Source: a virus | IMG/VR virus record: IMGVR_UViG_3300042569_001506 | Span: 1-36,461 of that record | Strand: one strand, 5' to 3' | Length of the DNA stretch: 36,461 nucleotides | Shown here: positions 1 to 36,461 of the stretch, one piece after another | Position numbering within the stretch: position 1 is the first letter of the stretch | Layout of the letters: each line of letters opens with the position of its first letter | Notes under the pieces: generated by a model | What the model was told of the DNA's origin: nothing | The model's database searches: none | What the model saw: the letters and a program-made list of their open reading frames with translations, nothing else | Position numbers and translations under genes: made by a program

Positions 1-126
1 ATATTGAAAGAAGGGTTTGAAAAATACGAAGATAATGGTAAATGTTGGTGGGGTAGATTTAAGGAAGAAGATAAGGATTACTCAACTGAACAACTTTATG
101 AAATGTGGTTGGGCAATTATGCCTAA
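1..126 (+). CDS. C-terminal fragment of an unknown cassette-borne protein
   Basis: Frame 1 is open from the first base to TAA at 124-126 and encodes 41 residues ending in MWLGNYA; the start lies outside the window. The fragment is charged and aromatic (EKYEDN, CWWGRF, then an acidic stretch) and I do not recognise a family. The stop codon lies inside the R'' box (GCCTAAC) of the attC-like site at 121-193, the usual position of an attC site relative to a cassette gene. An overlapping 68-codon reading frame (17-223) is rejected because it runs straight through the attC-like hairpin. Confidence 0.6.
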   Translation: MLKEGFEKYEDNGKCWWGRFKEEDKDYSTEQLYEMWLGNYA

Positions 127-193
127 CGTTTTGCAGATACACGCTGTGAGCGTTGGAATGAGGGAGGGAAATAGCGTGTATGTGCTGTTATCG
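121..193 (+). other. attC-like recombination site 1
   Basis: R'' GCCTAAC (121-127) overlaps the preceding stop codon. After a 5-nt unpaired spacer comes a left arm (133-145, GCA then ATACACGCT) and a right arm (173-185, AGCGTGTAT then TGC); nine bases pair perfectly and GCA/TGC pair beyond a G/G mismatch. After one nucleotide comes R' GTTATCGGC (187-195). This order, and the longer left than right spacer, are those of integron attC sites. That an integron integrase acts on it is inference. Confidence 0.72.
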
Positions 194-608
194 GCTGCCC
201 TTCTTTCGGAATTAATAACTTAAAAAACAACATAAAATGGACGATTTATTAATAACAAGTTTGCTGTCAAAGTATCAGCATCAAAAACCTAAAGAATTTG
301 GCGATTATATGGAACGCCAATATCCAGTATCGGCAGTAATTGATATGATAATAGAATTGAAAAGTTCAAACCTATCAATACAATTTGCAGAATGGTTATC
401 AGAAAATGAGTGGGTGAAAAGAACCGCTACCCATCCAAATAAAGTCGGTCAATATTATTCGCATAAACATTGTGAATATAAAACCATTGAGCAACTATTC
501 GATATATTTTCGGGTGTCGCTTAGGGTTGCCGATAACGGCATCGGGCTTGGCGAAGTGGCTTTTGTGCGTTGGCTTGTGTGTCGGAAAGCCATTTTGCCA
601 AACCCGTG
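188..608 (+). mobile_element. Integron-like gene cassette (95-aa gene + attC-like site 2)
   Basis: Boundaries are set by the G^TT position of R' at site 1 (187/188) and at site 2 (608/609). The first bases, with the preceding G, read GTTATCGGC; the R'' box at the other end reads GCCGATAAC (529-537), its exact reverse complement (9/9), with CCC/GGG pairing after two mismatches. A cassette excised as a circle with one attC site would have exactly this property. It holds one gene (237-524) and no obvious promoter. Confidence 0.68.
237..524 (+). CDS. Hypothetical protein, 95 aa (cassette gene)
   Basis: A 95-aa soluble, slightly acidic protein without a signal peptide or membrane segment. It is rich in predicted helix (AVIDMIIELKSSN, IQFAEWLSENEW) and has a central HPNKVGQYYSHKHCEYK segment with several His and one Cys. 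I recognise no family. The ATG follows an A-rich, SD-less leader (AAAAAACAACATAAA) typical of Bacteroidota. The TAG stop lies five bases before the R'' box of attC-like site 2, so it is the sole gene of its cassette. Orphan cassette genes of unknown function are common in integrons. Confidence 0.65.
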   Translation: MDDLLITSLLSKYQHQKPKEFGDYMERQYPVSAVIDMIIELKSSNLSIQFAEWLSENEWVKRTATHPNKVGQYYSHKHCEYKTIEQLFDIFSGVA

Positions 609-614
609 TTATAT
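529..614 (+). other. attC-like recombination site 2
   Basis: R'' GCCGATAAC (529-537), 5-nt spacer, left arm 543-563, loop 564-585, right arm 586-606, one-nt spacer, R' GTTATAT (608-614). The arms are 21 nt long with 18 Watson-Crick pairs, two G-T wobbles and one mismatch, making this the strongest hairpin in the window. It is in the same orientation as site 1 and starts just after the stop codon of the 95-aa gene. It is not followed by a T-run, so it is not an ordinary rho-independent terminator. Confidence 0.75.
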
Positions 615-684
615 GAAGTGCCGACTTATTTACGATAAAGCCCAATTGGAACACTAAACAGAAAAATAAAAAATAAAAAAAGCG

Positions 685-1581
685 ATGACAACAACAGACA
701 TTAGATTTAACGAAAAACAAGATTTTGAAACAATAAAATCTGTAATTGAAAATGAATTTACAAATGTTCAAACACATACAAAGATTAGTGATTTGGACTA
801 CATTTCATTTGATTACAAAGAGCAAAACATTTATTGCTCATTTATGAAGCATAATAAAATTTATGGCAGAGGTAATAAATTAACTGAATGCTCATCTTTT
901 TCATCCGACAGACCCAATGAAATTAAAACAGAGGCATTAAAAATTATTGCCAAATATTTTGATTGCAGGTTTTGGGAAAACGATTGCGAAGAAGATAACT
1001 ATATTGACTTTAAAGCAAAAAAGAAGATTAAGCCACAAAAAGAAGCTGGATATAATGCTAAAACGCAAACAGATAAAAATATTGCGTGGTTTTTACCAAG
1101 ACCAAAGCCAGATAGATATAAGGGAGGAATGCCTTTATATTGCGAAGATTGGCTTGTTAACTTAGCAAAAGACATCTTAGGGATGAAACACGACCCATAT
1201 ACATTAAATGTTTTTTGTGGCATGAATAAACGAGGAATAAGGGTTGACATAAAAGAAGAAGTAAAGCCAGACATTCTTTGCGATGCACACGAATTGTCAA
1301 AACATTTACTTCCTGTTGGTCAAAGATTTGATTTAATAATTGCAGACCCACCATATTCAACAGAGGAAGCAAGAGATATTTATGGAACGCCAAAATTGAA
1401 ATATAAACAATGGACATCTGAATGCGACAAGTATTTAAAATCTGGTGGATTGTTTATGGTTTATCATAAATTTGTTATGCCAAACCCTAACCCAGAAAAA
1501 TATGTAGTTGTAAAAAGAGTATTTATAGGGAATAGGACAATGCACCTTCCAAGAGTATGTATAGTTTTTCAAAAAAAATGA
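685..1581 (+). CDS. Class I SAM-dependent methyltransferase with DPPY motif (probable DNA N6/N4)
   Basis: 298 aa. The C-terminal half is a Rossmann-type methyltransferase: a motif I-like NVFCGM (175-180), an acidic loop PDILCDAHEL (195-204) and motif IV IIADPPY (218-224), the amino-methyltransferase catalytic signature. The N-terminal ~130 residues match nothing I know and may recognise the target. Motif I is not a canonical FxGxG, so the SAM site is degenerate and the substrate (DNA adenine or cytosine) is inferred. It is the only gene of the last cassette in the left array, in line with restriction evasion. The start is preceded by AAAAAATAAAAAAAGCG without an SD. Confidence 0.78.
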   Translation: MTTTDIRFNEKQDFETIKSVIENEFTNVQTHTKISDLDYISFDYKEQNIYCSFMKHNKIYGRGNKLTECSSFSSDRPNEIKTEALKIIAKYFDCRFWENDCEEDNYIDFKAKKKIKPQKEAGYNAKTQTDKNIAWFLPRPKPDRYKGGMPLYCEDWLVNLAKDILGMKHDPYTLNVFCGMNKRGIRVDIKEEVKPDILCDAHELSKHLLPVGQRFDLIIADPPYSTEEARDIYGTPKLKYKQWTSECDKYLKSGGLFMVYHKFVMPNPNPEKYVVVKRVFIGNRTMHLPRVCIVFQKK

Positions 1582-1642
1582 GCGTGGGCTTTTTATTTTT
1601 TTGTTTTTCCTTCACGGATTTTCAATTGGAAACGGTCAGCAA

Positions 1643-1657
1643 GGCATTTCATATAAC
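1643..1657 (+). other. R''-like box marking the end of the left cassette array
   Basis: This 15-nt sequence is the reverse complement of 608-622 with one mismatch, so it is the R'' partner of the last cassette's own start. It is followed by TAGTAAATTTGCG, which resembles the bases after the equivalent box of the right array (TACTTTATTTACG after 34321). On the - strand the junction reads ...ACTAGTTATATG, that is, a G^TTA core next to backbone, so an attI-like target is possible. Nothing else is seen between 1582 and 1726 except a TAAATTTG (1661-1668) that could be a -7 box without a -33 partner. Confidence 0.5.
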
Positions 1658-1726
1658 TAGTAAATTTGCGAATATTTTTTACAAATAACCAATTAATAAT
1701 CAATTTAAAATCTGTAATTTAATAAA

Positions 1727-2158
1727 TTGAAATACACATCAACTATAAGATTAGACAATGGAGTTTTAAAGCTCGTAAATAAAGCTGAAATGCTTAAATT
1801 TGCATTATCTTTGAATTGTAAGGAGTTTGCATTTACTTTGGAAAAGAAACGAAGTAAACGAAGCAATGAACAGAATAGATATTATTGGGGTGTAGTAGTT
1901 CCATTAGTAAAACAAGGTCTTACAGAATTAGGGAATGTAGTTAGTTTAGAAAGTACGCATGATTTTATAAAATCTGAATTTAACTATAAAGAAATTGTAA
2001 ATGAAAATACTGGCGAAGTAAAAAAGTTGCCTAATAGTACAACTCAATTAAACAAAACAGAGTTTAGTGAAATGATAGAACGTGTTAAAATATGGAGTGC
2101 TGAATGGTGCAATATTTATATCCCAGATGCAGGAGAACAAATGACAATAGAATTATGA
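1727..2158 (+). CDS. NinB-like recombination protein
   Basis: 143 aa from a TTG start. An ATG at codon ~23 would remove the first strand of the fold, so TTG is preferred. The segment KKRSKRSNEQNRYYWGVVVP (about 45-64) resembles the conserved (R)S.EQNRxYW motif of NinB/NinB-like proteins, a lambda Orf-related family that binds ssDNA in recombination and replaces host RecFOR functions. A C-terminal IWSAEW helix also fits. It opens a + strand operon: its TGA overlaps the next ATG (ATGA). Family assignment is by motif only. Confidence 0.6.
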   Translation: MKYTSTIRLDNGVLKLVNKAEMLKFALSLNCKEFAFTLEKKRSKRSNEQNRYYWGVVVPLVKQGLTELGNVVSLESTHDFIKSEFNYKEIVNENTGEVKKLPNSTTQLNKTEFSEMIERVKIWSAEWCNIYIPDAGEQMTIEL

Positions 2159-2784
2159 TAATAATATTCTCATACCAACGCAAAGAAATGCTTACTAATT
2201 TACTTATTGAGTTAGAAAAGCATGAACCTATTGTATTAGATGATGGTAGTGATTTTAAATTAGAATCATCAAACTTTCATCAATTTGAGCATGGTGGTAA
2301 AGAAAATTTCTATAAACTTTGGCAATTTGCATTTAGTAAAGCACAACAAAGCAATGATGATTTTTTTATGTTTATGCCTAGTGATTTTAGCAATATTGAC
2401 TTATATAGAATTTATGATTACTACAATCAATTAAGGCATGAACCTTTTGTTTGTAACGTTATAAATGATAATCGTAAATCTTGTTGGGGGTCGTACCATC
2501 CTACCAAATACAATAGCGAATTAAATAGAGTTTTCTTTACTGATTGCGGATTTTTCTGTAATAGATTAGCACTCGAAAAAATAGATTTTCACATTAAGGA
2601 AGTACCAAAAAGTAGATTTAATAGAACTAATATATCAAGTGGAGTAGGTCAATATTTGACTTATATATTTAATAAAAAAAATGTAAAAATGTACACTCCA
2701 ATAAGCTCATTAGCTTTTCATGGTGAGCATGAAAGTTTAATGCACCCAGAAGAACGAATTAAAACACCATTAATAAGTAGATGA
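2155..2784 (+). CDS. Glycosyltransferase, GT-A/family 2-like
   Basis: 209 aa. The N-terminus MIIIFSYQRKEMLTNLL followed by PIVLDDGSD (about 25-33) is the nucleotide-sugar-binding beginning of GT-A glycosyltransferases. FMFMPSDFSNID (~80) sits where the DxD-type metal site is expected, though it is a degenerate SDF. The ATG at 2155 is chosen over an upstream in-frame ATG at 2104 because it forms an ATGA overlap with the NinB-like gene and starts at the first beta strand. Phage enzymes of this kind modify phage DNA bases, virion proteins or host surface sugars; which applies here is unknown. Confidence 0.68.
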   Translation: MIIIFSYQRKEMLTNLLIELEKHEPIVLDDGSDFKLESSNFHQFEHGGKENFYKLWQFAFSKAQQSNDDFFMFMPSDFSNIDLYRIYDYYNQLRHEPFVCNVINDNRKSCWGSYHPTKYNSELNRVFFTDCGFFCNRLALEKIDFHIKEVPKSRFNRTNISSGVGQYLTYIFNKKNVKMYTPISSLAFHGEHESLMHPEERIKTPLISR

Positions 2785-3023
2785 AAAAAAGAGATTTAAA
2801 AGAAATAAAAAAACTTGCCGATAATTTACCACCTAGTAAATCATTGCAAAAATTTTCTGTAATTTTAAATGGCAAAAAAGAATATAAGTTTAGGCTTGTA
2901 GATATAGACCACTATAGCAGATTAAAACACGCTCACTCTAAAAACAAAGAAACTGGCATGAAAGATTACATAGTTTGGTTAAAATCTAATAACGAAAAAG
3001 TAAATAAAATGTTTAATCAATGA
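2781..3023 (+). CDS. Hypothetical basic protein, 80 aa
   Basis: 80 aa and strongly basic (KKRDLKEIKKLADNLPPSKSLQ at the N-terminus, many Lys throughout). No family recognised. It is translationally coupled on both sides by ATGA overlaps with the two glycosyltransferase genes, so it is co-translated with them and may serve the same modification pathway or bind nucleic acid. Confidence 0.6.
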   Translation: MKKRDLKEIKKLADNLPPSKSLQKFSVILNGKKEYKFRLVDIDHYSRLKHAHSKNKETGMKDYIVWLKSNNEKVNKMFNQ

Positions 3024-3646
3024 AAATAATAGTAGGCATAGCCACAATGAACGGACGTGAAGAGCAATTAAAAGAAACTTTTGAAAGTCTTTGCCCTTAT
3101 GTTGATGGAATAAACATTTACCACAATGGAATAGAACCAATAGACTATACCGATAATGCTAAGTTTGAAAGCCTACAAAGATACAATGAACCGATTTATT
3201 TCTTTTCATGCGATGATGATATAATTTATCCAAAAGACTATATAAGTAAAACTATTGAATTAATAGAAGAGTATAAATGTATCATAACTTATCATGGCAG
3301 GATTTTAAAAGGTAAAGAATTGAATTATTACAAAGGACACCAAGCTTTCCATTGCAAAGGTGCTAATTATGTAAATAGATATATTGATGTAGCAGGTACT
3401 GGTGTAACGGCTTTTAGAACCGATTATTTTAATCCAATAGAACTTTATAAAAGTGAATACAAAAGAATGTTTGATTTGGTATTTAGTTTAGAAGCTAAAA
3501 AACAAGGCAAAAAAATATTATTAGGTAAGCACGATGCAAATTGGATTAAAGTCCAAAATATTCCACTAGAAAAAACTATATATGGCATGGAAGTCAAAGA
3601 CTGCTCAATTCAAAATAGTCTAGCAGATGAAATATTAAGGTTTTAA
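3020..3646 (+). CDS. Glycosyltransferase with DDD metal motif
   Basis: 208 aa. MKIIVGIATMNGREEQLKET is the first strand and helix of a GT-A fold; FFSCDDDIIYP (about 61-71) is a clear DxD motif binding the nucleotide-sugar metal ion. A later GTGVTAFRTD segment resembles the acceptor-side region of family-2-like enzymes. It is the last gene of the + operon and ends inside the 3' end of the convergent tail-fibre gene (12-bp overlap). Two glycosyltransferases in one coupled operon suggest a two-step glycosylation of one target. Acceptor unknown. Confidence 0.75.
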   Translation: MKIIVGIATMNGREEQLKETFESLCPYVDGINIYHNGIEPIDYTDNAKFESLQRYNEPIYFFSCDDDIIYPKDYISKTIELIEEYKCIITYHGRILKGKELNYYKGHQAFHCKGANYVNRYIDVAGTGVTAFRTDYFNPIELYKSEYKRMFDLVFSLEAKKQGKKILLGKHDANWIKVQNIPLEKTIYGMEVKDCSIQNSLADEILRF

Positions 3647-5173
3647 TTTTAAGAAAACACCCCATGCACTATCACCACTATTTGCTAGTGTTATTGAAAC
3701 TACCAAATATTTATTTGTTGTAAAATCTGGTGTAATTGTAGATGGAGATGTAGTAGATGAAATACCTACATCTATTAGTGATGTAGAACTTGTTGGCAAT
3801 ATTTTAGTACCTGCACCTGTTCCGTTTTTATTTTTTATATTTAAGTATCTTTGAGCTGTTGCATTTCTAGTAGTAGCTCCTAATGCAGCACTTTGAAAAA
3901 TTAATATTGGACTACCCGATAAATTAGCAGTAGAATTTATGTACATTTTTAATGTTACAGTTCCTGCACTACCTGTTTTTTCTATTTTAAAAGATGAATC
4001 TAAAGAAAGGTTATCAGAAATTAGTGAACTATTTATTAATTCAGCATAAGTAACAGTTTCAGCTGTTGTGCCTGTTACTATTGTTCCATTTGCCCCTTGA
4101 TTTATTATAGGTAATAAAAAAGTTAAACCTAAATTTGCTCTAGCAGCTGAAACACTTGTTAAATCACTTAGATTATTGGTAGGGTTTAGAGGGATATATC
4201 CTAATGCATTTTGTTTTCCATTAAATGTACTCCAATCTGTAGAACTTAATGCACCTCTATTTGTAGCTGAGGCTGTAGGAAGGTTAAATGTGTGAGTAGT
4301 TCCTGAGGATGCAATGTTAAAATTTGTGCCACTTGTTCCAGTTGCAAGTGTTTGAACAGAACCAGTAAGCGAATTAATAGCAGTTATACCACTTCCACTC
4401 ATAATACCTGATTGTTGAGTAACTGTAAGAATTACAGAAGCAGCCGATGGTGGTGGACTTCCAGCAGCATAGAATTGCATCTTAACATTTGTATGGTTAG
4501 TAGTACTCCATATTAATTCATAATATTGACCTGCAATGACTTCAATAACATAATTCCAAGCAACTATTGTATGACCATCAATACTACCATGTTTATTAGG
4601 TACTGAAACAAAACCAGCAGAACCTAATACATCTACTCCATTTAATCGTAACCATATTGTTACATCATTTAATTGAGTATCTGAATTTTGAAATTGTGAA
4701 CTAAATTGAATATTATAAATCCCAGTATTTGCAAATGTAATTCTTGTTGGATTACCACTTAAATCGTTAGCTATTGATATGCCATTTGGTGTAACATCAG
4801 CAACTTCAAATCTCATCGCATAACCTGTATTCGAAGCAGAAGCAGTTTGTGTAGTATCTGTTTGCCAAGCACCATAATATCCTAATCCAGTACCACCACC
4901 ACCACCACCGCCTGAACAATCGCATATACACGCTGTACGCAACCCAACTAAATAAGTATATAATAAATCAAATGTCTTGTAAGTACCACCATTAATCAAA
5001 GTAACATCATCTAATTTTATTTCATAAGTATTTCTATAATCCTTAATAGTAAAAGTATATTCACTATATGTAAATGTTGTTTCAGTTGCATTAAATTCAG
5101 CAATTACATTACCACTACTATCCTTTAAAACTAAAAGACAATCCGATTTACTTATGTCGGTTACTATACACAT
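3635..5173 (-). CDS. Tail fibre / receptor-binding protein
   Basis: 512 aa. N-terminal ~85 residues (MCIVTDIS...) form a small module also found alone at 5985-6155. A Cys-rich hinge CICDC is followed by seven glycines, then a jelly-roll-like stretch with FANTGIYNIQFSSQFQNSD and WLRLNGVDV, resembling TNF/C1q-type fibre domains. Next is a typical tail-fibre region: ATNRGALSSTDWSTFNGKQN, ALGYIPLNPTNNLSDLTSV and ARANLGL. The Ser/Thr/Asn-rich C-terminal domain would bind the host receptor. It shares one base with the holin-like gene upstream, so fibre and lysis genes are probably co-transcribed. Confidence 0.85.
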   Translation of the reverse strand: MCIVTDISKSDCLLVLKDSSGNVIAEFNATETTFTYSEYTFTIKDYRNTYEIKLDDVTLINGGTYKTFDLLYTYLVGLRTACICDCSGGGGGGGTGLGYYGAWQTDTTQTASASNTGYAMRFEVADVTPNGISIANDLSGNPTRITFANTGIYNIQFSSQFQNSDTQLNDVTIWLRLNGVDVLGSAGFVSVPNKHGSIDGHTIVAWNYVIEVIAGQYYELIWSTTNHTNVKMQFYAAGSPPPSAASVILTVTQQSGIMSGSGITAINSLTGSVQTLATGTSGTNFNIASSGTTHTFNLPTASATNRGALSSTDWSTFNGKQNALGYIPLNPTNNLSDLTSVSAARANLGLTFLLPIINQGANGTIVTGTTAETVTYAELINSSLISDNLSLDSSFKIEKTGSAGTVTLKMYINSTANLSGSPILIFQSAALGATTRNATAQRYLNIKNKNGTGAGTKILPTSSTSLIDVGISSTTSPSTITPDFTTNKYLVVSITLANSGDSAWGVFLKLKP

Positions 5174-5349
5174 TATTTACCTGAAACATTAAAATCTTTT
5201 GCAACTACTCCTAATACTGCAATTGATACAGCTATTATTAATTGTGCTACTTGTTCTTTGCTACCTGTAAATCCTTCTGAAATAAATGTTTGAGCTACTA
5301 ATAAGCCTGATGCTATTGCACCTATTAATGTCGTTTTCCAATTTTTCAT
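5173..5349 (-). CDS. Holin-like membrane protein, 58 aa
   Basis: 58 aa. The N-terminus reads MKNWKTTLIGAIASGLL, then a short loop (FTGSKEQ) and a second hydrophobic stretch (LIIAVSIAVLGVVAKDF), giving two membrane segments and a lysine-bearing C-terminus (NVSGK). This size and topology match small class II holins, and similar KNWKTT...AKDFN proteins are common in Bacteroidota phages. It sits between the tail fibre (1-nt overlap) and two small membrane-associated genes, a normal place for a lysis gene. The endolysin candidate is far away at 36190-36461. Confidence 0.72.
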   Translation of the reverse strand: MKNWKTTLIGAIASGLLVAQTFISEGFTGSKEQVAQLIIAVSIAVLGVVAKDFNVSGK

Positions 5350-5714
5350 AATTTATTTTTTTTAATGTTATTAAATGATTTTAACCTTTTTTTATTTTGT
5401 TTTAAATTTTCAAATTCACTATTTACAATTTGTTCAACTTGTTCAGCATTGTAATCATCTTTTAATATTAATATATATTGATTAATTACATCTTTTTGAG
5501 AATATTTTTTTAAATCAGTTCTTATATTTTTTCTTATTAAATTATCTTTTTTTATTTCTTTTCTAGTTGCATCTTTTTTTGCTTCTACAATTTGAACTGG
5601 AGTACGAATTTCTTGTTTTTTTTCTATAACTGGCACTAATTCCTTAGTCGTGTCTGAAACGCTAGAAATTGACTTAAAAAACTGAATTATTAATTCAATA
5701 ATTGATTGCCACAT
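5346..5714 (-). CDS. Hypothetical lysis-region protein, 122 aa, coiled-coil
   Basis: 122 aa. The N-terminus has a hydrophobic amphipathic helix (WQSIIELIIQFFKSI); the rest is very Lys/Glu/Asn-rich and probably helical. The C-terminus is highly basic (LKQNKKRLKSFNNIKKNKL). It overlaps the holin start by 4 bp and the 89-aa gene upstream by 25 bp. By position it could be an Rz/spanin-like or anti-holin partner, but there is no signal sequence or lipobox, so no function is assigned. Confidence 0.55.
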   Translation of the reverse strand: MWQSIIELIIQFFKSISSVSDTTKELVPVIEKKQEIRTPVQIVEAKKDATRKEIKKDNLIRKNIRTDLKKYSQKDVINQYILILKDDYNAEQVEQIVNSEFENLKQNKKRLKSFNNIKKNKL

Positions 5715-5959
5715 TTTTTTTCTTCTTTTAATTCAGGTTCTTCACTTTTATTTATGAAAAGATAGCTAAAAAAATTAATTGGATTAATGTCATCTTTTGC
5801 AATGCCAAGTTTATTATTTATTACTGCAACTTGACTTTCTAGCTTATTTGTCTTTTCTATATATTTGTCAATTTTGAAATAAGTTTGACTTGTAAAAAAG
5901 CAAACAATAGTAAACATTATTCCTGTTATTGTCTTATAAAAAAAATCTTGGTTTTTCAT
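5690..5959 (-). CDS. Small membrane-anchored protein, 89 aa (possible i-spanin-like)
   Basis: 89 aa: a short cytoplasmic tail (MKNQDFFYK), one transmembrane segment (TITGIMFTIVCFFTSQTYF), a helical KIDKYIEKTNKLESQVAVINNKL stretch with coiled-coil character, and an acidic C-terminus (EEPELKEEKKC). One N-terminal membrane helix plus a periplasmic coiled coil resembles inner-membrane spanins (Rz), and its place beside the holin supports a lysis role. No sequence signature proves it. Confidence 0.5.
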   Translation of the reverse strand: MKNQDFFYKTITGIMFTIVCFFTSQTYFKIDKYIEKTNKLESQVAVINNKLGIAKDDINPINFFSYLFINKSEEPELKEEKKCGNQLLN

Positions 5960-5984
5960 ACAAAATTAAAAATATTTTATGGCT

Positions 5985-6155
5985 TTAAAGTTTATACCAA
6001 CTAGTTTCCGTATCTCGTATAAATATCCTATCTGAAAATAAAGTGTAAGTAGTATTACCAAGTAAAAATTGAGCAACTATTTCACTATCTTGATTAGTTA
6101 ATGTCAATCTGCAATTATCTACTGATATATCTGTTATTATGTTACAACCTGACAT
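5985..6155 (-). CDS. 56-aa stand-alone copy of the tail-fibre N-terminal module
   Basis: ATG at 6155-6153, TAA at 5987-5985. The product starts MSGCNIITDISVDNCRLTL and aligns along its length with the first ~55 residues of the tail fibre: TDIS, a following Cys-x-L-x-L, A-x-F, a T-x-x-T pair, I-x-D and KL occur in the same order. It is either a small virion protein sharing the fibre's attachment fold or the remnant of a second fibre gene. It lies just after the capsid terminator and no good promoter is visible before it. Confidence 0.6.
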   Translation of the reverse strand: MSGCNIITDISVDNCRLTLTNQDSEIVAQFLLGNTTYTLFSDRIFIRDTETSWYKL

Positions 6156-6169
6156 ATTTAATATTGATT

Positions 6170-6201
6170 TTAAAAAATAGGCTGAGATAAACCCAGCCTA
6201 T
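6170..6201 (-). terminator. Rho-independent terminator after the major capsid gene
   Basis: An 8-bp stem (6177-6184 with 6194-6201; ATAGGCTG/CAGCCTAT) with a 9-nt loop, followed on the - strand by six T residues. It lies 30 bp beyond the stop of the capsid gene, so it ends the monocistronic capsid transcript before the lysis/fibre genes. Confidence 0.8.
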
Positions 6202-6230
6202 ATATAAACAAAACAAACGAACTCTTTTTA

Positions 6231-7322
6231 TTATGATACTACTGCTGGACAGAAATTAAAATCTGAACAACTAATATCGCCACAACCTAAAAGGTATTTT
6301 AATTTGAAATTACCCTCCCCACCTGTACAAGTGTACTTAGCAGTTGGAATATAGAACAAATCAAAATGTTTTGATAAAGTTACAGTCCATTGTCCACCAT
6401 CTACACACGTATCAAACTCCATTGCATAATCATATTTAATTCCATTGATTACCATTGTAGTTCTTACTGAATTTTCTTTGAACCACTCCCAATTACCTGT
6501 ATATCTGTAAGGCTCTATAATTTGGATAGCTCCTTTTGCCCATGTAAGCGCCGCACATTCATTTAAAACTGCATCACTATTTGAATCATAGTAATATTGT
6601 AAGTCTGGTAATTGTGTTGCATCTAATCCTATTGCAGTATTTCCGATTGATAATTTCAATAATTGATTGTACATTTTTAACCAACGACCACCTACTACCA
6701 TATAGCCATCATTCGCACCGATACCATCGTATTCAGCATCTACAAGTGGAAATGTTGCTACATTCACAGCTCCAGAACTATTTACTAAGTTCAATGTTTT
6801 AGGACTTGTCAAAGATGAAGTTCCATCTGTGTAATTACCCATCAAAGCGTTCGCTCTTGATATTAATTCTTTGTCCATATCTCTTAAAACTGCCTTACTA
6901 GCTCTTTCAAGTTCTTTTGCTAAATAAGGGTCTTTATTATAACAAACGTCCTCAAATTGAGCATTACTTAAAGTAAATTTCTTAGCTATATAGCCTGTTA
7001 CAGTTACATCTATTTGTTCGTATTGCGCTCCACCCTCTGCAACTGGTGTACATGGGTTAGTATATGAATCACTTGTAGTATCTGTACAAAATGATTTTGG
7101 TATATTTACTCTTATTTTTGGGAATGAAGTATTAGGAAGTGCCTTATCTCTAAGTTCTTGCTCCATTTTCATCAAAATATCTTCGTAACCATTTCTGTTT
7201 TGATTACTTATTAAAGCGAAATATGCGCCTGAAGCATCTACATAATTTTCAGGCATACTTGGTTTTGCATTTAAGTCATATATTAGACTATTGCAAAGTG
7301 TTGCTACTGGTGTTACAGCCAT
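6231..7322 (-). CDS. Major capsid protein (HK97-like candidate)
   Basis: 363 aa from the ATG at 7322. An upstream in-frame ATG (7406) is rejected because its extra residues (MVILSKITFERNSIRQ...) look non-coding. The core KKFTLSNAQFEDVCYNKDPY, LERASKAVLRDMDKELISRA, GYMVVGGRWLKMYNQLL and late beta-rich segments fit an HK97-fold capsid. A single gene with its own promoter (7441-7471) and strong terminator fits an abundant product. It lies downstream of the scaffold-like gene but separated from it by the + strand block 7523-10841. Cysteines are unusually frequent, with several near the C-terminus. Assignment is by fold-like pattern and context. Confidence 0.65.
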   Translation of the reverse strand: MAVTPVATLCNSLIYDLNAKPSMPENYVDASGAYFALISNQNRNGYEDILMKMEQELRDKALPNTSFPKIRVNIPKSFCTDTTSDSYTNPCTPVAEGGAQYEQIDVTVTGYIAKKFTLSNAQFEDVCYNKDPYLAKELERASKAVLRDMDKELISRANALMGNYTDGTSSLTSPKTLNLVNSSGAVNVATFPLVDAEYDGIGANDGYMVVGGRWLKMYNQLLKLSIGNTAIGLDATQLPDLQYYYDSNSDAVLNECAALTWAKGAIQIIEPYRYTGNWEWFKENSVRTTMVINGIKYDYAMEFDTCVDGGQWTVTLSKHFDLFYIPTAKYTCTGGEGNFKLKYLLGCGDISCSDFNFCPAVVS

Positions 7323-7440
7323 TGTTTTTATATTTAAAAATTTGAATAATAATTTTGTTTGCCTTATAGAGTTGCGCTCAAAAGTTATTTTAGAAAGGAT
7401 AACCAAACCTCAAAAAGATTCCATATTTCTATGATAAAAA

Positions 7441-7471
7441 TAAATATAATTGTTTTTTTTTAATTTGCAAG
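7441..7471 (-). promoter_or_regulatory. Late-type promoter for the major capsid gene
   Basis: On the - strand: CTTGCAA (-33; CTTG at 7471-7468), 19 nt, then TATATTTA (-7; 7448-7441). Spacing and boxes match the Bacteroidota pattern and the four other TATATTTA promoters in this phage. Transcription would start near 7434, giving a ~110-nt untranslated leader, long compared with the other phage genes. Confidence 0.6.
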
Positions 7472-7522
7472 TTTTATTTAAAATATTTTTATTTTTTAAA
7501 TATTTATTAATATATTTGCAAT

Positions 7523-8098
7523 ATGTTGAAATTCATAAAAAAATACTTTAAAAAAGATAGAAAAGAATTAATAGGAAACAAAGATGTAATTCTTAAGTTA
7601 GTTTATACGGATGTGTTTAATAACAAATGGTATGCACCAGAAGAACTTAGCGATTATCCATTTATAAGGCTTAACCAAATACAAACCTATTCAAGATATA
7701 CAGAATTAAAACTTGATAATTCAAGGCTTGTTAAAATTGCAGATACTTGCATGGAAGCATTAAAAGAGGGTCGCAATCAAGATGCAATGATATTGATTAA
7801 TGAGATTAAAGTAGCAGAGCAGTTGTTTTGTGAAAAGAACACGTTATTAAAATTAGCAAGTTCAATGTTCTTGATAAATGATGAACGTGCAAATAGTTTA
7901 AATGAGCAAATAGAAGCACAAAAGATTGAAATAATGCGCAATGATGCAGATGCAATGGCTTTTTTTTTGCCCATTGCTTACCAAACCTTACAAGGCTACA
8001 AAAACAACTCGGACTTGCAGGTAGTAGAATATTTACAAAAGACACTTCCAATTATAGAAAGATTGAATTATCTTATATCGAATACTTCAATAGAATAG
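7523..8098 (+). CDS. Tail-assembly-chaperone-like protein (zero-frame product)
   Basis: 191 aa, all-helical. Features: CMEALKEGRNQDAMILINEI (about 76-95), a helical ENTLLKLASSMFLINDERANS segment and MAFFLPIAYQTLQG (145-158). These remind me of gpG-type tail chaperones, but no family motif is decisive. A nine-T run at 7960-7968 within codons 146-149 is followed by 101 open codons in the -1 frame. TATATTTG (7511-7518) ends four bases before the ATG; with no -33 partner it is a weak promoter. The gene heads a + strand block diverging from the capsid gene, an odd place for a tail chaperone, which normally precedes the tape measure. Confidence 0.5.
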   Translation: MLKFIKKYFKKDRKELIGNKDVILKLVYTDVFNNKWYAPEELSDYPFIRLNQIQTYSRYTELKLDNSRLVKIADTCMEALKEGRNQDAMILINEIKVAEQLFCEKNTLLKLASSMFLINDERANSLNEQIEAQKIEIMRNDADAMAFFLPIAYQTLQGYKNNSDLQVVEYLQKTLPIIERLNYLISNTSIE

Positions 8099-8268
8099 TA
8101 GATGAAGTAAATATGAGCTTACTATCCATAAGTGAACACTCAAATATGAGCGTAAGTGATTTAACATATAATGTTACTACTTTAGAGTTGTTTAGCTTAT
8201 GGAATAGTATAATACATAAAGTCGAATTACAAAATAAGGCAATAGAAGAACAAAATAATAAATTATAA
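7523..8268 (+). CDS. Possible -1 frameshift fusion product of the 191-aa gene
   Basis: Slipping back one base on GCT TTT TTT TTG gives a frame open from 7966 to TAA at 8266-8268 (101 codons). The last ~57 codons lie beyond the zero-frame stop (8098) in what would otherwise be noncoding DNA. The new tail reads as ordinary protein (RKIELSYIEYFNRIVDEVN, TTLELFSLWNSIIHKVELQ). T TTT TTT allows perfect re-pairing of both tRNAs. A separate gene starting at the ATG 8113 (51 aa) is the simpler alternative. The fusion would be about 247 aa. Confidence 0.42.
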
Positions 8269-8269
8269 T

Positions 8270-8299
8270 TTTGTTTTTTCAAATAATTTATTATATTTA
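8270..8299 (+). promoter_or_regulatory. Possible late-type promoter before the 275-aa gene
   Basis: TTTG (8270-8273), 18 nt, TATATTTA (8292-8299), five bases before the ATG. The -7 box equals that of the - strand late promoters but spacing is one base shorter and the start point would fall at the ATG, so this is weaker than the others. Confidence 0.35.
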
Positions 8300-8304
8300 A
8301 TACT

Positions 8305-9132
8305 ATGATAAATTGCTTTGAAAATATTATTGGTGTCATCGGATGCAAAGGAGCTGAATCTACTAGTGGACTTTACCTTAATGGAACGGAAGGAATCGAA
8401 GGTATTAGTATAAAAACTGCTTCACTAAGTGCAGATAGTGAAACTATAACTGGACATGACCTATTAAAAGGATGTATAAAAAAAGCATCTACTGAAATAA
8501 TTTTACAAGCAAGTGAAAAACTAAGTAGGTACTTTCAATTTAATACAATACTTGATAACTATACTTATTTGAATAACGGAGTGGCTACAACCAACCCACC
8601 TGCTTTATTATTTCCGTTTGATAGTTACAATCTTTATTCATGCTATTATATAGATACATTAGTATTTAAAAGCTCAGATAGTCAAACTGCAATACTCACA
8701 ATAAATGGAGTTAATCAAAATCTTACATTAGTTGCAAATACTGATTATGTTTTGCAAGTAAACAAAGAGTATTACGATAGCTTAACTATTCAAATAACAG
8801 GAACTAACATATATACAAATACATCATTCTTTAATGGCATCATACAAAAAAGATGTAGTGAGGATAAGTTTTGGTGTATGTATAAAAAAGAATTAGCTAT
8901 GCCTATAAAGTATTTAGCTGGTTCGATGTTCTTTGCCGAAGTAATAAATAGTGATAGATACAACTTAGTTACTTTTACAAATAAAGAATTGGCTAGTGAT
9001 AACTATACTCGATGTGATGCAATGGCTAAAAAATATTTAACATCTGCTATTGAAAAAATAAAAAATTCAATTCCTAATAGTTGTGGATGTTTGAAATGTA
9101 CTGATATTAATTATTCATACGCTAAACCTTAA
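8305..9132 (+). CDS. Hypothetical, probable virion-associated protein, 275 aa
   Basis: 275 aa, no membrane segment. It begins MINCFENIIGVIGCKG, then SGLYLNGTEGIEGISIKTAS. The middle is beta-rich with tyrosine/asparagine repeats; the end is Cys-rich (CGCLKC followed by TDINYSYAKP). The Cys pattern and Asn/Thr/Tyr composition match the structural proteins of this phage, and it is followed after 3 bp by another Cys-rich gene. I infer a virion or head-tail component and cannot name it. Confidence 0.6.
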   Translation: MINCFENIIGVIGCKGAESTSGLYLNGTEGIEGISIKTASLSADSETITGHDLLKGCIKKASTEIILQASEKLSRYFQFNTILDNYTYLNNGVATTNPPALLFPFDSYNLYSCYYIDTLVFKSSDSQTAILTINGVNQNLTLVANTDYVLQVNKEYYDSLTIQITGTNIYTNTSFFNGIIQKRCSEDKFWCMYKKELAMPIKYLAGSMFFAEVINSDRYNLVTFTNKELASDNYTRCDAMAKKYLTSAIEKIKNSIPNSCGCLKCTDINYSYAKP

Positions 9133-9135
9133 TAA

Positions 9136-9402
9136 ATGATTTGTTGTGATACATATATAAATTTAGGATGCCTTAATGGTTGCGCTCCATTGGATTTTGG
9201 ATTAGCTACTATGGATGGTGTATATACTTTGCTTTTAGAATATAATGATGCTGTAAGTTTCTATGAGCTTGATGTTTTGACTGGTGAGCAATTAGAATTT
9301 GATGTAAAATTAAATGAAAGCTACTTTTATACTGCAAAATTGATAGACCCTGATGGAGATTTTGTTTGCTATAAATTTAAAACTAAAATATATGTTTCAT
9401 AG
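9136..9402 (+). CDS. Hypothetical Cys-rich protein, 88 aa
   Basis: 88 aa starting MICCDTYINLGCLNGCAPLD: five cysteines in the first 16 residues, then alternating beta strands (GVYTLLLEYNDAVSFYELDV, SYFYTAKLIDPDGDFVCYKF). It looks like a small beta-sandwich with a Cys cluster, probably structural. The gap to the 275-aa gene is 3 bp and it overlaps the next gene by 11 bp, so the three are one operon. Confidence 0.6.
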   Translation: MICCDTYINLGCLNGCAPLDFGLATMDGVYTLLLEYNDAVSFYELDVLTGEQLEFDVKLNESYFYTAKLIDPDGDFVCYKFKTKIYVS

Positions 9403-9703
9403 TTTACTCCTTATACTTTTTACTTATTGTCTATCTACTATCACAGATGAATTTATGAACCCAAATATGATATTAAATTGGTATTATACATGGCTTACTA
9501 AAATAGGTAATGTAGTAAATGATGAGTTAGGCAATGTTATAAGTGCAAAATGGTTTATTTATCCGATTGGATTTTGTAAAATTTGCACGAATATTTGGCT
9601 AACTTTCTTTATATGCTTATTCGCTTGTTTATTTGGCTATATCGAGCCTTTTTATATACTACCTATATTAGTATTTAGTAATTATCTTACTATTAAATTT
9701 TAG
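9392..9703 (+). CDS. Integral membrane protein, 103 aa
   Basis: Starts at ATG 9392, overlapping the previous gene by 11 bp; an in-frame ATG at 9353 would overlap more and adds a non-hydrophobic lead. Two to three membrane segments: SLLLILFTYCLSTI at the N-terminus, NIWLTFFICLFACLFGYI and FYILPILVFSNYLTI at the C-terminus. A FCKICTNIW motif (two Cys) precedes the second. No family assigned. Possible roles are host-membrane modification or superinfection exclusion. Confidence 0.6.
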   Translation: MFHSLLLILFTYCLSTITDEFMNPNMILNWYYTWLTKIGNVVNDELGNVISAKWFIYPIGFCKICTNIWLTFFICLFACLFGYIEPFYILPILVFSNYLTIKF

Positions 9704-9742
9704 ATTTATTTAATTTTATTTTTATATTTATGTAATTATATG

Positions 9743-9750
9743 TATTTTTG
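9743..9750 (+). promoter_or_regulatory. Candidate -7 box before the C5 methyltransferase
   Basis: TATTTTTG matches TAnnTTTG and ends 14 bases before the ATG at 9765. No TTTG is found 19-21 nt upstream (the region is T/A-rich), so the promoter is only plausible. Confidence 0.35.
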
Positions 9751-9764
9751 CATTAAATATATTT

Positions 9765-10841
9765 ATGGAAAACAATAAACATAACTTCCCTTACAAATGG
9801 ACTTTGAAGGATGCAGTATTTACAAAAGACAAAGGCAAAGTATTTAGTTGCTTTGCTTGTGGTGGTGGTTCAACTATGGGTTATAAATTAGCTGGATTTG
9901 ATGTATTAGGATGCAATGAGATTGACCCTAAAATGATTGAAGCATACAAAGCTAACCACAAACCAAAATATGCTTATTTAGAGCCAATACAGACCTTTAA
10001 ATTAAGAACTGATTTGCCTGATGAATTATACAATTTAGATATTTTAGATGGTTCGCCACCTTGTAGCAGTTTTTCAATGGCCGGAAACCGTGAAAATGAT
10101 TGGGGCAAAGACAAAGTATTTAGAGAGGGACAAGCAATGCAGGTTTTAGATACCTTGTTTTTTGATTTTATAGACCTTGCAAAAAAGCTACAACCAAAGG
10201 TAGTAATAGCCGAAAACGTAAAAGGATTGCTTTTGGGTGATGCAAAGCAATATGTAAGACAAATTTATAGGGAATTTGATTTGGCTGGTTATTATGTTCA
10301 ACATTGGCTTTTAGATGCTTCAAAAATGGGTGTTCCTCAAAGACGCGAGCGGGTGTTTTTTATTGCAATGCGTAAAGATTTAGCTGAGCCGTTTATGGTG
10401 CAAAAGGATATGTTTACGTTTGTGCCTGAATTGAAGTTGGTTTTTAATGAGACTGATATACCTTTTAAAGAAGTTTATCACAATTATACAGATAGGCCAC
10501 TTTCTGAACATTATCAAAAATTTTGGAATATTAGAAAGCTAGGCGATGTTGATTTTAGTGCTTCATCTGAAAGAATGGGTAAAAATCCAAACGCTCAATT
10601 TCAATACAAATATCTTTATATGGATAAGGTTGCTAATACTATTACAGCAGGTGAACAATGTGTTTTATTTGATAGTGCAAGATATCGAAATTTTGATGAA
10701 TTATGTGAGTGTGGCACATATCCAAAAGATTATAATTTTATAAAAAATAAACCCGAATACCTAATCGGTATGTCAGTTCCACCTGTAATGACTGCACAAA
10801 TAACAAAACAAGTATATGAACAATGGTTAAGTAAGATTTAA
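9765..10841 (+). CDS. DNA (cytosine-5) methyltransferase
   Basis: 358 aa with the C5-methyltransferase motifs in order: I CFACGGGSTMG (29-39), IV GSPPCSSFS with catalytic Cys100, VI ENVKG (150-154), VIII QRRERVFFI (192-200), a variable target-recognition region, then IX/X near the C-terminus (NTITAGEQ, and LIGMSVPPVMTAQI). It methylates cytosine at C5 in a sequence of unknown specificity. No cognate endonuclease is adjacent, so it is an orphan phage methyltransferase that probably protects phage DNA from restriction. It ends the + strand block and overlaps the convergent lipoprotein-like gene by 4 bp. Confidence 0.93.
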   Translation: MENNKHNFPYKWTLKDAVFTKDKGKVFSCFACGGGSTMGYKLAGFDVLGCNEIDPKMIEAYKANHKPKYAYLEPIQTFKLRTDLPDELYNLDILDGSPPCSSFSMAGNRENDWGKDKVFREGQAMQVLDTLFFDFIDLAKKLQPKVVIAENVKGLLLGDAKQYVRQIYREFDLAGYYVQHWLLDASKMGVPQRRERVFFIAMRKDLAEPFMVQKDMFTFVPELKLVFNETDIPFKEVYHNYTDRPLSEHYQKFWNIRKLGDVDFSASSERMGKNPNAQFQYKYLYMDKVANTITAGEQCVLFDSARYRNFDELCECGTYPKDYNFIKNKPEYLIGMSVPPVMTAQITKQVYEQWLSKI

Positions 10842-11077
10842 GGACATTTATAAGCCTTGCATAATTGCTTTGGAGTGTAATAAGTCTTTTTAATAACTGC
10901 AACTCCATTATTATCTGTGAATGTTTCTGTGTATGGATATGTAATTTTATACAATCCGTTATCTTTCATATTTTGATATGTACATTCATCACAATCTTTT
11001 GAGCATGAACATAAATAAACTAGCAAAGTAAATAAGAATAAAAAATGAATAACCAAAGTAATAAATAATCGTTTCAT
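10838..11077 (-). CDS. Small putative lipoprotein, 79 aa
   Basis: Starting at the ATG 11077 gives a lipoprotein signal: MKRLFITL, a hydrophobic core (VIHFLFLFTLLVYL) and a lipobox-like LCSC. The mature part has CDECTY and ends QLCKAYKCP. An ATG six codons upstream is less good. It has its own promoter (11095-11125) inside the end of the preceding gene, so it can be expressed apart from the late operon. Phage lipoproteins often block superinfection or act as o-spanins; it is far from the holin, so exclusion is the better guess. Confidence 0.6.
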   Translation of the reverse strand: MKRLFITLVIHFLFLFTLLVYLCSCSKDCDECTYQNMKDNGLYKITYPYTETFTDNNGVAVIKKTYYTPKQLCKAYKCP

Positions 11078-11094
11078 ATTGTTTAATATTTTCA

Positions 11095-11125
11095 CAAATA
11101 TATAAAGATTTTCATTAACAACAAC
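11095..11125 (-). promoter_or_regulatory. Promoter for the lipoprotein-like gene
   Basis: On the - strand: GTTG (11125-11122), 19 nt, TATATTTG (11102-11095), an exact TAnnTTTG with TTG at the right spacing. It overlaps the last codons of the 141-aa gene. The -7 box ends in G, unlike the structural-gene promoters. Confidence 0.55.
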
Positions 11126-11540
11126 ATGGTTTTTCTATTTCACAATTATTGAAATGCCCAAACATATTAAATTCAAAAGTATTTACTATTAGATTTGTTC
11201 TAATATATTCCTCTGTAAAATTAGTTATAGTAAATTTAGCATTGCTTATACTTCCAGTATCTTGTAGTTTAGTATCTAAGAATGCACGTAGCAACCAAGC
11301 TGTATAAGAACATTGAGTAATAAATTTAAAAGTATAATTTTGATTTACTTTATTTATATCACAACTTATCTGCTCAAATTCTGCATCACTTTTAATAGCA
11401 AAAAAATAGTTGCCTTTGCCATCCTCAATTCCTACTTCATCGAGCGACTTTTCTTTGTAGTATCTTCCATCCTTTTCAAATACTACTCCGTAATTATCAA
11501 AGTCCTCAATTACTATTTTATCAATAATTTCTCCAAACAT
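11115..11540 (-). CDS. Hypothetical late protein, 141 aa (head-tail or tail completion candidate)
   Basis: 141 aa. A beta-rich start (IVIEDFDNYGVVFEKDGRYYK), a mixed middle and a C-terminal NNCEIEKPCCC with four Cys. It lies 12 bp downstream of the gp10-like gene and is the last gene of the head-protein run, a position where tail-completion or connector proteins are usual. No motif supports a firm call. Confidence 0.5.
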   Translation of the reverse strand: MFGEIIDKIVIEDFDNYGVVFEKDGRYYKEKSLDEVGIEDGKGNYFFAIKSDAEFEQISCDINKVNQNYTFKFITQCSYTAWLLRAFLDTKLQDTGSISNAKFTITNFTEEYIRTNLIVNTFEFNMFGHFNNCEIEKPCCC

Positions 11541-11552
11541 GATTCTATAATT

Positions 11553-12026
11553 TTATTTGCTAGTAAATTCTGCAACTTTTCTATTGATGAATTTTGTACC
11601 AATCTCAATTGCTTTTTCTTTTTCGCTTTCTTTTGGTGAAAATGTTTCTCCATATTGTTTATCTAGGTATTCAGATACTTTAACTGTATTTTCTCCTGTT
11701 GGATATTTAACATCTGAAACTGCTATATATGTATTGCCTTTATCTTGTACTTGTTTTGTGCTTCCGAACAATGTGCCACTTGCATATAAATTTACTTTTG
11801 ATGCTAACTTAGCCCCATACTTTTTTTCTTTTGCCTTTGCATAAGCTGGTGTATAAGTTCCTAAATTAGCACCAAAGCTATTCTCACTACCTTGTTGATT
11901 ATTGAATATTCTTTTTGTCATAGTTCCAAGCATTGCACCACTCACAAGAACTTGCATTTCTTGTTGGCTTTCTTGAATGAACTTTGCCATTTTATTAAGA
12001 TATTCAATTACATCATCTGGTTTCAT
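11553..12026 (-). CDS. Head-tail joining / minor tail protein (HK97 gp10-like candidate)
   Basis: 157 aa. An N-terminal helix (IEYLNKMAKFIQESQQEMQ) is followed by AYAKAKEKKYGAKLASKVNL and SGTLFGSTK, which resemble the 'Y..K..KKYG...VDLYDTG.L..S' pattern of gp10-like/virion morphogenesis proteins at the head-tail joint. The start ATG overlaps the stop of the 37-aa gene (ATGA). Position after the scaffold-like gene agrees. Confidence 0.55.
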   Translation of the reverse strand: MKPDDVIEYLNKMAKFIQESQQEMQVLVSGAMLGTMTKRIFNNQQGSENSFGANLGTYTPAYAKAKEKKYGAKLASKVNLYASGTLFGSTKQVQDKGNTYIAVSDVKYPTGENTVKVSEYLDKQYGETFSPKESEKEKAIEIGTKFINRKVAEFTSK

Positions 12027-12136
12027 TTGATACTTATTACAATAGTATTTGCATTAGGTTTTACCACTCCTAAGCTATTTGTTTTAATTTGCTTAGGTGT
12101 GCTTACTACATTTTTATTCGTTCCACAACATCCCAT
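12023..12136 (-). CDS. 37-aa Cys-containing small protein
   Basis: ATG at 12136, TGA at 12025-12023; product MGCCGTNKNVVSTP followed by a basic, then hydrophobic C-terminus (NTIVISIK). It fits between the scaffold-like gene (2-bp gap) and the gp10-like gene (ATGA overlap), so it is clearly part of the translated operon. It shares the MxCC-type start with other virion-region genes. Function unknown. Confidence 0.6.
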   Translation of the reverse strand: MGCCGTNKNVVSTPKQIKTNSLGVVKPNANTIVISIK

Positions 12137-12138
12137 AG

Positions 12139-12924
12139 TTATTGATTTGTTTTAGCTTCTAATTCTTTTATTCTAGCTTCAGCAATAGGATTAAGTTTTA
12201 CTGCTCCTGCTGGTGGTGTAAATGGTTGTCCATTGTTTGCAGGTGGATTTTGTCCGCCCCCATTTGACTTTTGATTGTATGGTTCTAGTACTGCTGAAAA
12301 CACTCCATCTAAGTCATTTAATTGATATGTTTTATCCCCTATTTGTGGCAATAATCCAGTTTCTTTTTGCTTTACTATTACATATTTCTTTTCACCATCA
12401 TATCCTAATTCCAGACCCATTGACTGCAATTTACTTTTACCAATCAATATTCTATCCTCAATTGGTAAGATGCTTTTTTCTAATTTAGATGCACTAGTAT
12501 TTAAAGCTAAATCTATGTAAACTTGATTTACTTTGCTTTGCTCTTCAACTCTTATTGCAGGGATTATTTCTTTTTCAAATTGGATTAATTTGCCCTCTGC
12601 GTCTGCTAATTTTGTTTGTAGTTCTTGAGCAGTTAATTCACTATTGCTAATTAATTGCTTTCTACCTTTTTCAAGCAAACTATCTACATTGTCGGTGTCT
12701 TCAATAGTTACTCCAAGTATCTTAGCTATTTTCTTTTCAGCTACTTTTATAGCTCCTAATTTTTCTTTATCTGCTATTGCTTTGTAATTTGCAGGATTGT
12801 TTATTACGGATTCTTTTATTGAATCTTTGTAAGTGTCTGCAATTTCTTGTTGTTCTTCAGCCGTTCCACTTGTTGCCTTTGTAATTTGGTCTTCACTTAG
12901 ACCTAGTAGTTTTAAAAATTCCAT
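12139..12924 (-). CDS. Scaffold-like capsid assembly protein
   Basis: 261 aa. Mostly helical and highly charged: LLGLSEDQITKATSGTAEEQ, then ELTAQELQTKLADAEGKLIQ (coiled coil, ~100-120). A flexible Gly/Asn/Pro linker (SNGGGQNPPANNGQPFTPP) precedes a C-terminal helix (PIAEARIKELEAK). This layout matches phage scaffolding or GP20-like minor capsid proteins, whose C-terminal helix binds the capsid. It lies among head genes; the capsid candidate follows only after the + strand block. Confidence 0.6.
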   Translation of the reverse strand: MEFLKLLGLSEDQITKATSGTAEEQQEIADTYKDSIKESVINNPANYKAIADKEKLGAIKVAEKKIAKILGVTIEDTDNVDSLLEKGRKQLISNSELTAQELQTKLADAEGKLIQFEKEIIPAIRVEEQSKVNQVYIDLALNTSASKLEKSILPIEDRILIGKSKLQSMGLELGYDGEKKYVIVKQKETGLLPQIGDKTYQLNDLDGVFSAVLEPYNQKSNGGGQNPPANNGQPFTPPAGAVKLNPIAEARIKELEAKTNQ

Positions 12925-12950
12925 TTGTTTTTTTGTTTATGATTAAAAAA

Positions 12951-13388
12951 TTATTTTTTAGCTGGTCTGCCTGATTTCTTTTTAGGTGTTATTGTTTCTT
13001 CTTTGGATTCTTTTATTGCATCTTCTATTGATTGATTCCTGTCTATGCCTCGTGTACCTTTAAAATGGTTGTCAAAACCAATAGGCTCTCTTTTTTCCAA
13101 CTCTTCTAAAATATCATTAATAGGTTCTTCTGTAGTTTCAATATGTGATTCTACTTCATCTAAATTGATGCCTTTAGTAGCTAAATATTCTCTTACTCCT
13201 TGTTCATCTAAGTACTCCCAATCATTTGTATTGAATTTTACAACCTTATCAAATTGTATTGTTTTAGGATAACTTACAATAGCTATCACATTTTTACGCT
13301 TGTCAAATAATACCTTTTCGTTTCCTTTGATTTCATCAACTTGATTTGGATTTTCAAGTGTCTTTAATTTTCTTAATAGTTCTATCAT
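12951..13388 (-). CDS. Hypothetical late protein, 145 aa, basic tail
   Basis: 145 aa: helical N-terminus (LLRKLKTLENPN), central beta segment (KRKNVIAIVSYPKTIQFDKV), a WEYLDEQGVREYLATKGINL helix, then an acidic helix. The C-terminus TPKKKSGRPAKK carries GRP, the AT-hook core. It is the first gene after the promoter 13411-13441 and heads the head-protein run. The KKK-type C-terminus recalls the 83-aa gene 16553-16804, also first after a late promoter. Function unknown. Confidence 0.55.
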   Translation of the reverse strand: MIELLRKLKTLENPNQVDEIKGNEKVLFDKRKNVIAIVSYPKTIQFDKVVKFNTNDWEYLDEQGVREYLATKGINLDEVESHIETTEEPINDILEELEKREPIGFDNHFKGTRGIDRNQSIEDAIKESKEETITPKKKSGRPAKK

Positions 13389-13410
13389 TGTGTTTTATTT
13401 ATGAGTTTTT

Positions 13411-13441
13411 TAAATATAACATTTTAAAAACAAAATGCAAA
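13411..13441 (-). promoter_or_regulatory. Late-type promoter
   Basis: On the - strand: TTTGCAT (TTTG at 13441-13438), 19 nt, TATATTTA (13418-13411), 23 bases before the ATG of the 145-aa gene. It can re-initiate transcription of the head genes inside the late operon. Confidence 0.65.
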
Positions 13442-13462
13442 TATTTTTTATAGTTTATAAAA

Positions 13463-14293
13463 TTATATCAAAGTACCATAAGCCTTATGAATGCAATTAT
13501 AACCGCCTCTATTACGAATAAATTCGCTTACTGTTTTAGTTGGTACTATCATACCTTGCCCAAATCCTTTGGGGTCTTTATCAGCTTTATTTAGTAATAA
13601 CAATAACTCTTCATTACTTATTTCAGCTTTGTAAGTGTCGATTATTTTTGTGCATATAGGTCTTGAACGCTCGATTAAAATGTTTGGAGTATATATTATT
13701 CCATTTAATCCTAATTCATCGTAAATACCTGCGTTTAACTCACCAGTGTATTGATATAAACTATCCTGTGCGACTTGTTTAGTGTATTTATATAGGTCGC
13801 CTATATCATCTGTTGCATCAAAGTACTTTTCTAAATTAGCTTTTAACTCTAATACTGATACATTATTTTTTAATGAATTATATATTAAACTTTGCACTCG
13901 ATTAACTACATTTACTTCATAACCACCAGCTGTTAAACCCTCATAAAATATTCCTGTATTATTTAGTAGTTTATTCGTTACATTGGATGCAACTTTATTG
14001 CCAAGCTCCTTATTGATTGTAATATCCTTACCTGCTACTCCCTTAGAATTATCTACAAACTTTAAAACATTTGCTTTGTAGTTAGTTTTGATTGTGGCTT
14101 GTATAACGTATTCACGTATAAGATTAACTAAGTTGTCATTGTATTGAACTTGTCCATCTTTTACATCTATTTTACCTAATATCTTTTTGTAAACTTCATC
14201 ATAAACCTCGTTAAAATCTCCTACGATTGATTTTAAAAAGTCTTTGATTACTTCACTAGATTCTTGTTGGCTCTCTTGGAATAATTTTTTCAT
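13463..14293 (-). CDS. Phage head morphogenesis protein (SPP1 gp7 / Mu gpF-like)
   Basis: 276 aa. A helical N-terminal ~180 residues is followed by ERSRPICTKIID (about 209-220), a GFGQGMIVPT loop and EFIRNRGGYNCIHKAYGTLI at the C-terminus. That Arg/Cys...Gly-Gly-Tyr-x-Cys-x-H arrangement is typical of the gpF/gp7 minor head domain. Such proteins bind the portal and are packed in the head. The start overlaps the portal gene by 38 bp, the classic portal-gp7 order. Confidence 0.75.
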   Translation of the reverse strand: MKKLFQESQQESSEVIKDFLKSIVGDFNEVYDEVYKKILGKIDVKDGQVQYNDNLVNLIREYVIQATIKTNYKANVLKFVDNSKGVAGKDITINKELGNKVASNVTNKLLNNTGIFYEGLTAGGYEVNVVNRVQSLIYNSLKNNVSVLELKANLEKYFDATDDIGDLYKYTKQVAQDSLYQYTGELNAGIYDELGLNGIIYTPNILIERSRPICTKIIDTYKAEISNEELLLLLNKADKDPKGFGQGMIVPTKTVSEFIRNRGGYNCIHKAYGTLI

Positions 14294-15959
14294 AAGCCAA
14301 AGTTACAAGTTCTGAATTTGTTTTGCTCATATTACTTTCAACTTCTAGTAATTCACTTAACCACTTATATCCGTTCATGTGAAATTCAAAAGCATTATTA
14401 TCTAATCTTTGCATAGCCTGTAGTGTAGATAAATCTTGTAATGAATAATCATAGTAAATATCATTCTCGATAAGTATTTCTAATATTCTTTTTTCATTAC
14501 CATCATACTCCATTTCTATATATTCTAATGATAATGGTTTTGCAAGGCTTTTATTAACTGCATTTAATTCAGTTATTTCTTTTACTACACTTTCTTTGTT
14601 TCGTATTTCATAACGTATAGGCTCAATTACTCTTACTTCGGTATCATCAAATTTATACTTAGATATACATTTAACACTAAACTCTAATAAGCTAAATAAA
14701 TTATTACCTATTACAGAAATAAAATCACGTTTTTGTTCTCTATCAATTTCTTTTGCAACTCCACTTTGATTATCAAATGATTGATAAATAGATATTGACT
14801 GCTCTGCTTTATCCATCATTTCATACCAATACTCTTTATTTATAGCTATTGCATCCATTGGTGGTGAATAGTATCTTATTGTTGGTATATCGGTTGCAAC
14901 TTCCCCATTGATAGGATTTGGTGGTGATTTTAATATCTCACTATAAGGGGATAAAGCTATCTCAACTCCTAACCCATTGCAATTAGGACATCTTATGTCT
15001 TTGCAATCGTTATTATTACAATTTGGCTCTGGTATTTCTTTTCTACCTTTACAAGTATTACAAACGGTTGCTAATCTTTCTGTAACTGGGAAACCATATC
15101 TAACTTTAACTGCATCTGTTTCACTTGATGCAATTATAGCTTTATTTGCCCATGAATTATATGCTGTAAAGTAAGTATCAAATAATCTATATTCTTTATT
15201 TACTTTTTTATTTTTTTCTTTTACTTCTGCACTTTTAATAGTGTCTAATCCACCTAAAACTCTAAATGGTATAAATCCAAAATTGTGATTATAGTATGGT
15301 CTTAACTCATAGATTAATTCATTTTTATCATTGAATTTTGTAGGGTGGTATATCCAAATATCTGTATCGTTTACTATTTTGTAAACTATACATTCTACTT
15401 CATCTACATAAGTTGTTTTATAATTATAGACTAAGATATTTTCATCTATGTATCGAATATTTTTGCTTGGTATATATTTGATTTCAATATCTACTTCTTC
15501 AGTTTTAAGTCTATTATTAGGGATGTCATTTTTATCTGTTGGGTGTTCAGCTTCAACAAATATTACTGCGTTTGGGTCTTCCGTATTTAATTGCAAAAAT
15601 GACTTGAATATCAAATCATAAATATTTAATTTATTGATTGATACAACGCTTTCAAATTTCTTTTCTTTTAGATATTCTTTGATGTTATCGCTACAAATTA
15701 ACTTATAATCACTTTGTTTAATTAAGTGATAAGTTGAATTTAAAGCCTTTAAAATAGGGTCTTTTGTAATAGGAAAATAAGTATCAACTCGATACTTAAT
15801 TATTTCTTTTGGCTCGTTTGGTCTATTGATTTCTAGTAGTTCTTTTGGTTGCTCACCTCTAGTGTGAACTATCATACTATTATAGATAGAAACCCACAAC
15901 TTTCTCAATTGTGGGTCTATTTCTAAATTTGTATATTTTAATAGTTCCTCAACTAGCAT
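14256..15959 (-). CDS. Portal protein with a zinc-finger-like insertion
   Basis: 567 aa. The N-terminal clip/wing region includes RGEQPKELLEINRPNEPKEI and KYRVDTYFPITKDPIL; the C-terminal stem region includes DKAEQSISIYQSFDNQSGVA and EIDREQKRDFISVIG. Size, content and the following gp7-like gene support a portal, the 12-mer through which DNA enters the head. Residues ~300-330 hold CNTCKG, CNNNDCKDIRC and CPNCNG, a DnaJ-type Cys cluster probably binding zinc, which is unusual for portals. It ends one base after the start of the previous tail gene region and overlaps the morphogenesis gene. Confidence 0.78.
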   Translation of the reverse strand: MLVEELLKYTNLEIDPQLRKLWVSIYNSMIVHTRGEQPKELLEINRPNEPKEIIKYRVDTYFPITKDPILKALNSTYHLIKQSDYKLICSDNIKEYLKEKKFESVVSINKLNIYDLIFKSFLQLNTEDPNAVIFVEAEHPTDKNDIPNNRLKTEEVDIEIKYIPSKNIRYIDENILVYNYKTTYVDEVECIVYKIVNDTDIWIYHPTKFNDKNELIYELRPYYNHNFGFIPFRVLGGLDTIKSAEVKEKNKKVNKEYRLFDTYFTAYNSWANKAIIASSETDAVKVRYGFPVTERLATVCNTCKGRKEIPEPNCNNNDCKDIRCPNCNGLGVEIALSPYSEILKSPPNPINGEVATDIPTIRYYSPPMDAIAINKEYWYEMMDKAEQSISIYQSFDNQSGVAKEIDREQKRDFISVIGNNLFSLLEFSVKCISKYKFDDTEVRVIEPIRYEIRNKESVVKEITELNAVNKSLAKPLSLEYIEMEYDGNEKRILEILIENDIYYDYSLQDLSTLQAMQRLDNNAFEFHMNGYKWLSELLEVESNMSKTNSELVTLAYEKIIPREPTRI

Positions 15960-15960
15960 A

Positions 15961-16563
15961 TTAAGATACTACTGTGTCAAATAATGCTGAATCCATACCT
16001 GCTACATAACGTCCTATTATTACAGGTTCATCATAAACAAATGTAAAAGCAAGTTTATATGTTTGTAGTTCTTTGATTGCATCTGTTGTAATATCTAAAC
16101 CACCACTTACTACCATTTGCAAACCACTTTGAATAGTAGCTGACCCTGTTGTATAGTGATTGTTATAGTATATCAAACCGTTACAATCTACATAAAACCA
16201 TCTATATCCTAATGGATTTTTTAATATTTTATTGTAGTATGCAAAATCTGTATTTAATGTCTTATCTACAAATGAACTTTCAAAAGTAGCAGTATGTGTC
16301 CATACACCTATTGGCATATCTGGAAGACATGAAGCTAATTTTTTATTCTCACTTGACGGAACTGGTTTTGCACCAATACCTATAGGCAACATTTGGATTA
16401 TTCCATTTGATACAGCAGTAGTAACATCTGCAACATCTGTTAAATCTATATTTTCGTTACATGGAAAAAATCCATAACTTTTTATACCTGCACTTCTAGT
16501 TTCATTTTTACATGAAGTAAATGGAGTTGGCATATCTGGAGCGCACAATGAATTACAAATCAT
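15961..16563 (-). CDS. Major tail (tube) protein candidate
   Basis: 200 aa, beta-rich with few charges: a Cys-rich N-terminus (MICNSLCAPDMPTPFTSCKN), then KSYGFFPCNENIDLTDVADV. A central domain contains WFYVDCNGLIYYNNHYTTGS; the C-terminal beta segment has KLAFTFVYDEPVIIGRYVAG. Composition and length fit a tail tube protein, and it lies between tail and portal genes, but no family motif is decisive; a capsid decoration protein is an alternative. The gap to the portal gene is one base. Confidence 0.45.
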   Translation of the reverse strand: MICNSLCAPDMPTPFTSCKNETRSAGIKSYGFFPCNENIDLTDVADVTTAVSNGIIQMLPIGIGAKPVPSSENKKLASCLPDMPIGVWTHTATFESSFVDKTLNTDFAYYNKILKNPLGYRWFYVDCNGLIYYNNHYTTGSATIQSGLQMVVSGGLDITTDAIKELQTYKLAFTFVYDEPVIIGRYVAGMDSALFDTVVS

Positions 16564-16804
16564 CTTTTTTCTTTTTTTTAGTGTTAATTAATGGCTCGTC
16601 TGTTTTGTTTATAGTATCTTCAGGCGTTTCATAATCGCCATTTAATTTTTCTTTTAGTTCATCTTCCAATTCTGTAACTAATTTCTTAGTATCTACAAGC
16701 CTTGTATAGTTAGGGAATGTTTGACCTAAACTAACCATTTTATTATACTGCTTTTCGTTCATGTTGTGAACTTTACCAGTAATATTATGCTTTAATTGTA
16801 CCAT
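16553..16804 (-). CDS. Hypothetical late protein, 83 aa
   Basis: 83 aa: MVQLKHNITGKVHNMNEKQY, a short motif PNYTRLVD, an acidic-basic helix (KKLVTELEDELKEKL) and a KKKKKDDL tail. It overlaps the following 200-aa gene by 11 bp. Start chosen just downstream of a late-type promoter whose -7 box ends six bases before the ATG. Layout resembles small KxxN...KKK proteins that precede virion genes; function unknown. Confidence 0.55.
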   Translation of the reverse strand: MVQLKHNITGKVHNMNEKQYNKMVSLGQTFPNYTRLVDTKKLVTELEDELKEKLNGDYETPEDTINKTDEPLINTKKKKKDDL

Positions 16805-16809
16805 ACTTT

Positions 16810-16840
16810 TAAATATAATATTTATTTTTATAAATGCAAA
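16810..16840 (-). promoter_or_regulatory. Late-type promoter
   Basis: On the - strand: TTTGCAT (TTTG at 16840-16837), 19 nt, TATATTTA (16817-16810), then AAAGT and ATGG. It is almost the same arrangement as the promoter before the tape measure, including the start-codon context. Confidence 0.65.
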
Positions 16841-16861
16841 TAATATTTAAAATAAATTTGA

Positions 16862-17731
16862 TTAACAATTTTTATTAATAATCTCGCAACTTTTTTCAAG
16901 TTTAACAATCGGAAACCAAAGCGAACCCTTTTCATTGCCCTTTTCAAATCCACTCTTAACTTGTAGTGTATAAATTCTACCATTTGGAGCTGTAATAGTC
17001 AAGTTTTTACCAGCTAAAACTGCCTTAATTCTATCAACTTGCCACTCCGGAATACCCCATATTCTCAACTCATATTGGTCTATTGTTTTACTTTTAGTGT
17101 GAACTATTCTACTTGATAGACTTGTATTTACTTCATCATAAGTATTTTCTTCTGCTACTCCTTTACGTTCAATAACTGCCTTTAATCTCATACAATTAGA
17201 ATAAACAACCCCGGGAAGTGTACTTGCATTGTGAATTACTGAAAAATTATATATAGTTCCATTACAATCTTTTTTAGTGTAATCACTACAGAATAGTAAT
17301 GTTGGTTCATTACATTGTACTTTACAAAATCCACCACTCATATAAGTTGTATTTTTATAAGTTACTTGCACCTTGAAACAATCTACACCTGCCAAAGTGC
17401 TATATGTACTCATATCAAATTCTAAATTGGTAAAAGCTCCAAACTCTGTTAGTAATGAAGTTGCATCGAATAATGGGACGTTTGCAATAAATACTTCATC
17501 AAGTGTGTATAAATCTACACTATCAACAACATCATAGCTTTCTAATGGTATTTGAAATATAAATTTATCACCATCAATAAATGGTTGGCAATAACAAGCA
17601 CCACACTCGTCTTCTTCATTAAACCCTAATAGTCTGGCACAATCACCAAAGATTAATTGTAGTCTTTCAGTTCTTGAATCATTACTTGTTTCCGTTCCTA
17701 CTAAACATAAAGGATATGTATGTATTATCAT
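16862..17731 (-). CDS. Tail protein, 289 aa
   Basis: 289 aa. Cys-rich N-terminal half (ECGACYCQPF, FCKVQCNEP, FCSDYTKKDCNG); C-terminal half has RLKAVIERKGVAEENTYDE, QYELRIWGIPEWQVDRIKAV and an immunoglobulin-like AGKNLTITAPNGRIYTLQV. It is one base from the 580-aa gene and last in the tail run before the 57-bp promoter gap. I infer a baseplate or tail-tip component; family not recognised. Confidence 0.55.
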   Translation of the reverse strand: MIIHTYPLCLVGTETSNDSRTERLQLIFGDCARLLGFNEEDECGACYCQPFIDGDKFIFQIPLESYDVVDSVDLYTLDEVFIANVPLFDATSLLTEFGAFTNLEFDMSTYSTLAGVDCFKVQVTYKNTTYMSGGFCKVQCNEPTLLFCSDYTKKDCNGTIYNFSVIHNASTLPGVVYSNCMRLKAVIERKGVAEENTYDEVNTSLSSRIVHTKSKTIDQYELRIWGIPEWQVDRIKAVLAGKNLTITAPNGRIYTLQVKSGFEKGNEKGSLWFPIVKLEKSCEIINKNC

Positions 17732-17732
17732 C

Positions 17733-19475
17733 TTATACTTTTTTAATTATTACTTCTAAACTCCATGATAAAGTCTTATCTAAACTACTTGTATCTAAGT
17801 AGAACACTGCACAATCAGAACCTGCAAATGTAGCAGGAACTCCTACAAAATAACTATTTGTTAATTGTGGCATAACTGCACTGCTATAAGGGTCGTATTC
17901 AAAATTATTAACACCTTGTTTTAAGACTGGTATTATATTAAACTCATCTGTATCTAGTTTGCAAATTTTTACTTTAAAATAATCTAAACAAGTTGAATTT
18001 AAACTTACTATATTGTCAATTATTGAAGTTATTACACCGCCTGTATCTGGATTAATTAATTGGATACTATGAATTTTTGGAACTGCTAAAGCCATATCAT
18101 AATTTAATATATGATTTAACGAACTACATTGTATTGTTTCAGTATGAGTAGTTGAATAAATTATATCAAGTTCAAACTCTGCTAATATGTACTCCCCTAA
18201 CCATTCATTTCGCATTGTAAATAAGAATTGATACCATGAAGTCGTTGTGTTTACAGTCATTGAACCTGTGCCAAATACTGGTACTGCCGTCCACGTTCCC
18301 AAACTATAAACTGCTATTGATTCATGCACTACTACACCTGTACTTTGAATACTTAATTTTAATCTTGCTACTTTGTCATAATTTTCATATCCTAAAGGAA
18401 AACAATCTGGAGTTAATACATCTATCTTATTAAAATCTGTTCTACTTACCCTAAACCCATATAAAACCCTTTCACTCATTGTAGATTCTAAACAAGCACC
18501 TATATAAGGATTATTGTAATCACCATATCTAGGTTCAATAGTTGGATAACATCCATATATTACTTCTGATGCATTCAATTTTGCACTATAAACAAGCGAA
18601 CCTGCATCATCATAAACTATTGCTAATATATCTTTTGTAGATGGAGTTAATGCAGTTAAATCAGCTTTTAATGTGTAACTACTGCCTACATTTGACATTG
18701 TGGCAATCTGTGAATCTTCAATTATCGAATCATTAAAACTTCCTGTACTTTCACCATTTTTGTTTATTAACATTATTTTTGCACTACTCGGAGTTGTAGC
18801 TCCACTATCAAATTCTATAGTAGTTGTAACTGGTGTATTAATTATTAATTGTTGAGGTGTAGTTAAAGTCCATCCATCTGTAACAAATGTAGTTGATTCG
18901 TTTTCATAAAATCTAGCATAGGCAATATCATAATCTAAATACCTTTCATTTGCATTTGTGTTTATTCCGTCAATACTAAGAAACTTAGTAAAATACTTAG
19001 TACTATCATATACGCTTGTTTGATTGTTATTATTAGCACTTGTAGATTTATTTTGCAACCAATTACTAAAACTATTAGCACCATTTTGACCTATGAAAGT
19101 ATTTGTATCATCTGTTATATAAAACTTATGCCTAATTGTGAAAGTATTTAAACTATCTTTTGTAAAATAGACTTCATAATTTTTACCTTGATAGTAATTG
19201 CTATCTTGCGAACTTCCATCAACTTCTAAGCTCATAGGATATTCAACTCCTGTAGTTAGGTTTGTAGTGGATATTTTCCAACTATTATCTGTTGTAGGCT
19301 CTATTGGTACATCTAAAGCAAATGCACTATTATATTTGACTATAACATTATCTAAACAAGTGTCACAACCATATTGTGCTTCCATTTGCTTAAACTCACC
19401 TATTGCACAAATTAAATCGGTACTTGAAGTTAATCCGCTTATATCATCAGTATATGCTATGCTTATTCTTTTCAT
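17733..19475 (-). CDS. Tail/baseplate protein, 580 aa
   Basis: 580 aa, beta-rich and poor in charge, with a CDTCLD cluster near residue 40 and many Asn/Thr/Tyr residues. The middle contains TPQQLIINTPVTTTIEFDSG, an immunoglobulin-like strand pattern common in virion proteins. Start and stop abut neighbours (1-nt overlap with the 555-aa gene, one base from the 289-aa gene), so it belongs to the tail-tip set downstream of the tape measure. No family recognised. Confidence 0.58.
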   Translation of the reverse strand: MKRISIAYTDDISGLTSSTDLICAIGEFKQMEAQYGCDTCLDNVIVKYNSAFALDVPIEPTTDNSWKISTTNLTTGVEYPMSLEVDGSSQDSNYYQGKNYEVYFTKDSLNTFTIRHKFYITDDTNTFIGQNGANSFSNWLQNKSTSANNNNQTSVYDSTKYFTKFLSIDGINTNANERYLDYDIAYARFYENESTTFVTDGWTLTTPQQLIINTPVTTTIEFDSGATTPSSAKIMLINKNGESTGSFNDSIIEDSQIATMSNVGSSYTLKADLTALTPSTKDILAIVYDDAGSLVYSAKLNASEVIYGCYPTIEPRYGDYNNPYIGACLESTMSERVLYGFRVSRTDFNKIDVLTPDCFPLGYENYDKVARLKLSIQSTGVVVHESIAVYSLGTWTAVPVFGTGSMTVNTTTSWYQFLFTMRNEWLGEYILAEFELDIIYSTTHTETIQCSSLNHILNYDMALAVPKIHSIQLINPDTGGVITSIIDNIVSLNSTCLDYFKVKICKLDTDEFNIIPVLKQGVNNFEYDPYSSAVMPQLTNSYFVGVPATFAGSDCAVFYLDTSSLDKTLSWSLEVIIKKV

Positions 19476-21142
19476 TATATTATTCCTGTTATTCTAGCTG
19501 TTCTATCTTTAAAATTAAATTCTATACTTTCTATTATTGCTTTGGTTGGAGTTCCAAATACATTAATCATTATTGCACTATCATTTTGATATGATAAATA
19601 TTCAGCACAACTAAAATCAATAGTTAGTGAGTATTTTAACCATTTTCTTTGATACTTACCATAAACTCCTCTGTGGTTTGGTAAATTTCTAGGATTCTCT
19701 ATGAAGTGGAAATTATCATATAAATTGCAGTCCTCATAGTTTGATAATCCGTTACCGCTATATATTGATATATTTGCCCATAGATTATCTTTTCCTACAT
19801 CTGTGACTGCTTGTCTATAATTGCCATTAAACCACATTGCACTATTAGCTTTGTGAACTGCACTAGCATATATACTACTATCATATTGCCCTAAATTTAT
19901 TGGATTAAATTCATTACTAAAATTAATAGTATTATATCCTGCAATACATATACTTGGTGGAGCTATTACACTTTTACCTTTTAATGCTAAGCAATCATAT
20001 AGATTATTACTAGTTGTATAATCCGAATGTCCAAATAAAGGCATCCAACCAAAAGAACAATAAGCTCCATATTCATCTTTTTGAATTGGATTGATTGGAT
20101 TATTCCATTCTACAATATCATTGTATAATTCTTTAAATGTAGCAGTATTTAAATCATCTTCACCTGCTGACAACATTTGCCATTGCATATTTGCATAAGC
20201 AAACATATTTCTATTATCTATTTCAAAACATAATTGATAATCTGTACAATCTTTCCATATTACAGAATTATAATAAAAATAATCTTTTCTTTCAAATATA
20301 AATTGAACTACACCGCCTACACTTTTTAATAAATAATCTGCATTGAAAATAGGTTTTAATTGTTCTAAAAATTGCTTTGTAGTTTTTACATATCTATGTT
20401 CTAACCTTATTTTATTTCCTATTTCAGCTTCCTTTAATGGTTTTGATACATCATTATTTAATAAATAAGCATGATAATAAGGGTTTAAATTACTTTGATA
20501 GCTATGTCCAGCAGGAGTGTAATTGTAGTTATCACCTGTCCATCCATTTAATGAATTTGTACTATTTAATATTCCAGATGCAAATATAAAATTTGGTTGG
20601 TTGGCTATTGTAGCACTTAATAAACCACCTATTCTAGCACCCTCTTGATATTTATATCTAGTGGCTAGAAGTCCTAATTTTATAGGAAAATTTAAAAACT
20701 TTTCACCAATTACCTTATAAGCATCATAATCTAAAACATTATTTAAACTAAAATAAGCATCAGTAACCTCATCATATTCTGTTGCTCTAGCTAATATATA
20801 ACACTCATCTGTACACCATTCTATTTTATCCCTTGTAATTTGTCCTTTGAATATCCATACTCCGCATTCACAATCATAAAAACGAACCCACATATATTGA
20901 GCGTTATTGTCATAGAAATTAGTAAGTAGTAAGTCTTTAGTTCCATTATAAAATTTAATATCGCCACTCATTTTCCTCATTACTTGGTTACCATCTTGAC
21001 GCTCACAATTTAATGTAAGTTTTTCAAGTCCTTCAACATCTTGCTCTGGAACATCAAACCATGTAACTGGCAATGAAGCTAAGTTATAAACTGGCTTTGC
21101 TGTTACTGGTTGTACTGATTGATATGCTAATTGTAACTTCAT
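19475..21142 (-). CDS. Distal tail / tail-associated protein, 555 aa
   Basis: 555 aa, the first gene after the tape measure (no gap), the position of Dit/Tal-type tail-tip proteins. The N-terminal part (EKLTLNCERQDGNQVMRKMS, then FYDCECGVWIFKGQITRDKI) is a beta-barrel-like domain with 'W-F-K-G-x-I' reminiscent of distal tail proteins. The rest is aromatic and Asn-rich, and KYSLTIDFSCAEYLSYQND is near the end. Assignment rests on order and length. Confidence 0.6.
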   Translation of the reverse strand: MKLQLAYQSVQPVTAKPVYNLASLPVTWFDVPEQDVEGLEKLTLNCERQDGNQVMRKMSGDIKFYNGTKDLLLTNFYDNNAQYMWVRFYDCECGVWIFKGQITRDKIEWCTDECYILARATEYDEVTDAYFSLNNVLDYDAYKVIGEKFLNFPIKLGLLATRYKYQEGARIGGLLSATIANQPNFIFASGILNSTNSLNGWTGDNYNYTPAGHSYQSNLNPYYHAYLLNNDVSKPLKEAEIGNKIRLEHRYVKTTKQFLEQLKPIFNADYLLKSVGGVVQFIFERKDYFYYNSVIWKDCTDYQLCFEIDNRNMFAYANMQWQMLSAGEDDLNTATFKELYNDIVEWNNPINPIQKDEYGAYCSFGWMPLFGHSDYTTSNNLYDCLALKGKSVIAPPSICIAGYNTINFSNEFNPINLGQYDSSIYASAVHKANSAMWFNGNYRQAVTDVGKDNLWANISIYSGNGLSNYEDCNLYDNFHFIENPRNLPNHRGVYGKYQRKWLKYSLTIDFSCAEYLSYQNDSAIMINVFGTPTKAIIESIEFNFKDRTARITGII

Positions 21143-24100
21143 TTATCTTTTCCAAGCGTTTTCTTTGTCAATTATTTGTTTCATTCTAAAACTTAAGCCT
21201 CTACTATCTGCATTGAATGAAGCCTGTGGCATCCTATTAGGTAAATCAATTATAGCCTTTTCAACTTGTTTTAGTCTGTCTTCTAATTGCCCGTTTTGAT
21301 TTACAAATGTAGTGGATAATATCGGATTTAATTGCATTGAATCTAATCTTACACTAGCTAATAAATTATCCAAATCAATTTTTTCATTATTAATTTTATC
21401 AAACCATTTTTGATTCTTTAATGAAGTTTCACGATTGAAAATAAACTCATCTCCTTCCATTTCGTACAACTCATTTCTACCTTGCACACCAAACTTAATA
21501 CCGCCTTGCTCATGTGATGCACCTTTCATCATTCCTGTAGGTACTTTACCACCTTTTCTGAATTGTTGGCTAGATACTACTCCAATTTGCACCGCAGTAA
21601 GCGCCGCTAAAAGTCCAGTTAGTACTCCAGCTATTATTGGCCCAGCAGGAGCTTGTGACCCCCATTGCGCCCATATATTAGCTATACCAACCGCATTATT
21701 AATAAGTATTTCAGCTATTGCAATAGCTTTCTTTTTACGTGCTTGTTCACGTCTTAATTCCTCTAACTTAGCTTCTTTTTTTAATTCAGCATCATATAAC
21801 TGTGAATTACCTTTATCCGCTATTTGTTTAGCTTCTGCTACATTTACTTTTTGTTTTTCAATTAGCTTATCTAAATTAGCAATATTTCTATCTATTGAAT
21901 TCGATATTATTTGAGTGAATCCTAAAAATATATCACCAACATATTTTGCTATTTGTCCAGATGCTTTTTTTAATCCATCTTCTAAAGATAATAACGTACT
22001 TTCTTGTTTCTTTATATTGCTTTGTTGTTCTTGTACACTCTTATCATAATCTTGTGTTAATTTATCCCTAGTTCTTTTAGCTTCTTTTATCCTTTCTTCA
22101 TTGCCATCTTTTTCAGCGTCTGCTAATTGCTTATTAGCTTCTTTCATCTTATTATTAAAATCTATTTTTGTAGATTCTAATTGTTTGTATGCAAATTCTA
22201 CAACTAATCTTTGTTCTTGAATAGCTTTTTTAGTTGCATTTAAGTCAAATAAACTTGTAGTTAATCCACCTAAGCCACTAGTTACACCGCTAAAATCTCC
22301 GCCTATACTTGCTGTAGCGCTTAAAAATGCGCTTTTAAGTCTTTCTGTATAATCTAATACATCATCAATATTCACATCTTCTAATCTTAATGGAACGCTT
22401 AAATCAATTTCTTTTAAAGTTAAAGTTTCTTGTAAAAATTCTATTTCTTTTGTAAATACAGCAATTAAATTTAATAACGACCCCGCTCTTTCTTTTTCTT
22501 TTTGCGCTTTTTCTTTTTCTTTTTGCGCTTTTACCTTTTCAGCATTTTCTTTTAATCGTTCTTTATGCTTTTCAGCTAGTTCACGTTCTCTATTTGCATA
22601 GAAAATATCACGCTCATTTTCAGCTTTTAAAATTTCAGTTATCTTTTCAGATTTTTCATTATATAATTTAGCTTCATCATTACTTAATGCTATCTTTTGT
22701 TTGAGTTTTAATTCAATGCCTTCTATATTTCTTAGTTCTTCTTTTTCCTTTTCATCAAGTCCATTTTTAAGAATATTAACGCTTCTATTTACTTGTTTAG
22801 CTTCTAAATTATAAGTGTCTTTGCCCTGTGCTTTTAGTAATAATATTTGTCTATTGTTGAACTCCTGTGATGCCTTTGCAAATTCATTAAGTCTTTTCTG
22901 TGCATTGATTTGTTCTTGTTCTATATAAGCTTTGGTATAAGAATCACTAGTTTGTTTGCCTAAGTCCTTAAATTTATTTACAATACCTTTAAATCCATCC
23001 TTTAATCCACCACTTACAATATTTCCAATGCCTTCAAATGCAGTTGAAAATGCACTGCTTAAACCTGCTATAGTGGATTTTATATTATCAATATTTTTAG
23101 ATAATAATTGTATTGCTTCAATTATTAATGCAATAACTGGAAGTACAACAAATAATACTTTTTTAAAGTTTTGGAAACCCTCTGAATTTTCTTCAACTGC
23201 TTTTTTTAATTTATCATAATTAGCTATTAAAGTAGCTATAGCTATAACTGCTAATCCTATACCTGTCGCCGCTAAAGCTATTCTAAACAACTTCATAGCT
23301 CCTGTACTAGCTCCAACAACAAAAGTATATAATTCTAAAGCATAAGTTTTAGCACTTATTACAAATCCGCTTTCTTTATCTAAAGTATTTTGTATTTGTT
23401 GCAATCCTTGAAGTACTGCCATTGCACCATTAACCTTTAATAATGCTTGTTGTACCTTTTCATTTTCACCACCAAATAAAGCGGATGCACCTTGCAATGA
23501 TGCAAATATGCCAACTCCCAAAGATAAACCTTGCATTGCAGTATCTAAAGCTCTAGTATCACTACCTAATATCTTAGTTTGATTAGCCAAATCACCTGCT
23601 TGGTCTTTCATATCAGCAAGTCTTTGTTTTGCTATAACTAGCTCATCACCTTTTAACTTACCACTATTAATTAATTCGGTAAGCTGTCGCATTTCTTGTT
23701 TGAATGACATGGTTTTTTTAGTCATGTCTTCAGTACGATTGCTTAACTCCTTAACGCTCGAAACTCCTTTGTTGATTGCATCCTCCAATATTTCAAAAGC
23801 CTGTGCATTACTTATTGCACCCTTTTCAACTGCCTTTGCCACTTCACCTGCTACTTTCATAAACTCCTTATCTTTCATTAAGACGTTTTGAAGCTCATTT
23901 GCTAATTCTTTTACTTCCTTAGTGCTTGATGCAATAGATATATCATTGAATTGCTTTTTAGCCTGTGCTAGATTTTTTAAACCATCCGCCCCACCTTTAA
24001 CATTCTTATCAAATTCGGATAATTCTTTTTGAGTTGTGTTAAGTGATACGTTAAGGTCATCAGTAGCCTTGCTAGTGGTCTGCATAACCTTATCAAGATT

Positions 24101-24166
24101 CTTTGCACTTGATACCGCTTCCGATGTATCGAATAAAACTTTTAAAACTACATTCTCATTTGCCAT
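21143..24166 (-). CDS. Tail tape measure protein
   Basis: 1007 aa, the longest gene. The N-terminal ~240 residues are coiled coil; hydrophobic helices follow at ~285-315 (LFRIALAATGIGLAVIAIAT) and ~335-355 (VLFVVLPVIALIIEAIQLL). A long Lys/Glu coiled coil (~425-560 and ~640-720) precedes a C-terminal membrane-like block (~800-860, AGPIIAGVLTGLLAALTAVQ). This is the standard tape-measure layout; length sets the tail length. At about 1.5 A per residue it predicts a tail near 150 nm. Own late promoter at 24172-24202. Confidence 0.93.
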   Translation of the reverse strand: MANENVVLKVLFDTSEAVSSAKNLDKVMQTTSKATDDLNVSLNTTQKELSEFDKNVKGGADGLKNLAQAKKQFNDISIASSTKEVKELANELQNVLMKDKEFMKVAGEVAKAVEKGAISNAQAFEILEDAINKGVSSVKELSNRTEDMTKKTMSFKQEMRQLTELINSGKLKGDELVIAKQRLADMKDQAGDLANQTKILGSDTRALDTAMQGLSLGVGIFASLQGASALFGGENEKVQQALLKVNGAMAVLQGLQQIQNTLDKESGFVISAKTYALELYTFVVGASTGAMKLFRIALAATGIGLAVIAIATLIANYDKLKKAVEENSEGFQNFKKVLFVVLPVIALIIEAIQLLSKNIDNIKSTIAGLSSAFSTAFEGIGNIVSGGLKDGFKGIVNKFKDLGKQTSDSYTKAYIEQEQINAQKRLNEFAKASQEFNNRQILLLKAQGKDTYNLEAKQVNRSVNILKNGLDEKEKEELRNIEGIELKLKQKIALSNDEAKLYNEKSEKITEILKAENERDIFYANRERELAEKHKERLKENAEKVKAQKEKEKAQKEKERAGSLLNLIAVFTKEIEFLQETLTLKEIDLSVPLRLEDVNIDDVLDYTERLKSAFLSATASIGGDFSGVTSGLGGLTTSLFDLNATKKAIQEQRLVVEFAYKQLESTKIDFNNKMKEANKQLADAEKDGNEERIKEAKRTRDKLTQDYDKSVQEQQSNIKKQESTLLSLEDGLKKASGQIAKYVGDIFLGFTQIISNSIDRNIANLDKLIEKQKVNVAEAKQIADKGNSQLYDAELKKEAKLEELRREQARKKKAIAIAEILINNAVGIANIWAQWGSQAPAGPIIAGVLTGLLAALTAVQIGVVSSQQFRKGGKVPTGMMKGASHEQGGIKFGVQGRNELYEMEGDEFIFNRETSLKNQKWFDKINNEKIDLDNLLASVRLDSMQLNPILSTTFVNQNGQLEDRLKQVEKAIIDLPNRMPQASFNADSRGLSFRMKQIIDKENAWKR

Positions 24167-24171
24167 ACTTT

Positions 24172-24202
24172 TAAATATAGTAAATTATTTGATTTATGCA
24201 AA
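24172..24202 (-). promoter_or_regulatory. Late-type promoter for the tape measure and tail genes
   Basis: On the - strand: TTTGCAT (TTTG at 24202-24199), 19 nt, TATATTTA (24179-24172), AAAGT, ATGG. It lies directly behind the terminator 24204-24232, so tail genes get a fresh start after the upstream transcript ends. Confidence 0.7.
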
Positions 24203-24203
24203 T

Positions 24204-24232
24204 AAAAAAGCCACTCAATTAATGAGTGGCAC
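24204..24232 (-). terminator. Rho-independent terminator between HNH and tape measure genes
   Basis: Perfect 8-bp stem GCCACTCA/TGAGTGGC (24210-24217 with 24223-24230), 5-nt loop, followed on the - strand by six T residues. It separates the terminase/HNH transcript from the tail transcript. Confidence 0.85.
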
Positions 24233-24261
24233 AACCTTATTAAAAACTATCTAATTAAACT

Positions 24262-24618
24262 TTATTTATTATGTATTTTTTTATGGCATACTTCACATAC
24301 TAACATTAAATCACTATACTCTTCCTTAAATAGATTTTTATAGTTTTTATGATGTACGTGTAAATTTTTAGAAGAGTTGCATATTTCACATTTATTCCCT
24401 TTGTATAACTTCATTTCTATTTTTATAGTTGCCCATTCTTTACTATCTAAATATTTTAGGTATTTTTTTTTAAATGTACTTATTTTAGGTTTAGTATCTT
24501 TTTTAACTTTCTTTTTAGGTTTGGTTTTACTATTTTCCTTAATGAATTTATTATACTCATCAATAGATTTTTTAGCAAATCCTTTTAAGTTATTATATTT
24601 ATACTTAGATACGTTCAT
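24262..24618 (-). CDS. HNH endonuclease
   Basis: 118 aa. A basic N-terminal ~50 residues (KTKPKKKVKKDTKPK) is followed by an HNH domain: CEIC (77-80), HVHHKNY (87-93; His-His of the first H), the N-containing helix DLMLVCEVCH (103-112) and a final KKIH. Two CxxC pairs bind the structural zinc. HNH nucleases beside the terminase are common in siphoviruses and can be needed for packaging-linked cleavage; a free-standing homing enzyme is the alternative. It has its own promoter and terminator, so it is a separate unit. Confidence 0.88.
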   Translation of the reverse strand: MNVSKYKYNNLKGFAKKSIDEYNKFIKENSKTKPKKKVKKDTKPKISTFKKKYLKYLDSKEWATIKIEMKLYKGNKCEICNSSKNLHVHHKNYKNLFKEEYSDLMLVCEVCHKKIHNK

Positions 24619-24637
24619 TTTATCTTTAATTACAATA

Positions 24638-24669
24638 CAAATATAGTTTAATATTATTAATTATTCAAA
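24638..24669 (-). promoter_or_regulatory. Promoter for the HNH gene
   Basis: On the - strand: TTTG (24669-24666), 20 nt, TATATTTG (24645-24638), 20 bases before the ATG. The -7 box is the exact Bacteroidota TAnnTTTG consensus. Confidence 0.6.
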
Positions 24670-24690
24670 TTTATTTTAACAAACATACAA

Positions 24691-25980
24691 TTAATTAAAA
24701 TCTAACTTATCTTTAAAATTATTAATTAATAAGTATTTAAGACAATCCATTAAGTGTGATAATTCAGAGCCTGTTCCTGTGGTTTTCTTTAATAATTTAC
24801 CATCACTACCAACTTCACAATAAGTTAAGTCATTAATCATAAGTTTGCAATTCGGATTGATATAGCACAAATCAGTATGGAACGCCCTGCTAATTAACTC
24901 CCTGCTATTCAAATTAGAATGGTTTACGCTAGGTATTACAAATTGATAACCAGATAGCTTTAATTTATCAGCAATCACTTGATAGTAAGTTATACCACCT
25001 TTACTTATTGCTTGTCTATTCTTACCTGTGGCATCACCTGTTACCATGATGTTGTTAGATTTAGGTAGCTTCATTCTTATATGGTCGCATAGTTCGTAAA
25101 TATCACTATCTCTTAATACAAACTCTTCAATTACTACAATTTTATTGCCTTGTAATTGCCCTGCTATGCAAGTCATAGGATTGACGTTAAAGTCAAAGCT
25201 AAGATAAATAGTTCCGTTATTGTATTCACAATCTTGTACGTGCTTTTCTTTTCTGAATGTAGGGATAAATGGTTTATCTACTTCAGCTTTGCCCCACTTA
25301 CCATATAAATTGACATCGAGTAAATTTTGATTATGTGAATAATTGAGCCTTAATGTTTCCTCGTATTTTTCTCTATCTATAAATTCATTATTGGCAAATG
25401 TAGAATGATTAACATAAGAATCTAAGAAGTCTATCTTTATTCTACTATCATCATTTTCATCAAAAAAATAAGTCCTTAGCCAACTATTGACATCGACTGG
25501 ATTAAAGCTAATTATAAATTGATGATTTTTATTTAATGGAGTTCTTAAAAGTGCATTCAATGTAGTGAAATCATCTTGACTACCTTTGTTTATCTCATCC
25601 CACCATATAATAGTAGGGTCTGAAAGTCCTTTGGTATTTTCTGCATTATCCATTCCGAGTGCAGTAAATTCAGTACCTGTTATTAGGTTCTTAAAGCCAT
25701 AATTTGTTTTATTAATACTAAAGTACTTAGTAAGTCCAAGTGCTTTTAATACTTTAATTATATCTTTGAATTGATTTTTTCTTATGTCACCAAATACCTT
25801 ATTGACATATACTATATGATTATACTCTTGTAGAAATGATATTGCAATAAGTTTAAGTATAATATTATGTGTTTTACCACCACCTCGACCACCCCATAGT
25901 ATTTGATACCTATTTTTAGATTGTAGGAAGGATTTGAAATGTTCACTATACCATTCTCTTTTTATCTTGAATTTCTGCAT
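24691..25980 (-). CDS. terL: Terminase large subunit
   Basis: 429 aa. ATPase: Walker A GGRGGGKT (30-37), Walker B TIIWWDE (123-129), and a coupling-type motif SFNPVD (158-163). Nuclease: first acidic site YLSFDFNVNP (259-268, Asp263), second VTGDATG (313-319, Asp316), further acidic residues near the C-terminus (HLMDCLKYLL). This is the motor that packages DNA through the portal and cuts it, terminase_3-like. It overlaps TerS by one base. Length is normal for the family. Confidence 0.95.
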   Translation of the reverse strand: MQKFKIKREWYSEHFKSFLQSKNRYQILWGGRGGGKTHNIILKLIAISFLQEYNHIVYVNKVFGDIRKNQFKDIIKVLKALGLTKYFSINKTNYGFKNLITGTEFTALGMDNAENTKGLSDPTIIWWDEINKGSQDDFTTLNALLRTPLNKNHQFIISFNPVDVNSWLRTYFFDENDDSRIKIDFLDSYVNHSTFANNEFIDREKYEETLRLNYSHNQNLLDVNLYGKWGKAEVDKPFIPTFRKEKHVQDCEYNNGTIYLSFDFNVNPMTCIAGQLQGNKIVVIEEFVLRDSDIYELCDHIRMKLPKSNNIMVTGDATGKNRQAISKGGITYYQVIADKLKLSGYQFVIPSVNHSNLNSRELISRAFHTDLCYINPNCKLMINDLTYCEVGSDGKLLKKTTGTGSELSHLMDCLKYLLINNFKDKLDFN

Positions 25981-26435
25981 TATTCCTCAATGAATAAATC
26001 ATCTGCACCTTTATTAATTGTTAAATTGTTTTTAATAGCTTCATCCCAACCATCCATTTTTGACAACCTTTCAACACCTGCATAAAATGCCATTTTATCA
26101 CTACTATTTGCCTTGCTATCTTTTGCCACTATTTTATTGTATTGTATTTTTACTACATTGCTTACCATTTCTAAGGCTTTCTCCCTTTGTAGTATATTAG
26201 CCTTACTTTCGTTTTTTATTGCTTCTACATGGCTATTTTCACGCTCTAATCTTATTTTATCTTGTTTGTCTTTGATATATGCTGAAATTGTAGGGTTTTG
26301 TAGGATTTTGTAGGATTCAACCCTTGCACTTTCACTTTTGCTTTTAGGATATGCTTTTTGATAGCTTTTTATAGCATCATTTGTGAGTATATACTCGTCT
26401 GCAAATATTCGATGTTTATTATTAGTTATCATCAA
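25980..26435 (-). CDS. terS: Terminase small subunit
   Basis: 151 aa. N-terminal helix-turn-helix region of the terminase_2 type: FADEYILTNDAIKSYQKAYP, SESARVESYKILQNPTISAY, then a coiled coil (KQDKIRLERENSHVEAIKNE) for oligomerisation and an acidic C-terminus (DDLFIEE) to contact TerL. It recognises the packaging site. It begins within the last codons of the ParB-methyltransferase gene (14-bp overlap); a second Met one codon later is equally possible as start. Confidence 0.88.
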   Translation of the reverse strand: MMITNNKHRIFADEYILTNDAIKSYQKAYPKSKSESARVESYKILQNPTISAYIKDKQDKIRLERENSHVEAIKNESKANILQREKALEMVSNVVKIQYNKIVAKDSKANSSDKMAFYAGVERLSKMDGWDEAIKNNLTINKGADDLFIEE

Positions 26436-27660
26436 ATTCTTTTTTATCTATTACTACTCCGTTACGTTTGATTACCAAAGTAGGGTCAAGTTTAATCATT
26501 CGCTTTACAATTACATCGCAATATTTAGGGTCGAGCTCCATTAAATTAGCTGTTCTTTTTAATTGATGGCTTCCAACCATTGTACTTCCACTTCCTCCAA
26601 AAGCATCATAAATTAATTGTCCTTTTTTACTACTATTATTTAAAGCACGTTCAACCACATCTATTGGCTTTTGTGTAGGGTGATAATCATTCGTATTATC
26701 TTTTTTAAATTCCCAAACAGTTTTTTCGTCAGTTGGCCCAAACCATTGAATTGTTTTACCTTCTTTATGACCATATATACAAGGCTCATAATTTGGAATA
26801 TATTGTGACATAAAAGCTCCAGAACCACTTTTAACTTTATACCAACAAATAACTGCTCTTACTTCAATTGGTGTTTTAGACAATCCTAAGTAAGTCTCTT
26901 TTGATTTTCCTCCAGCATACCAAATATAAAAAGGTGCTGAATCTTTTGAAAATATACAAGCTGTATTTATAGAATCCTCAAATAAACTTGACAAATCTTC
27001 TCCTTGTAATTCATCTGCAATAATACCAGTTCTTTGTTTTTTATTATGACCTCCAGTATAACTTACCCCATAAGGCGGGTCAGTAAATACCATGTCAGCC
27101 TTTTGTCCATTCATTAACTTTGCCACTTGGTCGCTATCCGTACTATCTCCACAAAGCAAACGATGCTCTCCTATTTCGTAAAGGTCGCCCAAAACAGTTA
27201 TAGGTGTTTCGGGTGGTGTTGCATCAAAATCATCTTCTTGAGCTTCTAAATGACTTTCTTCCTCCACTACCTCCACAAACACCTCTTCAAGCTCAAAATC
27301 AAATTCATCTGCAATTACCTCTACAAGTTCCACATCAATATTTTGGTTCTTTTGGGCTACTGTGTTTGCGAGAATAGATGCCTTATGAAATTCCTTTGTT
27401 CCGCTTTGTATATCGGTACGCTTAATAACTATTGGTGTAGTGCCATCGGTTTCAACTACAATAGCGTCTTTGCTAAACTTTTGCCCTATTTTCTCGTGCC
27501 TAGCATTTCCGCTTATAATTACATTATCATTGCTTATTGTTACACTTTCAATAATTCCTACTTGTTCTAGTGAATTATCTAGTGTGTGCATACCATACTC
27601 GGTGTGCTTGTTTGTATTCCTGCTATCAGGTTTTATATCTTTAAATTTTATTTTTGCCAT
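26422..27660 (-). CDS. ParB-like nuclease domain fused to a DNA methyltransferase
   Basis: 412 aa. Residues 1-~110 are a ParB/Srx-like domain (DIKPDSRNTNKHTEYGMHTL, then VGIIESVTIS and VIISGNARHEK). After an acidic linker comes a beta-class amino-methyltransferase: motif IV TDPPYGVSYTG (193-203), HPTQKP (327-332), motif I DAFGGSGST (352-360), DPKYCDVIVKR. It probably methylates adenine N6 or cytosine N4. This fusion is frequent next to terminases in phages, perhaps linking modification to packaging. It is the first gene of the late operon and has a strong promoter. Confidence 0.92.
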   Translation of the reverse strand: MAKIKFKDIKPDSRNTNKHTEYGMHTLDNSLEQVGIIESVTISNDNVIISGNARHEKIGQKFSKDAIVVETDGTTPIVIKRTDIQSGTKEFHKASILANTVAQKNQNIDVELVEVIADEFDFELEEVFVEVVEEESHLEAQEDDFDATPPETPITVLGDLYEIGEHRLLCGDSTDSDQVAKLMNGQKADMVFTDPPYGVSYTGGHNKKQRTGIIADELQGEDLSSLFEDSINTACIFSKDSAPFYIWYAGGKSKETYLGLSKTPIEVRAVICWYKVKSGSGAFMSQYIPNYEPCIYGHKEGKTIQWFGPTDEKTVWEFKKDNTNDYHPTQKPIDVVERALNNSSKKGQLIYDAFGGSGSTMVGSHQLKRTANLMELDPKYCDVIVKRMIKLDPTLVIKRNGVVIDKKEFDDN

Positions 27661-27663
27661 AAT

Positions 27664-27694
27664 TAAATATAGTACTTTTTATTTATTGTGCAAA
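27664..27694 (-). promoter_or_regulatory. Late-type promoter at the head of the late operon
   Basis: On the - strand: TTTGCAC (TTTG at 27694-27691), 19 nt containing AAAAAGTAC, TATATTTA (27671-27664), three bases, then ATGG. The AAAAAGTACTAT spacer end is shared with the promoter at 29326-29356. It lies in the 35-bp gap before the ParB-methyltransferase. Confidence 0.7.
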
Positions 27695-27695
27695 C

Positions 27696-28388
27696 TTATT
27701 CTATTATTCTGTATTTGCCATTTTTGATGTCCTCAATCATTATTACTTCTTGTTTGCCATCGAGTAATATATCTACAGATTCCTTGTCTTGTTGTAATAT
27801 CAAAAAGATACTTCCATTGTATTCTATCTTTTTACCTACATAGCAAATAGGTCCTTGTTTTTGTCCTGTATATATATAATCGTTAAATTCTCTAAGTTCT
27901 TTTTTTAAGTCTATTTCTCTGTATCCTTGTGGAATAGATAAGAATATATTAATATCAAAATCTTCATCTATTAAATAATAGAAAATATTATTAATCCTAT
28001 TTAATTCTCCATTATTAATCCCATTTAAATCTCCATTATTAATACCTCCTAGTTTTTCTAAATACTCAATAATCTTTTTACCATATTCAGCAGTTCCATC
28101 ACCTTTGATGCACACTTTCATTTCATCAGTTAGCACTTTTGGTCTATCTTGTGTGAAGCCTTTAAATTCTACTTCGTATGGAGTGAATGATAATGTGCTA
28201 ATTGAAGTGCCATTATGACTTAGACATCCATTTATAGTGTACCAATTATGTGAATTATTATTGAAATTAACGTGTATTGGATAAAGTTCACCATAAAAAA
28301 GACTTATTTCATTTACTATTCCTTTTTGATTTGGATAGTTTACTGAATCATAAACCACATCACCTACTTTAAATTTTGTTGTTTGCAT
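27696..28388 (-). CDS. Hypothetical protein, 230 aa, KOW-like start and internal Asn repeats
   Basis: 230 aa. It begins TTKFKVGDVVYDSVNYPNQK, a small SH3/KOW-type beta barrel, with another near the C-terminus (GPICYVGKKIEYNGSIFLIL). The middle holds a tandem repeat: GGINNGDLN, GINNGELN, RINN, visible in the DNA as repeated TCCATTATTAAT units near 28000-28045. Probable regulatory or nucleic-acid-associated early protein; no family named with confidence. Confidence 0.5.
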   Translation of the reverse strand: MQTTKFKVGDVVYDSVNYPNQKGIVNEISLFYGELYPIHVNFNNNSHNWYTINGCLSHNGTSISTLSFTPYEVEFKGFTQDRPKVLTDEMKVCIKGDGTAEYGKKIIEYLEKLGGINNGDLNGINNGELNRINNIFYYLIDEDFDINIFLSIPQGYREIDLKKELREFNDYIYTGQKQGPICYVGKKIEYNGSIFLILQQDKESVDILLDGKQEVIMIEDIKNGKYRIIE

Positions 28389-28398
28389 TTTGTTTGTT

Positions 28399-28668
28399 TT
28401 ATTTTACATTAAATAATTGATAATATATTCTATGTATTCGATTGCCTTTTTTAATATCAAATGATTTTACGTTTATAGTACCATCAGTTTCATTGTTTGA
28501 TATAATTTCAAGTCCTTTAAACTTTTCTTTTATAAAATCATCAGCGCTATCTATTGAGTAACATATAGCTAAAGTTTGATTATGAAATTCATATTCTAAA
28601 TCATCAGTATCTAATAATGATTCTTTAATTAATACTACTTCAATATTTCTTTTAAAATGGCAATCCAT
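28399..28668 (-). CDS. Hypothetical protein, 89 aa
   Basis: 89 aa: NIEVVLIKESLLDTDDLEYE, a YSIDSADDFIKEKF segment and a C-terminal IHRIYYQLFNVK. Mixed alpha/beta; no family recognised. Its start codon lies inside the sequence that encodes the lost or read-through SSB-like tail of the gene upstream (28652-28711), so translation of that tail would bring ribosomes onto this start. Confidence 0.5.
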   Translation of the reverse strand: MDCHFKRNIEVVLIKESLLDTDDLEYEFHNQTLAICYSIDSADDFIKEKFKGLEIISNNETDGTINVKSFDIKKGNRIHRIYYQLFNVK

Positions 28669-28711
28669 CCTCTATTTCACTTTTCGTTGGTTCAGCTGGT
28701 GCTTTGGCAGT
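28652..28711 (-). other. In-frame tail beyond an internal TGA, ending in an SSB-type acidic tip
   Basis: After the TGA at 28714-28712 the same frame continues for 19 codons to TAA (28654-28652): TAKAPAEPTKSEIEDGLPF. A Pro/Ala/Lys linker followed by acidic residues and a terminal D-G-L-P-F is the signature of bacterial and phage SSB C-terminal tips (D-D-[ILV]-P-F). Either the TGA is a recent nonsense mutation or sequencing error, or it is read through. Confidence 0.6.
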
Positions 28712-28948
28712 TCAGTTGCTACCATTACTTTTTGGCTCAAATGTATTTAATACTAAGCTCAAAGCATTTTCATCTTTTTTTTGCTTCAATATATCAAAGT
28801 TTACATATCCGCTACTATTTGCATTTTCTTTTAAAAATTTAATAGCATCTTCTACCTTGATATTCAAAGTACCTAATACATAATCTGGTGCGCCTTGTCT
28901 TGGAAGCTTACCATAAAATCCTTTGCCATATACTTTTTCGTTTGCCAT
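28712..28948 (-). CDS. SSB-like / DNA-associated protein, interrupted by TGA before its tail
   Basis: 78 aa as read to the first stop: MANEKVYGKGFYGKLPRQGA, YVLGTLNIKVEDAIKFLKEN, then GYVNFDILKQKK and LSLVLNTFEPKSNGSN. The beta-helix-beta pattern with 'YGKGFY' and 'GYVNFDI' recurs, to my recollection, in small early proteins of Bacteroidota phages that end in DDLPF-type tips. Here that tip lies beyond an in-frame TGA (feature 28652-28711), making a full-length product of 97 aa if read through as one residue. It is probably a ssDNA-binding or replication accessory protein. It lies 4 bp from its upstream neighbour. Confidence 0.6.
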   Translation of the reverse strand: MANEKVYGKGFYGKLPRQGAPDYVLGTLNIKVEDAIKFLKENANSSGYVNFDILKQKKDENALSLVLNTFEPKSNGSN

Positions 28949-28952
28949 TTGT

Positions 28953-29321
28953 TTAATTGTTTAATCGTTCTTTTAATTTAATATTATCTATTTTTATGAT
29001 GTTTAGTAGATGGTCTGGTAGGTTTGAATTGATAATGCAACTTGTATTATGTGATTCATTTTCATATTTACCGCTCCTGCACCCTATTAACTCTAATTTT
29101 ATGTCATCTATTGTCATGCCTTTAATTGTCAATAAACTACCATCTATTACAAGTGAAGCACCTATTTCGTTATTTTCAAATACTAAATTTTTACCTGTAT
29201 GAAAGTAATTTACAGGGCAATTTATAAATTGTCTTATCTTGTTATCATAGATTGCATAAACTCTACAAAATGCAGTTTTTCTAGTATTTATAATCTGTAA
29301 GACCTCTAAATGATATTGCAT
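28953..29321 (-). CDS. Hypothetical early protein, 122 aa
   Basis: Starts at ATG 29321 (MQYHLEVLQIINTRKTAFCR), which sits right behind a consensus promoter; an ATG at 29405 lies upstream of that promoter and is rejected. The protein is beta-rich (RVYAIYDNKIRQFINCPVNY, NEIGASLVIDGSLLTIKGM) with Cys in IGCRSGKYENESHNTSC. First gene of the leftward early/middle operon. No family recognised. Confidence 0.55.
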   Translation of the reverse strand: MQYHLEVLQIINTRKTAFCRVYAIYDNKIRQFINCPVNYFHTGKNLVFENNEIGASLVIDGSLLTIKGMTIDDIKLELIGCRSGKYENESHNTSCIINSNLPDHLLNIIKIDNIKLKERLNN

Positions 29322-29325
29322 AATG

Positions 29326-29356
29326 CAAAAATAGTACTTTTTTATCATTTTACAAA
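29326..29356 (-). promoter_or_regulatory. Consensus Bacteroidota promoter, leftward early operon
   Basis: On the - strand: TTTG (29356-29353), 19 nt, TATTTTTG (29333-29326), four bases before the ATG. Both boxes and the spacing are exact. The short distance implies an almost leaderless mRNA. Confidence 0.75.
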
Positions 29357-29465
29357 TTAAATTATATGATTTATTTAAACTAAATTTTATTAGCTTAATT
29401 ATCAATGCTTTACACTTTATTTTGCATATTTGTAAAAATAAATTTTTATTTACGTAAAAAGGTTA

Positions 29466-29473
29466 TATATTTG
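29466..29473 (+). promoter_or_regulatory. Candidate -7 box, rightward early operon
   Basis: TATATTTG matches TAnnTTTG and ends 22 bases before the ATG at 29496. No TTG is present 19-21 nt upstream, where the sequence is TTTTTATTTACG, so the -33 box is poor. The 29340-29465 stretch is otherwise A/T-rich and holds the divergent control region. Confidence 0.4.
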
Positions 29474-29495
29474 CATATAATTTAAAACAAAAGAT

Positions 29496-29639
29496 ATGAC
29501 ATTATTAGAATTAACATTGCAATACAATTATCTACAAGATAAGATGGATAATGTAAAATCACAAAGTAGAAAATTATACTACCAAAAAAAACAACATGAA
29601 TTAACTTTAAAATACAGATTAAATATAAAATCATGCTAA
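29496..29639 (+). CDS. Small helical protein, 47 aa
   Basis: 47 aa from ATG 29496 to TAA 29637-29639: LLELTLQYNYLQDKMDNVKS, then KLYYQKKQHELTLKYRLN. One charged helix with Lys/Gln and Tyr heptads, likely a coiled coil. It overlaps the next gene by 7 bp and is first in the rightward early operon. Such small helical proteins are often phage regulators; no function can be assigned. Confidence 0.5.
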   Translation: MTLLELTLQYNYLQDKMDNVKSQSRKLYYQKKQHELTLKYRLNIKSC

Positions 29640-29842
29640 CATACTACACACTAGAATACAAGCCTACTACTTCAAATATTGGAGTTAGGAATATAAGTAG
29701 CACAGGAATATTCAAAGGCTCGTTTGAACCTTTAAAACCTTATAATCTTAGTAATTCAGATTATGTTAGATTACCTCATATTGATTATGAGCTATTAGGT
29801 AGAGTTTTAGAGGCTAAAAAAAATAAACTAAACAATAATTAA
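29633..29842 (+). CDS. Hypothetical early protein, 69 aa
   Basis: 69 aa: MLTYYTLEYKPTTSNIGVRN, then KGSFEPLKPYNLSNSDYVRL and a C-terminal helix (LGRVLEAKKNKLNNN). Basic C-terminus. No family recognised. It precedes, by one base, the -33 box of the next promoter. Confidence 0.5.
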   Translation: MLTYYTLEYKPTTSNIGVRNISSTGIFKGSFEPLKPYNLSNSDYVRLPHIDYELLGRVLEAKKNKLNNN

Positions 29843-29874
29843 TTTGCAAAATCAAATATTATTTATTACTTTTG
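29843..29874 (+). promoter_or_regulatory. Promoter for the replication-type operon
   Basis: TTTG (29843-29846), 20 nt, TACTTTTG (29867-29874), a full match to TTTG...TAnnTTTG. It starts a ~115-nt leader with a small ORF and hairpins before the DUF6291-like gene. Confidence 0.65.
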
Positions 29875-29891
29875 CAGTAAATCGACACAAA

Positions 29892-29996
29892 ATGTTACAA
29901 ATATTTTCACAATATAAAGCACCTGAAAACACATATTTCGTATGTGGGTTAGTCGATTTTCCAGAGGGTGCTTTTCTTTTTAAAAAATCGACATAA
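29892..29996 (+). CDS. 34-aa leader peptide ORF coupled to the next gene
   Basis: ATG 29892 to TAA 29994-29996; product MLQIFSQYKAPENTYFVCGL plus 14 residues ending FLFKKST. Its TAA overlaps the ATG of the 256-aa gene (TAATG), giving translational coupling. The same 7-mer ATCGACA precedes both start codons (29881-29887 and 29987-29993). The ORF runs through the leader hairpin, so ribosome movement would change its folding. It could instead be a chance frame. Confidence 0.45.
   Translation: MLQIFSQYKAPENTYFVCGLVDFPEGAFLFKKST
29916..29980 (+). promoter_or_regulatory. Structured mRNA leader with attenuator-like hairpin
   Basis: An outer stem AAAGCACC/GGTGCTTT (29916-29923 with 29967-29974; 8 perfect pairs) encloses a second hairpin CACATA/TATGTG (29930-29935 with 29941-29946, loop TTTCG). 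The outer stem runs into TTTTCTTTTT, so it can act as a terminator or attenuator just upstream of the start of the 256-aa gene. GTCGAT (29952-29957) can pair with either ATCGAC copy, giving an alternative fold. Confidence 0.5.
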
Positions 29997-30766
29997 TGGC
30001 AGAAAATAAAAAATCATTTATTCTTTATGCAGACTTAAATCATACTTTGGCAAAAGTTCCAGATGATGTTGCAGGTAGATTATTTAAAGTAATATTAGAA
30101 TATGTAAATGACAATAATCCAACTATTGAAGATGATTTATTACTTGAAGTTTTATTTGAGCCTATTAAACAAACTCTAAAACGTGATTTGCAAAGGTGGG
30201 AGCAATTTAGATTTAAGCAATCTGAAAATGGTAAAAAAGGCGGTAGACCACTAAAAAATAATCACTTAACAGATGCTAAAAATTTACATGAAAGTATTGA
30301 TAAACAATATGATATTCTTAAAATAGAAGAAAGCGAAAAAAACCCAAAAAACCCAAGCCTTAATTTAGAAAGCCAAAAAAGCCTAAGTGTAAGTGTTAAT
30401 GTAAGTGATAGTGTTAATGCTAATGTAAGTGAAAATGTAATTGTTAATGAAATAAAAAATAATATAGAGGAGCGCAAATTAAAATTTGCTTCCACACTCA
30501 AACCTTTTTTAGATACTTATGGTAAAGAAATGTTAAATGATTTTTATCTATATTGGACTCAACCAACAAAATCAAATACTAAATTCAAACAAGAACTTGA
30601 AAAAACATGGGGATTAAAATATAGGTTATCAACATGGAATAAAAATGATTTTAAAAACAAAGAAAAAAGTTCCGCAAAAAAAGAAAGTAAAATTAGCCAA
30701 CTCAAATCAGTTTCAGACGAACTAGACATAAAATTAGGAATTAACCAAAATAATCAAATAAAATAA
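29996..30766 (+). CDS. DUF6291-like phage replication-associated protein
   Basis: 256 aa. The N-terminal ~85 residues (SFILYADLNHTLAKVPDDVA, LFEPIKQTLKRDLQRWEQFR, NGKKGGRP) match the DUF6291 pattern seen in Bacteroidota phages. A central SVSVNVSDSVNANVSENV linker is encoded by near-repeats of AATGTAAGTG. The C-terminal domain (KPFLDTYGKEMLNDFYLYWT, KTWGLKYRLSTWNKN) is of the type found at the end of phage replication initiators. Probably a replisome organiser or helicase-loader-type protein. Preceded by a regulated leader. Confidence 0.65.
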   Translation: MAENKKSFILYADLNHTLAKVPDDVAGRLFKVILEYVNDNNPTIEDDLLLEVLFEPIKQTLKRDLQRWEQFRFKQSENGKKGGRPLKNNHLTDAKNLHESIDKQYDILKIEESEKNPKNPSLNLESQKSLSVSVNVSDSVNANVSENVIVNEIKNNIEERKLKFASTLKPFLDTYGKEMLNDFYLYWTQPTKSNTKFKQELEKTWGLKYRLSTWNKNDFKNKEKSSAKKESKISQLKSVSDELDIKLGINQNNQIK

Positions 30767-30771
30767 ACAAA

Positions 30772-31128
30772 ATGAATAGAGTAATAAAATTTAGAGCATG
30801 GTTATCTGATTCAAAAAATAATAGCAATCAACAGATGATATTTAGCGATAATGTTGGATTATCATGTTTTTTTGATAATATATCTTCTTGGTTAGGTGAT
30901 GTGAATAAAATATCTCAATTCTCAGGACTTACCGATAAAAACGGAACAGATATTTATGAGGGTGATATTTGTATTGTGAATAAAAAATCTCAAAAGTGGC
31001 AAATAAAATGGTTTAAACCATATTGTGGATTTTGTTTAGAAAATAAAGAAGAAGCATATCCTTTAAATGAATCTAATGACATTGAAATAATTGGAAACAT
31101 ATTTGAAAATCCAGAATTAATTAAATAA
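30772..31128 (+). CDS. YopX family protein
   Basis: 118 aa with the YopX pattern: KFRAWLSDSKN at the start, QFSGLTDKNGTDIYEGDICI in the middle and IEIIGNIFENPEL at the end. YopX proteins form ring-like decamers and are widespread in Gram-positive and Bacteroidota phages; their biochemical function is unknown. Five bases after the replication-type gene. Confidence 0.9.
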   Translation: MNRVIKFRAWLSDSKNNSNQQMIFSDNVGLSCFFDNISSWLGDVNKISQFSGLTDKNGTDIYEGDICIVNKKSQKWQIKWFKPYCGFCLENKEEAYPLNESNDIEIIGNIFENPELIK

Positions 31129-31129
31129 T

Positions 31130-31870
31130 ATGAAATACGAAATTAAAGAAATTAAAGAATTTATTTTAAGATGCTATGCAAGCGCAGGGCAAAATTCAAA
31201 TAGTGAGGACGCAGCGCTTTTAATAAATTTATTTTGTAGAGAGGTTGAAACGAATTGGAAAAGGCACATAAGAATTACAAACAAAGGTCAAGAAAATGAA
31301 ATCTGGAATTTGAATGAGATATTTTATTTTATTGATTTAGGACTGTCTAAAGTGTTTGGGGATTACTTTGGGATTAATTTAATCACGTTTAAGCAATTTG
31401 AACACGCTTATTCTAAAAACGAAAATAGTTATTACAGAAAGCAATATTTACTTAAAAACCCATTGCCAGTATTAGAAGCAATAGAACAACATACAGAAAG
31501 TGGCAAAGATGAAATAGTAATTGATGCAATGATAAGCAAGTTAAAATCAAAGAATTATACAGATGCAGATTTGAACGTATGGTATGATTTTCTCGAACAA
31601 AAAGGAGCAATAAAATTAGATAGATGGAAACAATATGAAAAGGAAGGAGCTGAAAAATACACAAAAGAACTACACAAACGCTCAAATTTCGCACAACATA
31701 ATAATTTAAAGGATTTATATAATGAAATAAAAAAAGCATTAGATTTGGCAAAAGAATTAAAATATGATGTAATTGAATTAACTTACCACTCAAAGGTTCA
31801 TTTTATGGAATTAACTTTTTGCACAGATGAAAATATTAATAAACTAGAAACTTTTTTAAAAATTAAATAA
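31130..31870 (+). CDS. Hypothetical protein, 246 aa
   Basis: 246 aa, charged and helical: IKEFILRCYASAGQNSNSED, LLINLFCREVETNWKR, then KWELKN-free linker regions and RWKQYEKEGAEKYTKELHKR. A C-terminal alpha/beta segment has LAKELKYDVIELTYHS. One base after the YopX stop. No family recognised. Last gene but one before the right cassette array. Confidence 0.5.
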   Translation: MKYEIKEIKEFILRCYASAGQNSNSEDAALLINLFCREVETNWKRHIRITNKGQENEIWNLNEIFYFIDLGLSKVFGDYFGINLITFKQFEHAYSKNENSYYRKQYLLKNPLPVLEAIEQHTESGKDEIVIDAMISKLKSKNYTDADLNVWYDFLEQKGAIKLDRWKQYEKEGAEKYTKELHKRSNFAQHNNLKDLYNEIKKALDLAKELKYDVIELTYHSKVHFMELTFCTDENINKLETFLKIK

Positions 31871-31875
31871 ACTAA

Positions 31876-32055
31876 ATGGAAAAAGAACTCAAAGAACTTT
31901 TAAAGCTAAAAGAAAATGTAGTAAGATGGAATATGTGCGCTGAACTCGATGAAAGGCTAGGAGTAGACCCAACTAAATCAAATGAAAGTGCATTGTTTTA
32001 CGAGCAGGAATTGAATAGTAAATTGAAAAAGATTGTTGAAACTTATGGGAAATAA
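31876..32055 (+). CDS. Small helical protein, 59 aa
   Basis: ATG 31876, TAA 32053-32055: MEKELKELLKLKENVVRWNM, ELDERLGVDPTKSNESALFY, then a helix ending KKIVETYGK. No family recognised. Its TAA lies in AAATAAC, the R'' box of attC-like site 3. No matching GTTATTT start lies upstream, so this is probably a phage gene next to the insertion point rather than a cassette gene. Confidence 0.6.
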   Translation: MEKELKELLKLKENVVRWNMCAELDERLGVDPTKSNESALFYEQELNSKLKKIVETYGK

Positions 32056-32136
32056 CGACGTTTGCAGATAAGCGAAGGCACAAATAGCGTTGGCATTGTG
32101 CGAGGGATTTGGGCTTTTGCTTATGTGCTGTTATGT
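32050..32136 (+). other. attC-like recombination site 3
   Basis: R'' AAATAAC (32050-32056) overlaps a stop codon; left arm 32064-32084 (GCA, then ATAAGC, then AAGG.ACAAAT); right arm ~32107-32128 (ATTTGGGCTTTT, GCTTAT, then TGC); one base; R' GTTATGT (32130-32136). Arm layout, including the G/G mismatch between the GCA/TGC and AT-rich blocks, is the same as site 1 although sequences differ. Left spacer 7 nt, right spacer 1 nt. Confidence 0.68.
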
Positions 32137-32183
32137 GTCTGTAATTTTTTTAAACTTTTGTGCGTAGACTTTTAAATTATAAT

Positions 32184-32993
32184 ATGAAAACAATAACATC
32201 AATTTCAGGAGGTAAAACCTCTGCTTACTTAGCGAAACACTATCCAACCGATGAAAATATATTTGCATTGATTAGGATTGAAGATAGGAGATGCACTCCA
32301 AAGGATAAAGCATTGGTGCAAAAGATTAGCGATAAAATAGGAATGGAATTTATAGCTACTGCCGAAAGTGATACTACATTAACATTAATGTTTGATTTGG
32401 AGCAGTTACTTGGTAAAGAGATAATTTGGGTTACTGGCGATACTTTTGAGCAAGTGTGCCTAAAAAGAAAAGCATTACCAAACTTAATGATGAGATTTTG
32501 CACTACTGAAATGAAGATGAAACCAATATTTGAATTTTGCCATAATCATTTTGGAATGGTTGAAATGAATATCGGATTTAGATTTGATGAAATGGAACGT
32601 GCTAATAGCCAAAATACGAAGTTTAAGACTATTACAGGGCAAAGTGCTAATGGTAGAAACAAATGGACTGAAATAGAATGGAGAACTTGTAAATATCCAT
32701 TGATAGAAAACAGAATAAGCCATTACCAAGTAGCACAATGGGCAAATAAAACAGATTTGATATTTCCACCTGATAGTAATTGTGTTGGTTGCTTTTGGAA
32801 AAATCCACAACAACTTAGGAAAAACTTTGATGATGAAAGTTTGAAAATGCAATGGTTCGCAGATATGGAAACAACACTAAAACGCAAATGGAAAAAAGAA
32901 ATGAGTTATGAGAAAATAAAAACTATTGGACTGCAACAAGATTTCTACTTCGGAACCGGAAGCGGATGTCAAGCAGGATTTTGTACCGACTAA
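32184..32993 (+). CDS. PAPS-reductase-like PP-loop ATPase / sulfotransfer enzyme
   Basis: 269 aa from ATG 32184 (an ATG 24 bases upstream adds MRRLLNYN without support). The PP-loop SISGGKTSAYLAK (6-18) binds ATP/adenylate; MMRFCTTEMKMKP (102-114) corresponds to the RxCxxxLK-type loop of PAPS reductase-like enzymes; a CVGC pair (200-203) and two late Cys (CQAGFC) could bind iron-sulfur or zinc. The family adenylates and transfers sulfur or reduces PAPS; phage members are linked to DNA or RNA thio-modification. Substrate unknown. The partner gene in the same cassette acts on nucleosides, so a base modification is plausible. Confidence 0.82.
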   Translation: MKTITSISGGKTSAYLAKHYPTDENIFALIRIEDRRCTPKDKALVQKISDKIGMEFIATAESDTTLTLMFDLEQLLGKEIIWVTGDTFEQVCLKRKALPNLMMRFCTTEMKMKPIFEFCHNHFGMVEMNIGFRFDEMERANSQNTKFKTITGQSANGRNKWTEIEWRTCKYPLIENRISHYQVAQWANKTDLIFPPDSNCVGCFWKNPQQLRKNFDDESLKMQWFADMETTLKRKWKKEMSYEKIKTIGLQQDFYFGTGSGCQAGFCTD

Positions 32994-33010
32994 CTTTAAA
33001 ACAATATAAA

Positions 33011-33412
33011 ATGAAACAAAAAGTGTATTTAGCAGGTGGCTTTAAAAGCGACTGGGCAAACGAAGTAAAAAAGTGTTCTGATAATTTCCAATGGATAAAC
33101 CCAAAGGATAAGGAATATAAGAACGGAGAACGAATTGTAATGAATGTAAACGAATACGGAAAGTGGGATTTACATTTTATTAAGCAATGTGATATTCTGT
33201 TTGTTTATGTTGAAAGAACAAATACAAGTTGTATTGGATTATGCTGTGAAGCGGGATTTGCAAAAGGATTAGGTAAAACTGTAATTACAATTTTAGAACC
33301 TAACCACGAAACAATTAAAGATGCTTACTTGTCTTTTATAACACAAGTATCTGACATTGTATTTGAAGATTTAGAAAGTGGCATCAACTATTTAAAATCG
33401 TTTGCAGTATGA
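33011..33412 (+). CDS. Nucleoside 2-deoxyribosyltransferase-like protein
   Basis: 133 aa from ATG 33011. MKQKVYLAGGFKSDWANEV is the first strand and phosphate-side loop; KWDLHFIKQCDILFVYVERT and CIGLCCEAGFAKGLGKTVIT hold the Asp and the catalytic-type Glu (E-x-G-x-A) of the nucleoside deoxyribosyltransferase / DUF4406-like superfamily. It would cleave or exchange bases on (deoxy)nucleosides or nucleotides. It lies 17 bp after the PAPS-reductase-like gene, in the same cassette. Confidence 0.78.
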   Translation: MKQKVYLAGGFKSDWANEVKKCSDNFQWINPKDKEYKNGERIVMNVNEYGKWDLHFIKQCDILFVYVERTNTSCIGLCCEAGFAKGLGKTVITILEPNHETIKDAYLSFITQVSDIVFEDLESGINYLKSFAV

Positions 33413-33457
33413 TTGTTAGTACGGTGCGGTGGGAAAAAAAGTTTAAAAAAATTATTG

Positions 33458-33512
33458 CACATAACGTATGGTGCTATAAAATCGTTTTAATGTTTTATAG
33501 CACGTGTTACCT
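33458..33512 (+). other. attC-like recombination site 4
   Basis: R'' CACATAAC (33458-33465), 5-nt spacer, left arm GTGCTATAAAA (33471-33481), 11-nt loop, right arm TTTTATAGCAC (33493-33503; perfect 11-bp stem), 2-nt spacer, R' GTTACCT (33506-33512). Shortest of the four, same orientation, no T-run after it. Confidence 0.72.
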
Positions 33513-33579
33513 GCTGGTGCGGTTTATTTAGCAGGATTTTGATTTGAAAACGAATAGAAAATTTAAAAAGTTTTAGAGT

Positions 33580-34293
33580 ATGAAATATATGGGAAGTAAA
33601 AATCGGATAGCAAAAGAAATACTACCGATAATGCTAAAAGAACGAGGGCAAAGAACTTGGGTAGAGCCTTTTGTTGGAGGTGGAAATATGATTGATAAGG
33701 TGCAAGGCAAAAGAATAGGTGCAGACTTAAATGAATATGTAATTGCATTGCTAAACGAAATGAGCAAATCTACTTTTGTTGCACCTGCAATTAGCGAAGA
33801 AAAATATAACGAGTTAAAATCGAACAAAGATTTATACGAAAAATGGGTTGTTGGTTATGCAGGAACTCAATTAAGTTTTGGTGCTACTTGGTTTGGAAGT
33901 TATAGACGAGATAATTTAGGTAAAAGAAACTATTGCTTAGAAGCACAAACCAATGTAAATAAACAAAGCAAAAGCCTACAAGGTGTTGAGTTTATACATA
34001 GTAGTTACGATAGTTTAGAAGTGCCTGAAAATAGTTTTATTTACTGCGACCCACCATACCAAACCATAGCAACAAAAGGAAAGTATAAAGACGATTTTAA
34101 CCACGAAATATTTTGGCAATGGTGCAGAGATATGGTAACAAAAGGACACATAGTTTATGTAAGTGAATATAATGCACCTAATGATTTTGAGTGTGTTTGG
34201 CAAAAGGAAATTAACCAACGAATGAATAACAATGTTGAAACAAGTAAAGCGGTGGAAAAACTTTTTAAATTTTCTAACACAAATGTTCAATAG
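33580..34293 (+). CDS. DNA adenine methyltransferase, Dam/D12 class
   Basis: 237 aa. MKYMGSKNRIAKEILPIM is the FxGsK-type start of D12-class N6-adenine methylases; motif I VEPFVGGGN (28-36) binds SAM; motif IV CDPPY (156-160) is catalytic. The family methylates adenine, often in GATC. Slightly shorter than E. coli Dam (278 aa). Orphan: no cognate nuclease nearby. It is the only gene in the last cassette of the right array, matching the left array where a DPPY methyltransferase is also last. Confidence 0.92.
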   Translation: MKYMGSKNRIAKEILPIMLKERGQRTWVEPFVGGGNMIDKVQGKRIGADLNEYVIALLNEMSKSTFVAPAISEEKYNELKSNKDLYEKWVVGYAGTQLSFGATWFGSYRRDNLGKRNYCLEAQTNVNKQSKSLQGVEFIHSSYDSLEVPENSFIYCDPPYQTIATKGKYKDDFNHEIFWQWCRDMVTKGHIVYVSEYNAPNDFECVWQKEINQRMNNNVETSKAVEKLFKFSNTNVQ

Positions 34294-34312
34294 TAGTAGT
34301 GTCGTAGCACTT

Positions 34313-34321
34313 GCAGGTAAC
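34313..34321 (+). other. R''-like box ending the right cassette array
   Basis: GCAGGTAAC, the exact reverse complement of the cassette start at 33506-33514. It is followed by TACTTTATTTACGCAACA, which resembles TAGTAAATTTGCGAATA after the left array's box (1658-1674). Between here and 34350 there is only a SD-less leader. Confidence 0.55.
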
Positions 34322-34349
34322 TACTTTATTTACGCAACAAAACCAAATT

Positions 34350-34574
34350 ATGAATATATCAATATCAAATAATTACGATTTGAAATGGAATGTTTTAGGC
34401 TATCCAAGTTTAGCTATTACATCATGCAGTAAAATAATAAACACTCGCACAGGAAAAATCAAAAAGAAGTGTTTAAATGGTGGCAGTATCGGATATTGGC
34501 TGGATGCAAAAACTTTTAAAAAATTAGATGACATCAATAAAATTGCCATCAAAAAACAATATTGTCCTTTTTAA
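34350..34574 (+). CDS. Hypothetical protein, 74 aa
   Basis: 74 aa from ATG 34350; an in-frame TTG start at 34311 is rejected because it lies in the R'' box. MNISISNNYDLKWNVLGYPS, NTRTGKIKKKCLNGGSIGYW, LDAKTFKKLDD: a small beta-rich basic protein with the 'N.RTGK..K....GG..GYW' pattern common in small early proteins of Bacteroidota phages, function unknown. First backbone gene after the right array. Confidence 0.6.
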   Translation: MNISISNNYDLKWNVLGYPSLAITSCSKIINTRTGKIKKKCLNGGSIGYWLDAKTFKKLDDINKIAIKKQYCPF

Positions 34575-34593
34575 TAATCAAAAACAAACAAAA

Positions 34594-34890
34594 ATGAAAC
34601 TAGCAAAACCAACAACTGCACTAACAGAGGTGCTTTATGAACTGCTCACAAAGAAAAGTATAAGCAATGCAGATTTACCTTATATGTGGGGATTCCGTTC
34701 AAGAATAAGCAATTTAACTACTAAGTATGGTATTCAGCTAAATTCTACTATGATAACTGCTAAAAATAAGCATGGTAGAGCTTATTCATACGTACAACAT
34801 CAGTTAATGAAAAGAAAAGATGCTTTAAAAACCTATAATAAACTTATAGGAAATGAAAAAAAAGAAATTATCAAATATTTTAAAAAATAA
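34594..34890 (+). CDS. Winged-helix-like DNA-binding protein, 98 aa
   Basis: 98 aa from ATG 34594. TALTEVLYELLTKKSISNAD, then RSRISNLTTKYGIQLNSTMI and RAYSYVQHQL form a helix-helix-turn-helix followed by a beta wing, as in small phage wHTH proteins. The C-terminus is a basic helix (ALKTYNKLIGNEKKEIIKYF). Likely a transcription regulator of the adjacent genes; AGGGT repeats lie right behind it. Confidence 0.55.
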   Translation: MKLAKPTTALTEVLYELLTKKSISNADLPYMWGFRSRISNLTTKYGIQLNSTMITAKNKHGRAYSYVQHQLMKRKDALKTYNKLIGNEKKEIIKYFKK

Positions 34891-34895
34891 CCGAT

Positions 34896-34941
34896 AGGGT
34901 ATAAAATCGTACTAAATCATATAATTAACACCCTTTAGGGT
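34896..34941 (+). promoter_or_regulatory. Operator- or iteron-like AGGGT repeats
   Basis: AGGGT occurs at 34896-34900 and 34937-34941 in direct orientation (each followed by A-rich TA[TC]AAA), and as ACCCT at 34930-34934, making a small palindrome ACCCT-TT-AGGGT. They lie in the 72-bp gap between the wHTH gene and the DnaA-domain gene and may be binding sites for either product. Confidence 0.4.
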
Positions 34942-34962
34942 ACAAACTAAAACAAACAAACT

Positions 34963-35631
34963 ATGCAATATCAAAGCAAAATAAACAATATCTTAGCTGA
35001 TGTTATAAGAGGAACTAGAAACGAAATACAATACACAATTACAGATGCTAATTATGATATTCACAATATATTTAATGGTAAAGTAACCCCAGAAATACTA
35101 GAAAAAACAAGCACTATTGATTATTTAATCAATGAATCTTGTTCAGTATTTGGCATACAAGATAGAGAAGAAATATTTAGTCCATCTAGGAAAAGAGCTA
35201 GGGTATTAGCTAGACAAACTTGTATGTATTTGCTAGACAAATATAGAGCTGGAACTTTAGAGCAAATAGGTAGAATGTTTGGAGGTCGAGACCATTCAAC
35301 AGTTATTCATAGCAAAAATGCAATTCAAAATATAATTGATGTTGAAGATGCTTTTTATGATAAGGTTGCATTAGTAGAAGAGAGACTTGTTGAATACATG
35401 AACTCGTCTAATAAGGCAATAAATGTAACAGAATTAACGCCACCAAAACCACCTTTTAACATACATTTGCTTGTTGAAAAAATAAATCAAATTAGACATA
35501 AGCAATTATTTTCAGTAGACCCTGAATTAATAAAATCTAGTAAAATTGAAAAAGGTACGTGTGATATAATTTTGTCTTTAATAAAAGAAATAAGTAATGA
35601 ACAAGAGGCAACTATACTATCAAGCAAATAA
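34963..35631 (+). CDS. Protein with a DnaA domain IV-type DNA-binding motif
   Basis: 222 aa. Residues ~77-118 read RKRARVLARQTCMYLLDKYR then TLEQIGRMFGGRDHSTVIHS, the DnaA C-terminal signature (basic loop, helix, then GGRDHSTV) that reads DnaA boxes. There is no AAA+ ATPase domain: the rest is an unrelated N-terminal ~70 and C-terminal ~100 residues. It could bind host-type DnaA boxes to recruit or block initiation. It lies within the early/replication set and its 3' end overlaps the next gene by 35 bp. Confidence 0.85.
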   Translation: MQYQSKINNILADVIRGTRNEIQYTITDANYDIHNIFNGKVTPEILEKTSTIDYLINESCSVFGIQDREEIFSPSRKRARVLARQTCMYLLDKYRAGTLEQIGRMFGGRDHSTVIHSKNAIQNIIDVEDAFYDKVALVEERLVEYMNSSNKAINVTELTPPKPPFNIHLLVEKINQIRHKQLFSVDPELIKSSKIEKGTCDIILSLIKEISNEQEATILSSK

Positions 35632-35860
35632 AGAACGAATAAAAGCAAAGCAAAGGGAATGGAGAGCTAAAAATCCAGACTTAGTATATGCGAGTAAAAT
35701 TCATTTTAGAGCTAAATATCAAAAAGAATTACATGATGTTTACATTAAGGAGGTAATTGTAAACAAAAAAGGTTTTAAAAGAACTGAAATAACTCCAGAA
35801 CTAATTGAAATTCAAAGAAATATTATAAAATTAAGTAGATATGCTAAACGAACTAAATAA
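35597..35860 (+). CDS. Basic hypothetical protein, 87 aa
   Basis: 87 aa. N-terminal basic helix of the 'YYQANKERIKAKQREWRAKN' type seen at the ends of phage nucleases and homing enzymes, followed by DVYIKEVIVNKKGFKRTEIT and PELIEIQRNIIKLSRYAKR. No catalytic motif. Probably DNA-binding. Overlaps both neighbours (35 bp and 20 bp), so it is translationally coupled. Confidence 0.6.
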   Translation: MNKRQLYYQANKERIKAKQREWRAKNPDLVYASKIHFRAKYQKELHDVYIKEVIVNKKGFKRTEITPELIEIQRNIIKLSRYAKRTK

Positions 35861-36044
35861 AGCCTTATTAGGGCAAATAAAGAAAATTGAATCTGAAAAG
35901 AATTTAGATACTGAAGTGTTAAAATCAAAAGAAATTTGTAGATTGAGCAATCAAGTTATAAATTTGCATAAGTTAAATTTAGAAGCTCAAAAGCTGGAAA
36001 ATTTGGGAGATGTGAAAGCGTTACATGAATTTTTTAAAAAGTAA
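35841..36044 (+). CDS. Hypothetical helical protein, 67 aa
   Basis: 67 aa: MLNELNKALLGQIKKIESEK, LKSKEICRLSNQVINLHKLN, a long charged coiled coil ending HEFFKK. This is similar in style to small regulatory phage proteins; no family named. The last + gene; its stop codon touches a 26-bp palindrome. Confidence 0.55.
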   Translation: MLNELNKALLGQIKKIESEKNLDTEVLKSKEICRLSNQVINLHKLNLEAQKLENLGDVKALHEFFKK

Positions 36045-36069
36045 ATTCGTGATTCGCGAATTGCGAATT
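36044..36069. repeat. 26-bp near-perfect palindrome
   Basis: Centred on 36056/36057 with core ATTCGCGAAT; only the GT/TG pairs at positions 7-8 from each end break symmetry. It is followed by a small hairpin GTATT-ATAA-AATAC (36070-36083). There is no T-run, so it looks like a dimeric-protein binding site or a weak bidirectional stop between convergent genes. 36084-36189 holds nothing else convincing. Confidence 0.6.
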
Positions 36070-36189
36070 GTATTATAAAATACTCATATATAGGTTATAA
36101 ATTCTACAATGATGCTTAATATCTACATAAAGGTAAATATAGTAAGTAATAATCAACAATATAACCTGCTCGATAAGTTGCACTATAAC

Positions 36190-36461
36190 TTATTTAATTA
36201 CAACTATTTGCTTTCTGTTTTTGCCTTCATTATAACTTATATGAACCCAACTGAAATTATACTCATTAATAAGTTGGTCATATTCTAAATTATCTTTTGC
36301 CCATTCAAATATTTTTTTATTTTCTTGTATGCTACCAGCATCAATATCAATAGCTTGACCTTTCAAATGTTGCGAATTTTTAGCACCGCCTACTTTTCTA
36401 TTTAATTCTAAAGACCTAAAAAAACTACTAACTCTTAATGGTTTGCCATAAAATTCTCTAA
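36190..36461 (-). CDS. Endolysin: M15-family peptidase (partial, N-terminus outside window)
   Basis: The frame is open from the window edge to TAA at 36192-36190 (90 residues). It carries the M15 D-Ala-D-Ala carboxypeptidase-like zinc signature: LRVSSFFRSLELNR, NSQHLKGQAIDIDA (the SQHxxGxAxD zinc-binding motif) and SWVHISY (third zinc His). Such enzymes cut the peptide cross-links of peptidoglycan and act as phage endolysins. The true start lies beyond base 36461. Confidence 0.92.
   Translation of the reverse strand, partial: REFYGKPLRVSSFFRSLELNRKVGGAKNSQHLKGQAIDIDAGSIQENKKIFEWAKDNLEYDQLINEYNFSWVHISYNEGKNRKQIVVIK

Follow-up and report, generated by a model that had tools for sequence, protein, structure and literature searches.

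Integron-like gene-cassette arrays in a phage that probably infects Bacteroidota

Introduction

Integrons and attC cassette arrays are already known from phages (PMC9892861), and methyltransferase cassettes have been noted in phages as well (Qi et al. 2023, PMC9892861). The hallmark of the integron integrase IntI has been described as an extra domain that integron recombination requires (PMC9024848; PMC9668308). Complete integrons have been reported to be very rare in Bacteroidetes proper (PMC9024848), and 'reverse' integrons of the spirochaete type have been mentioned (PMC9668308). In the open-access literature, we found no description of cassettes with attC at their 5' end or of a gene array with its attI behind the last gene, no Xer-like enzyme without the IntI domain described as a cassette integrase, and no paper on inverted integrons.

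Here, we analysed a stretch of phage DNA, termed the window, which is a whole, linear IMG/VR record of 36,461 bases and may be a fragment. Its arrays share with integrons, including the phage-borne ones (Qi et al. 2023, PMC9892861), the R''-L''-L'-R' sites, the small cassettes, the terminal complementarity, the attI-like insertion site, the methyltransferase cassettes and the occurrence in phages, Polaribacter phage P12002L being one of those described. Unlike in these known integrons (PMC9892861), the genes point toward attI and the hairpin lies at the 5' end of the gene, complementarity of the termini extends over ~15 bp, and the linked recombinase is devoid of the IntI domain.

Results

The window carries two arrays of the same design

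Two integron-like arrays of the same design are present in the window, a left one at 1-1657 and a right one at 32057-34321 (Table 1), as is a terminase gene at 24694-25980. Close relatives of the window are other viral contigs with 94-98% nucleotide identity. The isolated phages with the most DNA matches to it include Flavobacterium, Cellulophaga and Polaribacter phages, and these top matches make a Bacteroidota host likely.

Table 1 Features of the two cassette arrays in the window.
Feature	Position	Strand	Basis or content
Gene 3' end, truncated by record start	1-127	+	Sequence; stop TAA 124-126 within first R'' GCCTAAC 121-127
attC-like site hp1	119-195	+	Covariance model R1, 54.9 bits, E 2e-9; fold
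Cassette unit 1	128-537	+	Hairpin, gene 237-524, R'' 529-537
attC-like site hp2	529-616	+	Covariance model R1, 38.1 bits, E 7e-6; fold z -4.4
Cassette unit 2	538-1657	+	Hairpin, gene 685-1581, R'' ending at 1657
attI-like terminal site, left array	1655-1675	+	AAC^TAGTAAATTTGCGAATA; consensus of 57 terminal sites
Phage gene preceding right array	31876-32055	+	Kept in sister phages; stop codon within R'' GGGAAATAAC
attC-like site hp3	32048-32138	+	Covariance model R1, 49.3 bits, E 3e-8
Cassette unit 3, two genes	32057-33465	+	Genes 32184-32993 and 33011-33412
attC-like site hp4	33457-33514	+	Covariance model R1, 29.3 bits, E 5e-4
Cassette unit 4	33466-34321	+	D12-class (Dam-type) DNA methyltransferase gene 33580-34293
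attI-like terminal site, right array	34319-34339	+	AAC^TACTTTATTTACGCAAC; terminal R'' 34319-34321

In the direction of the genes, the order is a phage gene with its stop codon in R'', a hairpin, a gene, R'', a second hairpin, a gene, R'' and the attI-like site. The last cassette thus ends in an R'' box with no hairpin behind it, so that hairpins and cassettes are equal in number and each hairpin belongs to the gene 3' of it. In the left array, this final R'' is followed by TAGTAAATTTGCG; in the right array, the R'' box of the preceding phage gene forms the constant 5' junction.

A reading of the sequence alone had described two hairpins in the same orientation at 121-193 and 529-614, and both are present. 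The R' box of hp1 is GTTATCGGC (187-195), that of hp2 begins at 608, and the R'' box of hp2 is GCCGATAAC. The perfect complementarity (9/9) reported between GTTATCGGC and GCCGATAAC, i.e., the termini of unit 1, extends to 13 of 15 positions (187-201 against 523-537), and the 14 of 15 given for unit 2 (608-622 against 1643-1657) was reproduced. The termini of unit 4 are complementary at 13 of 15 positions (33506-33520 against 34307-34321), and the circle form of unit 2 folds with a z of -6.9.

The gene of unit 1 encodes a 95-aa product for which a family search gave no match. Unit 2 carries a methyltransferase-like gene with a DPPY motif and a weak Pfam match to N6_N4_Mtase. In unit 3, the first gene appears PAPS-reductase-like by eye, with no match in the family search, and the second is nucleoside 2-deoxyribosyltransferase-like. 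Two more DNA methyltransferase genes lie outside the arrays (9765-10841 and 26425-27660), one of the C5 type and one with ParB-like and methyltransferase parts. An Rfam scan gave no relevant match, and a tRNA search found none.

The hairpins have the anatomy of attC sites

For a covariance search, we employed our own model, R1, and not HattCI; it was built from 16 training sites, all from other phage records. Run on both strands of the window with filters off, R1 returned exactly four matches, all on the + strand, and thereby scored every site. Within the training alignment, 95.4% of the pair cells are standard-paired, compared with 26-50% in slid controls, and 11 of the 12 long-stem pairs covary, with changes on both sides. 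R1 matches and covariation thus both reveal the R''-L''...L'-R' architecture and the conserved fold of attC.

A cassette start is complementary to its own R'', as seen in the window pairs and in a control comparison: 73 of 94 hairpins from the fetched viral loci have a run of at least 9 nt between their own R'' and R', compared with 26 of 458 combinations with an R' from another locus. Together with the R1 matches, this count rules out chance. The termini match over ~15 bp with a systematic G/A difference at position 11 (a G.T wobble on the + strand), which gives the cassette a polarity. A terminus-pair scan without a polarity rule gave 797 pairs, and because reversed-sequence controls gave as many as 445, the position-11 rule was adopted instead. 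A pattern scan of viral contigs recovered at least 215 polar cassettes in at least 82 viral loci, which, together with the precise exchange between sister phages described below, goes beyond the earlier phage study (PMC9892861). The + strand, i.e., the phage coding strand, folds better in 52 of 60 integrated hybrid sites and in 84 of 85 circle forms, and corresponds to the 'bottom strand' when viewed from attI. Demanding AAC/GTT pairing in the minimum-energy folds of hybrid sites proved too strict. A hairpin k-mer scan of genome contigs returned mostly chance 15-mer matches, and the exact hairpin subtype occurred in one of 395 Bacteroidia genomes.

Since the hairpins come after stop codons and phage transcripts would fold into them, they might be transcription terminators or RNA leaders that resemble attC by convergence, and the sequence-only reading had considered that they could occur without genes as ordinary terminators. 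Terminators, however, need neither an R''/R' match between gene ends nor a polarity mark at position 11. The hairpins observed here have matched termini and move with genes, and both their covarying attC anatomy and the precise hairpin-plus-gene indel between L072 and L073 (see below) contradict this explanation, to which we assign a negligible probability.

Cassettes are gained, lost and exchanged at the AAC core

Most of the contigs compared come from metagenomes and could be fragmentary or chimeric. The evidence from sister phages concerns the right array, where the window, L260, L261 and L262 have the sequence up to the identical junction GGGAAATAAC in common and then carry differing hairpins and genes. 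Between the same two bases, sister phages of 95-97% identity thereby harbour different cassettes. Behind the differing last cassettes of L260-L262, the 3' junction with TAGTAGATTG is constant, and TAGTAGATTGTAGAAATTAATTG is common to all three directly after the AAC of the last cassette. L260 and L261 show 0 mismatches over 7,160 bp upstream, and the last cassette alone is exchanged. Furthermore, L073 has exactly one unit of 756 bp more than the otherwise identical array of L072, comprising a hairpin, a cytosine-methyltransferase-like gene and R''. Full-length cassettes are 93-100% identical between loci with unrelated flanks (e.g., L004:2235-2682 and L142:3919-4366). In every comparison, the hairpin and the gene on its 3' side move together.

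Sister phages and array pairs therefore display precise gain, loss and exchange at the GTT/AAC core, which is the boundary predicted by the sequence-only reading. As judged from these sequence comparisons, which provide direct evidence of movement, units of hairpin, gene and R'' move site-specifically.

The arrays might instead be relics without active site-specific recombination, copied between phages by homologous recombination at conserved hairpins. Hairpins of one subtype are indeed near-identical across contigs, phages recombine frequently and no recombinase is encoded in the window. However, the exchange boundaries lie at the AAC core beside dissimilar hairpins (L260/L261, L072/L073 and window/L260/L262), so that the homology is too small for homologous recombination, the ~15-bp matched termini are kept for each cassette, and recombinase genes are found at the attI-like end. 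We therefore hold this explanation to be very improbable. AAC-core boundaries, matched termini and precise indels led us to reject both the homologous-exchange and the terminator readings.

The record of L260 (IMGVR_UViG_3300034111_001103) has 168,934 bp, and its remainder resembles a different, giant phage. Judging from these giant-phage-like parts (with a 4,717-aa ORF in L334), the 169-kb record is probably a chimeric assembly.

Each array ends in an attI-like site

At least 57 distinct terminal positions in viral loci gave the attI-like consensus AAC-T-[AC]-N3-[GT]-[AC]-T-[AT]-N2-CG[CA]A. Read on the opposite strand, the terminal site has the form of attI, i.e., an L box, a spacer and GTT. 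The constant sequence behind differing last cassettes is thus a putative attI site. No empty attI site (which for the right array would have the form GGGAAATAAC joined to TACTTTATTTACGC) was found, and the attI-like sequence of the left array was found in no other viral contig.

Upstream of the position equivalent to 1719 of the window, L006, L007, L011 and L012 lack an array where the left one stands in the window, and their recombination genes adjoin a NinB-like gene directly or via one extra gene. By comparison with these sisters, the left attI-like site and the left array seem to have come together.

On the minus strand of L047 (after 5720, 7618 and 8337), one and the same attI-like sequence stands in the place of the hairpin behind several cassettes. 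Cassettes on the + strand of L070 (after 8472 and 9918) are likewise each followed by a shared attI-like sequence and not by a hairpin. Both look as if the attI-like site were repeated inside the array.

Cassette genes of phages point to the attI-like end

An ORF of 60 aa or more is present in 191 phage cassettes; in 185 of them the gene is directed toward the attI-like end, and in 6 away from it. Chromosomal arrays of Bacteroidia share the polarity of the sites, but all 12 of their genes read away from attI, as in textbook integrons, and the recombinase reads toward it; this sample is small and comprises 12 genes on 8 contigs chosen by their recombinase alone. The two counts indicate that phages keep the polarity of the sites and carry the genes in the opposite sense. 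Phage cassettes thus depart from the textbook arrangement, in which attC stands 3' of the gene and genes read away from attI. The sequence-only reading is amended in that the attC polarity is reversed relative to the genes, so that insertion would take place at the 3' end of the array.

Like spirochaete-type 'reverse' integrons (mentioned in PMC9668308), the chromosomal Bacteroidia arrays have a recombinase gene that reads toward attI, in the same direction as their cassette genes. Unlike in the spirochaete type, the enzyme is devoid of the IntI domain, and in the phages it is the cassette genes, not the integrase gene alone, that are reversed with respect to attI.

A chromosome-like contig of a Flavobacterium MAG holds a single cassette (L193:2302-2690), whose lipoprotein-like gene begins inside the hairpin loop; the 3' arm of the attC-like site thus doubles as coding sequence for part of the signal peptide.

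A Xer-like recombinase adjoins the attI-like end in other phages

At the same genomic place as the right array of the window, L004 carries at least seven cassettes, followed by the gene of a 277-aa tyrosine recombinase (4796-5629) and a conserved phage gene. In six phage loci (L004, L028, L061, L088, L090 and L096), the last R'' is followed at a distance of 17-503 bp by the gene of a Xer-like tyrosine recombinase of 268-282 aa. A recombinase also stands beside the attI-like site in the Bacteroidia contig L335, in the order site, gene, R'', attI-like site, recombinase. L335 looks like a prophage, with a DnaB-like helicase, a serine recombinase and a gene similar to that at 29996-30766 of the window. 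The enzymes fall into two clades, one comprising those of L028, L044, L088 and L090 and the other those of L004, L061, L096 and L335. The same enzyme family is found at the attI-like end of eight chromosomal array contigs. At E<=1e-40, the family occurs in 170 of 395 sampled Bacteroidia genomes.

The best family match of the recombinases is the XerA-like NF040815, and they resemble Xer enzymes (NF040815, XerC/D) in size and catalytic residues as well. Unlike Xer, the phage enzymes stay below the Xer model cut-offs, are no universal housekeeping genes and are linked to cassette arrays. All tested recombinases score below the cut-off of TIGR02249, the model for IntI; the phage enzymes match it partially, and the match is broken at the region of the IntI extra domain. 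Residues 180-243 of IntI4 (PDB 2a3v) align opposite only ~21 residues of the chromosomal L315 enzyme, which indicates that the extra domain near patch III is absent from the linked enzymes.

A PF00589 search found no tyrosine recombinase in the window record, which thus differs from a complete integron with its linked integrase, and most sisters have none either. Among the ten records of the group including the window, some of which may be fragments, L004 alone has one. A PF03237 terminase search of large-phage records was uninformative. As the window and most sisters carry no recombinase gene, the recombinase probably acts in trans on the arrays of the window. The insertion of cassettes by an integron integrase, proposed in the sequence-only reading, is supported as far as insertion is concerned; the enzyme found beside such arrays is Xer-like and not a standard IntI, and it is absent here.

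A conventional IntI of the host could also move the cassettes, in which case the array-adjacent Xer-like genes would encode ordinary phage recombinases that serve a different function. Several attC sites from virulent phages, one of them in P12002L, were shown to be recombined by IntI1 (Qi et al. 2023, PMC9892861). The DNA methylase gene of P12002L is 77.7% identical to the cassette 4 gene of the window and is preceded by an R1 match (L311:4877-4944); the window, moreover, lacks a recombinase gene. Against this, one enzyme family occupies the attI-like end of six phage loci, the prophage-like contig and eight chromosomal contigs, none of the tested enzymes reaches the TIGR02249 cut-off, and IntegronFinder 2.0 lists a single complete integron in Bacteroidetes proper, that of Salinibacter ruber (PMC9024848). 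We thus regard a host IntI as unlikely and the Xer-like enzyme as the likely recombinase of these cassettes.

Methyltransferases are frequent cargo

Of 102 sampled phage cassette proteins, 24 match DNA methyltransferase families (18 N6_N4_Mtase, 4 C5 methylase, 1 Dam and 1 D12). The benefit to the phage is likely counter-restriction, through swift exchange of DNA methyltransferases and other counter-restriction genes.

Discussion

Our analysis suggests, with high probability, that the arrays of the window are working or recently working integron-type cassette arrays of a phage that probably infects Bacteroidota. The movement of cassettes is seen in comparisons of related sequences, and the role of the recombinase is inferred. 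Of the integron-like array first proposed for this DNA, the array itself, the matched termini and the movement of cassettes stand, and the last cassette differs in ending in R'' with no hairpin.

As the comparisons show, the cassette unit consists of attC hairpin, gene and R'' box, and the crossover lies inside the AAC core (GTT on the other strand). A Xer-like tyrosine recombinase would bind the folded single-stranded site and join cassette circles to attI; the strand bound would be the phage coding strand, which folds best through G.T wobbles. These enzymes are devoid of the domain that IntI reportedly needs, so that their action on folded single-stranded sites is putative; the better folding of the + strand supports it. 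In the window and most sisters, the recombinase would come from a co-infecting phage or from the host. With attI downstream, cassettes would be co-oriented with the phage operon and transcribable from upstream phage genes. Chromosomal cassettes inserted at a phage attI would be antisense.

We consider it somewhat more probable than not that a separate class of integrons, with short Xer-like recombinases that have no IntI domain, operates in Bacteroidota and their phages, and that phages use an inverted form of it with a cassette pool of their own as a platform for counter-restriction exchange. In this inverted form, cassettes would have attC at their 5' end and attI would lie downstream. If true, integrons would be far commoner among Bacteroidota and their phages than searches for IntI reveal, and the IntI-specific domain would not be essential to cassette recombination. 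How a Xer-type enzyme could turn into an integron integrase would be testable, as would a separation of phage and chromosomal cassette pools by gene orientation. Phages would then own a dedicated and precise route for trading anti-restriction genes.

Follow-up and report, generated by a model that had tools for sequence, protein, structure and literature searches.

An in-frame UGA stop codon separates the body of a small SSB-like gene from a conserved acidic C-terminal tip in one closely related group of freshwater phages. The best reading, put forward as a candidate with a rough probability of 0.57, is that termination at this UGA is leaky, such that a single gene would yield a tipless majority and a tipped minority of the same protein. 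The reading is supported by the conservation of the UGA, the intact and constrained tail behind it, the homology of the tip to the ends of distant relatives, the linkage of those relatives to annealase genes, and the fact that UGA is not reassigned elsewhere in the genome. The broader proposal, in which a DNA phage controls the proportions of tipped and tipless SSB by programmed readthrough of a UGA and so tunes the number of partner-recruiting tips on its ssDNA, is more tentative and falls somewhat short of even odds.

The proposed mechanism assumes that the product of the gene is a small SSB-like protein that acts in phage recombination or replication and that the UGA has become fixed in the phage group between its putative nucleic-acid-binding body and its C-terminal tip. 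At the UGA, most ribosomes would halt and release a tipless protein of 78 residues. A minority would decode the UGA by a near-cognate tRNA, most likely tRNA-Trp; the next base is A, which favors near-cognate readthrough in E. coli. The readthrough product would have 98 residues, ending in EIEDGLPF, and could recruit partners (e.g., an annealase or the phage NinB/Orf mediator). The number of recruiting tips on coated ssDNA would then depend on the relative amounts of the two forms. Readthrough itself, the inserted residue, the ratio of the forms, and the binding of ssDNA are all predictions from sequence.

The Interrupted Gene and Its Close Relatives

The window, i.e., the whole stretch of DNA that was analyzed, comprises positions 1–36,461 (36,461 nt) of the IMG/VR record IMGVR_UViG_3300042569_001506. 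On its minus strand, the SSB-like body is an ORF of 78 codons (28948–28712) terminated by TGA (28714–28712) within AAC TGA ACT GCC, a stop codon that is the same in all nine contigs described below. The frame then stays open for 19 codons (TAKAPAEPTKSEIEDGLPF, 28711–28655, minus strand), which encode an Ala/Pro/Lys linker and an acidic LPF tip, and is closed by a TAA (28654–28652, minus strand). This arrangement bears out the observation in an earlier note on this DNA that an in-frame TGA splits an SSB-like gene from its acidic tip. A six-frame scan of the 36 kb for tip-like ends ([D/E]..[hydrophobic]PF-stop) returns a single occurrence, the one behind the SSB-like gene. Because no other tip-like end exists in the six frames of the window, the location of the tip in frame behind this gene is not due to chance. 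Four relatives scanned likewise contain the same single tip and, in two of them, a 9-codon frame ending in GYPF elsewhere. No other frame was found to carry the tip; the ATG of a short +1 ORF that lies at the stop is missing from one relative (L009). A tandem AACTG-AACTG (AACTGAACTG, 28717–28708, minus strand) spans the stop codon and could mark its origin.

The upstream neighbor of the gene (28953–29405, minus strand) has ~122 codons from its likely ATG and is also found upstream in L002, L004, and L006. A NinB/Orf recombination mediator, a candidate partner for an SSB in this phage, is encoded at 1727–2158 on the plus strand (phrog_72, E 3.7e-17; NinB, E 4.4e-6). Elsewhere in the window, positions 32160–32993 harbor a phosphoadenosine phosphosulfate reductase-like gene (phrog_424, E 6e-27). 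Two stretches without a called gene (525–684 and 32056–32159) have a GC content of 40–43%, which is unusually high for this phage, and may represent overlooked genes or recently acquired DNA.

When IMG/VR was searched for the body, eight further contigs were found, each from a different metagenome dataset, with amino acid identities to the body of 95–100%. All eight carry AAY TGA ACT GCC at the same site, followed by the identical 19 residues in an unbroken frame. A DNA scan with the tail alone, in which any preceding codon was allowed, returns these eight contigs again, and none of the copies has a sense codon at the site. Some of the loci are identical to each other, such that the nine contigs represent six distinct sequences, including the window; nucleotide divergence in the SSB-like gene among the carriers reaches 9%. 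The pattern GYVNFDI retrieved no new members, and neither hosts nor further members were found among GTDB genomes.

Since nine contigs from separate metagenomes, diverged by up to 9% in the gene, share both the TGA and the intact tail, two of the three explanations offered in the earlier note, an assembly error (TGG to TGA) and a fresh nonsense mutation, are excluded. The third, programmed readthrough, remains as the best candidate of the three.

The downstream ORF (28399–28668, minus strand) starts at an ATG (28668) inside the tail, as had been noticed before, and the overlap had been taken to mean that ribosomes were expected to pass the stop. The start position holds, but the gene is an optional cassette. 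Of the nine contigs, the window, L002, and L003 carry it, whereas L004–L009 do not; in these six, conservation of the tail is no lower, and ~30 bases separate its TAA from the start of the next gene. Because the cassette occurs in three contigs only and the tail is kept in the other six, the overlap is no evidence of expected ribosome passage, and this argument for readthrough is abandoned. In the three contigs that harbor it, the cassette is inserted exactly after the TAA of the tail, with its start codon supplied by the tail sequence.

A Family of Small Proteins with an SSB-Like Tip

An alignment-based search reaches homologues at 30–50% identity, and two more were obtained from other searches. 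The 27 distinct homologues from outside the clade include 26 that terminate in an LPF-type tip, with variants that include DLPF, ELPF, SIPF, DIPF, DVPF, and DLPWD, and in no case does a stop interrupt the frame ahead of a tip. These 26 proteins share the hallmarks of SSB C-termini, a disordered linker and an acidic, Phe-ended tip. The earlier note had proposed homologues as a check, with tips that were never of the DLPF type counting against its interpretation; LPF tips are instead the rule, and the sense frame runs through to them. The distribution indicates that the tip is ancestral in the family. The exception is L029 (5001–5228), which is tipless, has a TAA at the position matching the focal TGA, and is overlapped at its end by the next gene, illustrating that a tipless member can exist.

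The focal stop is followed by an open extension homologous to these tipped ends, and stop and extension are conserved together across relatives (nine contigs and six distinct sequences from one phage group); both features are characteristic of readthrough genes. No second tipped gene of this kind is found in five of the focal phage genomes. Therefore, unless readthrough occurs, these phages would be without such a tip.

The small proteins with an SSB-like tip (75–105 residues; L028, L030–L061, L087, and the window gene) constitute an apparently undescribed family. There is no SSB-family match for the 28–31 members compared with Pfam and PHROGs or for the seven compared with NCBIfam. The family has no match of any kind in Pfam, NCBIfam, or PHROGs, and no solved relative is detected by sequence. 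A model of the homologue L053 (pLDDT 80) folds as strand-strand-helix-strand-strand, followed by a disordered tail. Among the top-ranked Foldseek chains, which are those that were realigned, no solved structure matches this model with E ≤ 0.001 or Z above 2.

The genes of the homologues sit directly behind annealase genes, the identities of which were confirmed with Pfam. The annealase is ERF in L030, L044, L052, and L053, Sak in L032 and L061, and RecT in L029 and L087. YqaJ or DUF3799 nucleases intervene between the annealase and the homologue at some loci, and at several further loci the upstream gene shares its start with the confirmed ERF proteins. The focal phages have no adjacent annealase; the window does encode NinB/Orf. 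In phage HK620, the SSB depends on its six C-terminal residues both for the recruitment of the Sak4 annealase to coated ssDNA and for the stimulation of this annealase (PMC5928155). Given the annealase-linked position of the genes and this role of the HK620 tip, the members of the family are probably small SSB-like partners of phage recombinases, with ssDNA binding suggested by the tip and the annealase neighborhood. With respect to the mediator encoded in the window, Orf-family proteins bind SSB, and lambda Orf, unlike YbcN, still binds SSB that lacks the C-terminal tail (PMC4118853).

Constraint on the Tail and Possible Decoding of the UGA

In the six distinct sequences, the body is variable at 29 of ~45 synonymous sites and at 7 of ~189 non-synonymous sites. 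The corresponding values for the tail are 2 of ~13 and 0 of ~44, with no amino acid change, and the difference in synonymous variability is significant (2/13 vs 29/45, Fisher p 0.003). If the tail were drifting at the synonymous rate of the body, ~37 variable sites would be expected where 2 are seen, although the binomial figures for this constraint assume one shared history of body and tail and are not to be read as probabilities. Any 57-nt stretch of the body contains at least 5 variable sites, as compared to the 2 of the 57-nt tail. The tail also differs in composition, with a GC content of 45% versus 26% for spacers and 30% for genes. The constraint on the tail is strong, but the changes are too few to distinguish protein from DNA as its target.

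A first impression, that the conservation of the tail by itself proves translation, is weakened by equally conserved spacers behind other stops. When the 57 nt after other stops were compared in four relatives, several spacers of the structural region were found to be 100% conserved, while their genes were not. Post-stop conservation is therefore not unique in these phages. The fully conserved spacers in this comparison (13406–13462 and 16805–16861) are AT-rich leaders with 7–12% GC. Over the compared stretch, the leaders at 13389–13462 and 16805–16861 are conserved 100% in all relatives, above the level of the surrounding genes. The haplotypes within the SSB-like gene look mosaic, and its first 37 nt are also invariant, which suggests past recombination within the gene, and the tail could thus have a younger history than the body. 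Since the synonymous sites of the tail are conserved as well, the constraint need not act on the protein. The tail may instead be conserved because of a constraint on its DNA or RNA, or because recombination has given it a recent local history.

The strongest of the alternatives, albeit an unlikely one, is that the tip was lost in the ancestor of the phage group. The protein would then be tipless in the manner of L029, which is naturally so and ends at the same place, and the tail would be an undecayed relic with a recent shared history. The invariant 37 nt and the mosaic haplotypes are consistent with local histories that differ, and intact non-coding stretches are known in these phages. However, a relic would evolve faster than the gene, whereas the tail evolves more slowly, which speaks against decay. 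The body is deeply diverged at synonymous sites, yet the tail, located beside a variable cassette boundary, has acquired no frameshift, further stop, or amino acid change. Both of its changes are synonymous, and its high GC content is unlike that of most spacers in these phages.

It is improbable that the stretch after the TGA is retained not as protein but as DNA or RNA that serves the next gene as its leader, start region, or regulatory site. The low synonymous variability of the tail, the start of the next ORF inside it in the window, L002, and L003, and the existence of other fully conserved leaders in this phage are all in line with such a role. On the other hand, those leaders have 7–12% GC as opposed to 45% for the tail, the downstream content varies between carriers (with or without the cassette) while the tail is constant, and the retained sequence spells out the tip of the family. 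Moreover, no Rfam family scores above its gathering threshold, and no special fold is evident. The z-scores for a stimulatory RNA structure at the stop range from −0.9 to +0.2, and a hairpin with the UGA in its loop is broken in L009.

A third alternative, which is very improbable, posits that the host decodes UGA efficiently at this site by virtue of a leaky tRNA-Trp, a weak release factor 2, or a host suppressor, in which case the protein would mostly be full length and the TGA near-neutral. TGA is a minor stop in the window, where the ~51 called genes end in TAA (38), TGA (7), or TAG (6), and several of the TGA-ended genes have short run-ons before the next stop. A tRNA-Trp with a four-base-pair anticodon stem that reads UGA occurs in some bacteria (PMC13092985). 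Against efficient decoding, no other conserved frame in the window has an internal TGA, and 6 other genes end in this codon, several of them in ATGA overlaps. UGA is therefore a working stop in this genome, and genome-wide reassignment (codes 4 and 25) is rejected. General recoding had been judged unlikely on the grounds that TGA ends many other genes; the judgment holds, although "many" amounts to 6 others of ~51. The GTDB genomes searched contain no relative. No phage tRNA or suppressor tRNA was found in the window or in longer relatives. A lone tRNA-Gln (TTG) is located in the 168-kb contig IMGVR_UViG_3300034111_001103 (L063–L067, L076, and L077), which looks chimeric, with this phage extending to ~43.7 kb and being followed by a different, large phage that carries the tRNA.

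Bypass of the stop by selenocysteine insertion or by an in-frame hop aided by the tandem repeat has next to no likelihood: UGA is the selenocysteine codon and AACTG is repeated at the stop, but no stable bacterial-type SECIS stem-loop follows the UGA and no SECIS model matches at E ≤ 5, the site lies in a linker in which no aligned homologue has a Cys, the stop lacks identical flanking codons for a hop, and in-frame hopping over a stop is not known to occur naturally (PMC5009743).

Significance and Comparison with Known Systems

With a natural stop located precisely at the junction of body and tip, the proportion of the two forms could be measured, and a change of one codon would suffice to alter it. 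Whether a cell or phage benefits from a mixture of tipped and tipless SSB is a question mostly addressed with engineered proteins. If true, leaky termination at this UGA would be a rare example, among the non-structural genes of DNA phages, of a stop whose readthrough is conserved, with the readthrough adding a partner-recruiting tip to an SSB-like protein. The open-access literature searched contains no report of an SSB with readthrough. The wider tip-bearing, annealase-linked family, which is absent from the libraries searched, merits a description of its own.

The closest parallel for the decoding event is the coat/A1 gene of phage Qbeta, in which Trp is inserted at a UGA about 1 time in 15 (PMC8067240). 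In both cases, one in-frame UGA lies between a complete protein and a C-terminal extension, and a leaky stop gives (in Qbeta) or would give (here) a major short and a minor long form. In contrast, Qbeta is an RNA phage whose extended protein is structural and whose readthrough has been measured, whereas here the protein is SSB-like and from a DNA phage, its extension consists of a recruiting tip of 19 residues, and the readthrough is a proposal. Another phage case in which recoding yields a fixed, minor proportion of a C-terminally extended product is lambda gpG/gpGT (PMC5009743), although that system relies on a frameshift and serves tail assembly, while stop readthrough in DNA metabolism is proposed here.

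As for the protein, the SSB/Sak4 pair of HK620 resembles the family in its annealase neighbor (found here in the relatives) and in its disordered linker and Pro-Phe-ended tip (PMC5928155). The members described here differ from the HK620 SSB in that they are much smaller (75–105 residues) and match no Pfam, NCBIfam, or PHROG SSB model, and in that the tip of the focal group lies behind a stop. The SSB of E. coli likewise has acidic residues followed by a hydrophobic residue, Pro, and Phe (DDDIPF) after a flexible linker (PMC7145534). In E. coli, the tip is present on every subunit, whereas the focal phages are proposed to produce two forms, tipped and tipless, from one gene.

Follow-up and report, generated by a model that had tools for sequence, protein, structure and literature searches.

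A two-cassette integron-like array in a virus genome and a candidate integron class of Bacteroidota phages

Two small phage genes in the IMG/VR virus record IMGVR_UViG_3300042569_001506 are separated by a block of hairpins and genes, and the locus raises the question of whether this block is a set of mobile cassettes and, if so, what moves them. The window analysed here is the whole 36,461-nucleotide stretch of that record (positions 1 to 36,461), and the array features and flanking genes described in it are on the + strand. The original prediction, made from the letters of the DNA alone, had read the block as an integron-like array. Our analysis supports that reading and allows it to be extended to a dedicated recombinase and an attI-like site found in other phages. 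We put the probability at roughly 0.9 that the region is a two-cassette mobile array of a phage integron-like system, inserted beside an attI-like site at 34322 to 34335.

The left flanking phage gene (59 aa, 31876 to 32055) ends in a TAA stop that overlaps the AAC of the insertion point, within the junction GGGAAATAAC, which ends at 32056. From this AAC (32054) an attC-like hairpin, site 3, extends to a GTT at 32132; a second, short hairpin, site 4, with the loop TCGTTTTAATG, runs from AAC at 33463 to GTT at 33508. Both lie where they had been predicted. The first cassette of this right array, R1 (32130 to 33465), starts with R' GTTATGTG at 32130 and closes with R'' CACATAAC, ending at 33465; these ends are complementary at 8/8 positions and, past a gap of 4/3 nt, at a further 18/18 (32142 to 32159 against 33437 to 33454). 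R1 carries two genes, as had been claimed, one for a phosphoadenosine phosphosulfate reductase-like protein (32184 to 32993; phrog_424, 6.6e-26) and one for a nucleoside 2-deoxyribosyltransferase-like protein (33011 to 33412; PF15891, 7e-9). The second cassette, R2 (33506 to 34321), has ends R' GTTACCTGC and R'' GCAGGTAAC that are complementary at 13/15 positions, and its gene encodes a D12 class adenine DNA methyltransferase (33580 to 34293; PF02086, 6.1e-17) with 77.7% nucleotide identity to a methyltransferase gene in the array of Polaribacter phage P12002L. The array is thus bounded by GGGAAATAAC and by TACTTTATTTACG (34322 on), the latter opening the attI-like terminal site TACTTTATTTACGC (34322 to 34335), and is followed by the right flanking gene (74 aa, 34350 to 34574). 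With the array removed this gene would start 28 bp past the junction; the two phage genes would thus be close neighbours as proposed, at a spacing that replaces the ~23 bp first given.

Read along the + strand, each unit opens directly past a TAAC with its hairpin, continues through GTTAxxxx to its gene or genes and closes with xxxxTAAC, directly past which the next unit begins; the final unit closes without a hairpin. On the opposite strand the order becomes that of an integron, with attI first and then cassettes that are each terminated by their own hairpin, but the genes all lie on the hairpin strand. In one respect the earlier description has to be corrected: the hairpin is located 5' of the gene to which it belongs. 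This holds for all four cassettes of the window, whereas an attC site 3' of the gene is typical of integrons, if not absolute.

The same rules had been claimed for an array at the left of the window (125 to 1671), and they apply there as well. Hairpin site 1 (AAC..GTT, 125 to 189) belongs to the hairpin family of site 3 and precedes cassette L1 (187 to 537; R' GTTATCGGC, R'' GCCGATAAC), which contains a gene for a 95-aa protein of unknown function (237 to 524). Site 2 (535 to 610) is followed by cassette L2 (608 to 1657), whose ends are complementary at 14/15 positions and whose 298-aa gene (685 to 1581) is a DNA methyltransferase by PHROG. Each array of the window thus consists of two hairpin sites and two cassettes. 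The left array (125 to 1657), with its right-array features and its DNA methyltransferase cassette, is located at the extreme edge of the record. More DNA methyltransferase-like genes lie outside the arrays, at 9765 to 10841 and 26422 to 27660, and no cassette structure was noticed around them.

The strength of the end complementarity was assessed by shuffling the start tail of each cassette. The observed end scores were reached by 0.4% of shuffles for L1 (p 0.004), 0/500 for L2 and 0.2% for R2 (p 0.002). The 8/8 match of R1 alone is not significant, as 39% of shuffles reach 8/8 in a 3.5-kb search; its position, however, coincides exactly with the AAC that opens the next hairpin, and the 18-bp extension lies outside that shuffle. 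Cassette ends that match their own starts, as originally predicted, are a property of both arrays. A fold-energy scan of all AAC..GTT pairs proved too permissive, and we used instead a purpose-written detector, with its own thresholds and shuffled controls, that combines the stem with end complementarity. Applied to 159 kb of such loci it identified 89 units; Markov-shuffled copies of the loci yielded 1.

Close relatives of the window were recognized by a neighbouring 246-aa protein, found at 95-97% identity in five viral contigs; in the four such records checked the terminases are 99% identical. Three relatives (L003, L004 and L005) keep the 59-aa gene and the identical left junction GGGAAATAAC, after which they have quite different hairpins and genes, while in L001 and L002 the array begins where the 246-aa gene stops. 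Had relatives always carried the same genes at this place, the prediction was to be given up; since other cassettes are found at an identical junction in relatives with 99% identical terminases, this outcome did not occur. The exact empty site that had been predicted was absent from the viral contigs searched, since all relatives that share the left flank have an array at this point; the single match to a degenerate form of the site was a chance one in unrelated sequence. The R1 hairpin and first gene recur at 95.3% identity in a phage contig (L089) without common flanks. No recombinase gene was found by an IntI model search of the window record or by a PF00589 search of four near relatives. 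In L003 a short invariant-loop hairpin at 9852 to 9880, with arms that begin GTTA and end TAAC, resembles a cassette without a gene.

The cassette system is widespread among Bacteroidota-type phages, where we counted at least 368 distinct cassettes in 124 viral loci. Hairpins like site 3, mostly 90-97% identical to it, adjoin other genes in dozens of other phage loci, and the short form is matched by at least 120 viral stretches. Most of 100 sites with the pattern TTTGCAGATA..TATGTGCTGTTA follow the end rule, the next element being a hairpin or a terminal motif. The loop TCGTTTTAATG of the short class, to which site 4 belongs, is invariant by selection of the sample; the 69 distinct stems of this class keep 9.0 of 11 Watson-Crick pairs, versus 4.8 with partners swapped, and each of the three loop-adjacent pairs shows all four Watson-Crick pair types. 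The imperfect hairpin, the paired R''/R' ends and the AAC/GTT core are those of an attC site. The departures from the canonical form are in the loop and in the asymmetric spacers, of which the one that follows AAC usually measures 5 nt and the one that precedes GTT 1 nt.

A PF00589 gene is present in only 3 of 49 records searched (close relatives of the window, and 44 records found by hairpin pattern). One of the three is G036, in which an array of about ten cassettes stops 51 bp before a gene for a 277-aa tyrosine recombinase, which is followed by 98-aa and DnaA-like genes, as is the window's array, with 98% nucleotide identity over 1.4 kb; only some modules are common to the two genomes, and G036 has no match to the window terminase. 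Scanning with an alignment of these recombinases yielded 56 viral loci. Of these, 48 extend 900 bp or more upstream, and 45 of the 48 contain cassette units, nearly all of them on the + strand; in 36 of all 56 loci no more than 120 bp separate the array end from the matched recombinase start. The distance from the terminal AAC to the start codon is 36-52 bp in 27 of 28 loci measured, and the array-associated recombinases are 265-280 aa in length. Recombinase, attI-like site and array form one module in these phages. At the recombinase-adjacent junction AAC is directly followed by TAYTATATRTA. When a matrix built from these junctions was scored on the 1273 AAC sites of the window, the end of the right array ranked 3/1273; the left array terminal sequence TAGTAAATTTGCGA (1658 to 1671), weakly attI-like, scored poorly and is not special (rank 46/1273). 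Many integrase-less viral arrays close with a second motif, close to TYNNNNATACNCGC, that is unlike the recombinase-adjacent one and is possibly the attI of another recombinase.

Cultured phages provide a view of such arrays over short times. The Polaribacter phages Freya_1, 2, 6, 8 and 10 (L214, L215, L216, L217 and L218) were all isolated from a single host strain. Over 43,932 bp they are identical except at 0-4 positions, and yet they differ by 0.8-4.9 kb of cassettes beside the recombinase gene. Their arrays are nested, that of Freya_1 within that of Freya_2 and that of Freya_2 within those of the other isolates. Additions start exactly past an AAC, and most of them are located at the attI end, beside ACCCCTATAACAAC, ~46 bp from the recombinase gene; the arrays grow upstream of the recombinase where AAC meets ACCCCTATAAC. 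Freya_8 and Freya_10 differ by one internal cassette of 902 bp. In the clean pairs just 3-11 bp are common at the crossover. These differences between genomes indicate that the cassette system is active, with precise gain or loss of cassettes in phages that carry the same module; together with the linkage of arrays to the gene they argue for use of the recombinase on cassettes. A cassette entry site beside the integrase is seen in the conserved TAYTATATRTA of the phages, in the nested growth of the Freya arrays and in the rank of the window's right end. Units of this type also occur in Leef_1 and P12002L.

The Freya comparison also bears on two other explanations. Hairpins directly past stop codons and ahead of the next gene could be rho-independent terminators or RNA processing sites, with the genes between them differing through ordinary homologous recombination. 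However, the stems are followed by no T run, the complementarity reaches across hundreds of bp to the opposite end of the cassette, and insertions in otherwise identical genomes begin exactly past AAC; this reading was rejected on these grounds and is very improbable. Single-strand transposons of the IS200/IS605 or helitron kind, inserting 3' of a short target, would account for the subterminal hairpin, the short fixed target and the fact that no target-site duplication was seen. They would not account for an array-side gene that encodes a tyrosine recombinase with all catalytic residues, nor for units that are tandem, on one strand and growing at one end; no HUH enzyme was noticed, and this explanation was likewise rejected, its chances being very slight.

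The recombinases themselves form a distinct group. The catalytic residues are kept in 29 aligned members, and the phage proteins match XerA, XerC/D and IntI models, always below the curated cut-off in the members tested, while two Bacteroidota relatives just clear the cut-off of the XerA-like model. With TIGR02249 full-length phage members score 96-161 bits, and up to 170 in a second comparison, against a cut-off of 265. The distance between the KxR and HxxRH motifs is 53-61 residues in 33 phage recombinases, and all but one of 26 Bacteroidota relatives (25/26) have 53-59, as compared with 99-101 in three IntI proteins and 66 in XerD; in an alignment with IntI4 (2a3v) the corresponding figures are 25 versus 71 residues. 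This short stretch implies that the IntI insertion, considered necessary for integron integrases (PMC9668308, PMC8138268), is absent. In a tree the phage and Bacteroidota recombinases are separate from IntI and XerC/D (92/96), with the phage members mostly together. An integron in the strict sense has an IntI-family integrase with the IntI-specific insertion, an additional domain, and these loci encode an enzyme of another kind. As the enzyme is without that insertion, and hairpin and gene are inverted with respect to classic integrons, we speak of an integron-like mechanism.

Could these be ordinary bacterial integron cassettes that were captured by phages and are moved only by the integron integrase of the host, in phages that lack such a system themselves? 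Of 247 genomes sampled from Bacteroidota, a group in which a published survey found few complete integrons (PMC9024848), 92 contain a relative of the recombinase. Several of these relatives adjoin an array of the same hairpin type, so that hairpin and integrase do occur together in Bacteroidota genomes. The lack of a recombinase gene in the window record and its near relatives also fits this explanation, as does the resemblance, by eye, of several integrase-less viral array ends to bacterial attI-like junctions. The genes, however, lie oppositely relative to the hairpin. Among phage cassettes with a clear reading frame 273 have the gene on the hairpin strand with the hairpin 5' of it and 10 do not (273/283), and in a second phage sample, found by loop motif, the gene is on the hairpin strand in 104:0; the Bacteroidota arrays are classic in 17 of 23 cases (6:17 against 273:10, Fisher p 2e-16), the bacterial counts being small (n=23) and several of the bacterial contigs being perhaps of phage origin. 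The two pools of cassettes are therefore largely separate. Moreover, the TTTGCAGATA..TATGTGCTGTTA hairpin family is represented by 93 stretches in viral contigs, while 257 Gb of genomes from bacteria and archaea yielded 5, and dozens of phages have their own recombinase beside the array. Exclusive dependence on a host integron is thus unlikely. In a Bacteroidales MAG (L099, JAQVVM010000005.1) cassettes of mixed orientation adjoin the gene for a phage-type recombinase of 266 aa; this locus may represent a prophage or a mis-binned phage contig.

For the phage integron-like system we infer the chemistry, the strand use, a circular intermediate and the source of the enzyme in the window phage as follows. 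A cassette consists of one or more genes plus one hairpin site, and once it is circular its two ends would pair to form the hairpin arms (TAAC-hairpin-GTTA). The folded strand would be bound by a XerC/IntI-like tyrosine recombinase that lacks the IntI-specific insertion, and this enzyme would cut the strand between AA and C and join the cassette at attI; the right end of the array would therefore be the point of entry of new cassettes. Because the coding strand is the hairpin strand in phages, the cassette genes would be read along with the phage operon. For the window phage a co-infecting phage or an integron of the Bacteroidota host probably provides the enzyme in trans, or else its gene lies outside the record.

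Integrons are treated as bacterial and lately also archaeal elements, and are recognised by the IntI insertion and the classic attC site. The phage arrays resemble them, including the chromosomal integrons of Bacteroidota, in the attI-side recombinase, the tandem cassettes with one hairpin each, the AAC/GTT core, the end complementarity and the growth at attI; they differ in the lack of the ~40-residue insertion from the recombinase, the 5/1 asymmetry of the spacers, the ~15 nt of end complementarity and the inversion of gene relative to hairpin, by which cassette genes are read toward attI. That phages can carry integrons and CALINs is already known. CALINs, attC clusters that lack an integron integrase, as found in virulent phages (Qi et al. 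2023, PMC9892861), share with the arrays described here attC-like clusters, methyltransferase genes, a lytic phage and the lack of an integrase. For P12002L two sites of divergent direction were reported in that work, and an attC of this phage was recombined with IntI1; the P12002L sites follow the rules of the window arrays, which here are ordered, of one direction and part of a widespread system with its own recombinase. The Vibrio, class 1 and Shewanella integrons of temperate phages (PMC9892861) likewise combine integrase and cassettes in a phage genome, but they are of host type, their IntI having the insertion (99-101 residues versus 53-61 here). In the Freya and Leef phages, which have the recombinase, the attI-like junction and cassettes ~46-55 bp upstream, the isolating study saw in the integrase a potential for a temperate life style; the word integron is absent from that paper (PMC8776804). 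A description of an insertion-less phage integron class, or an experiment on this recombinase family, was not found in the open-access papers searched.

We consider it likely that Bacteroidota phages have an integron class of their own, with a compact insertion-less recombinase, its own attI and largely phage-specific inverted cassettes, often with DNA-modification genes, that are exchanged between lytic phages in natural populations. Such a class would tend to evade tools based on IntI and attC. It would be a little-recognised system by which phages collect and exchange genes such as those for DNA-modifying enzymes, a precise gene-swapping device of their own, and an 'integrase' in such a phage would be no evidence of lysogeny. 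Since related recombinases seem to be functional on hairpins without the insertion, the role of the IntI insertion becomes a testable question. Clustering of the 176 phage cassette proteins that are 85 aa or longer gave 120 groups, for most of which the function is unknown. DNA methyltransferases of several types are the commonest named cargo, and one of these forms the largest group, with 18 members; Mom, a TET-associated glycosyltransferase and a viperin are each matched by a single group. The presence of methyltransferases, Mom and glycosyltransferases in the cargo is as expected if the device serves escape from restriction.
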